A DNA stretch of 64,000 bases from Bordetella parapertussis (GTDB lineage Bacteria; Pseudomonadota; Gammaproteobacteria; Burkholderiales; SG8-41): the NCBI GenBank assembly GCA_945861275.1, contig CAMATZ010000028.1, positions 1-64,000 of the forward strand, read 5' to 3'. Made by a program: the position numbers and the translations under genes. The notes under the pieces are model-generated. The model was given only the letters and a program-made list of their open reading frames with translations, had not been told where the DNA came from and searched no databases. Positions 1 to 64,000 of this stretch are shown piece after piece (the stretch's first letter is position 1; each line of letters starts with the position of its first letter).

Positions 1-183
1 CGGGCGGTCGAAATCGCGGTCGCAGTACGCGAGCATGCGCTCGACGCGCTCCGGCGTGGGTGGAATCACCGGCAGGCCGTCGCTCCAGCCCTTCTCGCAC
101 AAAAACTCGAACACCGCCTCCGGATCGTCGTCACACTGGACCATTGCGCCGGGCGCCTGCAGCATTGCGGTGAGTGAACTCAT
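1..183 (-). CDS. Hypothetical protein, N-terminal part (runs off the window edge)
   Basis: The open frame starts at an ATG (181-183) and runs off the left edge, so only 61 codons are visible. Near residue 36 it has a tryptophan followed by DGLPVIPPT, a segment I associate with proteins found beside UGSC-family proteins. The start overlaps the stop of the upstream selenoprotein gene by 4 bases (ATGA), which implies translational coupling and a shared function. No catalytic motif is visible in the part present. The enzymatic role is unknown. Confidence 0.6.
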   Translation of the reverse strand, partial: MSSLTAMLQAPGAMVQCDDDPEAVFEFLCEKGWSDGLPVIPPTPERVERMLAYCDRDFDRP

Positions 184-716
184 GACTGCCTCTCCTTGAC
201 CACTTTCAAGAACTGCGGCAACGCCACCGTCGCGCGTTCAACCACTTTGTCCATGTTGAGACCGCCCAGCGGATGCTGAATTTTCAGCAGCGGCAGATCG
301 GGCACGCCAAACACCTTGGCCTGCGCCGTGCCGAGCTTCATGAAGCTGTCCGAACAAACCACCGCGGCAATCAGCCCGCGCTTGGTCAACTGCGCCATGT
401 CGTGGACACTCCACGACGTGCATGAGCCTCAATCGGCCATGGCGCTGATCACCAGATCAGCCTCCTGCGCCAATTCGTCGAGCACCTGCTCCGTCGCCGG
501 GCGGCTCGACGTGGGTTTGCGTTTAATCACCACCGAATCGACCTTGAATTCCTTCTTCACACCCTCGATGATGAGATTCAGCAGGTGGTCGGCATTGGCC
601 TTGCTGTTGTCCAGTATGCCGAGACGGATGCCGCCATTGCCCAGCCTGCGGTTGGATTTCAGTTGCGCGACCTCCTCAATCGGCGCGTCGGGTACTACGA
701 GAAATATCTTGCCCAT
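180..716 (-). CDS. UGSC-family selenoprotein with in-frame UGA (selenocysteine)
   Basis: Conceptual translation gives 178 residues if the UGA at 429-431 is read as selenocysteine (residue 96). The sequence around it is MAD-U-GSCTSWSVHD, which is the signature that names the UGSC family, and the frame stays open and protein-like on both sides of the UGA. Without recoding it would be split into a 95-residue and a 72-residue piece. The N-terminal half looks like an alpha/beta fold, and the U/Cys-Gly-Ser-Cys motif implies a thiol/selenol redox centre. The reaction is not established. A hairpin just after the UGA could act as the SECIS element. The selenocysteine machinery is not in this window. 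Confidence 0.8.
399..431 (-). promoter_or_regulatory. Candidate bacterial SECIS hairpin after the UGA codon
   Basis: On the minus strand, 11 bases after the UGA (429-431), a perfect 7-bp stem GTCGTGG/CCACGAC (411-417 with 399-405) closes a 5-base loop AGUGU. The loop begins 18 bases after the UGA, within the range usual for bacterial SECIS elements, and contains a G-U pair of bases as these loops commonly do. The hairpin is also protein-coding, as expected for bacterial elements. The assignment is inferred from position and pairing only. Confidence 0.6.
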
Positions 717-782
717 GAAAAGCTCCCTTTAAAAAACGTCAAAACACTTTTTTGCCACAGATAAACACGGATTAAACCAGAT

Positions 783-860
783 CGTAGCGTGCGCCATGCG
801 CGCGATCAATCCACGCATCCGGGCAGACTCTGCTTGATCGTGCGCATGGCGCACGCTACG
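783..860. repeat. REP-like inverted repeat, GTAGCGTGCGC family, copy 1
   Basis: Two 27-base arms (783-809 and 834-860), starting with CGTAGCGTGCGCCATGCGC on the left, are near-perfect reverse complements around a 24-base centre. They lie in the roughly 200-base gap between the selenoprotein gene and the HD-hydrolase gene. A related copy occurs at 57204-57259. This looks like a dispersed extragenic palindrome. The rest of the gap shows no gene. Confidence 0.7.
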
Positions 861-919
861 GTTGTTCAACTGCGGTTAATTCAATGTTAGCAGCCGCGCG
901 CGATCGCTACAAACCGCCG

Positions 920-1519
920 CTAACGCATGGCGCGCCGCAAATGCGGCCCGCGCACCTCCGGTTTGGCATGCCGCAGCCAGCGCTGCGCGTGAGGCCGTTC
1001 GGCATACACCGCGTCAAACAAGGCTTCCAGCCGCACATGCGTGCCACGCATGGCATCGATCACGGATTTCGCCCAATCAAAATATTCGATCTGGCGTTTC
1101 AGCGGCCAGCGTGCAGGCGGATTTGCCGCCACATCGCGCAGATTGCAGATTTTATCCGCCAGCTTGACCAGCTGCGCCTTGCGCGTGAGATGCGGTCCGT
1201 GCTTGATTTGCAGTTCCTTGCGCTTCCTTTTCTTGAGTTTTTTGTTGTCGGTGACTTCAATCACGATGTCGCGAACTTCGTTGCCGAACGCCGCGGCAAG
1301 CTCAGCGGGTGTGGTCTCGGTGTCTTCGAGCGTGTCGTGCAAAATTGCCGCGATCAACACCGTGGTATCCATCACGCGTGCTTCCTGCACCAGCACATTG
1401 GCGAGATCTATCGGATGATTGATATACGGCGAAGCCTCGGGATCTTTGCGCCGCTGATGGCGATGCTTTTTCGCCGCGAAGTCGATGGCTTTCAACAGCA
1501 ATTGGTGCCGGGATTGCAT
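920..1519 (-). CDS. HD-domain phosphohydrolase, MESH1/RelA-SpoT hydrolase-like
   Basis: A 199-residue protein made essentially of one HD domain. Visible metal-site elements are H35 in an NHP context, H61-D62 in ILHDTLEDTE, and a later D in KLADKICNLRD. This order matches the hydrolase domain of SpoT and the small stand-alone MESH1-type (p)ppGpp or NADPH hydrolases, and no synthetase or TGS domain is present. It probably hydrolyses a 3'-pyrophosphorylated nucleotide using a divalent metal. The C-terminal 50 residues are basic and less conserved. It is transcribed alone. The precise substrate cannot be told from sequence. Confidence 0.8.
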   Translation of the reverse strand: MQSRHQLLLKAIDFAAKKHRHQRRKDPEASPYINHPIDLANVLVQEARVMDTTVLIAAILHDTLEDTETTPAELAAAFGNEVRDIVIEVTDNKKLKKRKRKELQIKHGPHLTRKAQLVKLADKICNLRDVAANPPARWPLKRQIEYFDWAKSVIDAMRGTHVRLEALFDAVYAERPHAQRWLRHAKPEVRGPHLRRAMR

Positions 1520-1641
1520 ACCTTGATCTCACGTATTGTAAGTATTTGTTTTAATTGAACAATTATATCATCACTCAGCACCTGTCGAGCTACAGGATAG
1601 AATGCCGCCCTCCTTCAATAAACGCCGACTTGGGCAGCCCG

Positions 1642-2001
1642 ATGACCCCCGCTCACAATAGCCTGGAGCAACTGCGCGAACGCATCAAAGCCTTCGCCGC
1701 AGAACGCGATTGGGATCAATTTCACAACCCAAAAAATCTCGCCATGGCGCTCGCCGGTGAAGCGGGTGAAGTGGTAGAACATTTTCAGTGGCTGACCTTT
1801 GATGAGGCGGTCAACCTGCCTCCTGCTACCAAAGAAGCGGTCGCACTGGAGTGCGCGGATGTGCTGCTGTTCCTGCTGCGGCTCACCGACAAGCTGGATA
1901 TTGATCTTGCCGCAGCAGCGGAAAAGAAGCTGGAACTTAATGCGCTGAAGTATCCCGTGGAAAAGTCTCGTGGCAAGGCGACGAAGTACAATAAACTGTG
2001 A
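1642..2001 (+). CDS. MazG-like nucleotide pyrophosphohydrolase
   Basis: A 119-residue protein. I chose the ATG at 1642 because the upstream in-frame extension (from 1555) does not look protein-like, and family members start shortly before the SLEQLRERI helix. The paired acidic motifs EAGEVVEHFQW and ECADVLLFLLRL are the magnesium-binding EExxE and ExxD helices of all-alpha MazG/dCTPase-type enzymes. These hydrolyse (d)NTPs to NMP and pyrophosphate as house-cleaning. The C-terminal KYPVEKSRGKATKYNKL tail is typical of this subgroup. The gene stands alone. Confidence 0.85.
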   Translation: MTPAHNSLEQLRERIKAFAAERDWDQFHNPKNLAMALAGEAGEVVEHFQWLTFDEAVNLPPATKEAVALECADVLLFLLRLTDKLDIDLAAAAEKKLELNALKYPVEKSRGKATKYNKL

Positions 2002-2015
2002 AAAACTGTGAATGC

Positions 2016-2094
2016 GTGAAGGGTGAAGAGTGAAGAGGGACCTCACACACCCCTTCACCCTCCACCCCTTCACCCTTCACCCTTCACCCTTCAC
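2016..2094. repeat. GTGAAGGGTGAAG / CACCCTTCAC inverted and tandem repeat
   Basis: After the MazG-like gene, the segment GTGAAGGGTGAAGAGTGAAG (2016-2035) is complemented by several copies of the heptamer CACCCTT between 2052 and 2094. The arms can form a long imperfect hairpin with slippage among the heptamers. It fills most of the gap before rlmJ. Similar constructions occur at 2950-3024 and 37561-37633. It may end transcription, but no clear T-tract is present. Confidence 0.65.
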
Positions 2095-2105
2095 GACTCT
2101 ATTCA

Positions 2106-2945
2106 GTGCTCTCCTACCGCCACTTATTCCACGCCGGAAGTTTCGCTGACGTCTTCAAACACGTGCTGCTGACGCGGCTGATGTTTGCGCTGAACGAAAA
2201 AGACAAACCGTATTTTTTCCTCGACACCCATGCCGGTACCGGCCTCTATGATTTGTCGCACCCGTGGGCGCAAAAAGGGCGCGAGTTCGAAAGCGGCATC
2301 AAAAAATTGTGGGATCGCAAGGACATTCCCGCGGCGATGAAACCCTACATGGACATGGTGCGTGAGGAAAACACCGACGGACACTTGCGTTATTACCCCG
2401 GTTCGCCACGTATCGCACGCCGCCTGATCCGGCCCATCGATCGCATCGCGCTCACCGAACTGAACAAGACCGATTGCGCCGCGCTGCACGCATTATTCGC
2501 GCGCGATCGCCGGGTAAACGTGCAATTGCTGGATGGCTATCAGGCACTCAAGGCGCACCTGCCACCCAAGGAACGGCGCGGCCTGGTGTTGATTGATTCG
2601 TCGTTTGACCGCGCGCGCGAATTCGCACGCATTGCCACCGCGCTGCAAGAAGCGCATACCCGCTGGCAAACCGGCACTTACGCCATCTGGTATCCGCTGA
2701 TGGGCGCGGGCGTGATACGAGGTTTCGAGCGCGCCATTGAAGACGCCGGCATCCGCAAGGTGTTGCAATTCGAGCTGTCGATCCTGCCGGAAGATGCATC
2801 CACCATACCCGGCTGCGGCATGATCATCGTCAACCCGCCGTGGAAGTTTGACACTGAAATGCGCACGCTGCTGCGCTGGTTGTGGTCGGTGCTGAACGTC
2901 AAAAGCGCGGGTGGCGTCAAAGTGCATTGGGTGGTGCGGGAGTAA
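2106..2945 (+). CDS. rlmJ: 23S rRNA (adenine(2030)-N6)-methyltransferase RlmJ
   Basis: A 279-residue protein starting with GTG. The N-terminus LSYRHLFHAGSFADVFKH and the SAM-binding segment FLDTHAGTGLYDL are characteristic of RlmJ, and the C-terminal NPPW motif is present near residue 245. RlmJ methylates A2030 of 23S rRNA with S-adenosylmethionine. The motif IV that reads DPPY in the Escherichia coli enzyme reads D164-S-S-F here, so the aspartate is kept but both prolines are lost. It precedes hrpA convergently. Confidence 0.9.
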   Translation: MLSYRHLFHAGSFADVFKHVLLTRLMFALNEKDKPYFFLDTHAGTGLYDLSHPWAQKGREFESGIKKLWDRKDIPAAMKPYMDMVREENTDGHLRYYPGSPRIARRLIRPIDRIALTELNKTDCAALHALFARDRRVNVQLLDGYQALKAHLPPKERRGLVLIDSSFDRAREFARIATALQEAHTRWQTGTYAIWYPLMGAGVIRGFERAIEDAGIRKVLQFELSILPEDASTIPGCGMIIVNPPWKFDTEMRTLLRWLWSVLNVKSAGGVKVHWVVRE

Positions 2946-2949
2946 ATAC

Positions 2950-3024
2950 GTGAATTGTGAAAAGTGAACGTGAAGAGTGCCGCGTTGCGGCCCCTATCGC
3001 GGGACTCACGTTTCACGTTTCACG
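2950..3024. repeat. GTGAA / TTCAC inverted repeat after rlmJ
   Basis: Immediately after the rlmJ stop codon, GTGAATTGTGAAAAGTGAAC and following bases (2950-2979) are complemented by ACTCACGTTTCACGTTTCACG (3004-3024). This is the same repeat style as at 2016-2094. It may work as a transcription-end hairpin between convergent rlmJ and hrpA. Confidence 0.55.
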
Positions 3025-3039
3025 AGCCATTCAGCAAGC

Positions 3040-3135
3040 GTAGGGCGCAATCCCATTGCGCCGCATGAATGACCTGCTAGTCACATGCGGCGCAATAGGA
3101 CAAGGGAACACTTGAAGCGAAGCATTGCGCCCTAC
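3040..3135. repeat. Nested inverted repeat GTAGGGCGCAAT...ATTGCGCCCTAC
   Basis: The outer arms GTAGGGCGCAAT (3040-3051) and ATTGCGCCCTAC (3124-3135) are perfect complements. Inside them, ATTGCGCCGCAT (3055-3066) pairs perfectly with ATGCGGCGCAAT (3085-3096). Bases 3097-3123 resemble part of the repeat at 33120-33146 in reverse orientation (ACAAGGGAACA and GCGAAGC shared). It sits between convergent rlmJ and hrpA and looks like a small non-coding mobile or REP-type unit. Confidence 0.65.
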
Positions 3136-3154
3136 ACCACTACGGCAGGCGAGA

Positions 3155-6100
3155 CTACTTCATCGCGTTCCAGAACTTCTCCAGCCGCTTGTACGAAATC
3201 GGATACGGCGTCTTCAACTCCTGCGCAAACAGCGACACGCGCAGTTCCTCGATGTGCCAGCGCAACTCACGCAGACGCGCATCGACGGCACCCGCTTGCG
3301 TCTGCTTTTCCAGCAGTTCCTCGTAACGTTTCCACCACTCGCCGATGCTTGCCGCGTGTTTCGCATCGCGCTCCACATCACGCGGATATTTGTCGAGGCG
3401 TTTTTGCATGGCTTGCAAATAACGCGGCAACTGCGCGAGTTGTTCCCAAGGCGTCGCGGCGAAGCAGCCCTTGAAAATCAGCCTTGATAATTGTGCGCGA
3501 ATGTCGGCTGCCGGTCGCGACAACGCGCCTTTAGCGGCACTCAGCGCCAATGAAACCTGGTGGTATTCCACGCCTGTCGCGGCCAACAGCCTGCACGCGC
3601 CTTCACTCACTGCCGGCAGGCGCGTGCGTGCGCGCTTGAGTTGCGCTTCGTAATCTTTCTGGCTGCGCGGTAACGCATCTTCGCCTATGAACGCGCGGTC
3701 GGTGATGGCGGTGATGACGTCTTCCCGCAGATCATCCACACCTGCCACGCCGCGCAACTGCATGGCTGCCTGCTCAAAACCGCGTAAATTCTTTTCCAGT
3801 TGCTTCATTTGCTCTTTGAGCGCGAAGCGCATGAGCCGTGTGACGCCCAGACGCATGGCCGCGTCCGCCGCGGATTTCACATCAAAAAGCTGGATCGCAA
3901 CACTGTCGCGCTGGTCCACCAACGCCGGATAACCGGTGAGCTTGCGGCCATTGCGGGTGAACGCCAGCTGCTCCGGCAGATCGCCACAATCCCACACGCG
4001 AATATTGTCGCGCTCAAGGCCGGTTTCGGCCTTAGCGAAGGTCAGCTGTGCCGCCTGCCCCAGTTGAACTTTCAGTGCAGCCAGATCGCGCCCGCCCGCC
4101 AGTTCACGCCCAGCGTCGTCGATCACTCTGAAATTCATTTTCAGATGCGCCGGTATCTCGGCGCCGTCCCACGCATCCGTTGCAACCGGCTGGCCTGCGC
4201 GTTGCCGCACAAAGTTCGCCAGCGCCGCGACAAACGGCCGGCTTGCGTCGCTGCCGGTGAGAAACGCCGTCACCTGCTCCGGAATGGGGAACAGATGGCG
4301 GCGCAGGGTTTTGGGCAGCGCCTTCAAATACGCAGCCACCTTGTCGCGAATCATTCCCGGCGCCAGCCAATCGAACGGCGTGTCATCCAGCGTGTTCAAC
4401 AGATGCAGCGGCACCGTGACCGTCACGCCGTCTAGCGGATGCGCGGGCTCGAAGCGGTAACGCAGCTGGTACGTCACATCACCCACACGCAACGTTTCGG
4501 GAAACTGCGCCTCGGTAATATCCATCGCCGAGTGCCGCATCAGGTACTCGCGCGTGAGATACAGCAACTGCGGATTGCTCTGCTCTGCCTCGCTGCGCCA
4601 CGCGTCGAACGCTACGCCATTGTGAATATGCAGCGGCACCGCCGCGTCGTAAAACGCGAACAGCGTGTGCTCATCGACCAGCACATCGCGCTTACGCGCC
4701 TTGTGCTCCAGCGCCTGCACTTCCTTTATAACCATTTGATTTTGAACGAAAAACTTAGCGCTTGTTTGATAGTCTCCTGCAACCAGCGCACGCTGAATGA
4801 AGATCTCGCGCGCCTCGCGCGGATTTATCGGGCCATAGTGAACGCTGCGCTTGGGCACGATGGTCAGGCCATACAGCGTGACCCGTTCATACGCCGTGAC
4901 CATCGCCCGATCTTTTTCCCAATGCGGATCAAAATAATGGCGTTTCACCCGATCGCCCGCGATACGCTCTATCCAATCGGGGTCGATCTTCGCCACACCG
5001 CGCGCGTAAAGCCGCGTGGTTTCCACCAATTCAGCGGCCATCACCCACTTGGGCTGCGACTTGCGCAACACCGAACCGGGAAAAATCGTGAACTTGATGC
5101 CGCGTGCGCCGAGATATTCGCCCTCATCGTTTTTGAAGCCGAGATTGCCCAGCAGCCCGGCCAGCAGAGCACGATGGATTTGCTCAAACGTGGCGGGGAT
5201 TTCATTCTCGCGCAAACCCATTTCCCCGGTGAGCGCGGCGAGTTGCCCGTGTATGTCGCGCCACTCGCGCAAGCGCCGCTGCGACAGAAAATGCGCCTGC
5301 AACTGATCGGCCAGCTTGCGATTGGATTTCCGGTGTTTGATTGCCTCGTCAAAAAATGTCCATATTTTCAGATACGCCATGAAATCCGAACGCTCGTCCT
5401 GAAACGGCTGATGCGCGCGGTCAGCCGCTTCAGCGCGGTCAAATGGCCGGTCGCGCGGATCCTGCACCGACAACGCGGAGGCGATGATCAGCACTTCAGC
5501 GAGGCAATTTTCCTGTTTGGCGGCAATAATCATGCGTGAAATGCGCGGATCAATCGGGAATTTCGCCAGCTGCCAGCCCACCGGCGTGAGTTGATTTTCG
5601 TCATCCACCGCGCCCAGTTCGGCCAGCAATTGATAACCGTCGGCGATCATGCGCGGCAGCGGCGGCTCCAGAAACGGAAAATCCTCCACATCGCCGATTT
5701 TCAGCGACTTCATGCGCAGAATGACCGATGCCAGTGACGAGCGCAGAATTTCCGGATCGGTGAATTCGTCGCGCGCGGCGAAATCCTCCTCGTCATAGAG
5801 GCGGATGCACACGCCCGCAGCCACGCGCCCGCAACGCCCGGCGCGCTGATTGGCCGAGGCGCGCGAAATTTTTTCAACTTGCAACAGTTCGACCTTGTTG
5901 CGGTAACTGTAGCGGTTCACGCGCGACAACCCCGGATCAATCACATAACGTATGCCGGGCACTGTGAGCGAGGTCTCCGCGACATTAGTAGCGAGCACAA
6001 TGCGCCGGCCGCTGTGCGGCTTGAACACACGATCCTGTTCTTCGAACGACAACCGCGCGAACAGCGGCAGGATTTCCGCGCCACTGGGGTGATGTTTGCG

Positions 6101-6898
6101 CAGCGCCTCGGCGGTTTCGCGGATTTCACGCTCACCCGGCAGAAACACCAGTATGTCCCCTCCCGAGCGATCACGCGCGAGATCGTCCACCGCGTCGAGG
6201 ATGGCGGCTTCGATGTCTTCATCCTCCTGCAGCGCGCCTTTGTCCTTGCTCTTGTCTTTCGTTTTCAGCGGACGATAGCGCACCTCCACCGGATACATGC
6301 GCCCCGAAACCTCAATCACCGGAGCACCGTTAAAGTGTGCTGCAAATCGTCCGGCATCAATGGTCGCGGACGTAACTATCACCTTCAAATCCGGCCGCTG
6401 CGGCAACAATCGCCTCAGGTAGCCCAGCAGAAAATCGATGTTGAGACTGCGCTCGTGCGCCTCGTCGATGATCAGCGTGTCGTAGGCGCGCAGTTCCCGG
6501 TCGCCCTGCGTTTCAGCCAGCAGAATGCCATCGGTCATCAGCTTGATGTAGGTGTTGGACGACACCTTGTCCGAGAAGCGCACTTTGTAACCCACCGCCT
6601 GACCGAGCGGGCTTTTCAGCTCCTGCGCAATGCGCATCGCCACCGTACGCGCGGCGATGCGTCGCGGCTGGGTATGCCCGATCAAGCCCTGCACGCCGCG
6701 CTGCAATTCCAGACAGATTTTCGGCAACTGCGTGGTTTTGCCCGAACCGGTTTCGCCGCACACGATCACCACTTGATGGTCCCGTATGGCGCGCGCGATT
6801 TCCTCCCGCATCACCACCACGGGCAAGTCGTCCGGGTAAGCCGGTCGCGGCAAATTGGCCAGCCGCGTTTCGAGATCAGCCGGTGTGCGTCGAGTCAT
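3155..6898 (-). CDS. hrpA: ATP-dependent RNA helicase HrpA (DEAH box)
   Basis: A 1247-residue protein, close to the usual length of about 1300 for bacterial HrpA. Walker A GETGSGKTT lies at 48-56 and DEAH at 145-148, followed by an SAT motif and the helicase-C motif QRAGRCGR. Then come the helicase-associated (HA2), OB-fold and long DUF3418 C-terminal regions that separate HrpA from DEAD-box enzymes. It is an NTP-dependent 3'-5' RNA helicase, linked in E. coli to mRNA processing and rescue of stalled ribosomes. It is transcribed alone, ATG at 6896-6898, with rlmJ convergent. Confidence 0.95.
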   Translation of the reverse strand: MTRRTPADLETRLANLPRPAYPDDLPVVVMREEIARAIRDHQVVIVCGETGSGKTTQLPKICLELQRGVQGLIGHTQPRRIAARTVAMRIAQELKSPLGQAVGYKVRFSDKVSSNTYIKLMTDGILLAETQGDRELRAYDTLIIDEAHERSLNIDFLLGYLRRLLPQRPDLKVIVTSATIDAGRFAAHFNGAPVIEVSGRMYPVEVRYRPLKTKDKSKDKGALQEDEDIEAAILDAVDDLARDRSGGDILVFLPGEREIRETAEALRKHHPSGAEILPLFARLSFEEQDRVFKPHSGRRIVLATNVAETSLTVPGIRYVIDPGLSRVNRYSYRNKVELLQVEKISRASANQRAGRCGRVAAGVCIRLYDEEDFAARDEFTDPEILRSSLASVILRMKSLKIGDVEDFPFLEPPLPRMIADGYQLLAELGAVDDENQLTPVGWQLAKFPIDPRISRMIIAAKQENCLAEVLIIASALSVQDPRDRPFDRAEAADRAHQPFQDERSDFMAYLKIWTFFDEAIKHRKSNRKLADQLQAHFLSQRRLREWRDIHGQLAALTGEMGLRENEIPATFEQIHRALLAGLLGNLGFKNDEGEYLGARGIKFTIFPGSVLRKSQPKWVMAAELVETTRLYARGVAKIDPDWIERIAGDRVKRHYFDPHWEKDRAMVTAYERVTLYGLTIVPKRSVHYGPINPREAREIFIQRALVAGDYQTSAKFFVQNQMVIKEVQALEHKARKRDVLVDEHTLFAFYDAAVPLHIHNGVAFDAWRSEAEQSNPQLLYLTREYLMRHSAMDITEAQFPETLRVGDVTYQLRYRFEPAHPLDGVTVTVPLHLLNTLDDTPFDWLAPGMIRDKVAAYLKALPKTLRRHLFPIPEQVTAFLTGSDASRPFVAALANFVRQRAGQPVATDAWDGAEIPAHLKMNFRVIDDAGRELAGGRDLAALKVQLGQAAQLTFAKAETGLERDNIRVWDCGDLPEQLAFTRNGRKLTGYPALVDQRDSVAIQLFDVKSAADAAMRLGVTRLMRFALKEQMKQLEKNLRGFEQAAMQLRGVAGVDDLREDVITAITDRAFIGEDALPRSQKDYEAQLKRARTRLPAVSEGACRLLAATGVEYHQVSLALSAAKGALSRPAADIRAQLSRLIFKGCFAATPWEQLAQLPRYLQAMQKRLDKYPRDVERDAKHAASIGEWWKRYEELLEKQTQAGAVDARLRELRWHIEELRVSLFAQELKTPYPISYKRLEKFWNAMK

Positions 6899-6987
6899 TT
6901 CGGGGCCACCGAGTTACAGCAGGCGCGCATTTTACAGCAGTGGCCAGCATCCCTATAAAATAGCATCGTGACCCGAGAAGAGGCAGA

Positions 6988-7893
6988 ATGAATATGACGC
7001 GCACGCTCCTGTTGTTGCTGTGCCTTTGGCCCTCGTTACTGTGGGGTGCGGTGGGCAAGCTTGATTCCTTTGAAGGGGATGTAAAAATATCCGCCGCCAG
7101 CGGCTTCAAGACGGTTAAGGCCGGGCTTGAAGTTGAGGAAGGCGATCTGGTTCGAACCGGCGCCAACGCCTGGGCGCTGTTTGAAATGAGTGATGGCGCG
7201 TCCATCACGGTACGTCCGGCCACCGAGTTGCGCATTACCAAGTACCGTTATTCAGCGGACGGCGCCGCATCACAGAACAGCAGCGTGATCGATCTGGCCA
7301 AAGGCGCATTGCGCGTGATTACCGGTCTCATCGGACAAACCAACCGTCCGGGCTACGCGATCGTCACGCCCACTGCGACGATGGGCATACGCGGCACCGA
7401 TCACGAGCCCGCTTACTATCCGCCCGGAGCCAGTGCCGACAAGGATCAGCCGCCCGGCGCCTATGACAAGGTAAATGAAGGCGAAACTTTCATCCGCAAC
7501 GAAAAGGGACAGCAGGTCACCGTCAATCGCGGACGCGTCGCCTTCATGTCCCAAGACCGGCGCACGGCGCCGAGGCTGCTGCAAGGCGAGCCGAAATTCT
7601 ATCGCCGCCATGCCGAAATCGACCGGCGCACGGCGGCGCGACGCGAGGCCATGCATCGCCGCATCCAGGAGCAACGCCAGCTCAGGCAGCAAGAACGCAA
7701 GGAAAAAATGCAGCAACGCCGGGAAGACAAAAAAGCGGCTGCGGATCACAGGGAGCCGCAGCACAATCTCAAATCAAACGTGGAACGCGACAAACCCGAG
7801 CGCGAGGCGCGGCAGCAAAAGCAGCAAGAACTGCGCGAACAACGCAGGAACGATCTGGAGCAACGGCGCCGTGAGAAAGCGGCAGAGCGCTAG
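6988..7893 (+). CDS. FecR-domain periplasmic protein with basic coiled-coil tail
   Basis: A 301-residue protein. A signal peptide (about residues 1-20, leucine-rich, ending LLWGA) is followed by a FecR domain from about 25 to 150, with GDLVRTGANAWALFEMSDG and the MGIRGTDHE turn typical of FecR domains in secreted beta-rich proteins. The last 110 residues are dominated by R, E, Q and K and predict a long charged coiled coil. No FecA or sigma factor is adjacent, so classic iron-citrate signalling is unlikely. The TAG stop (7891-7893) lies inside the end of the MITE-like element, so the original C-terminus may have been replaced. Confidence 0.75.
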   Translation: MNMTRTLLLLLCLWPSLLWGAVGKLDSFEGDVKISAASGFKTVKAGLEVEEGDLVRTGANAWALFEMSDGASITVRPATELRITKYRYSADGAASQNSSVIDLAKGALRVITGLIGQTNRPGYAIVTPTATMGIRGTDHEPAYYPPGASADKDQPPGAYDKVNEGETFIRNEKGQQVTVNRGRVAFMSQDRRTAPRLLQGEPKFYRRHAEIDRRTAARREAMHRRIQEQRQLRQQERKEKMQQRREDKKAAADHREPQHNLKSNVERDKPEREARQQKQQELREQRRNDLEQRRREKAAER

Positions 7894-8159
7894 GGCCTGT
7901 TAACAATTAATTCGTGAGATGCGTTGCTGTCCGAATCGTCGCTGGCAAGGCGCTTGCCGCAGGCAATATCGCGAATATTGCCAAGGCAAGCAACGCAGCG
8001 AGCGGCAATTGGGGCAGCAACCCGTAGGGCCAGGGCGATTGGGTGGTGGATAGCACGGTGTCCTTGATACGCCACAGCGATAGGATTTCCATCGGCTCCT
8101 TATTTACCAAACCCAATCGTCCCTGGCGCGCTCGCGAATCAATTGTTAACAGGCCCTAA
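7891..8159. mobile_element. MITE-like element (269 bp) with GGGCCTGTTAACAAT terminal inverted repeats
   Basis: The terminal repeats TAGGGCCTGTTAACAATTAA (from 7891) and, at the other end, the reverse complement of AATTGTTAACAGGCCCTA (to 8159) match over about 27 bases with few mismatches. The unit is flanked by TA on both sides. It has no transposase frame. Internally, CCAGGGCGATTGGGT (about 8030) pairs with ACCCAATCGTCCCTGG (about 8110), so the unit can fold almost end to end. It occupies most of the 362-base gap after the FecR gene and supplies that gene's stop codon. The parent insertion sequence is not identified. Confidence 0.75.
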
Positions 8160-8255
8160 GGTCTGAAATGGTATTGAAATTTCATGCCCGCGTGAAATTC
8201 GGGAAGATGAATCAGGTGTAGCATTTCCTTACACCGTACAACAAGGGAGGAATCG

Positions 8256-9257
8256 ATGGTCTATCGATGCAATCGCGCAACGTGCAGGCTTCTGTTTTCA
8301 TTCGTTACCGCGCTCGTCGCGCTGCACCACGCCCCACCGGCGCTTGCACAGCCGGCGAACGTCTACCCGCAACGCCCGATCCGCGTGGTGATCCCCTATG
8401 CGCCGGGCGGAGGCTCCGACATCCTCGCGCGGTTTCTCGCGCCGCGCCTCACGGCCGAGTACAGCCAGCAGATCGTCGTGGACAACCGGCCGGGAGGCGG
8501 TGCGATGATCGGCACGCAGATCATGGCGCGTGCGCTGCCCGACGGCTACACGCTGGGGGTCATCGACTCGGCGTTCCTGATCAATCCGGCCCTTTACCGG
8601 AAAATGCCTTACGAGGCACTGAAAGACTTCGCGCCCATCACGCTGTTTGCTTCGTCCCCGCTGCTGCTGGTGGTGCATCCGTCGGTTGCGGCGCACAGCA
8701 CACAAGAGCTCGTCACCCTAGCGAAGTCGCGTCCGGGCAAGCTGCTGTTCAGCTCGGCAGGCAATGGCTCCGCGCTACATCTCGCGCTCGAGCAGTTTCG
8801 CCTCGCGGCGGGCATCGACACGGTGCACATTCCCTATAAGGGTGGCGGCCCCGCGGTGGCCGAGCTGGTCGCGGGCCAGGTCAACTATTCGCTTGCATCG
8901 CCGGCTTCGATCGGACAGTTCGTGAAGGCCGGCCGCATACGCGCGCTGGCGACAACGGCGACCAGCCGGCTCGCGTCGTTCCCCGATCTGCCGCTGCTGT
9001 CCGAGCAGGGCTTTCGCACGGTTAACGCGAATCCGTGCTGGGGTCTGGTAGCGCCCGCAGGCACACCGCCCGCCATCGTGAACAAGCTCTACGCCTCGCT
9101 CGCGCGTCATCTGAATGCACCGGACCTGAAACCGAAGCTCAACGATCTGGACTTCGATATCGTCGCCAACACGCCGGAAGAATTCTCCGCTTTCATCCGT
9201 TCAGAGATACCGAAGTTCGCGAAGCTGGTGCGTGATGCTGGTGTGAAAGTGGAATAA
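8256..9257 (+). CDS. Bug/TctC-family periplasmic solute-binding protein
   Basis: A 333-residue protein with an N-terminal signal peptide (about 1-32, ending ALAQP). Family hallmarks follow: YPQRPIRVVIPYAPGGGSDILAR, VVDNRPGGG, DGYTLG, and HIPYKGGGPAVAELV near residue 190. It belongs to the extracytoplasmic receptors of tripartite tricarboxylate transporters (TctC/Bug), which bind carboxylates or related small ligands. No TctA/TctB membrane genes are nearby, so it is an orphan receptor. A Shine-Dalgarno-like AGGGAGG lies just before the ATG. The ligand cannot be told from sequence. Confidence 0.92.
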   Translation: MVYRCNRATCRLLFSFVTALVALHHAPPALAQPANVYPQRPIRVVIPYAPGGGSDILARFLAPRLTAEYSQQIVVDNRPGGGAMIGTQIMARALPDGYTLGVIDSAFLINPALYRKMPYEALKDFAPITLFASSPLLLVVHPSVAAHSTQELVTLAKSRPGKLLFSSAGNGSALHLALEQFRLAAGIDTVHIPYKGGGPAVAELVAGQVNYSLASPASIGQFVKAGRIRALATTATSRLASFPDLPLLSEQGFRTVNANPCWGLVAPAGTPPAIVNKLYASLARHLNAPDLKPKLNDLDFDIVANTPEEFSAFIRSEIPKFAKLVRDAGVKVE

Positions 9258-9341
9258 ACGGCTAGCGCAATGCGGCGGCACAGGCCAGACCACTCGCAAT
9301 CGGCGGCGACATGTGCCGCCTACCCCGTAGGCTCAAACGAC

Positions 9342-10410
9342 TTAATAGCTTGAGGTGTTCGCGCGCGGCGCAGCAGCGTCAGTCAGTTCGACGGGAAAGT
9401 GACATGCCACCTGATGGTCTGGACCGTCAGCGAGCAGCGGTGGTGTTTGCTCCGCGCAAAGGGCTTGCGCCTTCCAGCAGCGGGTACGAAAACGGCACCC
9501 TGATGGGGGGTTGGCCGGGCTCGGCACCTCGCCCTGGAGCAGAATCCGATCGGCGCCTGCTTTGTTCGCAAAGTCGATGCGTGGCTGTGCGGACAGCAGG
9601 GCTTTGGTGTAAGGGTGGCGAGGCGTTTTATACACGTTCTCGACCGTGCCGATTTCGACAATGCGCCCCAGGTACATGACCGCAATGCGGTGTGACATGT
9701 GACGCACGACGGCCAGATCGTGCGCGATGAACAAGCACGCGATGTGGAAGTTCGACTGAATTTTCTCCAACAGGTTGACGACCTGAGCTTGCACAGACAC
9801 ATCGAGCGCCGACACCGGTTCGTCGCACACCAGGATCTCCGGATTCAATGCGAGCGCGCGGGCGATGCCGATGCGCTGGCGCTGGCCGCCGGAGAATTCA
9901 TGCGGGTAGCGTTGCGCGTGTTCGGGTAACAAGCCGACGCTCTCCAGCAGCTCGCTCACGCGTGTCGCCCATAGTCTGCGCGGCAGCACGTCTGCATGAA
10001 TGACCCACGGTTCAGCAATAATCTGCTCGACCCGCATGCGTGGATTCAACGACGCGTAGGGATCCTGGAAGATCATCTGTATCCGCCGGCGGATATTCTT
10101 TAGATCAGCCGCGTCCGCGCGAAAGATATCTTCACCGTGAAACAGCGCCTCGCCAGCGCTCGGCTCCTCCAGGCGCATCAAGGTGCGCGCCACCGTCGTC
10201 TTGCCGCAGCCGCTCTCGCCGACCAGCCCCAGCGTTTCACCTTTGTGAATCGCGAAATCGACACCATCGACGGCTTGGATGAAACCGGCGTTTCGTCGCA
10301 GCCGCAAGCCGCCGCCGATGGGGTAATGCTTGACCAGCCCGCGCACCTCGAAGATCGGTGCATCGCCAGGCACCGGCTTCGACCCCGACGTTGGCCCCGA
10401 GGTTGGCAAG

Positions 10411-10421
<11 letters not shown>
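9342..10421 (-). CDS. ABC transporter ATP-binding protein, OppF/DppF type
   Basis: A 359-residue protein from the ATG at 10419-10421. The longer open frame to 10580 was not used because its extra N-terminus is non-conserved and lies wholly inside the upstream gene. Walker A GESGCGKTT, the signature FSGGQRQRIGIARAL and Walker B LVCDEP are present, followed by the C-terminal oligopeptide-transporter extension with cysteines (GCRFRTRCWKAQALCAE) that typically binds an iron-sulfur cluster. It forms the ATPase heterodimer with the upstream gene, which it overlaps by 11 bases. Last gene of the five-gene operon. Confidence 0.92.
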
Positions 10422-11398
<977 letters not shown>

Positions 11399-11406
<8 letters not shown>

Positions 11407-12388
11407 CAGTCTTTGGTGCCGACTGTGGTGCCGTCTTTGGTGCTTCCAGGCGCCAGCGCTGCACAGGATCCGTGACCAGCCGTAGCCAATTGGAAAGCAG
11501 GTTCGCGGACAGCGTCGCGGCCATGATCGCCAGGCCCGGAAAAAACGCGAGCCACCAGGCCTGGCTCAGATAGTTACGGCCTTGGGCCACCATCAACCCC
11601 CAGGTGATCTCGGGCGGCTGGATGCCGATACCGAGAAAGCTGAGTCCGGACTCAGACAGCATCACGATGGCGAAATCCACCGTCAGGATGGTCAGCAACG
11701 TCGGTGCAACAATGGGAACCACGTGACGCCACAGAATGTGCGTGCGGCTGCCCCCCATGGCGCGCGCCGCATCAACGAATCCGCGTTCGCGAATTTCAAG
11801 CACCTCGGCCCTGGTGACGCGCAGGTACGAGGGAATGCGGGTCACCGCCAATACGATGATGAGGTTCGAAACCCTGGGTTCCAGCATATACAGCACGACC
11901 ACCGCCAGCAGCAGTGAGGGAAAGCCCTGCACCACATCGGACAAGCGCATGATCAGATTGCCGACCCAGCGCCCGACATAGCCCGCGATGAGCCCCAGTA
12001 CGCCACCGATGATCATCGCCAACACCACCGCCGTGAACGCTACGCTCAGCGTGTTTCGGGATGCGACCACCAGGCGCGCGAGCATGCTGCGCCCGAGCGC
12101 ATCGCTGCCCAGGATCATCACCCAACCTTGTTCCGTCGAGCCCGGAGGCAGGTTGCGCGCGCGTAAGTTGATGTCGGTGGCAGCTTTACCGAGCAATTCC
12201 GGCCCGAACAGCATGCAGACAAGCAGGAACACCAGCCATACGGCTGAGCACAACGCCAGCGGGTCACGTGCCAGCAATCGCCACCACGGCAAACCAATGC
12301 GTACGGTCACCATTTCCGCTTGCGCCTCAAGCGAGCGGGTGTCCGCTACCACGGCTGTGTTCGTAGCGTTATTGACCGGGGCACTCAC
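11399..12388 (-). CDS. ABC transporter permease, DppC/OppC type
   Basis: A 329-residue inner-membrane protein with a GTG start that overlaps the previous stop as GTGA. A cytoplasmic N-terminus is followed by about six membrane segments. The EAA loop that contacts the ATPases reads DAARAMGGSRTHILWRHVVP. The N-terminal OppC-type region with a first transmembrane helix near residue 40 is present. It pairs with the DppB-type permease encoded upstream in the same operon. Confidence 0.9.
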
Positions 12389-13302
12389 TGGTGGCGGATC
12401 CTGGGGTCGAGCGCGACATACAATAAGTCGATGAGGATATTCATCAAGAAGATCGCGGCTGCGGTCACCATGATGGACGCCTGCACCACCGCGAAATCAC
12501 GTTGTATGACGGCGTCAATCATCAGCTTGCCCACGCCGGGCCAACCGAACACCGTTTCCACGATGACCGCGCCGTTGATCAGTCCGACCGCGAGATCACC
12601 CGCGACGGTGACCACCGCCAGGCACGCGTTGCGCAGGGCATGGACGAAGATGACGGTGCTTTCGCCGACGCCTTTCGCTCGCGCGGTTTTAACGTAAGCC
12701 GAAGCGAGTGCGTCCAGCATGGCTCCACGCATGACTTGCACCAGCAAGCCAAACGGACGCAGTGCGAGCACTGTCACCGGCATGATCCAGAAGAGGATTC
12801 CACCGGTGCCGGAGGTGGGTAACCACTGCAAACTGACCGAGAAAAACAGGATTGCAGTAATGGCGACCCAGAAGTCCGGCGCGCTGGCGCCGACCAGTGC
12901 AAATGTACTGCCGATGCGGTCAAACAGGCCGCCTGGGCGATATGCTGCCAGCGCACCCACGACGACCGCCAGCGAGATGGCGATCAGCAGGGTGACACCG
13001 GCGAGCTTCAGCGTCGTGGGGTAAGCCTCGAGCACCAGGTCTATGGCCGGCCGCTGCTTGCGCAGCGAGAAGCCCAGGTTGCCTTCCATGACATCGCCGA
13101 CGAAGTGGGCGAATTGCTCGGTGGCCGGGCGATCGTAGCCGTGTTTTTGGCGGAACTCGACGCGGTCCTCGAGCGAGGCGTCGAGCGGCAGGAACAAATC
13201 GGTGGGATCACCAGTCATCCTGGCGAGGAAGAACACGGCGATGAGCAGTCCGAACAGCGCTAAAGCGCTGTGCACCGCGCGGCGGGTCAGATAAGGGATC
13301 AT
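12385..13302 (-). CDS. ABC transporter permease, DppB/OppB type
   Basis: A 305-residue inner-membrane protein beginning MIPYLTRRAVHSALALFG, the usual start of DppB-type permeases. About six membrane spans are present, and the EAA loop reads YVKTARAKGVGESTVIFVHAL near residue 200. It lies 24 bases after the solute-binding-protein gene and overlaps the second permease gene by 4 bases. Together they form the channel of a peptide/nickel/opine-family importer. Confidence 0.9.
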   Translation of the reverse strand: MIPYLTRRAVHSALALFGLLIAVFFLARMTGDPTDLFLPLDASLEDRVEFRQKHGYDRPATEQFAHFVGDVMEGNLGFSLRKQRPAIDLVLEAYPTTLKLAGVTLLIAISLAVVVGALAAYRPGGLFDRIGSTFALVGASAPDFWVAITAILFFSVSLQWLPTSGTGGILFWIMPVTVLALRPFGLLVQVMRGAMLDALASAYVKTARAKGVGESTVIFVHALRNACLAVVTVAGDLAVGLINGAVIVETVFGWPGVGKLMIDAVIQRDFAVVQASIMVTAAAIFLMNILIDLLYVALDPRIRHQ

Positions 13303-13326
13303 CTAGTTCGAACCCATCGCGTGGGC

Positions 13327-14895
13327 TTACTTGAAGGTAATTTGCTCGAGCAGGATTTCGCTGTTGGTTGCGGCTGTCGGCACGAAATTGATCTTCGGAC
13401 TGACGCGCGCGAAGCCGACCATGTGGAACAGGAAGACGTCGAGGACGCTCTCATGGACCATGGCCATAGTCTCCTCCCACAGCTTCGTGCGCTTCGGACC
13501 GGCAGGCGTCTGCGTCGCCGCATCTATTTTCTTGTCCAGTTCGGGGATGCAGTGCGACGAGGTTTGCGCTTTGCAGGCGTACTTGGGGTTCATGGAGAAG
13601 ACCGGGTCGCCGACGTTGTTGTCATGCATATGGCCAAGTAAAACGGGGGTACGGCCCTTGATCTTGGCGTCGGCCTCCGGCGTGAGCGGTCCCTTGTTGG
13701 GATGGGTGTTGAAGTTGACCCACAAGCTGACTTCGAGCATTTTCAGCTTGACGTTGAGGCCGACCGCCGTGTACATCGCGAGGATGGCCTCGCAGGTTTC
13801 GGTGGTGTTTTCCCACTGGTTAGTACGACACACGAGCTCAATGGGCGTGTCGACCTTCACACCGGCTGCTTTGGCCTCGGCCAGCAGCTTCCTGGCCTTT
13901 TCCGGGCTGTATTCGAAGCGCTGCTTGTCGAGCGCGTGATTGTGTCCGGCAATGCGCGGGATCACCATCTGTGTGGCGATCATGGCTTGCTTGGGGATAA
14001 TCGCGCCATGCAAGCCGTTGCGGTCGACCGCGTGGTTGAGCGCCATGCGCACCCGCTTGTCGGTGAGCGGCGGCACCAGCGATTCAATGCGCAGGTAGTT
14101 GGTCTCCGAGTTGGGATAAGCGAAGTCCGTTTTCAGGTCGATGGCGTCCTGGTGTGAGATGTTGGTTGCCAAATGGGCTTCACCGACCTTCACCATCGCG
14201 GCGCCCACCGCGGATTCCTTGCGCCACACGTAGCGGGCGCCATCGAGTTGCGGCTGCTTGCCCCAGTAATGCGGGTTGCGCTTGAGCACGATTTCGCTGT
14301 TGGCCGTGTAGCGGTCAATCATGTAGGGGCCGGTACCAACGGTGTTATTCATAACCCGGATGGGCTCGTTGGGAGCACCGATGGTCAGCGTCGTCATGCG
14401 CACCGGCAGAATCGGATCGGGCTTCGGGGTGACGATATCGATCGTCTCATTGTCGACCTTCACAACCTTGATGGTAAAGCCGGAGAACATCTTGGTGCGG
14501 GCGTTGCAGTCAAGTTTCGGGCTCAGCGCCTTGTCGACGGAACTGGAGATGGCCTCAGGCGTTAGTGGCGTGCCGTCGCTGTACTTGACGCCCTTGCGCA
14601 GATTGAAGCGCCAGGTGGTGGCGTCCAACTGCTTCCACGACGTCGCCAGCCGCGGCTTGAGCGAACTGTCATTGGGGTCGAGTTCGATCAGCGTCTCGTT
14701 GACGTTCTGGCGAATTACCCGACCAACGGCCGACCGCGCGCTGTTGCAATTGTCGAGGCTATCCGGTTCCTCGGGGAGGACGATGGTGATGGTCTTCTGC
14801 GCGAACGCTGCGCCGGGCGCGATCAGCGCCATAGTCATAAGCGCGGCTACCGACAACGCAGTAGTGCCAAGTTGGCGTAAATGGATTCGAAACAT
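13327..14895 (-). CDS. ABC transporter family-5 solute-binding protein
   Basis: A 522-residue precursor with a signal peptide (about 1-32, ending GAAFAQ) and the family-5 fold. Conserved positions include TWRFNLRKGVKYSDGTPLT and, near residue 200, the TGPY segment. It delivers substrate to the DppBC-type permeases encoded downstream. It is the first gene of the operon, with a strong GAGGAGGG ribosome-binding site 7 bases before its ATG. Substrate class (dipeptide, opine, nickel or other) is not determined by sequence alone. Context with Bug proteins and sulfatases suggests an environmental organic nutrient. Confidence 0.9.
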   Translation of the reverse strand: MFRIHLRQLGTTALSVAALMTMALIAPGAAFAQKTITIVLPEEPDSLDNCNSARSAVGRVIRQNVNETLIELDPNDSSLKPRLATSWKQLDATTWRFNLRKGVKYSDGTPLTPEAISSSVDKALSPKLDCNARTKMFSGFTIKVVKVDNETIDIVTPKPDPILPVRMTTLTIGAPNEPIRVMNNTVGTGPYMIDRYTANSEIVLKRNPHYWGKQPQLDGARYVWRKESAVGAAMVKVGEAHLATNISHQDAIDLKTDFAYPNSETNYLRIESLVPPLTDKRVRMALNHAVDRNGLHGAIIPKQAMIATQMVIPRIAGHNHALDKQRFEYSPEKARKLLAEAKAAGVKVDTPIELVCRTNQWENTTETCEAILAMYTAVGLNVKLKMLEVSLWVNFNTHPNKGPLTPEADAKIKGRTPVLLGHMHDNNVGDPVFSMNPKYACKAQTSSHCIPELDKKIDAATQTPAGPKRTKLWEETMAMVHESVLDVFLFHMVGFARVSPKINFVPTAATNSEILLEQITFK

Positions 14896-15083
14896 AGCGA
14901 TACCCTCCTCGTTTTGTTGGCGCTCGATTAGAACTGACCAGCTGTGCTCTTTGAATTTTGACCAGGCACTTTTCGGCGTCGCAGGCGACGCATCTGTGGA
15001 TAAGTCTACCAGACTGTGATGGTATTTGACCGATTGCGCGGCGGCGGATACATTGCGTGTTATTCAAGAATGGAGGCGAAGTC

Positions 15084-15848
15084 ATGTCAGCGAACCTGAA
15101 ATCGATGAACCAGCGGGCCGACGAAATCGAACTGCAGCAGATTGAAGCGATGGACAAACGTATCGTCGCGCGCTCGATGTTGTATTGCCTGGCTGCCGGC
15201 GAGGACTCGATAGGGCCGCCCATCAACTACGGGCCGGGGGCCCATCTGCAGATGGGCGAGGACCCGCGCCTGAAGAAGATGCCGGAAAAACCCACGCTGC
15301 TGGATTTCTTCCGCCTGCGTCTGTCGCCGGGCCGGGGCTTTCAGCATCTGCTGCAAAGCGCCAACCTCGCGCAAAAGAACGGCATGCCGGAGCAGACCGT
15401 GTTCGCATGCCTGCTGCACGACATCTCGGTGGTGGGTTTCATCCGTTCCGACCACGGTTATTGGGGGGCGCAAATGATCGGGCCCTATGTGGACGAGGAG
15501 GTGAGCTGGGCCATACGCGCCCATCAGGCGTTGAGATTTTATGCGGATGAGTCCGTTGGCTATGGATATCCCGACATGTACGTGCGCATGTTTGGCGAAG
15601 GCTACCGCCCGGATGCCTATATCGAATCGGCCTACCACGAAGCCAGGAAACACAAGTGGTATATGACCGCACGCATGATCTGCGTGAACGATTTGTATTC
15701 CTTCGATCCCAACCTCGAGATCAAGCTGGAGCAGTTCGAAGATGTGATCGGGCGCAATTTCAAACAGCCAAAGGAAGGCTTGGGTAACGACAACTCGCCT
15801 GCCTCGCACATGTGGCGCACCTTGCGCCGGCCCAGCAACGCCCTGTGA
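15084..15848 (+). CDS. HD-domain protein, possible diiron oxygenase (PhnZ-like)
   Basis: A 254-residue protein. The ATG at 15084 has GGAGG six bases or so upstream and is preferred to the frame start at 15057. Candidate metal ligands run H88 (FQHLLQ), H112-D113 (LLHDIS), H124 (SDHGYWG), H147 (RAHQALRFY) and D203 (VNDLYSFD). This H-HD-H-H-D order, with two extra histidines beyond a plain HD hydrolase, resembles the mixed-valent diiron HD oxygenases such as PhnZ and myo-inositol oxygenase. No phosphonate genes are adjacent. Activity is inferred, and a phosphohydrolase remains possible. Confidence 0.6.
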   Translation: MSANLKSMNQRADEIELQQIEAMDKRIVARSMLYCLAAGEDSIGPPINYGPGAHLQMGEDPRLKKMPEKPTLLDFFRLRLSPGRGFQHLLQSANLAQKNGMPEQTVFACLLHDISVVGFIRSDHGYWGAQMIGPYVDEEVSWAIRAHQALRFYADESVGYGYPDMYVRMFGEGYRPDAYIESAYHEARKHKWYMTARMICVNDLYSFDPNLEIKLEQFEDVIGRNFKQPKEGLGNDNSPASHMWRTLRRPSNAL

Positions 15849-15896
15849 TTGGCGGGAGATGCAAGGTCAAGAACTGACCCCGTTTTCCGCTGTGCA

Positions 15897-16865
15897 CTAA
15901 TCGAGCTTCACATCGACCTGGCGGAACAGCTTGCCTATCGTCTCGTAATCTGTCTTCATACGCTGAGCAAGCTCTTCCGGTGGCCTGTGCGCGGGGTCGA
16001 GCGTCTGGGAGGCCATCTTGGCCGCGATATCAGGATCTTTCATCGCCTTCCCGAACTCGGCGTTGAGTCGATCGATGATCGCCTTGGGGGTTCCCGCGGG
16101 CGCAAATACACTAACCCAAGTCGACGATTCGTATCCCCGAATGGTGTCCGCGATCGTCGGCACATCCGGGAGTTGCGCTACCCGCTCCGCCGAAGTCACC
16201 CCCAGCGGGAGTACGCGATTCGCCTTGATGTATGCGATCAGTTCGCCGATCGCCGCGACCTGGGCCTGCGTTTCCCCGGATACCAGGGCTATCACCGCGG
16301 GCCCGCCGCCCTTGAACGGCACGTGGATCATGCGAATGCCCGCTCTGGATTCGAAAAGCACCCCGTTCATGTGGGTGAAGCTGCCGAAACCGGAGTGCCC
16401 GTGGAGAATTTCTTTCGGGCGTTTCTGCGCCAGCGCGATAAACGCCTTCACCGACCGTGCCGGCAGCGAGGGATGCACGGTCAGCACGCTCACCACCCTG
16501 GCGAGGGGACTTACGCCGACAAAATCGCGCAGGACGTCATACGGCAGCTTGTTGTACAGGTGCGCGTTGGAGACATGGGAGGCGACGGTTTGTATGAGCA
16601 ACGTATAGCCGTCGGGCTTGCTCTGAGCCACGATGGCCGAGCCAATCGTGCCCCCCGCGCCAGCGCGATTTTCGATGATGAACGATTGACCCATCTGTTC
16701 CGAGACCTTAGGCAAAACGAAGCGCGCTACGATGTCGTTCGCCCCACCCGGAGGAAATGGGACAATCACGCGCACGAGCTTGGCAGGAAAAGCCTGAGAC
16801 CAGACCGCCCCCGAAGCGCAGAGCATGCCAGCGAAGGATGCGGCAATCAGTCGAACTGCATTCAT
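15897..16865 (-). CDS. Bug/TctC-family periplasmic solute-binding protein
   Basis: A 322-residue protein from the ATG at 16863-16865, chosen for its AAGGGGA ribosome-binding site. Longer in-frame starts exist to 16919. The signal peptide (about 1-24) ends in VWSQ. Family motifs include VIVPFPPGGANDIVARF, IENRAGAGG, DGYTLL and HVPFKGGGPA. It is an extracytoplasmic receptor of the tripartite tricarboxylate type without adjacent TctA/B. It is the last gene of a minus-strand run with two VOC-fold genes, a sulfatase and another Bug gene, so its ligand may be a product or substrate of those enzymes. Confidence 0.92.
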   Translation of the reverse strand: MNAVRLIAASFAGMLCASGAVWSQAFPAKLVRVIVPFPPGGANDIVARFVLPKVSEQMGQSFIIENRAGAGGTIGSAIVAQSKPDGYTLLIQTVASHVSNAHLYNKLPYDVLRDFVGVSPLARVVSVLTVHPSLPARSVKAFIALAQKRPKEILHGHSGFGSFTHMNGVLFESRAGIRMIHVPFKGGGPAVIALVSGETQAQVAAIGELIAYIKANRVLPLGVTSAERVAQLPDVPTIADTIRGYESSTWVSVFAPAGTPKAIIDRLNAEFGKAMKDPDIAAKMASQTLDPAHRPPEELAQRMKTDYETIGKLFRQVDVKLD

Positions 16866-16935
16866 ACTATTCCCCTTGGTAGTCGTGGCGCTTCGGCAGG
16901 CAAGGCCAGTTATCGTCAATTGAAAAATGTTACGG

Positions 16936-17445
16936 CTACTGCGCGCGGCTGAAATCAGCTTGGGGAATGGCGGGGCGTTGCGGTGCAGGGGCGTTAATGT
17001 CGATAGGCTTGGCCTGGCCGGGAGTGGCCTGCATAAAGGCCAATCCTTCGGACTGGCTGTCGAAAGTATCGCAGAACAACTCCATCATGATGCCGTCTGG
17101 ATCGAGAAAATAAACGCTCAGTGACATGCCGTGGTCGACCATGTGATCGATGATCGCATTCGCCGCCACCAGGCGCTGATGCGCTTGCTGCAAGGCTTGG
17201 TAACTCTCGACCTTGAAGGCGAAGTGATTGAGGCCGATCTGGCCTTTCTGGCGTGGCTGGGCGCCGGCGGGCGCTTTGAACAGGGCGAGGTTGTGATGCA
17301 TCACGCCGCAGGTCAAAAACGCTCGGTTGCCCTCAGGCCCGTAGCGCGACACCTGGAATCCCACGACATCGCGATAAAACGCCGTCGAGCGCGCGACATC
17401 ACTGACGTTGAGCACGAGATGACCGATTTCCTTGGGTACGCTCAT
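16936..17445 (-). CDS. VOC-fold (glyoxalase / extradiol dioxygenase-like) protein
   Basis: A 169-residue protein. The start at 17443-17445 is supported by AGGAG 6 bases upstream. It has two beta-alpha-beta-beta-beta modules, with candidate metal ligands H8 (IGHLVLNV), a histidine in LNHFAFKV and E in GIMMELFCD. The segment NHMV-like DHMVDHGMSLSVYFLDPDG is typical of catechol-2,3-dioxygenase-related VOC proteins. It resembles the second VOC protein encoded at 19903-20418. It may act on an aromatic or unsaturated intermediate. The exact reaction is unknown. Confidence 0.8.
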   Translation of the reverse strand: MSVPKEIGHLVLNVSDVARSTAFYRDVVGFQVSRYGPEGNRAFLTCGVMHHNLALFKAPAGAQPRQKGQIGLNHFAFKVESYQALQQAHQRLVAANAIIDHMVDHGMSLSVYFLDPDGIMMELFCDTFDSQSEGLAFMQATPGQAKPIDINAPAPQRPAIPQADFSRAQ

Positions 17446-17505
17446 CGTAGTCTCCTGATAATTGCGCAACTGTGACGTTCCTGCAGCAAGTTCGATTCAA
17501 ATCGA

Positions 17506-18825
17506 TTATACGCTTCCAGGATGGGCCAGATCGGACTTGCCATACGGCAACGACCAGCTGGCATCGTCCGGAATTTGCGGCATGGTTGTCTCCCACGCCG
17601 CGTAACGGGCACGCATCGCGGCGAGACGTTCAGGATCGCGTTTGCCCTGATTCGCGCGTTCGCGGGAATCCGTGGCCAGATTGAACAGGAATTCGTCGCC
17701 TTCAATGCACAGATACTTCCAGTCCCGTTGGCGCAGCGCTTTCTGTGCGCGATACTTCATGCGCCAGAACAGTTCACGTTCGAGCGGTCGATGCGGATGC
17801 TCCAGCACCGGAAGTAGACTCAGGCCATCCAGCGGAAAGTCCGGGTGCGCCTGCACGCCGGCCGCCGCGAAAAAAGTCGCGACCCAGTCCATCGTGATCG
17901 CGAGTTGCGACGTAACCCCGCCATGCGTGACGCGCGCAGGCCAACGCACTACGTAGGGCACGCGGATTCCCCCCTCGAGCAGATCCATCTTTTTCCCGAC
18001 CAGGGGCCAGGTATCGGAGTAGCGTTCGCCGCCGTTATCGCTGGTAAACACAACTACAGTGTTCTCATCGACCCCGGCATTTTTCAGCGCTGCAAGAATC
18101 CGCCCGATGCCCTCATCCATGTGGCGCACCATCGACAGATAGGTTGCGACCGATCCGCCGTCGGTATGCACGATGCGCTCGATGCGCCGCGCCTCGGCTT
18201 CATCCGCACGCGTTTCCCACGGCCAGTGTGGCGCGGTGTAGTGCACGGAAAGCAGAAAGGGTGATTGCGCGTTACGCTGGCGACCAATAAATTCCACCGC
18301 GCCATCCGAAATCAGGTCGGTGAGATAGCCGCTGCGTTCGCGCTCCTGTTCGCCATCAAACAGATCGTGCACACCCGCGCTGTCACGGTGCGTGAAATAA
18401 TCGACGCCGCCGCTCATCGGGCCGAAATACTCGCCGTATCCGCTCTTGAGCGGGCCAAAGTGCGGCAGGAAGCCGAGGTGCCACTTGCCGAAGAGTGCAG
18501 TGCTATAACCCGCGTCCCGCAGGATCGACGCTAAAGTCGGATGCGCGGGCGGCAGCCCTAGCAAGGCGTTACCGCGATGACGGCTCGCGATGGGCTCGTC
18601 GTTTCCCGCGCGCAAGCGGTACTGGAAGCGGCCGGTCATCAGCGCGAAGCGGGTGGGCGAACAGACCGGCGCATTCGAATAGCCATCGGTGAACAGCAGC
18701 CCTTCTGCCGCCATGTGATCGATGGCCGGAGAGCATGACGGATTCGCGCGGCCGCCGTAGCAACCCAGGTCAGCATACCCGAGGTCATCCGCGAGAATGA
18801 AAACGAAATTCGGCCGACTATTCAT
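17506..18825 (-). CDS. Arylsulfatase-type sulfatase
   Basis: A 439-residue protein from the ATG at 18823-18825, 2 bases after the upstream stop. The N-terminal metal site FILADDLGYADLGCYGG is followed by the formylglycine motif C55-S-P-T-R and then GKWHLG, both diagnostic of class I sulfatases. FTSDNGG supplies late metal ligands. No signal peptide is visible, so it may act in the cytoplasm. Activity needs conversion of Cys55 to formylglycine by an enzyme not encoded here. It lies in one run with Bug and VOC genes, suggesting use of organic sulfate esters. Confidence 0.9.
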   Translation of the reverse strand: MNSRPNFVFILADDLGYADLGCYGGRANPSCSPAIDHMAAEGLLFTDGYSNAPVCSPTRFALMTGRFQYRLRAGNDEPIASRHRGNALLGLPPAHPTLASILRDAGYSTALFGKWHLGFLPHFGPLKSGYGEYFGPMSGGVDYFTHRDSAGVHDLFDGEQERERSGYLTDLISDGAVEFIGRQRNAQSPFLLSVHYTAPHWPWETRADEAEARRIERIVHTDGGSVATYLSMVRHMDEGIGRILAALKNAGVDENTVVVFTSDNGGERYSDTWPLVGKKMDLLEGGIRVPYVVRWPARVTHGGVTSQLAITMDWVATFFAAAGVQAHPDFPLDGLSLLPVLEHPHRPLERELFWRMKYRAQKALRQRDWKYLCIEGDEFLFNLATDSRERANQGKRDPERLAAMRARYAAWETTMPQIPDDASWSLPYGKSDLAHPGSV

Positions 18826-18827
18826 TG

Positions 18828-19784
18828 TTAGCCCGGCTTGATGCCTGTATCGCGGATGAGCTTGATCCATTTCTGCATTTCGGATCGTATCAACGCAGCA
18901 AATTCCTCCGGCCCTGCGTCCGCCGCTTCCAGTCCGATGGCTTCGAGACGCTGTTTCATCTCTTGCGCCGCGCCGAATTTTTTCGTCTCAAGATGCAGGC
19001 GTGCGATGACGTCCTTCGGCGTGCCGGCTGGTGCAACGACGCCACCCCAGGGAGAAACGACAATATTGGCGTAACCCAGTTCGACCATAGACGGAACATC
19101 GGGGAATGCCGGGATCCGCCGCGGCGCGACCGTAGCAAGGGCGCGCAATTTCCCGGATTTGATGTGAGGCGATACCGCGACCGTCGCCCCAAACATGATG
19201 TCAACATCGCCGGTCAGCAAGGCGACAGCGCCCGCCGGGGCGCCTTTGTAGGGAATGTGGACAATGTCCACACCGGTTTCCCGTTTGAAGAGTTCACCCT
19301 CGAGATGCGCAGGCGTGCCATTGCCGCCGGAGGCGAACTTCAAAATACCCGGTTTGCCTTTTGCTGCCTTGATCAGCTCGGCGACCGACCTCACCAACGA
19401 GCCGCTCGGGACAACGAGAATGTGGGATTCCCGGGCGACCAAGCTCACCGCGGCCAGATCCTTTACAGTGTCGTAGGGCATGTTCGCGATGAGGCTGGGC
19501 GCCACGACATAGGGCATGAAGAACATTCCCAGCGTGTAACCATCGGCAGGCGCTTTGGCGACCGCGTTGAGCCCGATCGTGCCAGAGGCTCCGGGTCGGT
19601 TGTCTACGACCAGCTGCTGTCCGAGACTGCTCGCGAGCTTTTCGCTCAGCAACCTGGCCAGCACGTCGGGCGGTGAGCCCGGTGGTGTAGGCGCGATCAG
19701 TCTAATCGGCTTCACCGGATAGGGCTGCTGCGCTGATGCGCCCATAGAGAACACCGCAGCGCAAAATACTACAGACTTGGTCAA
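18828..19784 (-). CDS. Bug/TctC-family periplasmic solute-binding protein
   Basis: About 318 residues if a TTG at 19782-19784 is the start. This makes a normal signal peptide (TKSVVFCAAVFSMGASA) and normal family length. The open frame continues upstream to 19985 and a GTG exists at 19898, but those extensions overlap the VOC gene and look non-conserved. Motifs include YPVKPIRLIAPTPPGSPPDV, VVDNRPGASG, DGYTLG and HIPYKGAPAGAVALL. It is an orphan receptor with the sulfatase immediately downstream. The start codon is uncertain. Confidence 0.85.
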   Translation of the reverse strand: MTKSVVFCAAVFSMGASAQQPYPVKPIRLIAPTPPGSPPDVLARLLSEKLASSLGQQLVVDNRPGASGTIGLNAVAKAPADGYTLGMFFMPYVVAPSLIANMPYDTVKDLAAVSLVARESHILVVPSGSLVRSVAELIKAAKGKPGILKFASGGNGTPAHLEGELFKRETGVDIVHIPYKGAPAGAVALLTGDVDIMFGATVAVSPHIKSGKLRALATVAPRRIPAFPDVPSMVELGYANIVVSPWGGVVAPAGTPKDVIARLHLETKKFGAAQEMKQRLEAIGLEAADAGPEEFAALIRSEMQKWIKLIRDTGIKPG

Positions 19785-19902
19785 TGCGCGTAGTGCAGAA
19801 GGATTTTCATCTGCGAATCCAAGCGTTCCAACGCCTGGCGGGAAAGACGGCTTGCGCTGGAGACTGTTCCTATCTGCTACGTCTTGAGAAACGCGCACCG
19901 CG

Positions 19903-20418
19903 TTACACCAAAGCGGCGGGTTTCGTCTCCGGAAGCGGGGCGACTTTCTCAGCGTCCCAGGGGCCGGGGAAGCGGCCCTGGCCAACCTTGTCGCGGCTGA
20001 ATACGTGGTAGTCGACCGGCCACTCGGCGCGCGGCAACTCGTAATAGATCTCGACCCCGTTGCCGTCCGGATCGCGCAGATAGATGCCGAGCGAGATGCC
20101 GTGATCGGCGATGTGGTCGATCGGCTGACCCTGCGCCTTGATCTGCGCGTAGAAATCCTTGAGGTCGTCGAGGCTTGCGACCCGCCACGCCATGTGGTTG
20201 AGGCCGACCTGCCTTGACTGCTGCAGCGGCGCGTCGTCGCCCAATTGCATCACCGCAACCTCGTGCGACTGGTCGGTGTCGGCCGACATGAACGCGGCCC
20301 AACCTGGCCGGTACTCGTAGCAGTGCAGGCCCAACAGGTTCTGGTACCACGCTTTTGACTTTTCGGCATTGCGCACGTAGATGTTGACGTGCCCCAGATA
20401 CATCGGTCGCTTGGTCAT
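19903..20418 (-). CDS. VOC-fold (glyoxalase / extradiol dioxygenase-like) protein
   Basis: A 171-residue protein. The ATG at 20416-20418 is preceded by GAGGAAG. It has LGHVNIYVRN (H at the first metal site), QVGLNHMAWRV, DHIADHGISLGIYLRDPDG and a late E in GVEIYYELP. It has the same layout as the VOC protein at 16936-17445, and both lie in one minus-strand run with Bug and sulfatase genes. It is probably a metal-dependent ring-cleavage or isomerase-type enzyme. The substrate is unknown. Confidence 0.8.
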   Translation of the reverse strand: MTKRPMYLGHVNIYVRNAEKSKAWYQNLLGLHCYEYRPGWAAFMSADTDQSHEVAVMQLGDDAPLQQSRQVGLNHMAWRVASLDDLKDFYAQIKAQGQPIDHIADHGISLGIYLRDPDGNGVEIYYELPRAEWPVDYHVFSRDKVGQGRFPGPWDAEKVAPLPETKPAALV

Positions 20419-20524
20419 CGCTTCCTCGCTTTCACTGATCACCGTTGGTGCTAGATTATCACGCCTTCTCGTCTCTGCCAAAAAGTTCCGCACACACGGC
20501 ATTGGATTTGCAGTTCGCTAGCGG

Positions 20525-20541
20525 GTTGCGCGCCGCGCAAC
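20525..20541. promoter_or_regulatory. Perfect 17-bp dyad, candidate operator
   Basis: GTTGCGCG-C-CGCGCAAC is a perfect dyad with 8-bp arms in the 185-base divergent gap between the VOC gene and the Bug gene. A TATACT -10-like hexamer lies at 20552-20557, 10 bases downstream, so the dyad would sit over the -35 region of the Bug gene promoter. The binding regulator is unknown. Confidence 0.4.
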
Positions 20542-20603
20542 ACCAAATGTGTATACTGCGGCACGCTGCCCGGCTTCATTGGGCCCATGCGGGAGGAGCA
20601 CCC

Positions 20604-21596
20604 ATGAACAGAACCACGCCGGCCGCTGTGCAGGGTGCGCTCTCGATTCCGCTCACTGCCGGATTGCTGCTCGCACTGCACAGTAGCGGTGCGGCGGCTC
20701 AGGGATACCCGGCGAAGCCCGTGCGCGTGGTCAACGTCTCTGCGGGTTCTCTCGCCGATTCCGTCACGCGCCTCGTCTTCGCCCGCGTCTCCGAAGCATT
20801 GGGCCAGCAGTTCATTGTCGACAGCCGTCCCGGCGCCGGTGGCAACATTTCCGCGGCGTTTGTCGCCAAGTCCCCTGCAGACGGCCATACGCTGTACCTC
20901 GCGGTGCAGAGCGTGATGACGGTCAATCCGTTTCTGTACGCAAATCCCGGCTTCGATCCGCTGCGCGATTTCGAACCGGTGTCGATGGTCGCGAAGATCA
21001 GCGAAGTCCTGACCGTGCATCCGTCGCTCGGCGTGAAGTCGCTCACCGGCTTCGTGCACCTGGCGCAGGCGCGGCCCGGGCAGGTCAGCTACGCCAGCGC
21101 AGGCAACGGACATCCCACGCACCTGATGATGGAGCTGTTGCAGCGCAAAGCCGCGATCCGGCTCGCGCACGTGCCGTACAAGACCACACCGCAAGCGGTG
21201 CTGGCCGTGATCGGCGGCGAGGTGGGTGTGCTGAATATGGGCATCGGACTCGTGCGCCCGCATATCGCCAGCGGCAAGCTGGTTGCCCTCGCGAAAACAG
21301 GGTATCCCTCGCCGGACGCATTACCGGGCATCCCGGCGCTCACCACAGCCTATCCCGACGCCGAATACATTCCGTACCTGGCGACGTTCGCGCCGAAGGG
21401 AATTGCAGGGGAGATCGTGGCAAAGCTCAACGCCGCCATCGGCCGCGCGCTCGCGGCACCCGACGTCCTGTCGCGGCTGCAAGCGCTGGACCTGACCGCA
21501 GCGCCCAGTTCTCCCGGCGAACTCGAAAAAACCCTGCGCGCGGATATGGCCGTCAACCGCGAGCTGGTGAAAAGCATCGGACTGAAACTCGACTGA
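20604..21596 (+). CDS. Bug/TctC-family periplasmic solute-binding protein
   Basis: A 330-residue protein. The start at 20604 is backed by GGGAGGAGC. The signal peptide (about 1-33) ends SSGAAAQ. Motifs are YPAKPVRVVN, VDSRPGAGG, DGHTLY and HVPYKTTPQAVLAVIGGEV. The usual P-PGG segment of the first loop is changed to VSAGSLADS, which may mean altered ligand binding. It is divergent from the VOC/sulfatase/Bug run. Confidence 0.9.
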   Translation: MNRTTPAAVQGALSIPLTAGLLLALHSSGAAAQGYPAKPVRVVNVSAGSLADSVTRLVFARVSEALGQQFIVDSRPGAGGNISAAFVAKSPADGHTLYLAVQSVMTVNPFLYANPGFDPLRDFEPVSMVAKISEVLTVHPSLGVKSLTGFVHLAQARPGQVSYASAGNGHPTHLMMELLQRKAAIRLAHVPYKTTPQAVLAVIGGEVGVLNMGIGLVRPHIASGKLVALAKTGYPSPDALPGIPALTTAYPDAEYIPYLATFAPKGIAGEIVAKLNAAIGRALAAPDVLSRLQALDLTAAPSSPGELEKTLRADMAVNRELVKSIGLKLD

Positions 21597-21704
21597 AGCC
21601 GCGCTCCAGCCTTGGCAGCGGAGAAAAACCGGCAGCTGTAACTGGATTGTGGTTAAAACTGGCGCTGGTGATGTTCAGGGTTTTCTGCTTGGGCGGAATG
21701 AAAA

Positions 21705-22799
21705 TTATAGCGCGCCGGCGGATGGTGCCACCTCAGTCGGGGCCTCGCGCGTGTAACCGCGCAACACTGCGTCACGTGCCGCGCGATCCAGTCGCGCCAG
21801 GGCTTTCACTGCCGCAAAAAATTTCGGCAGATCACTGCCTTGCTCGCGCAGCATCGCCTCAAACGCCGGCACGCGCTGCGTGTAAATCGCCACCGATGCC
21901 AGCAGCGCGTTGTTGGGCGCTTGCGCGAACCAGCGATCGTAACCCGCAAACCCGCCCCACGACGTTTTGAGTTTTTCGTAATCGCGCTGCATCTCATCAA
22001 ACAGCCGCTGTTTGGCCGCGCGCATCACCTGCGGCGCGCCGCCTTGCCGGTACAACGCGTCGAGCCGCGTGCGATAGCTTTGCACCAAGCCGATAAAATC
22101 CGCGCGGCGCGTCTGTATTTGTTCGTAGGTCTGCCGATCCTGCGGGGTGCCGTGCAAGGCAATCCAGCGTCTGAGGCCTTCGCGTTCCACGGCGACCGCG
22201 AACGATTCATTGAACACGGAATCATCCTTCACATACACCACCTGATGCGACAATTCGTGAAAGATGATGCGCGCCAGCGCCACCGGCGAAAAGTTCAAAA
22301 AGGTGTTGAGCACAGGGTCGGCAAACCATCCGAGAGTGGAGTACGCCGGCACCCCGCCGACGTAAACGTCCTGCCCCTCGGCGGCGGCGGCAGCGGCAAA
22401 CGCGTCGGCGTCCGCCTTGGAAAAATAACCGCGGTAATTCACGCAGCCCGCCATCACAAAGCACCATTGCTGCGGCTGCGTTGAAAACTCCGGCGTGGCG
22501 AAAACATTCCACACCACATAAGGCCGTTCCAAATCCGCATAACGCCGGTAACTTTCATTTTGCGGCAAGCCCAATTCGCTGCTCGCAAACGCGCGCGCCT
22601 TTAACACCAGCGCAAGTTTTTCGCGCAGCGCCTGCGGCGACGCCGCATCGTCGATCACCGCCTGAATCGGCTTTTCGCGGCGCCAGATATCCAGCTGGCC
22701 GCGTATCGATTGCGCGTAATAGCCCATTTGCGCGCAACCTGAAAAAGGCAATAAAAACAATAAGATACATAATATCTGCACGCTACGCCTGCTGTTCAC
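21705..22799 (-). CDS. Putative aminopeptidase lipoprotein (HExxH, PF10023-type)
   Basis: A 364-residue precursor with a lipoprotein signal ending LLPFSGC (Cys22), so it is probably anchored to an envelope membrane. The zinc-metallopeptidase motif H181-E-L-S-H185 is followed by NESFAVAVE (E198), the pattern of the putative aminopeptidase family found across proteobacteria. It overlaps the upstream hydrolase gene by 4 bases (ATGA) and is the last of four co-directional genes. Substrate unknown. Confidence 0.8.
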   Translation of the reverse strand: MNSRRSVQILCILLFLLPFSGCAQMGYYAQSIRGQLDIWRREKPIQAVIDDAASPQALREKLALVLKARAFASSELGLPQNESYRRYADLERPYVVWNVFATPEFSTQPQQWCFVMAGCVNYRGYFSKADADAFAAAAAAEGQDVYVGGVPAYSTLGWFADPVLNTFLNFSPVALARIIFHELSHQVVYVKDDSVFNESFAVAVEREGLRRWIALHGTPQDRQTYEQIQTRRADFIGLVQSYRTRLDALYRQGGAPQVMRAAKQRLFDEMQRDYEKLKTSWGGFAGYDRWFAQAPNNALLASVAIYTQRVPAFEAMLREQGSDLPKFFAAVKALARLDRAARDAVLRGYTREAPTEVAPSAGAL

Positions 22800-23440
22800 G
22801 TGGCTTCCCCGCGCAGGAATCTTCCACGCTGCAAAAATTCACACACCTGCCGCACCACCGGATTGGAAATCACCATTTCGCTATGGCTCACCCTGAGCAC
22901 GATATGATCTCGCGCGCCCGGCACTTGTGTTTCTGCAACGCTGATGGTGCCGTCATGCGGCGCAGGCAAATCGGGCGCAACCATCACGCCGAGGCCTACA
23001 CCGCGGTTGCCCGCGATCACGCCGATTTCATAACGCGCAAGATTGTCGGGCCGCGCGCCGCGCAGCCACTCGGCAATCGACGCCCCCACTGCTGCACGCC
23101 CGATGCGCGCGCGCGACAAGCGGCGCGCGGCGTGGCTGTCGTTAAAAGGTGAACCCATGAATACCACGCGCCCCACCTCCAGCCGGTGCGGTTGATCGAG
23201 CATGCGCGCAATCAGCAATCCGCCCAGACTGTGGCCCACCAGATGCAGCGGCCGCGCGCCCAGCGTCTGGCAAAACGCTGCCAGACGGCTCGCATTTTCC
23301 ACCAGGTTCATGCGCACCGAAGGATAGGTATAACAATGCACGGTGTAACCGGCGCGTGTCATGCGCCGCGCCACCCATAGCATCAGCGCGCCGTGCATCC
23401 ACAGTCCGTGAACCAGCACCACCTGTTCGCTGGCGGGCAT
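22796..23440 (-). CDS. Alpha/beta hydrolase (lipase/esterase-like)
   Basis: A 214-residue protein with the oxyanion segment VLVHGLWMHG at the N-terminus and the nucleophile elbow LVGHSLGG near residue 90. The catalytic histidine is probably in RVSHSEMV near residue 188. No signal peptide is visible. It lies 10 bases after the phosphatase gene and overlaps the peptidase gene by 4 bases, so it belongs to the same operon. Substrate unknown; an esterase or lipase is likely. Confidence 0.85.
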   Translation of the reverse strand: MPASEQVVLVHGLWMHGALMLWVARRMTRAGYTVHCYTYPSVRMNLVENASRLAAFCQTLGARPLHLVGHSLGGLLIARMLDQPHRLEVGRVVFMGSPFNDSHAARRLSRARIGRAAVGASIAEWLRGARPDNLARYEIGVIAGNRGVGLGVMVAPDLPAPHDGTISVAETQVPGARDHIVLRVSHSEMVISNPVVRQVCEFLQRGRFLRGEAT

Positions 23441-23450
23441 GGTTGTTGAC

Positions 23451-24092
23451 TTAAACCGCCCGGCCTTCGTAGCGCGTCACGCCCGCTTGCGTCAGATGCG
23501 CCACGTCGCCCCATGCGACTTCAAGCCATGCGCCACCCTCATGGCGAAACGTATTCAAACTCGCATTGAGCAGCGGCGCATCACGCCTTTCCTCCAGCGA
23601 CATATTGCGCGCTGCACGGTAGAGCGTATCCAGCACCAGGCCGTGCGTGACCACCACCGTGCACGCGCCCGCATGCGCGTGCGCGATGGCATTCAGGCAC
23701 GCAAGACTGCGCTCAAAAAACTGGCGCGGGCTTTCACCGCCGGGCACGGCGTAATCCGGATCACGCGTGGCAAATCGCGCGTGCGCCTCGGGATAACGCT
23801 GTGCCATTTCGTCGTAAGTCAGCCCCTCGAAAATACCGAAGGTGCGCTCGCGCAATGCCGGCTCACGGTGTATTTCGCGGCCGCTCGCGCGAGAAATCGC
23901 CGCCGCCGTATCCCACGCGCGCGATAAATCGCTGCTGTAAAGCGCGGCGAACGGATGGCGCGCGAGACGCTCTCCCACCGCTGCGGCCTGCGCGCGGCCC
24001 ACATCGGATAGCTGCGTGTCGGTCTGGCCCTGCATGCGCCGTTCGCGGTTCCACTCGGTTTCGCCGTGGCGTATCAAAATCAGTTCGGTCAT
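23451..24092 (-). CDS. Histidine phosphatase family protein (phosphoglycerate-mutase-like)
   Basis: A 213-residue protein with the catalytic LIRHGETEWN at residues 6-15, the acid/base E in ALRERTFGIFEG, and the second histidine in VVTHG near residue 148. The length and SDLSRAWDTA motif fit cofactor-independent branch-1 phosphatases such as GpmB or CobC types. The ATG at 24090-24092 is used. The frame also opens at a GTG 3 bases upstream. It starts 2 bases after the upstream stop. Confidence 0.9.
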   Translation of the reverse strand: MTELILIRHGETEWNRERRMQGQTDTQLSDVGRAQAAAVGERLARHPFAALYSSDLSRAWDTAAAISRASGREIHREPALRERTFGIFEGLTYDEMAQRYPEAHARFATRDPDYAVPGGESPRQFFERSLACLNAIAHAHAGACTVVVTHGLVLDTLYRAARNMSLEERRDAPLLNASLNTFRHEGGAWLEVAWGDVAHLTQAGVTRYEGRAV

Positions 24093-24094
24093 CA

Positions 24095-24754
24095 CTATCG
24101 CTCTTTCAAGTTATGGGGCAGAGACTTATCCTGCTCGCGTTTTTTTTGCGTTGCCGCGCGCTCGGCCGCTTGCTGCTGGCGTATTTTAATGGCCTGTTCA
24201 CGTTCAACCGCGGTCAGTTCCTTTTGCTCACGCTGGGCGCTGCGCACTTCATCGCCGCGCGCGCGTGCCGCTGCGCGATCAGCGGCGTCGCCGTCGCGCG
24301 GCACTTTTGCCGCGGCCTTGTTCGCGGCATCCTCACGCTGCGCCTTTTCCGCAACAGCGCGCCGCTCCTCGCGCGCGGTCGCGCGCTCCGCCCGCGCGCG
24401 CGCCTGCGCCGCGCGTGCGGCATCGCCGCGCGCCCTGGCCGCCGCCAGTTCCGGCTTCTCCAACAGCGTCAAAGCCTCCTGCCGCTGCTTGAGTGCGGTT
24501 TGACTGGCGCTCAACTGCCGCTGACCGGCGCGCACGCGACTGTTGGCAGCATCGATCTTCGCTTTATCGGCCGTTTTGCGAGACGCTTCAAGCGCCGCGC
24601 GATCCTGCTTGAGCTGTGCGCGATCTTTTTCCAGTTGCTGGCGCGCAGAGGCAACCGCGGCGGCAGCCTCGGCTGTGGCGGGTTCGGCGGCGAACAGCGG
24701 CGCACCTGCGCTCAACAGCAGCCCGGCCAGTAACAAGGGAATCATTTGCATCAT
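24095..24754 (-). CDS. Secreted Ala/Arg/Glu-rich coiled-coil protein
   Basis: A 219-residue precursor with a signal peptide (about 1-23, ending APLFAAE). The rest is almost entirely A, R, E, K and Q, with a predicted long charged helix (residues about 30-215) and no globular domain. The function is not recognisable. It may be a periplasmic spacer or stress protein. It is the first gene of a four-gene minus-strand run with the phosphatase, hydrolase and peptidase genes. Confidence 0.6.
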   Translation of the reverse strand: MMQMIPLLLAGLLLSAGAPLFAAEPATAEAAAAVASARQQLEKDRAQLKQDRAALEASRKTADKAKIDAANSRVRAGQRQLSASQTALKQRQEALTLLEKPELAAARARGDAARAAQARARAERATAREERRAVAEKAQREDAANKAAAKVPRDGDAADRAAARARGDEVRSAQREQKELTAVEREQAIKIRQQQAAERAATQKKREQDKSLPHNLKER

Positions 24755-24865
24755 GGATACGCGCTAAAAAAACAAATAACGCAACCGCAGCACTTGCGGT
24801 TAACGCGTCATTGTAACGGTTCTGGTTATACTCGCCGCAGTCAAACGTGTAGCACACTACCCGTC

Positions 24866-25603
24866 ATGCCCAGTCTCGACATTCTGATACTTACGCCGCT
24901 GATCGTGCTGATCGCCTATTTGATCTTCGGCATGTCGGGCTTTGGTTCGACCCTGATCGCGGTGCCTGTGCTCGCGCACCTGATGCCGCTGACATTCGTG
25001 ATTCCGATGGTAGTGCTGCTCGATTGCGTCAGCGCCATCAGCATGGGCCTGAAACTGCGCGCGGACGTGTGGAAGCCCGAGTTCATGCCCATGCTGCCTT
25101 TTCTGCTGGTGGGCGTGTGTACGGGTGCGTTCGTACTGGTCAGTGTGCCCCCGCAATGGCTGTTATTGGGTCTGGGCGGATTTGTACTGCTGTTCGGCGC
25201 CTACTATTTGCTCAACCACAAATCGCTGTGGCGCTTGCCCAAATGGGTGGTAGCGCCGATTGGTTTAATTGCCGGCACCACCTCCGCGGCACTCGGCGTC
25301 GGCGGCCCACTTTACGTGTTTTATTTTGCTGCGCGCGGCGCCACACCGCAGCAGATACGCGCCACCGTGCCCGCCGTGTTTTCGTTCACCAGCGTCGCCC
25401 GCATCGCCATCTTCGCCGGCATAGGCTTGTTCAACGCGCAGGTATTGATAGCCGCGGCGGCGCTGTTGCCGGTGATGGCGCTGGGTCTGTGGTGCGGCCA
25501 TCGGCTGCACGGGCGGCTGACGCGGGATCAGGCGATACGCATCATCGGCGGCTTGCTGCTGTTAAGCGGGGCGTCGCTGGTAGTGCGGGCGGGTGCGGGT
25601 TGA
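24866..25603 (+). CDS. TSUP-family (TauE/SafE) membrane permease
   Basis: A 245-residue protein from the ATG at 24866, with about eight hydrophobic segments. It begins LILTPLIVLIAYLIFGMSGFG, where GMSGFG is the conserved first loop of TauE/SafE permeases, and a second repeat has LGVGGPLY near residue 145. These carriers move sulfite, sulfoacetate or other organosulfur anions, consistent with the three sulfatase genes elsewhere in this window. The gene ends 7 bases before the convergent cyclase gene. Confidence 0.88.
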   Translation: MPSLDILILTPLIVLIAYLIFGMSGFGSTLIAVPVLAHLMPLTFVIPMVVLLDCVSAISMGLKLRADVWKPEFMPMLPFLLVGVCTGAFVLVSVPPQWLLLGLGGFVLLFGAYYLLNHKSLWRLPKWVVAPIGLIAGTTSAALGVGGPLYVFYFAARGATPQQIRATVPAVFSFTSVARIAIFAGIGLFNAQVLIAAAALLPVMALGLWCGHRLHGRLTRDQAIRIIGGLLLLSGASLVVRAGAG

Positions 25604-25610
25604 GCCTGCC

Positions 25611-26705
25611 TTACTTCGTCTCGCTCCCCTGTATCAGCAACTGCACGAAGTGCTTGATGTTGATATTGCACTGCACACTGACCGAGGTGAACTCGATGCT
25701 CGCAAGCCGCTGCCCATCGCGCTCGATGGTGCGCAGCACGCGCGCACGGACATCGGTTGCGGAGGTGCCTGCAATCGAGAGATTCAGATCGAGCTTGATG
25801 TCGGTATGCCCCGGCACTTCAATATCCAGCGCTGCCAGCACGCCGTTGTAGCTGAGGTCGAGGATGGTGCCGCCATACTTTTTTGGCGCCACGGACTTGC
25901 CGCTGAGCAGTTGAAATTCAAACGGAATTTGGGTTTCGACGCGCGGACTTTTGCGGATATCCTGGCGCGGCACTTGTTTGCCGAGCGACGGCATGCTCAG
26001 CACTTCATAGAGATTCACCGCCTCTTTTTTGCCTTTGACGTAGACATCCATCGGTTCGCCGACGGAGACGTGGTCACGCACGAGGCGGTAGGTGGCCTCG
26101 CTGATGAGAATCTGGCCGCGCAGGCTGTAGGCCTCGATGCGCGACGCGAGGTTCACTTCGTCGCCGATCACGGTGTACTCGGCGTAGATTTCAGAACCCA
26201 GCAAACCGGCCATCATGGTGCCGGTGTTGATGCCGATACCCATGCTCCATTCCGGCAGGCCGTTGAGTCTGTGATACTTGTTGATGTCGAACAGCGCGAG
26301 TTGCATCTCCACCGCGCAGGTGACCGCGCGCAGCGCATCATCGGTGTGCGCGAACGGCGCGCCGAACAGCACCATGATGGCGTCGCCCATGAATTTGTCG
26401 ATGGTGCCGCCATTGGCGATGGCGATCTCGCTCATTTTCACCAGATAGCGATTGAGCATTTCCAGCAACACCGGTGCGCTATGCGCTTCGGAAATCGCAG
26501 TGAATCCGCGCAGATCGGTAAGCAGCACCGTGACTTCACGCGATGAGAAATTTTCACTGCCAGCCATGCCCACCGAATTGCGGACCGCATCGTTGAGCAC
26601 CTTTGCGAGCTGAGTGCGCGTCGCTTGCGGCAACGGCGTGCCCGTTTCCCGCTCGATCAGCTGCTGCACGCTTTGCAGCGTAGACGCAAGCACCGGCGTT
26701 TTCAT
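25611..26705 (-). CDS. Class III adenylate cyclase fused to a C-terminal PilZ domain
   Basis: A 364-residue soluble protein. The class III cyclase domain spans about 55-235 and contains metal-binding D64 (VLLTDLRGFT) and D108 (FMGDAIMVLFG), substrate-selecting K104 and T178, and transition-state N185 and R189 in GDEVNLASR. The K/T pair fits ATP cyclisation in class IIIb enzymes. The PilZ region (about 250-355) has RKSPR at 251-255 and DLSYNG near 283, the c-di-GMP-binding signature. It therefore may link c-di-GMP to cAMP. No membrane segment is seen. Confidence 0.85.
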   Translation of the reverse strand: MKTPVLASTLQSVQQLIERETGTPLPQATRTQLAKVLNDAVRNSVGMAGSENFSSREVTVLLTDLRGFTAISEAHSAPVLLEMLNRYLVKMSEIAIANGGTIDKFMGDAIMVLFGAPFAHTDDALRAVTCAVEMQLALFDINKYHRLNGLPEWSMGIGINTGTMMAGLLGSEIYAEYTVIGDEVNLASRIEAYSLRGQILISEATYRLVRDHVSVGEPMDVYVKGKKEAVNLYEVLSMPSLGKQVPRQDIRKSPRVETQIPFEFQLLSGKSVAPKKYGGTILDLSYNGVLAALDIEVPGHTDIKLDLNLSIAGTSATDVRARVLRTIERDGQRLASIEFTSVSVQCNINIKHFVQLLIQGSETK

Positions 26706-26741
26706 CGTCGCATCATATCCATGGCACGGATGAGGACGATA

Positions 26742-27947
26742 CTACACCCGCGACACCGCTACCGCACGCCGCGTCGCAAGGTAATCGCCGATGCGCCGCA
26801 CCCCCTCGCGCAGACGCTCTACCGGCCGCGTGTAGGCAAAACGCACGTGTTCATGCGCCCGATGCACGCCAAAATCAATGCCAGGCGTGATCGCTACGCC
26901 GGCGCGCTCCAGTAAATCGAGCGCGAAAGTGTGGCTATCGCCGGTCAGGCGCGAACAATCCGCATACACGTAAAATGCGCCCGGCGGCGTATGGGGTATT
27001 TCGAAACCCAGCGCGCGCAGCGCAGGCACCAGATAATCACGCCGCGCACGAAATTCCTCGCGCCGCGCTTCGCAGATCGCCAAGGTCTCGGGTTGGAACG
27101 CCACCAGCGCCGCCAACTGCGCCGGCGTGGGCGCCGAGAGAAATACGTTTTGCGACAGCTTATCGAGTTCGCGCACATAACGTTGCGGCGCCACCATCCA
27201 GCCCAGGCGCCAGCCTGTCATATTGAAATACTTGGAAAAGCTGTTAATGACGAACACGTTGTCGCCCGCGTTCGCCGCGGTGTGCGTAACCCCTTCATAC
27301 ACCAGCCCATGATAGATTTCATCGACGATCAAGGCGCCACCGCGTGCCTGCGCGAAGGCCGCCATCGCGGCGCAGTGCGCCTGTGAAATCAGCGTGCCGG
27401 TGGGATTGGAAGGTGTTGCGACCAGTGCCGCAACCGTGCGACTGCTCCAATGCCGCTCGATCAATTCCGGTGTCAGCTGATAGTGGCTGTCGGGTCCGAC
27501 CGGGATGCCGATCGCCTCGCCTTCCAGCATGCGCACAAAATGCCGGTTGGCCGGATAGCCTGGGTCTGCCATCAGCACCTGGTCGCCGGGATTGACCAGC
27601 GCCGCTATGGCCAGCAGCAAGGCACCCGATGAACCGGTGGTAACCACCACACGTGATGCATCCAGCGTCATGCCATAACGCGTTTGGTAGTAGCCCGCGA
27701 TAGCCTCGCGCAATTCGGGCAGGCCCAAGGCCGGCGTGTAAAACAGCGCACCCTGTTGCAGCGCGCGTATGCCGGCCTCGCACAGTGGGCGCGGCGTGGC
27801 AAAATCCGGCTCGCCGATTTCCAGATGCACAATATCGCGGCCCTGCCCCTCCAACGCCTTGGCGCGGGCCAGCAGTTCCATCACATGAAAAGGCTCGATC
27901 CCGCGCATGCGGCGCGCGAGCGGCGAAATAGATAGGGGCGCTATCAC
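26742..27947 (-). CDS. Class I/II PLP-dependent aminotransferase
   Basis: A 401-residue protein with a GTG start. Fold-type I motifs include the FHVMELL N-terminus, ATPSNPTG near residue 180, DEIYHGL near 210 and the PLP lysine in SFSKYFNMTGWRLGW near residue 240. An arginine late in RFAYTRP probably binds the substrate carboxylate. It transfers an amino group between an amino acid and a 2-oxo acid. The exact substrate is not determined. It lies after the DoxX gene. Confidence 0.9.
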   Translation of the reverse strand: MIAPLSISPLARRMRGIEPFHVMELLARAKALEGQGRDIVHLEIGEPDFATPRPLCEAGIRALQQGALFYTPALGLPELREAIAGYYQTRYGMTLDASRVVVTTGSSGALLLAIAALVNPGDQVLMADPGYPANRHFVRMLEGEAIGIPVGPDSHYQLTPELIERHWSSRTVAALVATPSNPTGTLISQAHCAAMAAFAQARGGALIVDEIYHGLVYEGVTHTAANAGDNVFVINSFSKYFNMTGWRLGWMVAPQRYVRELDKLSQNVFLSAPTPAQLAALVAFQPETLAICEARREEFRARRDYLVPALRALGFEIPHTPPGAFYVYADCSRLTGDSHTFALDLLERAGVAITPGIDFGVHRAHEHVRFAYTRPVERLREGVRRIGDYLATRRAVAVSRV

Positions 27948-27969
27948 CGCATTTATGGTTAGATATTTC

Positions 27970-28389
27970 TCAATGGCTTTGGTCGGCGTCCACGCTGCAC
28001 GCGCCGCTGCCCATACCGAGGATCATCAGCAGCGCGCCGGTGATGGCGAGGTTTTTCACGAAGTGATGAAACTGGTTCAACTGCAGCGCCTCCGGGTAGG
28101 TCCAGTAGCTGTGAAAATAAAGCGTTGCCGGGATCATAAACGCAATTAACGCCAGCGCGCCCCAGCGCGCTTTCCAGCCGACCAGAATCATGATGCCGCC
28201 GATAAACAGCGCCGCAATCGCCAACGGCAACAGGATCTGCGGTTCGGGTACCGCGCGCGCGCCCATCAACTTGATCACCTTGTCGTAGTTGAGCACCTTA
28301 TCGAAGCCCGACTGCAAAAAAATGAACGCCAGCAGAATGCGCCCTAGCAACGGCGCATAGGACTTCGACAGATCACATAGAAAGCCCAT
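27970..28389 (-). CDS. DoxX-family membrane protein
   Basis: A 139-residue protein with four hydrophobic segments and the DoxX start LLGRILLAFIFLQSGFDKVLNY. DoxX proteins are small quinone-linked or redox-associated inner-membrane proteins of poorly defined function. The gene is co-directional with the aminotransferase. It lies after the terminator of the dienelactone hydrolase gene. Confidence 0.85.
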   Translation of the reverse strand: MGFLCDLSKSYAPLLGRILLAFIFLQSGFDKVLNYDKVIKLMGARAVPEPQILLPLAIAALFIGGIMILVGWKARWGALALIAFMIPATLYFHSYWTYPEALQLNQFHHFVKNLAITGALLMILGMGSGACSVDADQSH

Positions 28390-28426
28390 ACATTCCCCCT
28401 CGCAACCGATGATAATCGGGATAAAA

Positions 28427-28458
28427 AACGCCCGCTACTGCACGCAGTAGCGGGCGTT
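28427..28458 (-). terminator. Intrinsic terminator of the dienelactone hydrolase gene
   Basis: A perfect 14-bp stem AACGCCCGCTACTG/CAGTAGCGGGCGTT closes a 4-base loop, and on the minus strand it is followed by a run of six T. This is a classic rho-independent terminator 30 bases after the stop codon of the gene at 28489-29403. Confidence 0.9.
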
Positions 28459-28488
28459 CATTGTTGTGCAGCTACGGCCCCGCCTGGA

Positions 28489-29403
28489 TTAAGCCCGGAC
28501 GCCGTTTTTCCTGAACCAGGCTATGCAACGGTCCCATGCGTCCCACGCCTGCTTTTCGCGGTAGCTCGCGCGGTAGTCGGCAAAAAACGCGTGCGGCGTA
28601 TCCGGATACACATGAATATTCGACGGATCGCTCATCAGTTTTGTGCGCAATGCCGCGTTCATGGCTGCAACGGATTTGACGGGAATACCGGCATCGTCAC
28701 CACCGTAGAGGCCGAGCACCGGCACGCGGATGTTGTTCGCCACGTCGATCGGGTGCAATGGCGTCATCGCGTTCTTTTCGCCCTCCAGGCGGCCGTACCA
28801 AGCCACGCCAGCCTTGACGTAGTTGTTGTGCGCGGTGTACATCCAGGTGATGCGCCCGCCCCAGCAAAAGCCGGTGATGCCGAGTTTGTAACGGCTGCCG
28901 CCATTAATTTCAGCCCAGCGCACGGTGGCATCGATATCGCGCATGACCTGCCAGTCGGGCACTTTGCTGACAATCTGCGCGAAAATTTCCTTGTTGTCTT
29001 TGAGTTTCGTTGCATCGCCCTGGCGGTAAAACAAATCCGGCGCGATCGCCAGATAACCGAGTTGGGCAAAACGGCGGCATACATCTTTGATATGCTCGTG
29101 CACGCCGAAAATTTCTTGCACCACCACCACAATCGGCATGGAGGACGGCGACGCCGGCGGTATCATCAACCCCGGCATCGCGTAGTAGGCGGGGATGCTG
29201 CCGTTGTCGGTGGGCACCTGCACCATGCGCGCATACAGGTTGAGCGCTTCGGTCTTGATAATGGTTTGCGCGCTCACCGGTTGCGCAGCCAGCGCAAAAC
29301 CCGATGCAATGGAGCCGGCCATAAAGTCGCGGCGCGACCAATGCGGCTTGTTAGTGGTTAGCGCCAGCAAGTCCTCGCGCGCGTCTTTATTGATCTTGTT
29401 CAT
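28489..29403 (-). CDS. Dienelactone hydrolase family protein with Tat-type signal
   Basis: A 304-residue precursor from the ATG at 29401-29403, with GGGGAG upstream. The N-terminus has the twin-arginine pattern SRRDFMAGSIASGFALAA, so export by Tat is likely. Catalytic candidates are the cysteine in GFCWGG near residue 185, the aspartate in GGDDAGIP and the histidine in DTPHAFFADY. This Cys-Asp-His set is that of dienelactone hydrolases, which open lactones in chlorocatechol pathways. The substrate here is not known. It is monocistronic, ended by a strong terminator. Confidence 0.88.
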   Translation of the reverse strand: MNKINKDAREDLLALTTNKPHWSRRDFMAGSIASGFALAAQPVSAQTIIKTEALNLYARMVQVPTDNGSIPAYYAMPGLMIPPASPSSMPIVVVVQEIFGVHEHIKDVCRRFAQLGYLAIAPDLFYRQGDATKLKDNKEIFAQIVSKVPDWQVMRDIDATVRWAEINGGSRYKLGITGFCWGGRITWMYTAHNNYVKAGVAWYGRLEGEKNAMTPLHPIDVANNIRVPVLGLYGGDDAGIPVKSVAAMNAALRTKLMSDPSNIHVYPDTPHAFFADYRASYREKQAWDAWDRCIAWFRKNGVRA

Positions 29404-29655
29404 GTCTACTCCCCAAGGCAAAGGATAATTTATGAAAATTCAGTCGTCTACCTGACACTCGCCGCGATTTCGCCTGACCGTCCGCTGCGACGGCGATAAA
29501 CACGCCGCGATTGTGACTCGAACCCGCGCCATTTCATCCAAGTAATCATGACATTATGCCAAACCTCTGAAGTTGGCAAGTAATGTTCTTCAACAATGCC
29601 GCCACAAGCCCCCAACCCGGCAAAACTGTCGCTATTTTGCACGCCATTTCGCACG

Positions 29656-30177
29656 CTATTTCGTGCGATGACGGCGTGGCGCCTTGGCGGGCAACGGCAG
29701 CGCTGTCTTGTACTTGACTTGCTTCAGCGCAAAACTCGAGCGAATATTGGAGACCCCCGGAATCTTCGCCAAATAATCCACAATAAACCGCTCCAGCGAC
29801 TGCATATCCGGCACCACGACCCGCAGCAGATAATCCGCATCGCCCGTCATCAGATAACACTCCATCACCGCGTCGCGCGCGAGCACCGCGTTCTCAAAAG
29901 CATCCAGCGCGCCGCGCATCTGCTTTTCCAGACTGACTTGTATGAACACACTCACCGTCAGCCCCAGCTTGAGCGGGTCGAGCAGCGTCACGTAACGGCG
30001 TATCAGGCCGGCCTGCTCCAGATCACGCACACGGCGCAGGCACGGGGAGGGCGACAGAAACACGCGCCCGGCAAGATCCGCGTTGGTGAGGCGCGCGTCG
30101 TCCTGCAGCGCGGCGAGAATGCGCCAGTCGGTTTCGTCCATCACCCAGTCAGCAATTTTCTGCGTTTGTTTACTCAT
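29656..30177 (-). CDS. Lrp/AsnC-family transcriptional regulator
   Basis: A 173-residue protein from the ATG at 30175-30177. The N-terminal helix-turn-helix includes [20 protein letters not shown] and [13 protein letters not shown], followed by the ligand-binding RAM domain with AYLMTG-type [13 protein letters not shown]. These proteins respond to amino acids. It is encoded divergently from aceE, with a dyad in between, so it probably regulates itself and perhaps aceE. The 250 bases after it hold only short repeats of GCTATTTCGCAC type, with no gene. Confidence 0.88.
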
Positions 30178-30180
30178 TTC

Positions 30181-30197
30181 AAGCAATCTTATTGCTT
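30181..30197. promoter_or_regulatory. Candidate Lrp operator AAGCAAT-CTT-ATTGCTT
   Basis: A perfect 7-bp dyad with a 3-base centre lies 4 bases before the Lrp-family start codon, in the lrp/aceE divergent gap. Its size and AT-rich centre resemble Lrp-type sites. Its position suggests autoregulation by blocking translation or early transcription. Confidence 0.45.
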
Positions 30198-30304
30198 ACC
30201 AGAGTGATTTTCAAGTCGAAATAGCAACCCCGTAGCGGCGCGAAACACCTACCATCAACGCACTCGCCAAACACTATCAAAGTTGATTCCAGCATGAGTT
30301 CCTT

Positions 30305-32950
30305 ATGAACTACCCCAGCGACCCCGATCCTCAGGAAACCCGCGAATGGGTGGAATCGCTGCAATCGCTGATCGCCAATGAAGGTGAAGCGCGCGCGGAG
30401 TTTCTGCTGCAGCAATTATTGGATACCGCACGGCGCAGTTGCCGTGGCCTAAAGTTCAACGCCACCACCGCATACACCAACACCATTCCGCTCGCCGGGC
30501 AGCCGCCTTACCCCGGCGACGTGGCACTGGAAGAACGCATCACCGCGCTGGTGCGCTGGAACGCGCTGGCCATGGTGGTGCGCGCCAATCGCGAGCATCC
30601 CGAACTGGGCGGGCATATCGCCACTTACGCATCAGCGGCCGATTTGTTTGAAGTGGGCCTCAATCATTTTTTTCGCGCGGGACAGGATGGTGATCTGGTT
30701 TACTTTCAGCCGCATTCGGCAACCGGCATTTACGCGCGCGCCTACCTCGAAGGGCGTTTGAGCGAAGACGCGTTGATGAAATACCGTCAGGAAACACGCG
30801 GCGGCGGGCTGTCGTCGTATCCGCATCCGTGGCTGATGCCGGATTTCTGGCAGTTCCCGAATGCGTCCATGGGACTGGGGCCGCTTAACGCGATTTATCA
30901 GGCGCGCTTCATGCGTTATCTCGAGGACCGCGGCATACGCCCCGTTTCGGACCGCAAAGTGTGGGCGTTCGTCGGCGACGGCGAGATGGACGAACCCGAA
31001 TCGCTTGCAGGCCTGTCGCTGGCCGCGCGCGAAAAACTGGACAACCTGATCTTCGTCGTCAACTGCAATCTGCAACGCCTCGATGGCCCGGTGCGCGGCA
31101 ACGGCTCGATCATTCAGGAACTTGAAGGCCTGTTCAATGGCGCGGGCTGGAACGTGATCAAACTGCTGTGGAGTTCGGATTGGGATGCGCTGTTCGCGCG
31201 TGACACGGAAGGCGTGCTGTTGCAGCGTCTGCACGAAACCGTGGATGGCGAACTGCAAAAATACGCCGCCACCGATGGCCGTTTCAACCGCGAACATTTC
31301 TTCAACAAATATCCGGAACTGCAGGCGCTGGTGGCCGACCTCTCCGACGCGGATATCGACCGCCTGCGGCGCGGCGGCCACGATCCGCTGAAAATTTATT
31401 CGGCGTATCACGCCGCCACGCACAGTCGCGGACGCCCCACGGTAATTCTTGCGCAAACCAAAAAAGGTTACGGCATGGGCCAGTGGGGTGAAGGCAAGAT
31501 GACCGCACACCAGGCCAAGAAGCTGGAGACCGATGCGCTGCTGGCGTTTCGTGACCGCTTTTCGCTGCCCCTTGCCGACGCCGATGTGGCTGCATTGCGC
31601 TTTTATAAGCCAAGCGAAAACTCACATGAAATCAAATACTTAAAAGCCCGGCGTAAAACGCTGGGCGGAGCGATGCCGGCGCGCGTGCGCACTGCCCCGG
31701 CGTTGCCCGCGCCCACGCTGGCCGTCTTCGCGCGCGCACTTGAAGGCTCGCACGAGCGCGAAGAATCGACCACCATGAGCTTCGTCTCATTGCTGTCGCA
31801 ACTGCTGAAAAGCGCGGAAATCGGCGCGCACGTGGTGCCCATCGTCGCCGATGAAGCGCGCACCTTTGGCATGCAGACGCTGTTTCGGCAGTTCGCGATT
31901 TATTCCTCCACCGGGCAGATGTACGAGCCCGAAGACCGCGACGAATTGCTCTACTACAAAGAAGCCAAAAACGGCCAGATCATCGAGGAAGGCATTACCG
32001 AAGCCGGTGCGATGTCATCCTGGATCGCCGCCGCCACCGCCTATAGCGCGCACGGCGTAACCATGCTGCCGTTTTATATTTTCTATTCCATCTTCGGTTT
32101 TCAGCGCGTCGCGGATTTGATCTGGGCTGCGGGCGACAGCCGCGCACGCGGCTTTTTGATCGGCGCAACCTCCGGACGCACCACGCTCTCGGGCGAAGGT
32201 TTGCAGCATCAGGATGGTTCCAGTCATGTCACTGCGGCCACCTTCCCCAACTGCGTGTCGTACGACCCGACCTTCGGCTACGAACTCGCAGTGATCATTC
32301 AGGACGGCCTGCGCCGCATGCTCGATCAGCAGGAAGACGTGTTCTATTACCTGACCGTTACCAATGAAAATTACCGCATGCCGGCGCTGCCCGCGGGCGC
32401 GGAACAGGGCATCCTGCGCGGCATGTATCTGTTACGCAAAGGCGCCAGTGCGAAACACCGCGTGCAGCTCATGGGGTGCGGCACGATACTCCGCGAAGTT
32501 TTGGCGGCTGCGGAAATCCTCGAACGCGACTACAACGTCGCCACCGACGTGTGGAGCGTCACCAGCTTCACCGAGCTCGCGCGCGACGGAATCGCCAGCG
32601 AGCGCTGGAACCGGTTACATCCCGAATCCACGCCACGCACGACGTGGGTTGAGCAATCGCTGCGCGATCACGCGGGGCCGGTGATAGCCGCCACCGACTA
32701 CGTGCGCGCTTTCGCCGAGCCGATCCGCGCGTGGGTGGATCGGCCTTATACCGTACTGGGCACCGATGGCTTTGGCCGCAGCGACACGCGCGAACTGCTA
32801 CGCCGTTTTTTCGAGGTGGATCGCGCGCACATCACGGTCGCTGCGTTGAAAGCGCTGGCCGATCAGGAGGCGCTGCCTGCGGCTACAGTGGCCAGCGCTA
32901 TTCGGAAATTTGGTATCAGCGGGGATGCCCTGGAGCCTTGGCATGCGTAG
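30305..32950 (+). CDS. aceE: Pyruvate dehydrogenase E1 component, homodimeric (AceE)
   Basis: An 881-residue protein, the usual length for the homodimeric proteobacterial E1. The thiamine diphosphate motif GDGEMDEPES with VVNCNLQRLDGP near residue 225-265 is present, and the C-terminal transketolase-like domain follows. It decarboxylates pyruvate and transfers the acetyl group to E2 lipoyl groups. The E2 (aceF) and E3 genes are not adjacent, whereas in many relatives they are. The divergent Lrp-family gene may regulate it. Confidence 0.95.
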   Translation: MNYPSDPDPQETREWVESLQSLIANEGEARAEFLLQQLLDTARRSCRGLKFNATTAYTNTIPLAGQPPYPGDVALEERITALVRWNALAMVVRANREHPELGGHIATYASAADLFEVGLNHFFRAGQDGDLVYFQPHSATGIYARAYLEGRLSEDALMKYRQETRGGGLSSYPHPWLMPDFWQFPNASMGLGPLNAIYQARFMRYLEDRGIRPVSDRKVWAFVGDGEMDEPESLAGLSLAAREKLDNLIFVVNCNLQRLDGPVRGNGSIIQELEGLFNGAGWNVIKLLWSSDWDALFARDTEGVLLQRLHETVDGELQKYAATDGRFNREHFFNKYPELQALVADLSDADIDRLRRGGHDPLKIYSAYHAATHSRGRPTVILAQTKKGYGMGQWGEGKMTAHQAKKLETDALLAFRDRFSLPLADADVAALRFYKPSENSHEIKYLKARRKTLGGAMPARVRTAPALPAPTLAVFARALEGSHEREESTTMSFVSLLSQLLKSAEIGAHVVPIVADEARTFGMQTLFRQFAIYSSTGQMYEPEDRDELLYYKEAKNGQIIEEGITEAGAMSSWIAAATAYSAHGVTMLPFYIFYSIFGFQRVADLIWAAGDSRARGFLIGATSGRTTLSGEGLQHQDGSSHVTAATFPNCVSYDPTFGYELAVIIQDGLRRMLDQQEDVFYYLTVTNENYRMPALPAGAEQGILRGMYLLRKGASAKHRVQLMGCGTILREVLAAAEILERDYNVATDVWSVTSFTELARDGIASERWNRLHPESTPRTTWVEQSLRDHAGPVIAATDYVRAFAEPIRAWVDRPYTVLGTDGFGRSDTRELLRRFFEVDRAHITVAALKALADQEALPAATVASAIRKFGISGDALEPWHA

Positions 32951-32951
32951 T

Positions 32952-33079
32952 GTGGGCAAAGCCCGTAGCGTGCCCACGAACAGTACCTCACAACCCTCGA
33001 TGACGATTTTTGCCACAGCGGACGATACCGCGACAGGGTTCCCGGCGGCAGTCCGCGTGGGCACAAACGGCGTGCCCAC
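32952..33079. repeat. GTGGGCA / TGCCCAC inverted repeats after aceE
   Basis: GTGGGCA (32952-32958) pairs with TGCCCAC (32971-32977), and 80 bases on, CGTGGGCAC (33056-33064) pairs with GTGCCCAC (33072-33079). The two small hairpins share the same core and also pair with each other. They lie in the 246-base gap between convergent aceE and a Bug gene, which has no gene of its own. Confidence 0.55.
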
Positions 33080-33134
33080 CCTGCCAGTGATGGTTTGAAT
33101 CTGGAGTGCAGGAGATTATTGCTTCGCTGCATAT

Positions 33135-33176
33135 GTTCCCTTGTCCCGCTGTTAACAGCGGAGGCAACAAGGGGAC
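33135..33176. repeat. Hairpin with CCGCTGTTAACAGCGG palindrome
   Basis: A perfect 16-base palindrome (33146-33161) is surrounded by GTTCCCTTGT and ACAAGGGGAC arms (33135-33144 and 33167-33176, nine of ten bases pairing). In reverse orientation the left side (33120-33146) shares ACAAGGGAACA and GCGAAGC with bases 3097-3123, so this is a dispersed repeat. It lies at the end of aceE and may act as a terminator. Confidence 0.55.
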
Positions 33177-33196
33177 ACTCGAGCCGCACTGCAAGT

Positions 33197-34174
33197 CTAC
33201 TGCGCCCCCAACCCCGCCTCTTTCACCAGCCGCGCGTAACGCTCGTATTCGGTTTGCATGAGCTTGCCGAAGGTGGCCGGCGTGGTGTCGTTCGGCACCT
33301 CGGCGCCGCCGCGCGCCAGTGCATCGCGGATTTTCGGATCGCGCAGCAGCTTGGCGATATCGCCATGCAATTGCGTGACGATGGCCTGCGGCATGCCCGC
33401 GGGGCCCACCAGCCCGAACCAGCCGTCCGAGGTTGCTTCCGGCAGACCGGCTTCCGCCACCGTGGGCAAATCGGGCCACACCGACGAACGCTTGGAGCCG
33501 CTCACTGCCAGAGCGCGCAGCCGCCCCTCACGCACGATGGGCGACGCCGAGGGCACGGTGAATAAAAAGTAATGCACCCGATCCGCCATGGTTTCGGTGA
33601 ACGCGTCACCCAAAAATTTGAACGGCACATGCACTTGTTTCGCGCCGGCGGCGCGGTTAAAAATTTCGCCACCGATGTGCGCCAGCGAGCCCACACCCAC
33701 CGAAGCAAAGTTGTATTTGCCGGGATTGGCACGCAGCAGGGCTGCCAGTTCCTTCACGGATTTCACCGGCAGATTGGGCGATACCACCAGCAAATTCGGC
33801 ACCAGCGCGATGCCCGCCACCGGCGTGAAATCCTTCACCGGATGGTAGGGCGGATTTGGATTCAGCAGCGTAGCCATGGTATGCGGCGGTGCAACCATCA
33901 CCAGCGTATAACCGTCGGGCGTTGCCTTCGCGGCGAGGCCACTGCCAATCAAACCTCCCGCGCCGGGGCGGTTATCCACCACGATCTGCTGTTTGTAAAC
34001 CTCGGACAGCGGCCCACTCAAGGTGCGCGAGATAAAGTCGGTCGCGGTGCCTGGCGGCAGCGGCACGATCACGCGGATCGGCCGTGTCGGATAGTTTTCA
34101 GCCGCACCGGCAGCGCCGCAACACAACAACAAGCCTGCCGCGAATAATTTATATAACGCTCTGTTATTAAACAT
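33197..34174 (-). CDS. Bug/TctC-family periplasmic solute-binding protein
   Basis: A 325-residue protein from the ATG at 34172-34174, preceded by GGAG. The frame stays open to 35161 but that part overlaps another gene and is not conserved. The signal peptide (about 1-24) ends GAAGAAE. Motifs are YPTRPIRVIVPLPPGTATDF, VVDNRPGAGG, DGYTLV and HVPFKFLGDAF. An orphan receptor. A TauD-type dioxygenase fragment lies just upstream on the same strand. Confidence 0.92.
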   Translation of the reverse strand: MFNNRALYKLFAAGLLLCCGAAGAAENYPTRPIRVIVPLPPGTATDFISRTLSGPLSEVYKQQIVVDNRPGAGGLIGSGLAAKATPDGYTLVMVAPPHTMATLLNPNPPYHPVKDFTPVAGIALVPNLLVVSPNLPVKSVKELAALLRANPGKYNFASVGVGSLAHIGGEIFNRAAGAKQVHVPFKFLGDAFTETMADRVHYFLFTVPSASPIVREGRLRALAVSGSKRSSVWPDLPTVAEAGLPEATSDGWFGLVGPAGMPQAIVTQLHGDIAKLLRDPKIRDALARGGAEVPNDTTPATFGKLMQTEYERYARLVKEAGLGAQ

Positions 34175-34220
34175 TTTTCTCCAATCCTTACCCAGGCTAC
34201 GCATGCGGAACGGTGATCCG

Positions 34221-34316
34221 CTACGGCATTCGTCTCGCCGCATAACAATCCAACACCGGGTGCACGCCGTGCTGCAGGTAGCGATTGTCCCACACCACAA
34301 GGTCGCTTTCGCAGCT
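34221..34316 (-). pseudogene. C-terminal remnant of a TauD/TfdA-type dioxygenase
   Basis: Between the Bug gene and the unknown protein gene at 34466, the minus strand reads SDLVVWDNRYLQHGVHPVL and then ends near ARRMP followed by a stop. This matches the C-terminal metal-site segment of 2-oxoglutarate/iron dioxygenases of the TauD type (DLVMWDNRxxxH), whose histidine is an iron ligand. Only about 30 codons remain, the N-terminal enzyme is missing and a stop lies upstream in the same frame. The other part of this 291-base gap shows no gene. Confidence 0.55.
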
Positions 34317-34465
34317 GATTGCCGCGCGCGGCGCGCACCGCTACAGTGGCGCCAACCTGGAGGAATCACCGTGTCAATGAGGCCCGTTGCAGCCCTGCGG
34401 TGACTCGTGCGATGATGGCGCCGGCAGCTTAAAATACGGTCAATATCCCGCTCAGGAGCACCCCT

Positions 34466-35416
34466 ATGGCAAACGCAGCAACGACACCCAACCTTAGCGC
34501 CGGGCCTCTGACGTTTATCGTCAAACATGAATTGTGGGACGGCAACGTTCAGGACCACGCGGATCAAGGTGTATCCATCGATGTGGCCGCAGAGGTCGAC
34601 GGCAAACAAACCGCCTTGCTGCGGTTTCACTGTTTTGATCTCGAACGAAGCTACATTTATGGACCCGAAAATCCCAATATGAAGCTTGAAGGGCCGATAA
34701 TGCTGGGTGCACGCACCCGCGGACGCCAAACCACAGGCCAACTCTACCGGATGGACCCGATCGCCGACGGCAATCCTATCGGATGGACGGTCCGCACCCT
34801 GGAAAAGAAGCTCCCGCAAATGCTGGAAAGAGCGGGCTACCCGCAGATCGTGGCGGCAACGGATATGGCAGAGGTTACGCGCGTGCTGCCCGAGGTCGAA
34901 GCCTGCGCCAGGGATGTTTATGCCCGCAAGAGGAATACGGTCAAACACAATCGCGGCACGCACATCTTCCCGGCGGGGAATATCAAGTTTGGGCTGGAGA
35001 TGCGCCGGCAAACGGGGGGCGACGGCGGTTTGGCCATCCACGTGATGGCAGATCTTCTCGGTTCGACCGAAAGTTCGTATGTGGAAGAAACCGAGATTCT
35101 CGCCTTCGATTGTTTTTGGAACGGCCCGCATTATCACTACGGGCCGCGCAACAAGAACCATCGCATCTATTGGGACAGGACACTGGTGGAGGACCCGCTG
35201 ACCTGGGTGCTCGAACAGTTCGATACCCGGAAACTGGGGCCTATGATCGAACGCGCAGGTTACCCCGGTGTAGCGGCGGATCTGGACCTGGAAAAAATCG
35301 CCTCCGTGCTACCGGCGTTGAAAAAGACGGCGCACGAGTTACAAGCGGCCGGCATGGCCGCAACCGGCCATCCCGGATTGCCGTTGGAGATAACGCCCAA
35401 TCTGGTGCCGCGTTAG
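34466..35416 (+). CDS. Unknown protein with an internal duplication
   Basis: A 316-residue protein with no signal peptide or membrane segment. It is built of two related units, about residues 12-151 and 169-292. The first has RFHCFDLERSYIYGPENPN and LPQMLERAGYPQIV, the second AFDCFWNGPHYHYGPRNKN and GPMIERAGYPGVA, so the order F-C-F ... Y-GP-N ... ERAGYP ... VLP is repeated. I do not recognise a characterised family. The shared cysteine, histidines and tyrosines could bind a ligand or metal. It is monocistronic with AGGAG before its ATG. Confidence 0.75.
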   Translation: MANAATTPNLSAGPLTFIVKHELWDGNVQDHADQGVSIDVAAEVDGKQTALLRFHCFDLERSYIYGPENPNMKLEGPIMLGARTRGRQTTGQLYRMDPIADGNPIGWTVRTLEKKLPQMLERAGYPQIVAATDMAEVTRVLPEVEACARDVYARKRNTVKHNRGTHIFPAGNIKFGLEMRRQTGGDGGLAIHVMADLLGSTESSYVEETEILAFDCFWNGPHYHYGPRNKNHRIYWDRTLVEDPLTWVLEQFDTRKLGPMIERAGYPGVAADLDLEKIASVLPALKKTAHELQAAGMAATGHPGLPLEITPNLVPR

Positions 35417-35472
35417 GCTTTTGCTACAGAGCAGGCTGCGCTTGAGCGCAGTTTCTTTAACATCCATAGACT

Positions 35473-35517
35473 GGATGAACAGGATAGACCCGGATGGAGG
35501 TTTTATCCTGTTAATCC
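35473..35517. repeat. Extragenic inverted repeat GGATGAACAGGATA / TATCCTGTTAATCC
   Basis: The arms (35473-35486 and 35504-35517) pair at 13 of 14 bases. The ATCCTGTTAATCCTGT sequence is a widespread extragenic repeat type in bacteria. It lies between two convergent genes and may end transcription in both directions. Confidence 0.55.
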
Positions 35518-35549
35518 TGTAAATCCCGTCGAAATGTTCTTGGGGTTGG

Positions 35550-36113
35550 CTAAAACAAATGCACGGCGGTAGGCGCTAAAAACCCGATCACCGCAAATAC
35601 CGCGCCCAGCGCCCCCAGCCCCAACGCCCCCCACATCAGAAACGCGGCGCCGGTAATGATGTTTGCCGACGCCAGCACTATCGCAATCTGCAGCGCGCCC
35701 GAGGCCACTTCATATTGATGGTACGCCGCCAGCGCGCGGTCGCGCTTCTTCTCGGCATCCTTGGCGCGTGCCACGAGTTCCTTGCGGCCTTCCCGCGTAT
35801 CGGGTTCGCTTTCATAGCGGTCCGCGGTTTTGCGCCAACTGGCGATGCGTTTGTCGATCAGCGCTTTAGCTTCCGGCGTGGCGGCCAGCGCCGCATCAAC
35901 CTCCAGCGACTCGGCCGCCGTGCGCAGCGTGGTCAGCCGTATGGTCTTGGCCTGAAAAAACGCCCACAAATTCGATGCTTCGATATTGCGGCTCAAGGCC
36001 TCGGTTTGTGCGCTACTGCCCAGCGTTTCTGAAAACGCCAAAAACGCGGCCAGCACTGCGATCAGCAGTGCAATTTTCTTGTTGGATGGATCGATGTGAC
36101 CTGCGGCTGACAT
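35550..36113 (-). CDS. DUF4337-family membrane protein
   Basis: A 187-residue protein with a hydrophobic segment near the N-terminus (about 13-32) and two more at the C-terminus (about 145-185), and a charged helical central region. The N-terminal pattern NKKIALLIAVLAAFLAFSETLG and NLWAFFQAKTIR is that of the DUF4337 family, whose function is unknown. It is monocistronic and convergent with the unknown protein gene. Confidence 0.8.
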   Translation of the reverse strand: MSAAGHIDPSNKKIALLIAVLAAFLAFSETLGSSAQTEALSRNIEASNLWAFFQAKTIRLTTLRTAAESLEVDAALAATPEAKALIDKRIASWRKTADRYESEPDTREGRKELVARAKDAEKKRDRALAAYHQYEVASGALQIAIVLASANIITGAAFLMWGALGLGALGAVFAVIGFLAPTAVHLF

Positions 36114-36162
36114 TTTTTCTCCCCGGTATTATTCAAGTTGCGGTACGTAATGCAAGCTTACA

Positions 36163-37554
36163 TTATCCGCGCTGTTGCGCGGCTACTGACGCTTGCGCCA
36201 GCAGCCGCAGCAGCGCACGCGCCTTGTCAAAGCTCTCCTGATATTCCGCCTCCACTTCGGAATCGGCAACGATGCCGCCGCCCGCCCAAAACCGCACCGT
36301 GCCGTGCGACAGCGTGAGCGTGCGTATCGCGATGTTGGTATCCATGCCGCCATCAAAACCGATGTAACCGATGGCGCCGCAATACACGCCGCGCCGGTTG
36401 CGTTCGACTTCATCGATGATTTGCATGGCGCGCAATTTCGGCGCCCCGGTGATCGAACCACCAGGGAAACAGCCGCGCAGCAAATCCACCGCATCGCGAC
36501 CCGCGCGCAGGCGGCCGGTCACGGTACTCACCAGGTGATGTACGGTGGCGTAACTTTCCACATCAAACAATCGCGGCACTGTGATCGAACCCAGTTCACA
36601 ATTTTTGGATAAATCGTTGCGCAGCAAATCCACAATCATCACGTTTTCAGCACGATCTTTTTCGCTCACGCGCAAGCCTTCGGCGAGCTCGGCATCGAGC
36701 CGCGCGTGGCCCGCGCGCGGGCGCGTGCCCTTAATCGGTTTGCTTTCCACCGCGCCGCGTTGCACCCGCAAAAAGCGCTCGGGAGAAGACGACAAAATTT
36801 GCGCGTACGGTGTTGAAAGATAAGCCGAGAACGGCGCGGGGTTGATCACGCGCAGCGCCTGGTACGCGAGCCACGGGTCGCCCTGCGCCTGCGCCTCAAA
36901 GCGTTGCGCGAGATTGACCTGATAACAATCGCCGTCGCGTATGTATTGATGGATGCGGCGAAACGCCCGGCCATAGGACTCGCGGGTGTGACTGCTTTTC
37001 ACGTTCGAGGTCACGCGAAACGGCGCGCGCGCTTTTTCCGGCGCGAGCGCGGTAAAGCGCGCTACCAGCGCATTCCATTTGATATCGGTTTCTGCATCGC
37101 GGCCCTGACCTACGAGCCAGCTGCGCTGTTCCAGATGATCGACCACCACCGCCCAATCGTAAATGCCGATGGCCATGTCGGGTATGCGCTCCACCGCTGC
37201 CGCGCGCGACGGCAGCCGCTCAATGCGCCGCGCCAGATCGTAGCCAAAATAACCGATGGCGCCACCGCAAAAAGGCAACTCACCGGCCAGCGCCGGATCG
37301 ATTTCCAAAAGGCGTTTGAGCAAATGAAACGGGTCGTCGCGCGACAGCGTAATGCCGTCGGTGTGCACCTCCGTCATCTGCCCGCGCGTGATCAGCCGGA
37401 TGTAGGGCTGCGCGGCGATGATGTCGTAACGCGACTGGCCAGGATGGTGCCGCCCGCTGTCGAGAAACACCGCCCACGGACTATCCGCGACCGCTTCGAA
37501 CAACGCGGTGCTGTCTTCACGGTACGGCAGCTCGGTGAGTAGCGGTGCGGTCAT
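36163..37554 (-). CDS. pabB: Aminodeoxychorismate synthase component I (PabB)
   Basis: A 463-residue protein of the chorismate-utilising enzyme fold. The PIKGT motif (in ESKPIKGTRPR) contains the lysine that distinguishes PabB from anthranilate synthase TrpE. Other matching segments are SPERFL, ENVMIVDLLRNDLS and GGSITGAPK. It aminates chorismate on the folate pathway, with glutamine-derived ammonia from PabA, which is not nearby. No fused lyase or glutaminase domain is present. Confidence 0.93.
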   Translation of the reverse strand: MTAPLLTELPYREDSTALFEAVADSPWAVFLDSGRHHPGQSRYDIIAAQPYIRLITRGQMTEVHTDGITLSRDDPFHLLKRLLEIDPALAGELPFCGGAIGYFGYDLARRIERLPSRAAAVERIPDMAIGIYDWAVVVDHLEQRSWLVGQGRDAETDIKWNALVARFTALAPEKARAPFRVTSNVKSSHTRESYGRAFRRIHQYIRDGDCYQVNLAQRFEAQAQGDPWLAYQALRVINPAPFSAYLSTPYAQILSSSPERFLRVQRGAVESKPIKGTRPRAGHARLDAELAEGLRVSEKDRAENVMIVDLLRNDLSKNCELGSITVPRLFDVESYATVHHLVSTVTGRLRAGRDAVDLLRGCFPGGSITGAPKLRAMQIIDEVERNRRGVYCGAIGYIGFDGGMDTNIAIRTLTLSHGTVRFWAGGGIVADSEVEAEYQESFDKARALLRLLAQASVAAQQRG

Positions 37555-37560
37555 GTCTGG

Positions 37561-37633
37561 TTGAGAGTTTAGAGTTGAGCGTTTAGAGTGTCCACTGTCG
37601 CGGGTTTACTCTCAAGGCTCAACGCTAAACGCC
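37561..37633. repeat. Inverted repeat TTGAGAGTTTAGAG / CTCTCAAGGCTCAACGCTAAAC
   Basis: Imperfect arms (about 37561-37589 and 37608-37633) built of TTGAG and TTTAGAG words are complementary. It has the same style as the repeats at 2016-2094 and 2950-3024 but a different word. It lies in the divergent gap between pabB and the phosphoesterase gene, together with their promoters. Confidence 0.5.
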
Positions 37634-37688
37634 AAATTCCAATGGCACGTTTCATCAAGCCGTAATTTAACGTTTGTACATTTAACCT

Positions 37689-38684
37689 ATGATGACGAAA
37701 ATAAAAATGTTTAAAAACAAATACATATATCTATTCCTCGCGTGGGCGCTCTGTGTGTCGACCCCGTTGACCACAGGTGCTGCGCAATTCAGCTTTGCGG
37801 CAATGGGCGACACCCCCTACAACCTGCCCGGCGATTTCGACCGCTTCGGACGCCTGATCGAACGCATCAACGCCGCGCGTCCCGCGTTCACCATTCACGT
37901 CGGCGACATCAAACCCGGCAACACCCGTTGCAGCGACGAACATTTTGCAAAAATTTCGGACATGTTTGCAACCTTCAGCGCGCCGCTCATCTACACCCCC
38001 GGTGACAACGAATGGACCGATTGCCATCGCACTGACAACGGCGGTTATGATCCCATTGAGCGGCTGGGCAAACTGCGAGAACTGTTTTTCGCCGATCCGG
38101 CACAAAGCCTGGGGCGCGAAAAAATAACGCTCGAACATCAGGGCGCGGACGCGCGCCACGCCGCCTACATCGAAAACCGCCGCTGGCAACGCGCCGGCGT
38201 GTGGTTCGCGACACTGCACATCGTCGGCAGCAACAACAACCTGCAACGCGATCAGGCGGCAGTCAACGAATACATTGCGCGCAACGCCGCCAATCTGGCG
38301 TGGATGGCGTCTACATTCGCGCTTGCACAAGAACGCAACGCCAAAGCCGTGGTGCTGGCGTTTCAGGCCGATCCCGGCTGGGAACTAGAGGGGCGCGACG
38401 ACCGCCGCGCGGGATTCACCGAAACGCTGGGCGCATTGCGCCGGCACGCGCGCGCTTTCGGCAAACCGATCCTGGTGGTGCATGGCGACAAGCATCTGTT
38501 TATCGTCGACAAACCGCTCTACCAAAGCCGCCAGTTGATCTATAACGTGACGCGGCTGATGGTGTTCGGCGCCACCGATGTGCAAGGCGTGCTGATCAAC
38601 GTGGACACCGACGATGCCGACGTATTCAGCTTCAAAACACTGACGGTGCCGGAAAATATTCCGGCGCCAAAGGCCAAACCTTAA
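37689..38684 (+). CDS. Secreted metallophosphoesterase family protein
   Basis: A 331-residue precursor with a lysine-rich AT-biased N-terminus and a signal peptide (about 1-32, ending TTGAAQ). Metal-site elements follow calcineurin-like order: MGDTPYN (D41), HVGDIKPG, PGDNEWTDC and a late VVHGDKH. The GDNEWTDC segment is characteristic of a secreted metallophosphoesterase subfamily. The substrate is unknown. It is monocistronic and divergent from pabB. Confidence 0.8.
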   Translation: MMTKIKMFKNKYIYLFLAWALCVSTPLTTGAAQFSFAAMGDTPYNLPGDFDRFGRLIERINAARPAFTIHVGDIKPGNTRCSDEHFAKISDMFATFSAPLIYTPGDNEWTDCHRTDNGGYDPIERLGKLRELFFADPAQSLGREKITLEHQGADARHAAYIENRRWQRAGVWFATLHIVGSNNNLQRDQAAVNEYIARNAANLAWMASTFALAQERNAKAVVLAFQADPGWELEGRDDRRAGFTETLGALRRHARAFGKPILVVHGDKHLFIVDKPLYQSRQLIYNVTRLMVFGATDVQGVLINVDTDDADVFSFKTLTVPENIPAPKAKP

Positions 38685-38811
38685 CGAAACCTCAGCGCCC
38701 GGCCGGCAGCGGCGGACGGCGTCGCAATCTTGGCGGCCGCCGCAGAGGACAGCAGCCACTTGTTTTTAATGACTTTTTGCACATAACACCGCCGCCTTTT
38801 CAGGTAGAAGG

Positions 38812-40128
38812 TCAGCGTCCGCGAAAACTGGAATACGAGCGTTCCGGCTTGCCCCGCGACGCCGCAGGACCGCCGGCGGGCTTGCTCCAGCGTGCGCCAG
38901 CACCCGGCGCCGGACGGCCGCCACGGCCTGCGTAACCACCGCCGCCCTTGCCCGGACGTGCGGGCGGTTTGTGTGAACTGCGCTGCGGCACTTTGGGTTC
39001 CATTCCCGCCACCACGTGCGCGGCAATGGCGTGGCCGGTATAACGTTCGATTTGCCGCACTTGCCAGCCATCATCCGGCGCCGCAAACGAAATCGCGACG
39101 CCGTTGGCGCCCGCGCGCCCGGTGCGCCCGATACGATGCACGTAGTCTTCGGCGACTTTGGGCAGATCGTAATTGATCACGTGCGAGATCGTCCGCACAT
39201 CGATGCCACGGGCTGCAACGTCGGTCGCCACCAGCACGCGCACATTGCCGCTGCGCATTTTGGCAAGCGTGCGATTGCGCTGCGATTGATTCATGTCGCC
39301 GTGCAGGGCTGCCGCCGCGTGGCCGTCTTCGTAAAGCTTGCTGGCGAGACGATCCGCGCCGCGCTTGGTGGCGGTGAACACCAGTGCCTGATCCAGCGTC
39401 ACGTCGCGCAAAAAGTGATCAAGCAGCCGTCCTTTGTGGCTGCCGTCATCGACATAATGCAAGCGTTGTTCAATGTTTTCGTGACGCGCTTTTTGCGCCG
39501 TGACTGCGATCAACTTGGGGTTACGCAACAGGCGTTTGCCGAGTAGCGCAATGCCGCCGTCGAGCGTGGCTGAAAACATCAGCGTCTGACGTGTGGCGGG
39601 CGTGGCCGCTGCGATCATCTCCACCGGCTTGATGAAACCCATGTCAAGCATGCGGTCGGCTTCGTCGAGCACCAGAATTTCCAGGCGCGAAAAATCGACC
39701 TTGCCCTGCTCCATAAAATCGATGAGGCGGCCCGGTGTGGCAACCAGGATATCGAGCGGGCTGTCGAGCAGCTTGCGCTGTTTCGGATAGGGCATGCCGC
39801 CCAGCACGGTGCCGGTGCGCACCTGGCGCATACCGCGGCTGTATTTGGAAACGGCGTCGGTGACTTGCAGCGCAAGTTCACGCGTGGGGGTTAGCACCAG
39901 CACGCGCGGTCCGCGCCCATGCTTGGCGGGGGCCATGACCAGCCGTTGCAGCGCGGGCAACACAAACGCGGCGGTTTTACCGGTGCCGGTGGGCGCGGAC
40001 ACCATCAGGTCGTGACCGGCGATGGCATCGGGTATGGCTTGCGCCTGAACTGCGGTAGGTTCGGTGTAACCAGCGGCGGCAACAGCTTGCGCGATGGCGG
40101 GATTAAGGTTCAATGTTTCAAAAGACAT
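38812..40128 (-). CDS. DEAD-box ATP-dependent RNA helicase, RhlE type
   Basis: A 438-residue protein from the ATG at 40126-40128. The Q-motif FETLNLNPAI, Walker A APTGTGKT, DEAD, SAT and HRIGRTGRAG motifs occur in order over residues 1-350. The last 60 residues are rich in R, G, S and P, the usual RNA-binding tail of RhlE-type proteins acting in ribosome assembly or cold response. Between it and typA lie 416 bases with a promoter for typA and no other recognisable gene. Confidence 0.92.
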   Translation of the reverse strand: MSFETLNLNPAIAQAVAAAGYTEPTAVQAQAIPDAIAGHDLMVSAPTGTGKTAAFVLPALQRLVMAPAKHGRGPRVLVLTPTRELALQVTDAVSKYSRGMRQVRTGTVLGGMPYPKQRKLLDSPLDILVATPGRLIDFMEQGKVDFSRLEILVLDEADRMLDMGFIKPVEMIAAATPATRQTLMFSATLDGGIALLGKRLLRNPKLIAVTAQKARHENIEQRLHYVDDGSHKGRLLDHFLRDVTLDQALVFTATKRGADRLASKLYEDGHAAAALHGDMNQSQRNRTLAKMRSGNVRVLVATDVAARGIDVRTISHVINYDLPKVAEDYVHRIGRTGRAGANGVAISFAAPDDGWQVRQIERYTGHAIAAHVVAGMEPKVPQRSSHKPPARPGKGGGGYAGRGGRPAPGAGARWSKPAGGPAASRGKPERSYSSFRGR

Positions 40129-40507
40129 TTTTTTTCTTTCAATAGGTACAGCACACCGCAGACCCATAGGTGCAAGGGGCTGGCGGTCTAATAAGCGCGG
40201 ACAAAAAAGGGAACGGCTGTCGCAAAAATGTTCGACAGGCGCGCACGGTCAGCGCACGGGTATCGTCGCTAACCGTGGCTGTCGCGGCTGCTCGAAAGAG
40301 GAAAGCCGGAACGGTGGGTCAGGGACAGATGCAACTCTGCAATCGCTGCAATTCAGGTTCTGGCGACTGCGAGGTGCGCGGATGATACCCGTAAGCTGTG
40401 CAAATTGCCAATCATTTTTTTGCGGCGCATCATTTTTACGAAAATACAGCTTTCGCCGAAAATTCAATAACATAGCGCACGCGATAAACGCGGTTTTGCG
40501 ACAGCTG

Positions 40508-40516
40508 TGCTACAAT
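40508..40516 (+). promoter_or_regulatory. Extended -10 promoter for typA (TG-C-TACAAT)
   Basis: TGCTACAAT matches the extended -10 consensus, and no good -35 lies at the usual spacing. Transcription would start near 40523, leaving a very short leader before the first ATG at 40529. The rest of the 416-base gap after the helicase gene shows only a weak CTGTCG/CGACAG hairpin near 40217-40238. Confidence 0.4.
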
Positions 40517-40528
40517 CGCGCCCTTTTT

Positions 40529-40573
40529 ATGAGCCGGAATAGTTATGCCTCCGCTCGCTCAACACACAGATAA
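40529..40573 (+). other. Possible 14-codon leader frame overlapping the typA start
   Basis: An ATG at 40529 opens a 14-codon frame, ending TAA at 40571-40573, one base before the internal ATG at 40575 of the typA frame. It begins within about 6 bases of the predicted transcription start. It could influence choice between the two typA start codons or be fortuitous. Confidence 0.25.
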
Positions 40574-42461
40574 CATGAACACCCTTTCCCCCACTTTGAC
40601 TACCGACGACCCGCTCCGCCCCCCGCTGCGCGCGCCGGGTTCAGGCCGTCCCATACGCAACATCGCCATCATCGCTCACGTCGATCACGGCAAGACCACG
40701 CTGGTGGATAAGCTGCTGCGCCAATCGGGCACTTTCGCTGCGCACCAGCACATCGAAGAGCGCGTGATGGACAGCAACGACATTGAAAAAGAGCGCGGCA
40801 TCACCATCCTCGCCAAGAACTGCGCGGTTACCTGGAAGGGTACGCATATCAATATCGTCGATACCCCCGGCCACGCCGATTTCGGCGGCGAAGTCGAGCG
40901 CGTGCTGTCGATGGTCGATAGCGTGCTGCTGCTGGTGGATGCCGTGGAAGGTCCGATGCCGCAAACACGCTTTGTCACGCGCAAAGCGCTGGCGCTGGGT
41001 TTGAAACCCATAGTGGTCGTCAACAAAATTGATCGTCACGGCGCACGGCCGGATTGGGTGGTGAATCACACCTTTGATCTGTTCGACAAACTCGGTGCGA
41101 CCGAAGAACAACTCGATTTTCCGGTGATCTACGCCTCGGCGTTAAACGGTTATGCCAGCCTGGACAGCAGCGCACGCGAGGGCAATCTGGATCCCTTGTT
41201 TGAAGCCATACTTCAGTATGTGCCGGTGCGTGCCGACGATCCCGATGGCCCGCTGCAATTGCAGATCTGTTCGCTGGATTATTCCAGCTACGTAGGCCGC
41301 ATCGGCATCGGCCGTATCACGCGCGGACGCATTCGCCCCGGCCAGCAGGTGATGGTGATGCGCGGCCCGCAAGACACTGCACCCAAACTCTCTAAAGTAG
41401 GCCAGGTGCTTGTTTTTAAAGGGCTTGATCGCACGGTAACGGATGAGGCTCAAGCCGGCGATATCGTACTCGTCAACGGCATTGAAGATGTCGGCATCGG
41501 CGTCACGCTCACCGACCCGGAGACGCCCGAAGCGCTACCGCTGTTGAAAGTGGACGAACCGACGCTGACCATGAACTTTCAGGTCAACACCTCGCCACTG
41601 GCGGGACGCGAAGGCAAATTCGTCACCAGCCGCCAGATACGTGAGCGGCTGCAACGCGAGCTGATGAGCAACGTTGCGCTCAAGATGGTGGAAACGTCGG
41701 ACGCCGATGTGTTTGAAGTGTCGGGCCGCGGCGAACTGCATCTGACGATACTGCTGGAAAACATGCGGCGCGAAGGTTACGAACTCGCGGTATCGCGTCC
41801 GCGTGTGGTGATCCGGGAAGTCAACGGTGAAAAACAGGAACCTTACGAATTGCTCACCGTCGATTGCGAAGACGCCAATCAGGGCGCGGTGATGGAAGCG
41901 CTGGGCGGGCGCCGCGGCGATTTACAGGACATGCAATCCGACAGCAAAGGCCGCGTGCGTCTCGACTATCGCATCCCCGCACGCGGTCTGATCGGTTTTC
42001 AATCGGATTTTCTGACGCTGACGCGCGGCACCGGCCTGATGAGCCACGTATTCGACGACTACGGCCCGATCAAACCCGACATGGAAGAACGCCGCAACGG
42101 CGTGCTGATCTCGGCCGAACACGGCACCGCGGTCGCCTACGCCCTGTGGAAACTGCAGGAGCGCGGCAAAATGTTCGTCAGCCCCGGCGACCCGCTGTAT
42201 GAAGGCATCGTCATCGGCATCCACAGCCGCGACAACGATCTGGTGGTGAACCCGATCAAGGGCAAGCAGCTCACCAACGTGCGCGCTTCCGGCACCGATG
42301 AAGCGGTACGTCTGGTGCCGCCACTGCAAGTCACGCTGGAATCGGCGATTGAATTCATCGCCGATGATGAACTGGTGGAAATTACGCCCAAGTCGATTCG
42401 TATTCGCAAGCGTTTTTTGCTGGAACATGACCGCAAGCGCGCTGCGCGCGCGGCAGCGTAA
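40545..42461 (+). CDS. typA: Translational GTPase TypA/BipA
   Basis: A 638-residue protein, about 30 residues longer than the E. coli protein at the N-terminus, so the second ATG (40575) may be the true start. GTPase motifs are [24 protein letters not shown] and NKID, followed by the elongation-factor-like domains and the C-terminal TypA domain. TypA binds the ribosome and helps its assembly and growth under stress. It precedes the haemoglobin gene by 13 bases. Confidence 0.95.
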
Positions 42462-42474
42462 AAAAATCTCAAAT

Positions 42475-42876
42475 GTGAGCCCAAGCACCCATCCCGGCCC
42501 GGACCTCACGCCCTACCAAATGATCGGCGGCGACAGCAAAGTGCGCGCCCTGATCGACGGCTTCTACGACCTGATGGACACGGCGCCGGAGTATTACGTC
42601 ATCCGCAAATTGCACCCCGCCGATTTAAGCGGTTCACGCGACAAGCTGTATCGCTTCCTGTCCGGCTGGCTCGGCGGGCCGCAGCTGTACACCGATAAAT
42701 ACGGCCACCCCATGCTGCGCGCGCGGCATCTGCCGTTCGCCATCGGCGTTGCCGAACGCGATGCCTGGATGGCATGCATGTGTCAGGCCATGAACAGCGT
42801 GATTGAAGATGAAACAATGCGCGCGTGGCTGACGCAGCAGCTTTTCAAGACGGCGGATTGGATGCGTAACCGTTAG
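42475..42876 (+). CDS. Group II truncated haemoglobin
   Basis: A 133-residue protein with a GTG start at 42475; upstream in-frame codons overlap typA and are not globin-like. It has FYDLMD (Tyr31, the B10 position), RKLHP, and the proximal histidine in LRARHLPFAI (His85) followed by RDAWM (Trp98, the group II G8 tryptophan). It binds haem and probably oxygen or NO. It lies 13 bases after typA and may be cotranscribed. Confidence 0.9.
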   Translation: MSPSTHPGPDLTPYQMIGGDSKVRALIDGFYDLMDTAPEYYVIRKLHPADLSGSRDKLYRFLSGWLGGPQLYTDKYGHPMLRARHLPFAIGVAERDAWMACMCQAMNSVIEDETMRAWLTQQLFKTADWMRNR

Positions 42877-42890
42877 CGACGCGAACGGCT

Positions 42891-44105
42891 TTACCCGGAT
42901 AACGTGTCGTAGTGGCTCGTATTCCCGATCACCTCATCGGCATACAGCCTGGCGATCTCTTCCGTGGAATAACCCAAAAGGCCGCCCAGCACCTCCTCGT
43001 TGTGCTCGCCCACTTTGGGTGTCGAGCCGATAACAGCCGGTGTGCGGCTGAAGTGCCAATAGTCACCGGACACGGCTATCGTCCCGGCCAGGAAATCGGG
43101 CACCTCCACCATCGTCCGCCGCTCCCATGGATGGGGATCCTGGGCCGCCTGCGCTATGGTATTCACTGGCGCCGCGACCACGTCATGCTGCGTGAAGTGG
43201 GCGATGGCGTCCTTCATCGTCATGGTGGCCAGCAACTCACGCATCGCATCGTTCACGACCGTCACATGCTTACTGCGCTCGCGGCGGGTATTAAAGCGCG
43301 GGTCATCCCGCCATTCGGGCTTGCCCATGGCAGCGCAAACGCGAGGCCACATGTGCTGGTCTCCCGCAGAGATCAGGACCCACCCGTCATTGCAGGGGTA
43401 CATGCCGCTGGGCGCTGCATCAGCTCTGCCCCGCTTGGGCTCGGTTCCGGCGCCGTGGTAGGCGGTGATGGGAATCTCGGTCAGGCTGTAACCGGAATCC
43501 GCGAGGCAAACATCGATGCACTGCCCCACCCCGGAAATGTTGCGCTCGCAGAGAGCTGCCAGCGTACCAATGGCGGAGTGCAGCGCAGTGGTGCGGTCGA
43601 TAATGGGAACCCCGGCACGTATAGGCGGCATGCCCTCTTCGCCGGTGACCATGGCGATACCGGACATGGTCTGGCCGATGGGGTCGTAACCGATCTGATC
43701 GCGATAGGGGCCGAATTGCCCGTAGGCGGAGATATTGACCATGACGATGCGGGGGTTGAGCGCCTTTAACACCTCATACCCAAAGCCCATCTCGGCTATG
43801 GTCCCAGGGCGGAAGTTTTGCACCACTACGTCGGAAACCTTGATCAGCTTACGCAGAGCTGCCTTTCCTTCCTCCTTGCGCAAGTCCATGCTCACGCTTT
43901 TTTTGCCGCTGTTGTACTGCACCCAGTAAGCGCTCTGTTTGCGCACCCAGGGCCCGTGGTAGCGGGTTTCCTCGCCACCCAGACGCTCGATCTTGATGAC
44001 TTCCGCGCCCAGACGGGCGAGCACCTGGGCGCAGCGGGGTCCTGCCTGATGGCGGCCCAGATCGATCACGCGGGTGCCGCTCAAAGGTCCTGTGACATCT
44101 GTCAT
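42891..44105 (-). CDS. CaiB/BaiF family (class III) CoA-transferase
   Basis: A 404-residue protein with an ATG start and AAGGAG in front. Family features include VIDLGRHQAGPRCAQVLARL, DLRKEEGKAAL, VVVQNFRPG and the D141 in GYDPIGQTMSG, the position of the catalytic aspartate. It moves CoA between carboxylic acids. It is divergent from a fumarylacetoacetate-hydrolase-family gene, so both may serve one catabolic pathway. The CoA donor and acceptor are unknown. Confidence 0.9.
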   Translation of the reverse strand: MTDVTGPLSGTRVIDLGRHQAGPRCAQVLARLGAEVIKIERLGGEETRYHGPWVRKQSAYWVQYNSGKKSVSMDLRKEEGKAALRKLIKVSDVVVQNFRPGTIAEMGFGYEVLKALNPRIVMVNISAYGQFGPYRDQIGYDPIGQTMSGIAMVTGEEGMPPIRAGVPIIDRTTALHSAIGTLAALCERNISGVGQCIDVCLADSGYSLTEIPITAYHGAGTEPKRGRADAAPSGMYPCNDGWVLISAGDQHMWPRVCAAMGKPEWRDDPRFNTRRERSKHVTVVNDAMRELLATMTMKDAIAHFTQHDVVAAPVNTIAQAAQDPHPWERRTMVEVPDFLAGTIAVSGDYWHFSRTPAVIGSTPKVGEHNEEVLGGLLGYSTEEIARLYADEVIGNTSHYDTLSG

Positions 44106-44307
44106 GGCATCACTCCTTAGCTATGATTCAACAGGCTCCGATGTTATTCCAATAATCCTGCCCCGTGAACCGTTGCGCAACGCGCTGAGTTGCGCCCTGT
44201 CGGCGCCCGTGTCCGACGCAGGCGCTTTCGCACATTCCGGCCGCACGTTATGATCCACCACTTCGCGCCCATACCGTGTGGTGCGCGGCCCTCATCACGA
44301 AACCCAC

Positions 44308-45195
44308 ATGAAAATATGCCACTACAATGCAAACCAGGCCGGCATCATAGAAGGTGATCAGGTTTATCCGCTCGGCGACGCGCTCAGGAAAGCCGCCATC
44401 CTGCGCGAGCACTACACCATGCTCGAAGTTATCGAAGCGCTGATCGACAATCCTGTTGCAATGCAGATCGCCCGTGATGCGCGCGGCGCCGGTGCGCCTG
44501 TGCCGCTGGCCGGCGTGAAGTTGCTGGCGCCGATCACCAATCCGCCTTCGATCTGGGCCGCGGCCGCCAACTACCGTGCCCACCAGATCGAGATGAGCGT
44601 GCGCACCGGCACTTCGTACGAGCGCAAGCAGCTTTCCAAGGACGACCTGATGGCGGAGTTCTTCTTAAAGCCCAGTTCCTCGCTGATCGGCCCGGGCGGC
44701 ACCGTGATCCTGCCAAAAATCGCCAAACACATCGACCATGAGTGCGAACTGTGTGCGGTCATCGGCCGGCCCGCGCGTGCGGTGAGCGAAGCGCAGGCGC
44801 TTGATCACGTGTTCGGCTATACCACGCTGTGGGATTTCAGCATCCGCGATCCCTGGGGCAAGCAGCAAAACACCCGCAACATCCGCAAGGGCTTTGACAG
44901 CTTCACCGGCCTCGGACCGTGGATCGTGACGCGTGACGAAATCGCCGATCCGCAAGACCTCCACATCACCGTGGACCAGAACGGCGCGCGCGTCATGACC
45001 GCCCACACCGCTGACATGATCTGCACGCTGCGCGAGCACATCCGCTTTCTCTCGGACAAGATCACGCTGCGCAGCGGCGACCTCATTACCACTGGGACGC
45101 CTGCGGGTGTTTCGCGATTGGCGGACGGAGACCGGCTAAAAGGCGGTATCGGCGGCATCGGTGAGATGGAATTTACGGTGCGCGCGCAGGCCTGA
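44308..45195 (+). CDS. Fumarylacetoacetate hydrolase family protein
   Basis: A 295-residue protein from the ATG at 44308. Metal-site elements are DHECELCAVIG, FGYTTLWDFSIRD and GDLITTGTPAGV. It is a C-C bond hydrolase or decarboxylase of the FAH superfamily, acting on acylpyruvate-type compounds. The 200-base gap to the divergent CoA-transferase has no gene. The ribosome-binding site is weak. Confidence 0.9.
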   Translation: MKICHYNANQAGIIEGDQVYPLGDALRKAAILREHYTMLEVIEALIDNPVAMQIARDARGAGAPVPLAGVKLLAPITNPPSIWAAAANYRAHQIEMSVRTGTSYERKQLSKDDLMAEFFLKPSSSLIGPGGTVILPKIAKHIDHECELCAVIGRPARAVSEAQALDHVFGYTTLWDFSIRDPWGKQQNTRNIRKGFDSFTGLGPWIVTRDEIADPQDLHITVDQNGARVMTAHTADMICTLREHIRFLSDKITLRSGDLITTGTPAGVSRLADGDRLKGGIGGIGEMEFTVRAQA

Positions 45196-45229
45196 GCCTG
45201 CGGGCTCATCTGCGCCAGCGCACTCGAAA

Positions 45230-45736
45230 CTAGCGCTTCTTCCCCAGCATGGTCCCGCGGCAGCGCCGTGCACCACAGCAACACGCATGCTCGCGCTTTA
45301 ACTTCCCGGTCTGGCGCCCTTCAACGATCAGTTCATAGTCGTAGCCGAGTTCTTCGCCCGCGCGTATCGCGCGCCGGGTTTCTATAAACACGCGGCCTTC
45401 GTCTTCAACCGCCTCGCAATTGGGTGCGCACGAATGATTGATCCAGCGCGCGGAGCTTCCCCATTGGGTGGCATCGATCACCACGTCATCGTTTGCAGCG
45501 AACAGCATGGTGTGCGCGCTGCCCTCGTGCAAATCGCCATAGCGCCGGTCGGCCTCTTTGTGCGACATGCGCTCACCCAGATATTCGATCAGTCTGGTGC
45601 CCTTGGCGATGGCGGCCAGCGCGAACACGCCACGCCCATGTATGCCGGATTTACGCACCGCAAACCGCCGGCCTGCGGCATTTATGGTTGCTTTGCTGCG
45701 AGGTTCAATGCCGCGGGACAATCTATTTTTTTTCAT
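45230..45736 (-). CDS. SET-domain protein
   Basis: A 168-residue protein. The SET domain includes SGIHGRGVFA, the NHSC-type RWINHSCAPNCEA and GEELGYDYE, and ends in a cysteine-rich post-SET segment (HACCCGARRCRGTML). These are S-adenosylmethionine-dependent lysine methyltransferases, well known in eukaryotes and scattered in bacteria. The basic N-terminus may bind nucleic acid. The substrate is unknown. Confidence 0.88.
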   Translation of the reverse strand: MKKNRLSRGIEPRSKATINAAGRRFAVRKSGIHGRGVFALAAIAKGTRLIEYLGERMSHKEADRRYGDLHEGSAHTMLFAANDDVVIDATQWGSSARWINHSCAPNCEAVEDEGRVFIETRRAIRAGEELGYDYELIVEGRQTGKLKREHACCCGARRCRGTMLGKKR

Positions 45737-45750
45737 TTAAGAGCAATAAG

Positions 45751-45867
45751 TTATCCACGCCAGCGGCACGCCAGCATGGTGATATCGTCGGAGGGTTTCG
45801 CGGCGCCGGCAAACCCCTGCACTCCGTCTAATACCGCGGCGATGAGCGCGCGCGGCGCCGCGCTCAT
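45751..45867 (-). pseudogene. C-terminal remnant of a SpoIIE/PP2C-type phosphatase
   Basis: A 38-codon frame starts with an ATG that overlaps the stop of the receiver gene (ATGA) and ends at a TAA. It reads APRALIAAVLDGVQGFAG, then PSDDITMLACRWRG before the stop. The SDDITMLA segment is the C-terminal metal-site and beta-strand ending of RsbU/SpoIIE phosphatases. All of the upstream catalytic domain is absent. It is probably the leftover of a deletion that removed most of a phosphatase gene downstream of the receiver. Confidence 0.7.
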
Positions 45868-46232
45868 GAACTCCCCGGACACAACGCCTGAATCTTGCCC
45901 ATCAAGCGCGGCAACTCCACCGGCTTGGTGTCAAACTCATCGCAACCCGCCTCGAGCGCGGTTTCACGCGCACCGGCCATGGCGTGCGCGGTCAGCGCGA
46001 TCACCGGAATATGGCGTGTTTCCGCTGACGCCTTTAACTGACGTGTCGCATCCCAGCCGTTGAGTACCGGCAGACTCAGATCCATCAGGATCAGATCGGG
46101 CTTCTCGCTGCCCGCCATGGCCACGCCCTGGGCGCCGTCCATCGCGATCAGCACCTCATGGCCCGCGCGCATCAGGCGTTTTTTCAGCACGTAGATATTG
46201 TCGTCGTTATCTTCGACGTAAAGAATTTTCAT
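45864..46232 (-). CDS. Single-domain response regulator (CheY-like)
   Basis: A 122-residue receiver domain with acidic pocket VEDNDDN, phosphoacceptor D51 in [14 protein letters not shown], and conserved LTAHAM and DTKPVE (the K of the active site). No output domain is present. It is encoded directly after the hybrid kinase (4-base overlap), so it is likely a phosphate target or sink of that kinase. The phosphatase scrap that follows suggests the locus once encoded an output phosphatase. Confidence 0.92.
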
Positions 46233-49200
46233 GGCCTCCCGGTGCTCCCGGCCTCACTTTTGTCATTCGATTCGACCTTACTTTCGATCGCTGCGCCGGC
46301 ATCGGCACGCTTCACATAGGCCGCCAGCGTGCGCCCCACTTCCTGCAATATTGTATCGCGCTCCGAGGCGTGCTTCTGAATAATGCGATCCACGCCATTG
46401 CTCAGGCGCTGGCGCTCTTCCGCGGTCAAATCCTTGGCGGTGGCCACCAGCACGGGAATTTCCCGCCACTCGGGCCGGCGCCGCATTTGATCGAGAAACT
46501 CAAAACCGTCCATCTCCGGCATCATCAAATCAAGCACGATGATATCGGGGGTATTGCCCGCCAGATAATCCAGCGCGTCCTTGCCGTTGACGGCTTCACC
46601 GATTCGCCAGCCCTCGCGTTCCAGCGCAGAGGACATGCTCTTGCGAATCATGTCATCGTCGTCCACCAGCAGCACGTGTTGTCCCTCAGCGCCGCAAATT
46701 TTGCGTATGGCATGGCTCAGCTTTTCGCGGTTCACGGGCTTGATCAGATAGTCGGTCGCGCCCAGTGAGTAACCGCGATTTTTTTCGTCCACGATCGACA
46801 TCAGTACCACCGGTATGTCCGCCAGTATCGGATCGCCCTTGATCGCAGCCAAAACCGTCCAGCCGTCAAGGTCAGGCATCATCACATCGAGCGTAATCGC
46901 CGCGGGACGCAGTTCGCGCGCGCGCTTGAGTCCTTCGATGCCGCCCTGCGCGGTGACCACGGCAAAACCTTCGCGCACCAGATAACGCTCGGTCAATTCC
47001 AGCACCGTTACGTCGTCGTCAATCACCAGTATCACCGGCAGGCTGCCCGGCGCGGCGGACCCGGCGCGCAAGCCCGACAAGGTGGAGCCCGCCGCGCGCA
47101 GCGATTGCACCGGCTGCACCGGCGCTTGGACGACCGCTGGCACCCGCGCCGGCAGGCGCAGCGTGAATATCGACCCCTTGCCCTGCTCGCTCTCGACCGT
47201 CACATCACCGCCCATCATCTGGCAGATACGCCGGGTAATCGCCAGGCCCAGCCCGGTGCCGCCATACTTGCGCGTGGTCGACGCATCGGCCTGCACGAAA
47301 TCCTGAAACAGCCTGTCGAGCTGTTCCGCTGTCATGCCGATGCCGGTATCGGTGACCTTGACGGTGATCCAATCCTCTCCATGCTCCGCCGCGCGGCTCA
47401 CGTCAAAACTAACCTTGCCGCGCTCGGTAAACTTGTTGGCGTTGCTGGCCAGATTAAGCAGCGCCTGCCGCACGCGCGTCGAATCGGTAAACATTGAGCC
47501 GATATCCGCAGGACAGTTGACCACCAGTTCGTTGCCGGTTTTCTCGGCCAGCGGTTGTATGGTCTTGACCACATCGTCCACCAGCGGCGCCAGCAGAAAA
47601 TTCTCCGCATGCAGCTCCATCTTGCCCGCTTCGATCTTCGACAAATCCAGAATGTCGTTGATCAACGCCAGCAGATGGCGCGCGGCACGCAACACCCGGT
47701 CCAGCGGCTCCAGTTCATCCTCACGCTCCAGATCCACCGCATCCTCATGCAGCATTTCGGTGACGCCGATAATGGCGTTGAGCGGCGTGCGCAATTCATG
47801 CGACATGTTGGCGAGAAATTGCGATTTGAGCTTGCTCGCGACTTCGAGTTGTTCGCCCTTCTCCTGAATCTGCTGAAATAAACGCGCGTTCTGAATCGCC
47901 AGTACCGATTGCGCGGCAAAAGCCTGCAACAGCGCCACCGTGGAATCGGGGAAGTATCCTGTTTCCGTGCGGCGAACCACCAAAGCGCCTATCACCTGTT
48001 CATCGCGCATCAGCGGCACGCCAAGATTGGAATGAATACCTTCGCTCAGCATCAGTTCGCGCAGCCGATAGCCGGTTTCTTTTTCAATATCGGGAATCTG
48101 CGCCGGGCTGCGCTCCTGAATGCAGCGCGCGCCGACTGTGGTACTAGCCGCGCCTATGCGTGATTGCTTGAGCGCCGCCAGCATCGCCGCGCCAACGCCA
48201 AAATTCGCCTGCGGTGTCAGCAGCTGGCCATCATTATCGAGCACATAGATAGTGCCATCCTTGGCGCCTGCAATCTTGACCGCCTGCGAAACGATTTTCT
48301 CCAGCACTTCCTGCATATCCAGCGACGAATTCACCGCCTGAGCCACTTCGCCCAGCACTTGCAGTTCGGCCACGGTGCGATTCAATTCCTGCGTGCGCGC
48401 TTCGACCTTTTGTTCCAGCCCGCGCTGCGCGTCTTCGAGTTGCGACGCGGTGTGGTTGAATTCCTCGGCGAGGGACTGCAACTCGTCGCCGGTGCGCACT
48501 TCAATGCGATGGCCGAGCTCGCCGCGACCCACGCGCGCAGCGCCTTCCTGCAAACTGCGTATCGGCGCCACCATGCGCCGCGCCAGGAACGCCGCCACCA
48601 AAGCCGACAGGCCGAGACCCAGCAACAACACGCCGAAACTGCGGATCAGACGCGGACGAAATTGCGCCTGCACTTCATTCAGCGGACGCTCCACAAACAC
48701 CAGCCATCCCAGTGCCGGGGAAACCGCGTGCGCTATCAACGCGCTCTGGCCATCGCGCCCTGGAGCTACTGTAAGTAATTGATTCAAATCATTTTTTTCA
48801 TTGACCTGCGCCAGCGCATTAGCGACCTGCGGTAACTGGGAAAGATCCTTGCGCCGTAATGAGGTCACCACATCGGGGTGGGTAATCGCGCGGCCGTCCC
48901 CATCGACAATATAGGCATAACCTTCGCGCCCGGAACGCACCTGCGACGCGGCATCCCAAATCGAGGTGAGATTGATTTCCGCGATGGTGACATCGGCGTC
49001 TTTGCTCCCGCTCGACAACGCCACTTTCAGGCGCGGATCGGTGTTGTTGCGGTAGTAAACCGCGCCATGGAAAATTTGGCTGCCACGGCCTTTCTGAAAC
49101 TCCGCGCTGCCCGAAAAATCGACGCCGCTGTCTGCCTCAGCAGGTGCGCTGCGCGATATGACCAGCCGCTCCTTGCCCTGTCCATCCAGCAACTGTATGC

Positions 49201-49504
49201 CGGCGATATCCGGCACATCGCGCAGCAGACGATTGAATTCGGCCGCTTTGTCCACTAATTGCGCGGACGCCGACGCCGTCACCGTGCCGCGCACTTGCGC
49301 CGCAATCGGTTCGATGAACTGCTCAATGCGGCTCACCACCGCGGCCGCTTTCTCGCGCTCCAGTTCCGTGGTAACGCGCTTCAGGTCTTCGTATGAGGCG
49401 TACAACTCGATCACGCTGGCGGTGGTCAACACCGCGCCCACCAGCAGCAGAATAACCACCAGATACTTCCAGAACAGCTTGCCGCGAATCAACGATAGGG
49501 ACAT
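46229..49504 (-). CDS. Hybrid sensor histidine kinase with HAMP, GAF and two receiver domains
   Basis: A 1091-residue inner-membrane protein. Order: membrane segment near 12-30, a periplasmic Cache-type sensor to about 280, a second membrane segment, HAMP (about 310-363), coiled coil, GAF (about 400-545), HisKA with H569 in [10 protein letters not shown], HATPase with [10 protein letters not shown] and [10 protein letters not shown], then two receivers with D873 ([12 protein letters not shown]) and D992 ([12 protein letters not shown]). It can pass phosphate to its own receivers and probably to the single receiver downstream. The periplasmic signal is unknown. A short gap precedes the dehydratase gene. 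Confidence 0.93.
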
Positions 49505-49520
49505 GGACTTAGCGCTCCGG

Positions 49521-51254
49521 TTAGCGGATGCCGCGCGGGACTTTAAGCGTCAGCGGCGGCGCCAGGAATTCAAAGTCGCAACCGCGGTCGGCCTGCGTGA
49601 CTTCGTTCATGAAGAGTTTGCGGTAACCGCGGCTGTCTTCCCTGCGCGGGCGCGGTTTTTTCCACAGCTTGCGGCGGGCTTCGAGTTCTTCATCCGAAAT
49701 CAGAAGCTCGAGTGTGCGCGCCGGCACGTCGAGCTTGATCCTGTCGCCGGTTTTCACCAGCGCCAGCGGTCCGCCCAATGCGGATTCGGGCGTCACATGC
49801 AGCACAATCGCGCCGAACGCGGTGCCGCTCATGCGCGCATCCGAAATGCGCACCATGTCTTTCAGGCCTTTTTGCGCGAGCTTTTTCGGAATCGGGATGT
49901 AGCCCGCCTCCGGCATGCCCGGCGCGCCTTTAGGTCCGGCGTTTTGCATCACCAGGATGTCGTCTTCTTTCACATCCAGTTTCGGATCGTCGATGCGATT
50001 CGCCAGATCCTCCAGCGACTCGAACACCACCGCGCGGCCGCTGTGCTGCATCAATTTCGGCGTCGCCGCCGCCTGCTTGATGATGGCGCCTTCGGGCGCG
50101 AGATTGCCGCGCAGCACGGCGATGCTGCCGCCCTTGAAAATCGGATCGTTGAACGGACGCACCACATCCTGCTTCCACGCCGGCGCCGCAGCCTTGATGT
50201 TTTCGCCGAGCGTGTCACCGGTAACCGTTAACGCATCGAGATTGAGCAACCGGCGAATCTCGCGCAGCACCACCACCAGGCCGCCGGCCTTCTCCAGATC
50301 CTCCATGTAGTGCTGGCCCGTGGGTTTCAGATCCACCAGCACCGGCGTCTCGCGCCCCATCTTGTCGAAGGCATCCAGATCAATCTGTATGCCCAGCCGC
50401 CCCGCCATCGCCGTCAGATGCACGATGGCGTTGGTCGAGCCGCCCACCGCCAGCAGCACACGCAGCGCATTCTCGAACGCTTCGGGCGTCATGATTTTAT
50501 CCGGCGTCAATTTCTCTTTGGCCATCGCCACCGCACGCGCGCCGGTGGCTTCGGCGTGACGCAGCCGGTCGGCCATCACCGCCGGCGTACACGCGCCGCC
50601 GGGCAGCATCATGCCCATCGCTTCGGTGCATAACGCCATGGTGCTCGCGGTGCCCATTACCATGCAGGTGCCGGCCGAGGGCGCGAGTTTGTTATTGATC
50701 TCGCCGATTTCCTGCTCGGAAATTTCGCCCGCTCTGAATTTTCCCCAGAAACGCCGGCAGTCGGTACAGGCGCCGAGGCGCTCGCCTTTGTGATCGCCGG
50801 TAATCATCGGCCCGGTTACCAGCATGATCGCCGGCACATTCGCGCTGGCGGCCCCCATCAGCAGCGCCGGCACGGTTTTGTCGCAGCCGCCGATCAGCAC
50901 CACCGCATCCACCGGCTGGCCGCGTATCATTTCCTCGGTGTCGATCGACATCAGGTTGCGCAAATACATGCTGGTGGGATGCGCGAACGATTCATGCAGC
51001 GTGATCACCGGGAATTCCACCGGCAAGCCGCCCGCCAGCATGACGCCGCGCTTCACCGCCTCAATCAGCTCGGGCACATTGCGATGGCAGGCGTTGAAGC
51101 CGCTGAAAGTGTTGGTGATGCCGATGATCGGCCGCTCCAGCGCCTCATCGGTATAGCCCATCGCCTTGACGAAGGCTTTGCGCAGAAACAGGGAGAATTC
51201 TTCATCGCCGTAAGCCGTGAGGCCCTTGCGCATGCCACGTTTGGGTGATGCCAT
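49521..51254 (-). CDS. IlvD/Edd family dehydratase (dihydroxy-acid or sugar-acid type)
   Basis: A 577-residue protein of the IlvD/Edd family. Iron-sulfur cluster cysteines are in [16 protein letters not shown] and [12 protein letters not shown]. The family includes dihydroxyacid dehydratase and sugar-acid dehydratases such as arabonate and gluconate types. Sequence features such as GHRNVP-type [12 protein letters not shown] do not settle which. No ilv genes are adjacent, so a catabolic sugar-acid role is quite possible. It lies 16 bases upstream of the kinase gene on the same strand. Confidence 0.88.
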
Positions 51255-51362
51255 TATTAGTGAATCCTTGATAAAGCAGACTTGCCAAGTATCGCATGAC
51301 TGCCGCTATGGATAAAGCGCGGATGTCCGTTAGCGCAGTAAACCGCGTTTGTCGTAGCCAAT

Positions 51363-52292
51363 TCACTCCGGCATCGGCTTGCCCTCTTCCAGATTGGTCA
51401 GGCCCTTGATCGCGCGATACAGCATCCAGATCACGGTAGCCATCAGCACGAAGAATCCGATAATGATCACCGCCGTGGCGAGGCCCACGCACGCCCATAA
51501 CAGGCACCACCAGAAAGTGCGTATCTGCCAGCGGAAATGCGATTCCAGCCAGGTGCCTTCGACATCCTTGCGTTTGAGGTAATTGATGATCACCGCCGCA
51601 AAGAACGTGATGCCGACCGCCAGCGACGACAACTGCAGTATGTATACGATGCGCGCGATGTCCTTGAGCAATTTTGTTGCGGCGTCCGCACTCGCCGGGA
51701 CGCCAGCGGGCGTCTGCGCCCGCGCCACGGCATCGCGCGCCGCCTCGCGCTTGATGAACACCCAGCACAAGAGGCCGATGGCCACACTGAACCCTGCAAA
51801 CAGCAGTCCGATGGCGCCAAAGATCACCGCGAACAGGCCAAACAGAAACCCCCGGCTCGCCGAGAACACGCGCTGCGGGAAATCGCCCTCGATAATGATT
51901 TCGTAGCGGCCGGGCCTGGTGACTTCAAACTTCGCCACCGAGTTGCGCGAACTGTTGCCCAGACTCGAACTTACGTTCAGACTCGGCGAAACTGCGAGCG
52001 CGGTGCCGCCCTCCGCTTCGAGCACCGTTACGCGCGCAGCCGACGGCAGTTTTTCGGATTCGTCGTAACTGCGCCCTTCAAATACCGTGCGGTAGTCGTT
52101 CCACACCCTATAGCTGCCGGGCTTGTCGAAGGTCACAGTGTGGCGGCCCGGCCCGATGAACTGCGACCCCCGATCCATGGACAACACGAACCACGCGATC
52201 AGCGCGACCACGGCAACCACGGTTGCAACAGCCACAGCGCCTGCGGCCACGTACCACCCATTACCGGGAACAGCGGGCGCTTCAATCGTCAT
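51363..52292 (-). CDS. Unknown membrane protein
   Basis: A 309-residue protein from the ATG at 52290-52292. Hydrophobic segments lie near residues 15-38, 155-185, 215-240 and 270-300. Between the first and second is a beta-rich extracytoplasmic region of about 110 residues (starting near GPGRHTVTFDKPGSYRVWND), and the C-terminus ends in a short charged tail. I do not recognise a characterised family. The extracytoplasmic part may sense or bind a ligand. It is monocistronic. Confidence 0.65.
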   Translation of the reverse strand: MTIEAPAVPGNGWYVAAGAVAVATVVAVVALIAWFVLSMDRGSQFIGPGRHTVTFDKPGSYRVWNDYRTVFEGRSYDESEKLPSAARVTVLEAEGGTALAVSPSLNVSSSLGNSSRNSVAKFEVTRPGRYEIIIEGDFPQRVFSASRGFLFGLFAVIFGAIGLLFAGFSVAIGLLCWVFIKREAARDAVARAQTPAGVPASADAATKLLKDIARIVYILQLSSLAVGITFFAAVIINYLKRKDVEGTWLESHFRWQIRTFWWCLLWACVGLATAVIIIGFFVLMATVIWMLYRAIKGLTNLEEGKPMPE

Positions 52293-52436
52293 GACTCGTC
52301 TCCACGCGAAGGGTTGCGCGAAAAAAGGGTTGCGCACATTCTACGCGTGTTGGCGCGCAGTCAACGCCTCGATAACTCAGCGCGCCGGCGTTGGTGGAAT
52401 TCGCTAGAATGCGCTCTTCATTCATCGGAGGGAACC

Positions 52437-53171
52437 ATGCCCCAGTCCAAGACTACGCTCGGCCGCATGCCGCGCGACGCCATCCGCATGCTCGACATTC
52501 CGCGCCCGGCCAAGGCTATCATCAATGCTTTCATGGCGCTGGTGGATCTGACCGGCACGCTGTCCGATGCGTGCGACGAACTGGGCATCGTCGCGGTGAT
52601 TCCCGCCTATCAAATGCCGCCGGTCAACAGCGGCCAGCGCATCGTCGGCCCCGCGCTCACCGTGCGCAACATCGCGCGTGATGTGCAAATCCACAAAGCC
52701 GCCAACGAAAAGACCAACACCCAGGGTGAAACCGAAGCGCACAACCTCGCCGAACCCGGCGACGTACTGGTGATGCAAGGCGTGATGGGCTGCTCCAATA
52801 TGGGCTGGCAATCGGCTACCATCGCCAAAAGACAAGGCTTCATCGGCGCCGTGGTCGACGCCACGGTGCGCGACCCCGATCAATATCGCGGCATGGGTTG
52901 GCCGGTGTGGTGCCGCGGCTTCACGCCGATCACCGGCAAGTGGCGCATGCAAACGGTTGAAGTCAACGGCACGGTGGAAATTCGCGGCGTGCCGTGCAAA
53001 CCCGGCGATTTGATCTGCGCCGATGAAGCGGGTGTGGCGATCATTCCGCAGGACAAGATTGCCGCAGTGCTGGAAATTTCGCTGAAGATCGACGGCGCGG
53101 ATAGCAAGCGCAAGGTGGATATCGACAAGGGTCTGGCGATCAGCGATTTAATCACTAAAAAATACAAATAA
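52437..53171 (+). CDS. RraA-family protein (HMG/CHA aldolase-like)
   Basis: A 244-residue protein from the ATG at 52437 with GGAGGGAA upstream. The RraA fold motif GAVVDATVRDPDQ contains the arginine and aspartate that bind substrate and metal in 4-hydroxy-4-methyl-2-oxoglutarate aldolases. These split oxoacids to pyruvate, while the related RraA protein inhibits RNase E. Length and context (two sulfatases downstream) favour the catabolic aldolase or related lyase. It starts the RraA-sulfatase-sulfatase-OxyR run. Confidence 0.85.
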   Translation: MPQSKTTLGRMPRDAIRMLDIPRPAKAIINAFMALVDLTGTLSDACDELGIVAVIPAYQMPPVNSGQRIVGPALTVRNIARDVQIHKAANEKTNTQGETEAHNLAEPGDVLVMQGVMGCSNMGWQSATIAKRQGFIGAVVDATVRDPDQYRGMGWPVWCRGFTPITGKWRMQTVEVNGTVEIRGVPCKPGDLICADEAGVAIIPQDKIAAVLEISLKIDGADSKRKVDIDKGLAISDLITKKYK

Positions 53172-53186
53172 ATCAACTACTTACAC

Positions 53187-54653
53187 ATGAAACCTAGCAA
53201 CATAATCTTCATCCTCTCCGACGAACACAACAAACGCGTGCTCGGCTGCAGTGGCCATCCGATGATCAAAACACCGAATCTCGATGCGCTCGCCGCGCGC
53301 GGCACGCGCTTCACCAATGCTTACACCAACTGCCCGATCTGTGTGCCGGCGCGCGCCTCGTTCGCCACCGGGCGTTATGTGCATGAGCATCGCTGCTGGG
53401 ACAACGCCATTGCCTACGACGGACAAATTCCGTCGTGGGGCCATCGCCTGATGGCGCAGGGGCATCATGTCACTTCCATCGGCAAACTGCATTACGCCAG
53501 CGGCGATGATGTCAAGCGCAACGGCTTCGATGAGGAAATTCTGCCGATGCACATCGTTAACGGCGTCGGTGATTTACTGGGGCTTATCCGCGATGAACTG
53601 CCGCGCCGCAAAGGTGCGGCCAACCTCGGCCCGGAGGCAGGCCCCGGCGAATCGGAATACACACGCTATGATCGCGCCATCGCCGACGAAACGGTAAAGT
53701 GGCTCAGGAACGAAGCGCCCAAGCACACGAGCAAACCCTGGGCTCTGTACGTGGGCTTTGTCGCGCCACACTTTCCGCTGATTGCGCCGCAGGAATTTTA
53801 TGACCTGTATCCGGTCGATCAAGTGCCCTTCCCCGACATGTATGCGCAGGATCAACGGCCGCGCCATCCGTTCACCGACGCCATGCGCAAAAGCATGTGT
53901 TACGACGAGGCGTTCGATGCGCCGATGGTGCGGCGCGCGATTGCGGCATACTTCGGACTCACCACCTTCATGGATCACAATGTCGGCCGCATTCTGCAAA
54001 CGCTCGAAGCGCTCGGCATGCTCGACAACACGCGCATCGTCTATAGCTCCGACCACGGCGACAATCTCGGCACGCACGGTATGTGGGGCAAATCAACCAT
54101 GTACGAAGAATCCGCCGGCATCCCGATGATTATGGCGGGGCCGGATATTCCGGCTGGCCGCGTGTGTGACACGCCCGTGACGCTGGTTGATGCGTTCCCC
54201 ACGTTCGTGCAAAGCGTAGGTGCAAAATTCGAAGCCGCTGACGCCACGCTACCGGGCGCGTCGCTGATCGACATCGCCAATGGCAAGGCGCCGCAACGCA
54301 CGGTGTTGTCCGAGTATCACGCGGCAGCATCGATTACCGGCGCCTCAATGATTCGCTGTGGTGAGAATGGTCAATACAAGTACGTGCATTACGTTGGGCT
54401 GCCGCCGATGTTGTTTGATCTTCACGCTGATCCGTATGAGCGCACCGATCTGGGCCGCGATACAAAATACGCCGCTGTGCTCGCCGCATGCGAGGCCACG
54501 CTGCGCACTGTGGTCGATCCCGACGTTGCCAACCGCGCGGCCAAAAAAGATCAAACCACGCTGATCGAAAAACACGGCGGCAAAGCGGCCATACTCGGCA
54601 AAGGCACCTTCCGCTACTCGCCACCGCCGGGCGTCAAGGCGGCGTATCACTGA
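53187..54653 (+). CDS. Sulfatase (choline-sulfatase-like)
   Basis: A 488-residue protein without signal peptide. It begins NIIFILSDEHNKRVLGCSGH (D12 metal site), has formylglycine motif C52-V-P-A-R, then GKLHYASG and SSDHGDNLGTHGMWGKSTMYEESAGIP, which is typical of choline-sulfatase-like enzymes. It hydrolyses organic sulfate esters after conversion of Cys52. It is 15 bases after the RraA gene and followed by a paralogous sulfatase. Confidence 0.92.
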   Translation: MKPSNIIFILSDEHNKRVLGCSGHPMIKTPNLDALAARGTRFTNAYTNCPICVPARASFATGRYVHEHRCWDNAIAYDGQIPSWGHRLMAQGHHVTSIGKLHYASGDDVKRNGFDEEILPMHIVNGVGDLLGLIRDELPRRKGAANLGPEAGPGESEYTRYDRAIADETVKWLRNEAPKHTSKPWALYVGFVAPHFPLIAPQEFYDLYPVDQVPFPDMYAQDQRPRHPFTDAMRKSMCYDEAFDAPMVRRAIAAYFGLTTFMDHNVGRILQTLEALGMLDNTRIVYSSDHGDNLGTHGMWGKSTMYEESAGIPMIMAGPDIPAGRVCDTPVTLVDAFPTFVQSVGAKFEAADATLPGASLIDIANGKAPQRTVLSEYHAAASITGASMIRCGENGQYKYVHYVGLPPMLFDLHADPYERTDLGRDTKYAAVLAACEATLRTVVDPDVANRAAKKDQTTLIEKHGGKAAILGKGTFRYSPPPGVKAAYH

Positions 54654-54741
54654 GCATGCGTGACGGTTTGTTTTTAAAGGCCGGGCGCGAACGCAGCGCC
54701 CACATCGGCAAGCAGGCGGGCATGGTTCTCGATTGAATGCC

Positions 54742-56220
54742 ATGACCCAGCCCGCGAACCTGATTTTTTTTCAATCCGACAATCACAACCGCGCGGTCAC
54801 GGGCTGCTACGGCCACGCGTTCGTCAAGACGCCCAACCTGGATCGCATCGCCGCATCCGGTGTGCGTTTTGAGCATGCCTACAGCACCAGTGCGCTGTGC
54901 TGCCCCGCGCGTGCCGCGATTGCCACCGGGCGCTATCCGCATCAAACCGGCTTTTGGGATAACGCCATTGCTTACGACGGCAGCGTGCCGAGCTGGCATC
55001 ACCGTTTGCGTGAACAAGGCCTCACGGTTGTAGCCGTCGGCAAGCTGCACTTCCGCTCCGGAAAAGACGACAACGGCTTCACCGAAGAAATCGAAGCCAT
55101 GCACCTGCACGACGGCAAGGGCGCAATCAAGAATTTGCTGCGCGGCTATGACGCCGAGCCGCCGAAAGACGACGGCAGCTTCTGGAAGCTCTATATGAAT
55201 CGCTCCGGCGTGGGCGAAACGCACTATCAGGAATACGACCGGCGCATCACCGCGAAATCGATAGCCTGGTTAAAAAGCCATGCGCACAACGGCGGCAAGC
55301 CGTGGGTGTTATATGTGTCATACATCAGCCCGCATCCGCCGTTCACCGTGCCCAAGCGCCTCTACGATTTATACCCCGAAAAAGACATGCCGCTGCCCGC
55401 GGGCTTTAGGCGCGGCGAGCGCAGTGAACATCCCGCCACACAACATCTGCGCCACATGGACGGCATGCTCGACATCACAGATGAAGCCGCGCTGCGCCGC
55501 GTGGCAGCGGGATATTTTGGCCTGATCACGCATATGGACGAGCAAGTGGGCGAGGTGATGCACGCCGTCGAAGAACTGGGTTTGCTCGCCAACACACGCA
55601 TTGCCTACACCAGCGATCACGGCGAGCTGTTCGGAGCGCAAGGCTTGTTCGGCAAAAAGAGTCTTTATGAAGCGAGTGTAGGCGTGCCACTGTTGCTGTC
55701 GGGGCCGGGCGTACCCCAAAGCAAAGTGTCGCGGCAAATTGTCTCGCATGCGGATTTATTCCCCACGCTGGTCGAGGGTGCTGGCGCGGCACTGACCGAC
55801 GCAGATCGTGATTTGCATGGCGTATCGCTGTGGCCCGCCGCAAACGGCAACGATGCAATACGCACCGGCTTCGCCGAGTATCACGCGCAAGGATCCAAAG
55901 CCGCCGCGTACCTGTTGCGCGAAGGCGCTATGAAGCTGATCTATCACGTGGGCATGCCGGCGCAGCTATTCGATCTGGAGCGCGATCCGAACGAGTTACA
56001 CGATTTAACTGCCGTTGAACCTGCCATCGCGCAAGCGCTGGAAAAAAGACTGCATGACATCTGCGATCCAGAAGCCGTCGATGCGCGCGCCAAGGCCGAT
56101 CAACGCAAATGGGTCGAGTTCTGGGGCGGGCGCGAAAAAGTCGCGGACACGTCGCAAATTCTGTTTACGCCACCGCCAGGCGTATCCAAAGAGGAAGCCT
56201 GGGCCATTAAGAGTCCCTAA
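54742..56220 (+). CDS. Sulfatase (choline-sulfatase-like), tandem paralogue
   Basis: A 492-residue protein from the ATG at 54742. It shares layout with the preceding enzyme: NLIFFQSDNHNRAVTGCYGH, formylglycine motif C53-C-P-A-R, GKLHFRSG and TSDHGELFGAQGLFGKKSLYEAS. The WDNAIAYDGSVPSWHHRL stretch closely matches the first copy. The two probably arose by tandem duplication and act on related sulfate esters. It ends 4 bases before oxyR. Confidence 0.92.
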   Translation: MTQPANLIFFQSDNHNRAVTGCYGHAFVKTPNLDRIAASGVRFEHAYSTSALCCPARAAIATGRYPHQTGFWDNAIAYDGSVPSWHHRLREQGLTVVAVGKLHFRSGKDDNGFTEEIEAMHLHDGKGAIKNLLRGYDAEPPKDDGSFWKLYMNRSGVGETHYQEYDRRITAKSIAWLKSHAHNGGKPWVLYVSYISPHPPFTVPKRLYDLYPEKDMPLPAGFRRGERSEHPATQHLRHMDGMLDITDEAALRRVAAGYFGLITHMDEQVGEVMHAVEELGLLANTRIAYTSDHGELFGAQGLFGKKSLYEASVGVPLLLSGPGVPQSKVSRQIVSHADLFPTLVEGAGAALTDADRDLHGVSLWPAANGNDAIRTGFAEYHAQGSKAAAYLLREGAMKLIYHVGMPAQLFDLERDPNELHDLTAVEPAIAQALEKRLHDICDPEAVDARAKADQRKWVEFWGGREKVADTSQILFTPPPGVSKEEAWAIKSP

Positions 56221-56224
56221 CCTA

Positions 56225-57166
56225 ATGACACTCACCGAACTCCGCTACATCGTCTCGGTCGCGCGCGAAAAACATTTCGGCCGGGCCGCCGAAAAGTGCT
56301 TCGTCAGCCAGCCCACGCTGTCGGTGGCCATCAAAAAACTTGAAGCAGAACTCGGTGTGGTGCTGTTCGAGCGCAGCGCCAGCGAAGTGCGCGTCACCGC
56401 CGTGGGTAACCACGTAATCGAACAAGCACACCGCGTGCTCGAGGAAGCCTCGGCCATCAAACACATCGCCGCCGTCGGCAAGGATGAACTCGCCACACCG
56501 CTGCGTTTTGGCGCCATCTACACTGTCGGTCCCTATGTGACGCCGCAATTGATCCCGCTGCTCCACAAGCGTGCGCCGCGAATGCCGCTGCTGATACAGG
56601 AGAACTACACCGCCAAACTCGGTGCGATGTTAAAGAACGGCGAGGTCGATGTGATTCTGCTGTCGGAACCCTTTTCTGAACCCGGCATTGTGACGCAAGC
56701 CGTTTATGACGAGCCGTTTCGGGTGGTGATGCCGGCGAGCCACCACTGGGCAAAAAAGCCGCGCATCGCGGCAGCGGACTTGTGCAGCGAAACACTGCTG
56801 TTGCTGTCCAGCGGCAACTGCTTTCGCGATCAAGTCATGCAAACCTGCGCCGGCGCAAAACGTGCAGTTAATGCGGGCTTGCAGCAGAGCCTCGAAGGCA
56901 GTTCGCTTGAAACCATACGACAGATGGTCGCGTCGGGCGTGGGTATTACAGTACTGCCGTCCACCGCCGCCGAATCGCGCACGGCGGATACCAAACTCAC
57001 CGCCATGAGAAGTTTCAGCGCGCCCGAACCCACACGCCGCATCGCGCTGGCATGGCGCAAGAGCTTTCCACGCGCATGCGCGGTGCAGGCCGTGCGCGAG
57101 GCGCTGCTGGCGTGCAAGCTGCCCGGCGTGACGCTGCTGCCACGGGCTACGCCGGTCGGGCATTGA
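56225..57166 (+). CDS. oxyR: Hydrogen-peroxide-sensing regulator OxyR
   Basis: A 313-residue LysR-family protein. The N-terminal helix-turn-helix (TELRYIVSVAREKHFGRAAEKCF) matches OxyR, and the regulatory domain carries C199 (GNCFRDQ) and C208 (TCAGAK), the same numbers and spacing as the redox cysteines of E. coli OxyR. Peroxide oxidises C199 and forms the disulfide that activates transcription. It follows a sulfatase gene by 4 bases, so it is probably cotranscribed, unlike its usual solitary position. Rubrerythrin lies downstream with a candidate OxyR site. Confidence 0.93.
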   Translation: MTLTELRYIVSVAREKHFGRAAEKCFVSQPTLSVAIKKLEAELGVVLFERSASEVRVTAVGNHVIEQAHRVLEEASAIKHIAAVGKDELATPLRFGAIYTVGPYVTPQLIPLLHKRAPRMPLLIQENYTAKLGAMLKNGEVDVILLSEPFSEPGIVTQAVYDEPFRVVMPASHHWAKKPRIAAADLCSETLLLLSSGNCFRDQVMQTCAGAKRAVNAGLQQSLEGSSLETIRQMVASGVGITVLPSTAAESRTADTKLTAMRSFSAPEPTRRIALAWRKSFPRACAVQAVREALLACKLPGVTLLPRATPVGH

Positions 57167-57203
57167 TTTGCGTCATAACTATCCCAATATCCGGTAGTCA
57201 CAG

Positions 57204-57259
57204 GTAGCGTGCGCTGTGCGCGCGATCTACCCAATCTTCGTGCGCACAGCGCACGCTAC
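57204..57259. repeat. REP-like inverted repeat, GTAGCGTGCGC family, copy 2
   Basis: GTAGCGTGCGCTGTGCGC (57204-57221) pairs perfectly with GCGCACAGCGCACGCTAC (57242-57259). The word is shared with the repeat at 783-860. It follows oxyR and may end its transcript. Confidence 0.65.
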
Positions 57260-57282
57260 AAATTTGAAGGTCAGTGGCGTCG

Positions 57283-57319
57283 ATAGCCATTGTCTATCGA
57301 TAGCATCATAACAATCAAT
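57283..57319 (+). promoter_or_regulatory. Candidate OxyR-binding site upstream of rubrerythrin
   Basis: ATAG-CCATTGT-CTAT (57283-57297) has the ATAG-N7-CTAT layout of an OxyR half-site. Exactly 7 bases further, ATCA-N7-CAAT (57305-57319) repeats it imperfectly, giving the tandem four-word layout of full OxyR sites. A TTGGAT / CACAAT promoter-like pair (57319-57324 and 57343-57348, spacer 18) follows, so OxyR would bind just upstream of the -35, an activating position. Confidence 0.55.
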
Positions 57320-57399
57320 TGGATAGCTTTGCCGGACATCGCCACAATGCGTCCCAAGCGTGAAACACACGCGAACCCAAATCACCCAGGAGACGCACT

Positions 57400-57870
57400 A
57401 TGAAACCCGAATCGATCACCATCAAAAACCTCGAATCCGCCTTCGCCGGTGAATCGATGGCGCATATTAAATACCGTTACTTCGCCAAGATTGCCCGCGC
57501 GCAAGGTGACGAGGCAACGGCGAAAGTGTTCGAAGACACCGCCGATCAGGAAGTGCAGCACGCCTTCGGCCATCTCGACCTGCTCTACCCGCCTGCGGAA
57601 CTCACGCCTGCCAAAGCCCTGGAAATGGCCATCGCCGGCGAGACCTACGAGTACACCGAGATGTATCCCGGTTTCCGCCACCTCGCGGAGCAGGAAGGCA
57701 ACGCAGCCGCGGTAACGGAATTGGACGGGCAAATTGCAGAATCAAGGGAACACGCCGCACGCTTTCGGCAAACGCTGGCCAAGGCCGCCAGGCGCTTCGC
57801 TGCGCTGGCAAAAGTGGAAGAGCGTCACGCCAATCACTACCGAGCGACACTGGCGAGAGTTCAGGCTTAG
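57400..57870 (+). CDS. Rubrerythrin (diiron peroxidase domain only)
   Basis: A 156-residue protein. The ferritin-like diiron motifs E-x6-Y near AGESMAHIKYRYF, DQEVQHAFGH, ETYEYTEMY, AEQEG and KVEERHANHY are visible. It lacks the C-terminal rubredoxin-like domain of longer rubrerythrins. It reduces hydrogen peroxide with electrons from the rubredoxin encoded next. GGAG lies before its ATG. Candidate OxyR site upstream. Confidence 0.92.
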   Translation: MKPESITIKNLESAFAGESMAHIKYRYFAKIARAQGDEATAKVFEDTADQEVQHAFGHLDLLYPPAELTPAKALEMAIAGETYEYTEMYPGFRHLAEQEGNAAAVTELDGQIAESREHAARFRQTLAKAARRFAALAKVEERHANHYRATLARVQA

Positions 57871-57888
57871 CACAACAAGGAGACAGAC

Positions 57889-58059
57889 ATGAAAAAATGG
57901 CAATGCATCGTATGTGGATACATTTATGACGAAACCGCCGGCGACCCGGAACATGGCATCAAAGCCGGCACCCGCTGGGAAGACATACCTTCCGGCTGGG
58001 CCTGCCCTGAATGCGGCATAGCGAAGGAAGATTTTGAAATGGTGCTGCTGGCGGCATGA
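57889..58059 (+). CDS. Rubredoxin
   Basis: A 56-residue protein too short for most gene lists. Its four iron ligands C6, C9, C39 and C42 lie in [10 protein letters not shown] and [12 protein letters not shown], the canonical rubredoxin pattern. It carries single electrons, most probably from the rubredoxin reductase downstream to rubrerythrin. An AAGGAG ribosome-binding site precedes the ATG, 18 bases after the rubrerythrin stop. Confidence 0.95.
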
Positions 58060-58096
58060 TCAGCACAACACAACTGGTTTAAAATACTGTTCAGTT

Positions 58097-58130
58097 CCCG
58101 CCGCCCGTCGCACAGGCGGCGGGCTTTTTT
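58097..58130 (+). terminator. Intrinsic terminator after rubredoxin
   Basis: A 9-bp stem CCCGCCGCC/GGCGGCGGG with a 9-base loop is followed by TTTTTT. It lies 37 bases after the rubredoxin stop, before the reductase gene, so the reductase may have its own promoter or rely on partial read-through. Confidence 0.85.
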
Positions 58131-58152
58131 CTGCTTGGCATCGAGACACCCC

Positions 58153-59298
58153 ATGCACCCCATCATCATCCTCGGCAGCGGTCTTGCCGGCTACAACGTC
58201 GCCAAGGAATTGCGCAAGCTCGACAAAGACACGCCGCTCACCGTGATCAGCGCCGACAGCGGACATTTCTATTCCAAGCCCATGCTTTCCAACGCGCTGG
58301 CTTCAAAAAAGGCGCCTGCCGCGATTGCGCTCAACACACCGGAGCAGATGGCCACGCAACTCAACGCCACTGTGCGCGCGAAAACCCGCGTAACCGCGAT
58401 CGATGCCACCGCACACCGCGTACAAATCGGCGACGAAACACTGGCCTACGCAAAGCTGGTGCTGGCGCTGGGCGCGGACCAGATCCTGCTGCCCATCGCA
58501 GGCGATGCTGCAGACGCCATCGTCACCGTCAACGACCTGGATGACTACGGGCGATTCCACATCTTGCTCGATGGCAAAAAAAATATCGTGATCATCGGCG
58601 CCGGTTTGATCGGCAGCGAATTCGCCAATGATCTTGTCGTCGCCGGACATCACGTCGAGGTGATCGACATCGCCCATCAACCGCTGGGCCGGCTGCTGCC
58701 GCCCGCGGGCGGCGCGCTGTTGCAGCATAAACTCGCCACGCTGGGCGTCGCCTGGCACTTCGGCACGGGCACAAAATCCGTCGATCACAGTGACGGCGCG
58801 CTGCGGGTGACGCTCGACAGTGGCGAAACGCTGCAAGCCGACATCGTGTTATCCGCCGTCGGGCTCAAGCCACGCACCGAGCTCGCGCGCGGCGCGGGCC
58901 TCACCGTAAATCGTGGCGTCATGGTCAATCGCCATCTGCAAACCAGCGACACGGACATCTACGCGCTGGGCGACTGCATGGAAATCGAGGGCCTGGTGAT
59001 GCCCTATGTGATGCCGATCATGCACGCAGCACGCGCGCTGGGTGCAACACTCTCCGGCAAGGCCACGCTGGTGAGCTTCCCCGCGATGCCGGTGATGGTG
59101 AAAACGCCCGCGTGTCCCACCATCGTTTCGCCGCCTGCGCCCGGCGCGGCAGGGGAATGGAAAATCGAGCAGACGCCCGATGGCGTTAAATCGCTGTTTT
59201 TGGATGCGTCAGGAAAGTTACTGGGTTTCGCCTTGAACGGCACGGCTACTGCCGAGCGTGCCAAGCTGGCGCCGCAGTTGCCGCCGGTGCTGGCTTAA
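58153..59298 (+). CDS. Rubredoxin-NAD(+) reductase
   Basis: A 381-residue flavoprotein from the ATG at 58153. It has an N-terminal FAD-binding dinucleotide fold IIILGSGLAGYNVAKEL, a second, NAD-binding fold IVIIGAGLIGSEFAND near residue 148, and the late FAD motif TDIYALGDCMEI. It moves electrons from NADH to rubredoxin, in the pathway to rubrerythrin. It follows a terminator and ends 25 bases before a convergent gene. Confidence 0.92.
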   Translation: MHPIIILGSGLAGYNVAKELRKLDKDTPLTVISADSGHFYSKPMLSNALASKKAPAAIALNTPEQMATQLNATVRAKTRVTAIDATAHRVQIGDETLAYAKLVLALGADQILLPIAGDAADAIVTVNDLDDYGRFHILLDGKKNIVIIGAGLIGSEFANDLVVAGHHVEVIDIAHQPLGRLLPPAGGALLQHKLATLGVAWHFGTGTKSVDHSDGALRVTLDSGETLQADIVLSAVGLKPRTELARGAGLTVNRGVMVNRHLQTSDTDIYALGDCMEIEGLVMPYVMPIMHAARALGATLSGKATLVSFPAMPVMVKTPACPTIVSPPAPGAAGEWKIEQTPDGVKSLFLDASGKLLGFALNGTATAERAKLAPQLPPVLA

Positions 59299-59323
59299 TC
59301 GTCACTATTTGTTTTTAAATTAT

Positions 59324-60445
59324 TTAACTGGCTGCAGTCATTATTATCAGCAACACAATAATCACCGCCAGCACTGTAAACCCGATCTTCACCCAGCTCT
59401 TCGGATAATCGCCTGAAATTTTTCCGGTGTAGCCGTTCATCACCACCTGAAAATTTTTCGCGCCATAGCGGTATTGCAGCATCCACAGCGGTGCGAGGAT
59501 GTGTTTGAAGGTTTGCCTGCTATACGCGGTGCGCACGTTCAGATTGCGTTGAGTATCTCCCGGCACTGCGGAGGCACACATCGATTGCACCTGCTTCTCC
59601 ATGCCTTCTCGTGAGCGCTGCGCGGCCGCCACCAAATCAATTTGGTAACGCTCAACCACCCAGCCCGACAAATACGCCGGATCGTACGGCGCCAGCGCCG
59701 CCGTTGGAAAGGGCTCCACCGCGCGCAGATGATTGGCCTGTATGCCAAGCGATGCGGGCACCAGCTCATCATCGAAAAAATGATCGATGCGGCCGCTGGC
59801 ATACTCCCAGCGCGTGCGCTGGATTTGGCGCGTTTGACGATTGCCTGAGCTATCGGTGTATTCCTCGGTTTCGTAATAATGGTAGCCGGCTTCGGCTTCC
59901 CAATCCGCGTTCGCCTGCGCGTCAAACGTCCAGTACGGAATGTATAAGCCTTTTACCGTATCGGTGAGCGCGGCCTTCTTTAACTTGTTGGGCGCAAACC
60001 AGCGCGAGCCGTACCAGGTTTTAATCAGGTCACGCGCACCGCTGGCGGCGATTTTCATCGGCAGCAGGCTTTCGGGTGAAAACGCTTCTTTCACCTCTGC
60101 GTACGGCACCAACTGCGTCGCGCCGCAGAAACCGCAGCCCTGCGACTGGCGTGTGGCATCAAACACCGATATCGCATGGCAACTCTGACATTTCACTGAT
60201 TGTTTTTGCGCGCCCCAGCCGCGCTTGTCGTCGGGTATGCCACGCAGTGCGCTGGCTAAATCGTGTTCCTCAATCTTGCCCGCGCTCGCAGTATCCAGCG
60301 TACCAGGCACCTCAGTGCCGCAAAAGCCGCACGCCAGCACCTGCTTGTTGGCATTCCAGACCGCCTCGCCGCCACACGCGGGACAGGTATGTTTGGTGCG
60401 CGCCTTTACTTCAGGCGGTGCATCCTGCACCGGAACTTGCGCCAT
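59324..60445 (-). CDS. Zinc-ribbon membrane-anchored protein, partner of the SPFH gene
   Basis: A 373-residue protein. Two zinc-ribbon-type CxxC pairs lie at the N-terminus (CPACGG and CGFCGT; CQSCHA and CGFCGA), a central soluble region follows, and one hydrophobic segment (about 350-370) ends the protein, so it is probably C-terminally anchored. Proteins of this type are found beside SPFH/YdjI-type genes. The function is unknown. It starts 3 bases after the SPFH gene. Confidence 0.75.
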   Translation of the reverse strand: MAQVPVQDAPPEVKARTKHTCPACGGEAVWNANKQVLACGFCGTEVPGTLDTASAGKIEEHDLASALRGIPDDKRGWGAQKQSVKCQSCHAISVFDATRQSQGCGFCGATQLVPYAEVKEAFSPESLLPMKIAASGARDLIKTWYGSRWFAPNKLKKAALTDTVKGLYIPYWTFDAQANADWEAEAGYHYYETEEYTDSSGNRQTRQIQRTRWEYASGRIDHFFDDELVPASLGIQANHLRAVEPFPTAALAPYDPAYLSGWVVERYQIDLVAAAQRSREGMEKQVQSMCASAVPGDTQRNLNVRTAYSRQTFKHILAPLWMLQYRYGAKNFQVVMNGYTGKISGDYPKSWVKIGFTVLAVIIVLLIIMTAAS

Positions 60446-60448
60446 GGT

Positions 60449-61540
60449 TTAGCTCTTCAAAAATTCATCAACCGCCGCGCGCGTGATGCGATAGGTCGAA
60501 CCGATTTTCTTGCCCTTGAGTTCGCCTTTTTCCAGCGTCGCCAGCACATCGGCTTCCGATACGCCAAGCAGCTTCGCCACATCCGTAACGCCCATAAGAT
60601 CCGGCATCGCGGGTGCCGCCGTCACGGGCCCTGCCGCTGCCACGCCCACGCCCGGCGCCACGGCCGGCGTGCCTTGCGCACCCAGCATGCCACCGGGCTG
60701 ATTCATCATCTGCTGCGCCATGGCGAATCCCATCGCCATTTCGGCGGCCTGCCCACCCATGCCGCCGCCCTGCCCTTTCCCCAGGCCTTCGGCCATCTGG
60801 AATTTCACATAATCGTTAAGGTTGCCAATCGCGCCCATGCTCGAACGCTTGTCGATAGCCTGCTCGACTTCCGGCGGAACGGAAACGTTTTCAACCAGAA
60901 AGCTGGTGAGCTCCAGACCATATTTCGGCGTGATCGACGGATTGATGAGTTGCAGCAGCGCGTCGCCCAGTTCGGTATAACGCGTCGTTATGTCCAGCGC
61001 GGGCACACCGGAACTCGCCATCGCGTCGCTGAAGACACTCACCATGCGTGAACGCATGGTATCGGCAAATTCATCCATTTGAAAATGAAAATCGCTGCCC
61101 GCAACCTCTTTCAAAAAAATCTTCGGATCGACGATCTTGAAATCATAGGTGCCGAACGCACGCAGCCGCACGATGCCGAAATCCTTGTCGCGCAACATCA
61201 CCGGGTTGGCGGTGCCCCATTTGTTACCTGTGAACAAGCGCGTGGTGACATAGTAAACATCGGCCTTGAACGGCGACTCGAACCCGTATTTCCAGCTTTT
61301 CAGCTTGGTCAGCACCGGAATGTTATCGGTGACCAGGGTGTGCTTGCCCGCTTTGAAGGTGTCGCCGAACTCGCCGAGGTAAACGAATTGCGCGACCTGC
61401 GATTCACGCACGATCAACTGCGCCCCGCGCTTGATCGCCTTGTCTTCGTCGGGGAAACGGTACGACAGCGTGTCGCGCGAATCATCCGTCCACTCGATCA
61501 CATCCAGCAGTTCGCCTTTAATGAAATCCATCAAAGCCAT
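60449..61540 (-). CDS. SPFH-domain protein with C-terminal helix-turn-helix-like domain (YdjI-type)
   Basis: A 363-residue protein from the ATG at 61538-61540, with AGGAGG upstream. Residues 1-240 resemble the SPFH (stomatin/prohibitin-like) domain of YdjI-type virion-core-like proteins (RESQVAQFVYLGEFGDTFKAG). A low-complexity stretch of G, M, A, Q and P (about 255-305) follows. The last 50 residues (TDVAKLLGVSEADVLATLEKG ending VDEFLKS) look like an excisionase/MerR-type helix-turn-helix. The open frame continues to 61999, but that part is not protein-like. Function is unknown. Confidence 0.8.
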   Translation of the reverse strand: MALMDFIKGELLDVIEWTDDSRDTLSYRFPDEDKAIKRGAQLIVRESQVAQFVYLGEFGDTFKAGKHTLVTDNIPVLTKLKSWKYGFESPFKADVYYVTTRLFTGNKWGTANPVMLRDKDFGIVRLRAFGTYDFKIVDPKIFLKEVAGSDFHFQMDEFADTMRSRMVSVFSDAMASSGVPALDITTRYTELGDALLQLINPSITPKYGLELTSFLVENVSVPPEVEQAIDKRSSMGAIGNLNDYVKFQMAEGLGKGQGGGMGGQAAEMAMGFAMAQQMMNQPGGMLGAQGTPAVAPGVGVAAAGPVTAAPAMPDLMGVTDVAKLLGVSEADVLATLEKGELKGKKIGSTYRITRAAVDEFLKS

Positions 61541-61608
61541 GTGACATCCTCCTGTAACAAGCGATCGTTGGCAGCGGGCGCTACCACCACATAAAGTGTA
61601 CCTGAAAC

Positions 61609-62814
61609 TTACCGAATCTGGGGCCGCTGCAGCAGCGACGCCACGCCCGCCAGCGCCAGCGCCGCGAGCAACATGAAGCCCACGACATAGCTGCCGGTGA
61701 GCGCCAGCACCAGCGCAAACGCCGGCGGCGCGACCACCACACCACAATACGCGCACGACAGCGACGCGCCGGTCGCCATCGCCACCTTGCCCGGCGGCGC
61801 CACGCGCGCCAGTTCGCCGATGTAAACGCCGTTCCAGCCCAGCGTGGCCGCACCGAAAACGCTCGCCAAACCCACTATCGCGGCATACGGCCACTGCGGC
61901 GACACTTGCGCCATCGCCGCCGCGCACACCGCGGCAGCCACACCCAGGCCGATCAACACCCCTCGTGGATTGCGATAATAATCCGCCGCCGCGCCCCACA
62001 ATAATCGCCCCGCGATCCCCGACAGCATCGCCGCGGATAACACCGCGCCCGCGCGCACCACGCTTAAGTCAGCGCGTTCCACCAGAAACACCACCAGAAA
62101 ACTCGCGAACGACATCTGCACGCCGCCAAACAGGAATGCCGTGAACGAAATTCGCCGCAACTCGGCATGCGACAGCAGCAGGCGCCAGGCATCGCCGAAA
62201 TCCGCATGTGCCGCGTTCGCGCGCGCCGACGGATGATCAAACTTCGCGCGCAGCGGCTGCAAGGCAACCGCGATCACGGCGCACGCCCCCGCGCCAACCA
62301 GCACCGCCATGCGCCATCCACCCGTGGTGATCAGCCACGGAATCGCAATGCCCGCCAATGCACCGCCCAACGGCACGCCGGTCTGGCGCACCGACATGAT
62401 CACATTGCGCAAGTGCGGCGGCGTATGCTCCGCCAGCAGCGCCGAACCCGCAGGCGTCGACGGCCCATAGCCCAAACCGATAACCAGCGCCGCAACGATT
62501 ACCGCCAGCGGATGCGCAAGCGCCGCCAGCGCAAGCCCCGCTCCCGCCACCAGCAAGCCGAACTGCGTCATGCGCACCGCGCCCACGCGCGGCACGCGCG
62601 CACCCGCCGCCGGCGCCGCTATCGCCGACGCCAGATAAATCAGCGCGGTCACCACCCCCACCAGCGTTGCCGGCACGCCGATGTCTGCGCTCGCTGCGGG
62701 CGCCAGCACCGCCGGTGAGAACATCACCGCAGCGGTAAAGGTTTGCCCAATGAGTGCGGTGGGCAGCGCCAGCGCCAAGCCTGAGGCGGGTGTGTGGTTG
62801 GGAGAGACACTCAT
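61609..62814 (-). CDS. MFS transporter
   Basis: A 401-residue protein with about 12 hydrophobic segments and a central charged loop near residue 200. The alanine- and glycine-rich helices and a YGPSTPAGSALLAEHTPP loop are typical of small-molecule exporters or uptake carriers of the major facilitator superfamily. Substrate unknown. It is monocistronic; 68 bases separate it from the SPFH gene, with no features noted. Confidence 0.88.
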   Translation of the reverse strand: MSVSPNHTPASGLALALPTALIGQTFTAAVMFSPAVLAPAASADIGVPATLVGVVTALIYLASAIAAPAAGARVPRVGAVRMTQFGLLVAGAGLALAALAHPLAVIVAALVIGLGYGPSTPAGSALLAEHTPPHLRNVIMSVRQTGVPLGGALAGIAIPWLITTGGWRMAVLVGAGACAVIAVALQPLRAKFDHPSARANAAHADFGDAWRLLLSHAELRRISFTAFLFGGVQMSFASFLVVFLVERADLSVVRAGAVLSAAMLSGIAGRLLWGAAADYYRNPRGVLIGLGVAAAVCAAAMAQVSPQWPYAAIVGLASVFGAATLGWNGVYIGELARVAPPGKVAMATGASLSCAYCGVVVAPPAFALVLALTGSYVVGFMLLAALALAGVASLLQRPQIR

Positions 62815-62830
62815 AACACTTTGTTTTTAT

Positions 62831-62875
62831 TGTCGTTCCCGCCTCCGATTAAAGCATTCGGGGGCGGGAACGACA
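62831..62875. repeat. GTCGTTCCCGCC inverted repeat hairpin
   Basis: TGTCGTTCCCGCC (62831-62843) pairs perfectly with GGCGGGAACGACA (62863-62875) across a 19-base loop. No T-tract follows on either strand. The word GTCGTTCCCGCC is a common dispersed palindrome in betaproteobacteria. It lies between two co-directional genes. Confidence 0.7.
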
Positions 62876-62923
62876 GTCCTGCGGTTTGAAGAACTCATCT
62901 ATGCATCGGATGCAGCGCTCAAT

Positions 62924-64000
62924 TCAAACCGTAGCCAGCGCTTCCAACGCCGCCTGCACTTCCAGCCAGCGCTGCTCTGCGGCATCGATCAGTTGCGCGA
63001 GCTCGGCTTGACGCGCCGCCAACTTGCGCAAATCCGCCGTGCTGGCAGTCTCATACAGCGCCGGATCAGCAAGTCGCGCATCCAGCCCCAGTTTTTCATT
63101 GTTCCACTTCGCCAGATCGCGATCCAGTTTTTCGGTCTCTCTTTCGAGCGGGCGGCGATTACCCGGTGGTTTTTTTTGCGCAGGTTTTTCCTTCGCAACG
63201 ACCTTCGGCATCGCCGCCGGTTTCACACTTACTTTTGTACTTACTTTTGTATTTTGTGCCTGCCGGCGCGCCGCCAACCACGCCAGATAGTCGTCCACAT
63301 CACCGTCAAATTCACTCACCTTGCCGTCAGCCACCAGCAAAAAACTGTCGCACACGCTGCGCAACAGCGCGCGATCATGCGACACCAGCACCAGGCTGCC
63401 CTCGTATTCGGCCAGCGCCACATTCAGCGCGTGGCGCATTTCCAGGTCCAGGTGATTGGTCGGTTCATCGAGCAGCAGGAGATTCGGCCGCGTGCGTATC
63501 ATCAGCGCCAGCGCGAGGCGCGATTTTTCGCCGCCGGAAAACGGCGCCACCGGTGATTCAACCATCTTGCCGCGAAAATCGAAGCCGCCGAGGTAATTGC
63601 GCAATTCCTGCTCGCGCGTGCGCGGTTCCTTGTTGACCAAATGCCACAGCGGCGATTCCTCCGGGCGCAGTTGTTCGAGCTGATGCTGCGCGAAATAGCC
63701 GATAGCCAAACCGCGCGCTTCCACGCGTCTGCCGGCAAGCGGTTCACTTTCTCCCGACAGCAACTTGATCAGCGTTGATTTTCCCGCGCCGTTCGGCCCC
63801 AAGAGTCCGATACGCGCGCCCGGGCGCATCGTCATCTTCACGCCGCTCAGGATAGGCACGCCGTCATAACCCGCATCCACGTCTTCCAGCGTCAGCATCG
63901 GATCGGATGCGCGCTCCGGCGCCATGAATGCAAAATCAAACGGCGTATCGACATGTGCCGCCGAGATGATTTCCATGCGATCGAGCGCCTTCAAGCGGCT
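62924..64000 (-). CDS. ABC-F ATPase, C-terminal part (YheS-like; runs off the window edge)
   Basis: The minus-strand frame is open to the window end, giving the last about 358 residues of a two-ATPase ABC-F protein. Visible are the linker end, the second nucleotide-binding domain with GPNGAGKST, FSGGEKSRLALALM and LLLLDEPTNHLD, and a long charged C-terminal coiled coil. The RLKALDRMEIISAAHVDTPF-type linker resembles YheS. ABC-F proteins bind ribosomes or are translation factors, with no membrane domains. Confidence 0.9.
   Translation of the reverse strand, partial: SRLKALDRMEIISAAHVDTPFDFAFMAPERASDPMLTLEDVDAGYDGVPILSGVKMTMRPGARIGLLGPNGAGKSTLIKLLSGESEPLAGRRVEARGLAIGYFAQHQLEQLRPEESPLWHLVNKEPRTREQELRNYLGGFDFRGKMVESPVAPFSGGEKSRLALALMIRTRPNLLLLDEPTNHLDLEMRHALNVALAEYEGSLVLVSHDRALLRSVCDSFLLVADGKVSEFDGDVDDYLAWLAARRQAQNTKVSTKVSVKPAAMPKVVAKEKPAQKKPPGNRRPLERETEKLDRDLAKWNNEKLGLDARLADPALYETASTADLRKLAARQAELAQLIDAAEQRWLEVQAALEALATV

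Follow-up and report, generated by a model that had tools for sequence, protein, structure and literature searches.

A gene split by an in-frame UGA is very probably a selenoprotein gene of the multi-copy UGSC family

A UGSC-family gene interrupted by a UGA

The stretch of DNA analysed here, referred to as the window, is 64,000 nucleotides long and begins where contig C28 begins; the genome (5.5 Mb in 95 contigs) is 96.65% complete, with 2.1% contamination. The features of interest lie close to this contig end, all on the minus strand:

1..183 (-), 5' part of the partner gene U1, 61 codons and then the contig end; its ATG overlaps the UGSC stop (ATGA)
180-182 (-), terminal stop TGA of the UGSC gene, read from the sequence
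183..716 (-), predicted UGSC-family selenoprotein coding sequence, 178 residues, residue 96 from UGA
399..417 (-), SECIS-like hairpin, arms 410-417 and 399-406 (8 bp), loop GUG at 407-409
429..431 (-), in-frame UGA in the motif ADUGSC, putative selenocysteine (Sec) codon, kept in paralogues and relatives
723..727 (-), GGGAG in the sequence, likely ribosome-binding site, 6 nt 5' of the ATG

As the initial annotation had described, the open pieces 429-716 and 180-428 of the minus strand share one frame and are joined at the TGA 429-431 within ADUGSC, and this is the only in-frame UGA of the coding sequence. Its assignment to the UGSC family holds as well, as the two halves joined through the UGA pass the curated cut-offs of both NF041046 (132.7 bits, cut-off 125) and PF24696 (152.3 bits, cut-off 25), and the UGSC motif occupies codons 96-99, at the family position. 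The overlap of the gene's stop with the start of its partner was likewise found, the terminal TGA (180-182) and the partner's ATG (181-183) together reading ATGA. The space between the UGSC gene and the next upstream gene holds an inverted repeat with exact 19-nt arms (window 783-860); one more single arm of it occurs in L084, and it is possibly a small repeat element.

Selenocysteine machinery and conservation of the UGA. The sel genes, for which a search of the genome had been suggested, are all present. selC was recognised as tRNA-Sec with 74.5 bits (gathering score 47) and lies in the same cluster as the genes for SelA (586 bits) and SelB (455 bits), while SelD scores 427 bits and selD itself contains one in-frame TGA. 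The cluster (L082:9549-14220) consists of selA, selB, a thioredoxin-reductase-like gene (222 bits, under that enzyme model's cut-off of 343) and selC. The genome also carries a PrdB-like selenoprotein candidate with a UPNC motif, split at a TGA (L107:1300-1962, minus strand; 97.7 bits with TIGR04483, under the cut-off of 300). The number of UGA-containing selenoprotein candidates in this genome is at least 26, namely 24 UGSC genes, SelD and the PrdB-like protein.

These 24 UGSC genes are the PF24696 matches in the genome; all are above the cut-off and each has exactly one internal stop, which is always TGA. At 41 further loci, from other genomes, close relatives of the window gene were found, and TGA stands at the site in every one of them (40 are readable through the site, and L081 starts just before it). 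Neither a frame shift nor a sense codon was seen at this point in any of the 24 paralogues and 41 relatives, and both halves around the UGA are conserved. In an alignment of 37 members (22 of the 24 paralogues and 15 of the 41 relatives, with U written as C) the U column is invariant. The rest of the motif is slightly more variable: it reads U-G-x-C in 21 of the 24 paralogues and U-S-T-C in L038, and the Cys is missing from two, UGSS in L028 and UGTS in L030. In genome G035, the gene that by eye corresponds to L030 reads C-G-T-S where L030 reads U-G-T-S and is thus a natural Cys version; one gene of G050 (C76) has neither U nor C at the site. An overlap of 4 bases with the following frame recurs in 34 of the 37 relative loci readable there (exceptions L045, L061 and L080; L071, L076 and L079, which end too early, and L081 were left out of the count).

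The majority of the relatives belong to metagenome bins that bear the names Betaproteobacteria or Burkholderiales, and judged by these relatives the window's genome probably falls in that order too. Seven loci stem from bins labelled Bordetella parapertussis (L043, L045, L047, L049, L065, L071 and L081) and one from a bin labelled Chloroflexi (L066). UGSC genes in these eight bins are 76-91% identical to the window's, and it seems that the labels are wrong or the contigs misbinned.

The hairpin that follows the UGA

A stem-loop beginning 11 nt past the UGA had been reported as 7 bp long. Its starting point proved correct and its length did not: the stem has 8 bp, the seven pairs being extended by a closing A-U pair. 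The claim that it stands in SECIS position is borne out, as the hairpin lies within all the constraints of a published bacterial SECIS model. According to the accessible part of the source, this model asks for a loop of 3-9 nt, a stem of 4-16 bp, a G within the first two loop positions, a distance from UGA to loop of 16-37 nt and an energy of -7.5 kcal/mol or lower (PMC13188914), and the window gene (L026) has a loop of 3, a stem of 8, G as the first loop base, a spacing of 19 nt and -11.1 kcal/mol.

The 49-nt fold by itself is unremarkable. Compared with dinucleotide shuffles the stretch reaches z = -1.0, and 35 of 200 shuffles fold equally well or better. In place of this shuffle we used synonymous recoding of the gene's own peptide, which keeps the peptide, and against such recodings the window stem is rare (p = 0.004). 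Among the 24 paralogues, 13 have p < 0.05 at the UGA, with a combined p of 3.1e-12, a value that overstates the evidence, as do the combined p-values generally, because the paralogues, like the orthologues that make up most of the genes from other genomes, are not independent. At nine other offsets in the same 24 genes the combined p ranged from 0.17 to 1. When the SECIS model is taken with an uninterrupted stem, 20 of the 24 paralogues fit it vs 4.0 expected from recoding, the misses being L028, L032, L034 and L038. The test was also applied to 53 of 58 loci from other genomes (five, in which the motif filter gave no site, were left out), and p < 0.05 was obtained at the UGA in 23 of the 53 genes vs 0 to 3 of the 53 at four other offsets.

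Covariation points the same way in 13 paralogues, where 96.2% of the pair cells pair and the column pair 21-27 is G-C in seven members and C-G in six; these 13 of the 24 were picked for the same stem register, which favours pairing, and two of the five covariation measures were also reached in 30 of 500 shuffles. A search of positions 1-1600 against Rfam at relaxed E-values gave three matches, all far under their gathering scores.

The machinery, the hairpin and the conservation of the UGA have thus all been established by computation. With the sel genes present and the UGA kept in 24/24 paralogues and 41/41 relatives, the selenoprotein reading of the initial annotation is supported, and the split-looking gene is very probably the gene of a selenocysteine protein.

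Partner domain, predicted fold and spread of the family

The partner domain U1. The piece of U1 in the window is 88.5% identical over 61 residues to a full copy of 371 residues (L090:9922-11037, minus strand). Within the genome, U1 is fused behind UGSC in 11 of the 24 copies and adjacent to it in 10, which makes 21 of 24 in all, and it is absent from the fetched stretch around three UGSC genes (L085, L092 and L096). There are 25 U1 places in the genome, four of which have no UGSC match beside them (G000 C15:62833, C31:2878, C33:46797 and C51:1344); no UGSC motif was recognised near these four, where the ends of the open frames were viewed. A UGSC/Unknown_1 fusion was reported in 2008 (PMC2398784, in the accessible part of the paper), and U1 is probably the same domain as the Unknown_1 of that survey.

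U1 has no convincing match in Pfam or NCBIfam. Among 15 U1 members none matched the GrdE/PrdA models, a result with which distant kinship is still compatible. An ectoine hydrolase model matched two of the 15 (best E 0.0035) and a protease model one (E 0.019), and these matches were taken as chance. When solved structures were searched with the sequences of the UGSC protein and of U1, no E-value lower than 0.038 was obtained, and in a structure search with the fused model the matches listed hardly extended over the U1 half.

A pyridine nucleotide-disulfide reductase gene (L102:9118-10041, plus strand) overlaps the end of a fused UGSC-U1 gene, and genes for a TauD-family dioxygenase and a UbiD-type decarboxylase are among the neighbours of L083, a UGSC gene. 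Judged by eye, the context behind U1 is different in 11 of 12 relatives, these 11 being the ones with enough sequence. A cluster of TctC-type solute-binding proteins (one cluster member was identified by Pfam) lies near the genes in 18 of 21 stretches of the genome; as a telling link this was dropped, such genes numbering at least 150 in the genome (585 candidates).

Predicted fold. AlphaFold models, made with Sec written as Cys, reached a mean pLDDT of 88.9 and pTM of 0.89 for a fused UGSC-U1 protein (L025) and 87.7 and 0.81 for the window protein. Both predict a domain of the doubly wound beta-alpha type, in which Sec follows the third strand of the core and stands where a helix begins; in the window model residue 96 stands between strand 88-94 and helix 97-112, in a domain of five alternating strands and helices, and thioredoxin differs from such an arrangement in the order of its strands and helices. 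Among the matches listed, the structure searches returned common alpha/beta folds (flavodoxin-, receiver-, Rossmann- and TIR-type, and others) and no thioredoxin, a result which by itself excludes nothing. In a second look, the best of the matches listed was a chain of the methyl-coenzyme M reductase activation complex, with Z 11.2 (rmsd 4.5, 137 aligned) and 10.5 (rmsd 3.2, 131 aligned), leading the next listed matches by about 1 or less. The fold of UGSC is thus predicted from the models to be flavodoxin-like, and the thioredoxin-like fold proposed for it in 2008 (PMC2398784, in the accessible part) does not fit this prediction.

Possible kinship to GrdB and PrdB. In a profile scan of the 37 aligned members, 15 of which are close orthologues, the GrdB model TIGR01917 matched 13 (best E 6.2e-06), GrdF 6 (2.3e-05), PrdB 6 (0.0021), GrdH 5 (0.0069) and TIGR01918 4 (0.0017). 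Apparently unrelated models reached 5.2e-04 (phosphonatase-like, two members) and 9.3e-04 (SRP54, one member) in the same scan, and of the GrdB/GrdF matches only the best two thus rise clearly above this noise. Taken alone, the window protein scores E 0.13 with TIGR01917 (11.1 bits, cut-off 602.2), and it gave no match to the Pfam GRDB model at E up to 1. If the printed ranges are followed and no gap is assumed, the Sec of the window protein and that of L040 share column 347 of TIGR01917; on TIGR04483, again with no gap assumed, the Sec of L033 and L040 falls on column 149 and that of the PrdB-like protein on column 148. An hhalign comparison of the family with one PrdB-like protein aligned Sec to Sec with a probability of 18.5% and a pair E of 0.0013. 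We lean towards the view that the Sec domains of UGSC and of GrdB/PrdB descend from a remote common ancestor, as far as profile similarity may suggest it, which falls short of membership in the GrdB/PrdB family.

Spread and expansion. In the same bacterial family, UGSC matches above the cut-off were found in 74 of 74 genomes and tRNA-Sec above the cut-off in 67 of 74, with up to 40 candidates scored per genome; if completeness of 90% or more and contamination of 5% or less are required, 41 genomes are left, and the counts for these were 41/41 and 40/41. A survey of the order gave matches in 44 of 399 genomes (41 above the cut-off; 12 of the 44 from the same family), and as up to eight candidates were scored per genome, presence alone is taken from it. 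Fuller searches, with fragments included, gave 58 matches in G050, 40 in G006, 35 in G061 and 21 in G035. Of the 58 in G050, a genome given as 98% complete with 2% contamination, 57 were examined: 51 have one TGA as their sole internal stop, three a TGA and another stop, and three no TGA. In all 51 single-TGA genes the TGA lies in U-G-x-C (29 UGSC, 12 UGGC, 7 UGAC and 3 UGTC), and because no pair among them is 85% identical or more, they are not strain copies of one another. On one contig of this genome, five UGSC genes lie within about 18 kb (L168, G050:C27:8500-28000), with a sixth further along.

Two heme-copper oxidase genes above the cut-off (546.6 and 400.9 bits) suggest an aerobic life for the bacterium of the window. 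As far as the accessible parts of the sources go, a 2026 review states that selenoproteins are seldom retained by aerobic bacteria (PMC13188914), and a 2016 survey describes Sec use in aerobes and anaerobes, with 78.3% of selenoprotein-rich organisms being anaerobic (PMC5029168). As that survey reports Sec in many aerobes, the use of Sec by aerobes is in itself no novelty.

Proposed function and comparison with known systems

We consider it highly likely that the window gene is a Sec-encoding UGSC gene which works together with U1. We infer Sec insertion at the UGA: SelB with Sec-tRNA would read the codon 429-431 as Sec, guided by the hairpin 399-417, and translation would then couple through ATGA into U1. 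Since 10 of the 24 copies have UGSC and U1 side by side and 11 have them fused, the two proteins would act as parts of one enzyme. As the UGSC domain seems distantly related to the Sec domain of GrdB/PrdB, its most likely chemistry would be a reductive cleavage that depends on the selenol and acts on a small substrate lying between UGSC and U1. The resulting selenenyl-sulfide of U-x-x-C would be re-reduced by a thioredoxin-reductase-type system, for which the thioredoxin-reductase-like genes in the sel cluster and at the end of the fused UGSC-U1 gene of L102 speak, and different UGSC copies would serve different substrates. This mechanism of cleavage and re-reduction is a tentative one, to which we give somewhat less than even chances, and the paralogues with UGSS and UGTS weaken a simple selenenyl-sulfide cycle.

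A rather unlikely alternative is that UGSC is a general redox protein of thiol-disulfide or peroxide type, with a thioredoxin-like fold, instead of a substrate-specific reductase. The UxxC motif and the thioredoxin-reductase-like gene within the sel cluster would agree with it, but the AlphaFold models are doubly wound beta-alpha, no thioredoxin is among the structure matches listed, and outside the family it is GrdB that gives the strongest profile match; moreover, such a role would hardly call for divergent copies by the dozen (24 to more than 50), the majority of which have a large partner. We regard it as very improbable that the UGA is a true stop, marking a broken gene, two separate proteins or a sequencing error. 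The 3' half does have an ATG of its own (396-398), but the UGSC motif lies ahead of this internal ATG, the UGA is kept in all paralogues and relatives with both halves conserved, and Sec machinery and a SECIS signal are present. Reading of the UGA as another amino acid, by a changed code or near-cognate suppression, deserves just as little credence, since the window gene, most relatives and several paralogues also end at TGA as their ordinary stop, selection for the hairpin is seen at the internal UGA, and Cys stands at the site in a relative of one paralogue.

The two-part selenoenzyme may also be seen on a larger scale. It is possible, though we would rather bet against it, that UGSC and U1 form new substrate-specific selenoenzymes which share the Sec domain of glycine/proline reductase and have been multiplied, into tens of paralogues, by a Burkholderiales family with aerobic respiration genes to serve as a catabolic toolkit. 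If this is true, the UGSC family alone would make one of the largest bacterial selenoproteomes. The maxima reported in the accessible part of the 2026 review are 57 and 63 selenoprotein genes per genome for whole selenoproteomes, the genome with 63 being a metagenome bin viewed with caution in the review itself, and the functions of such selenoproteins are described there as largely uncharacterized (PMC13188914). The window gene and its kin would represent a large, little-studied set of selenium-dependent enzymes, found in bacteria with oxygen-respiration genes too, and gene callers that read UGA only as stop would break such genes. The possible link to GrdB/PrdB, taken with the nearly constant presence of U1, gives a directly testable hypothesis on the function of the family. 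Our literature search came upon no paper that describes the UGSC expansion, the link to GrdB/PrdB or this bacterial family, a weak negative given that subscription papers mostly lay outside the search.

Three known systems invite comparison. Thioredoxin-like UxxC selenoproteins share with UGSC the UxxC motif and a Sec at the start of a helix, but the predicted fold of UGSC is flavodoxin-like. The GrdB/PrdB proteins (TIGR01917, NF040794, NF040795, TIGR04483 and PF07355), which are the Sec subunits of the reductases for glycine, sarcosine, betaine and D-proline, share UxxC at the aligned position and the profile similarity around Sec. However, the GrdB model has 431 positions and the window protein 178, the latter scores far under the GrdB/PrdB cut-offs, and U1 gave no match to the models of the GrdE/PrdA-type pyruvoyl proteins that are the partners in the GrdB/PrdB family. 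Closest is the UGSC family itself (NF041046/PF24696), which the accessible part of the 2008 GOS survey (PMC2398784) describes with the same UGSC motif, the Sec form and the fusion form. The window gene adds one member to this family, known since 2008; the differences from that description lie in the 24 copies found in the one genome here, with 51 single-UGA genes in a relative, and in a partner which also occurs as a separate, overlapping gene.
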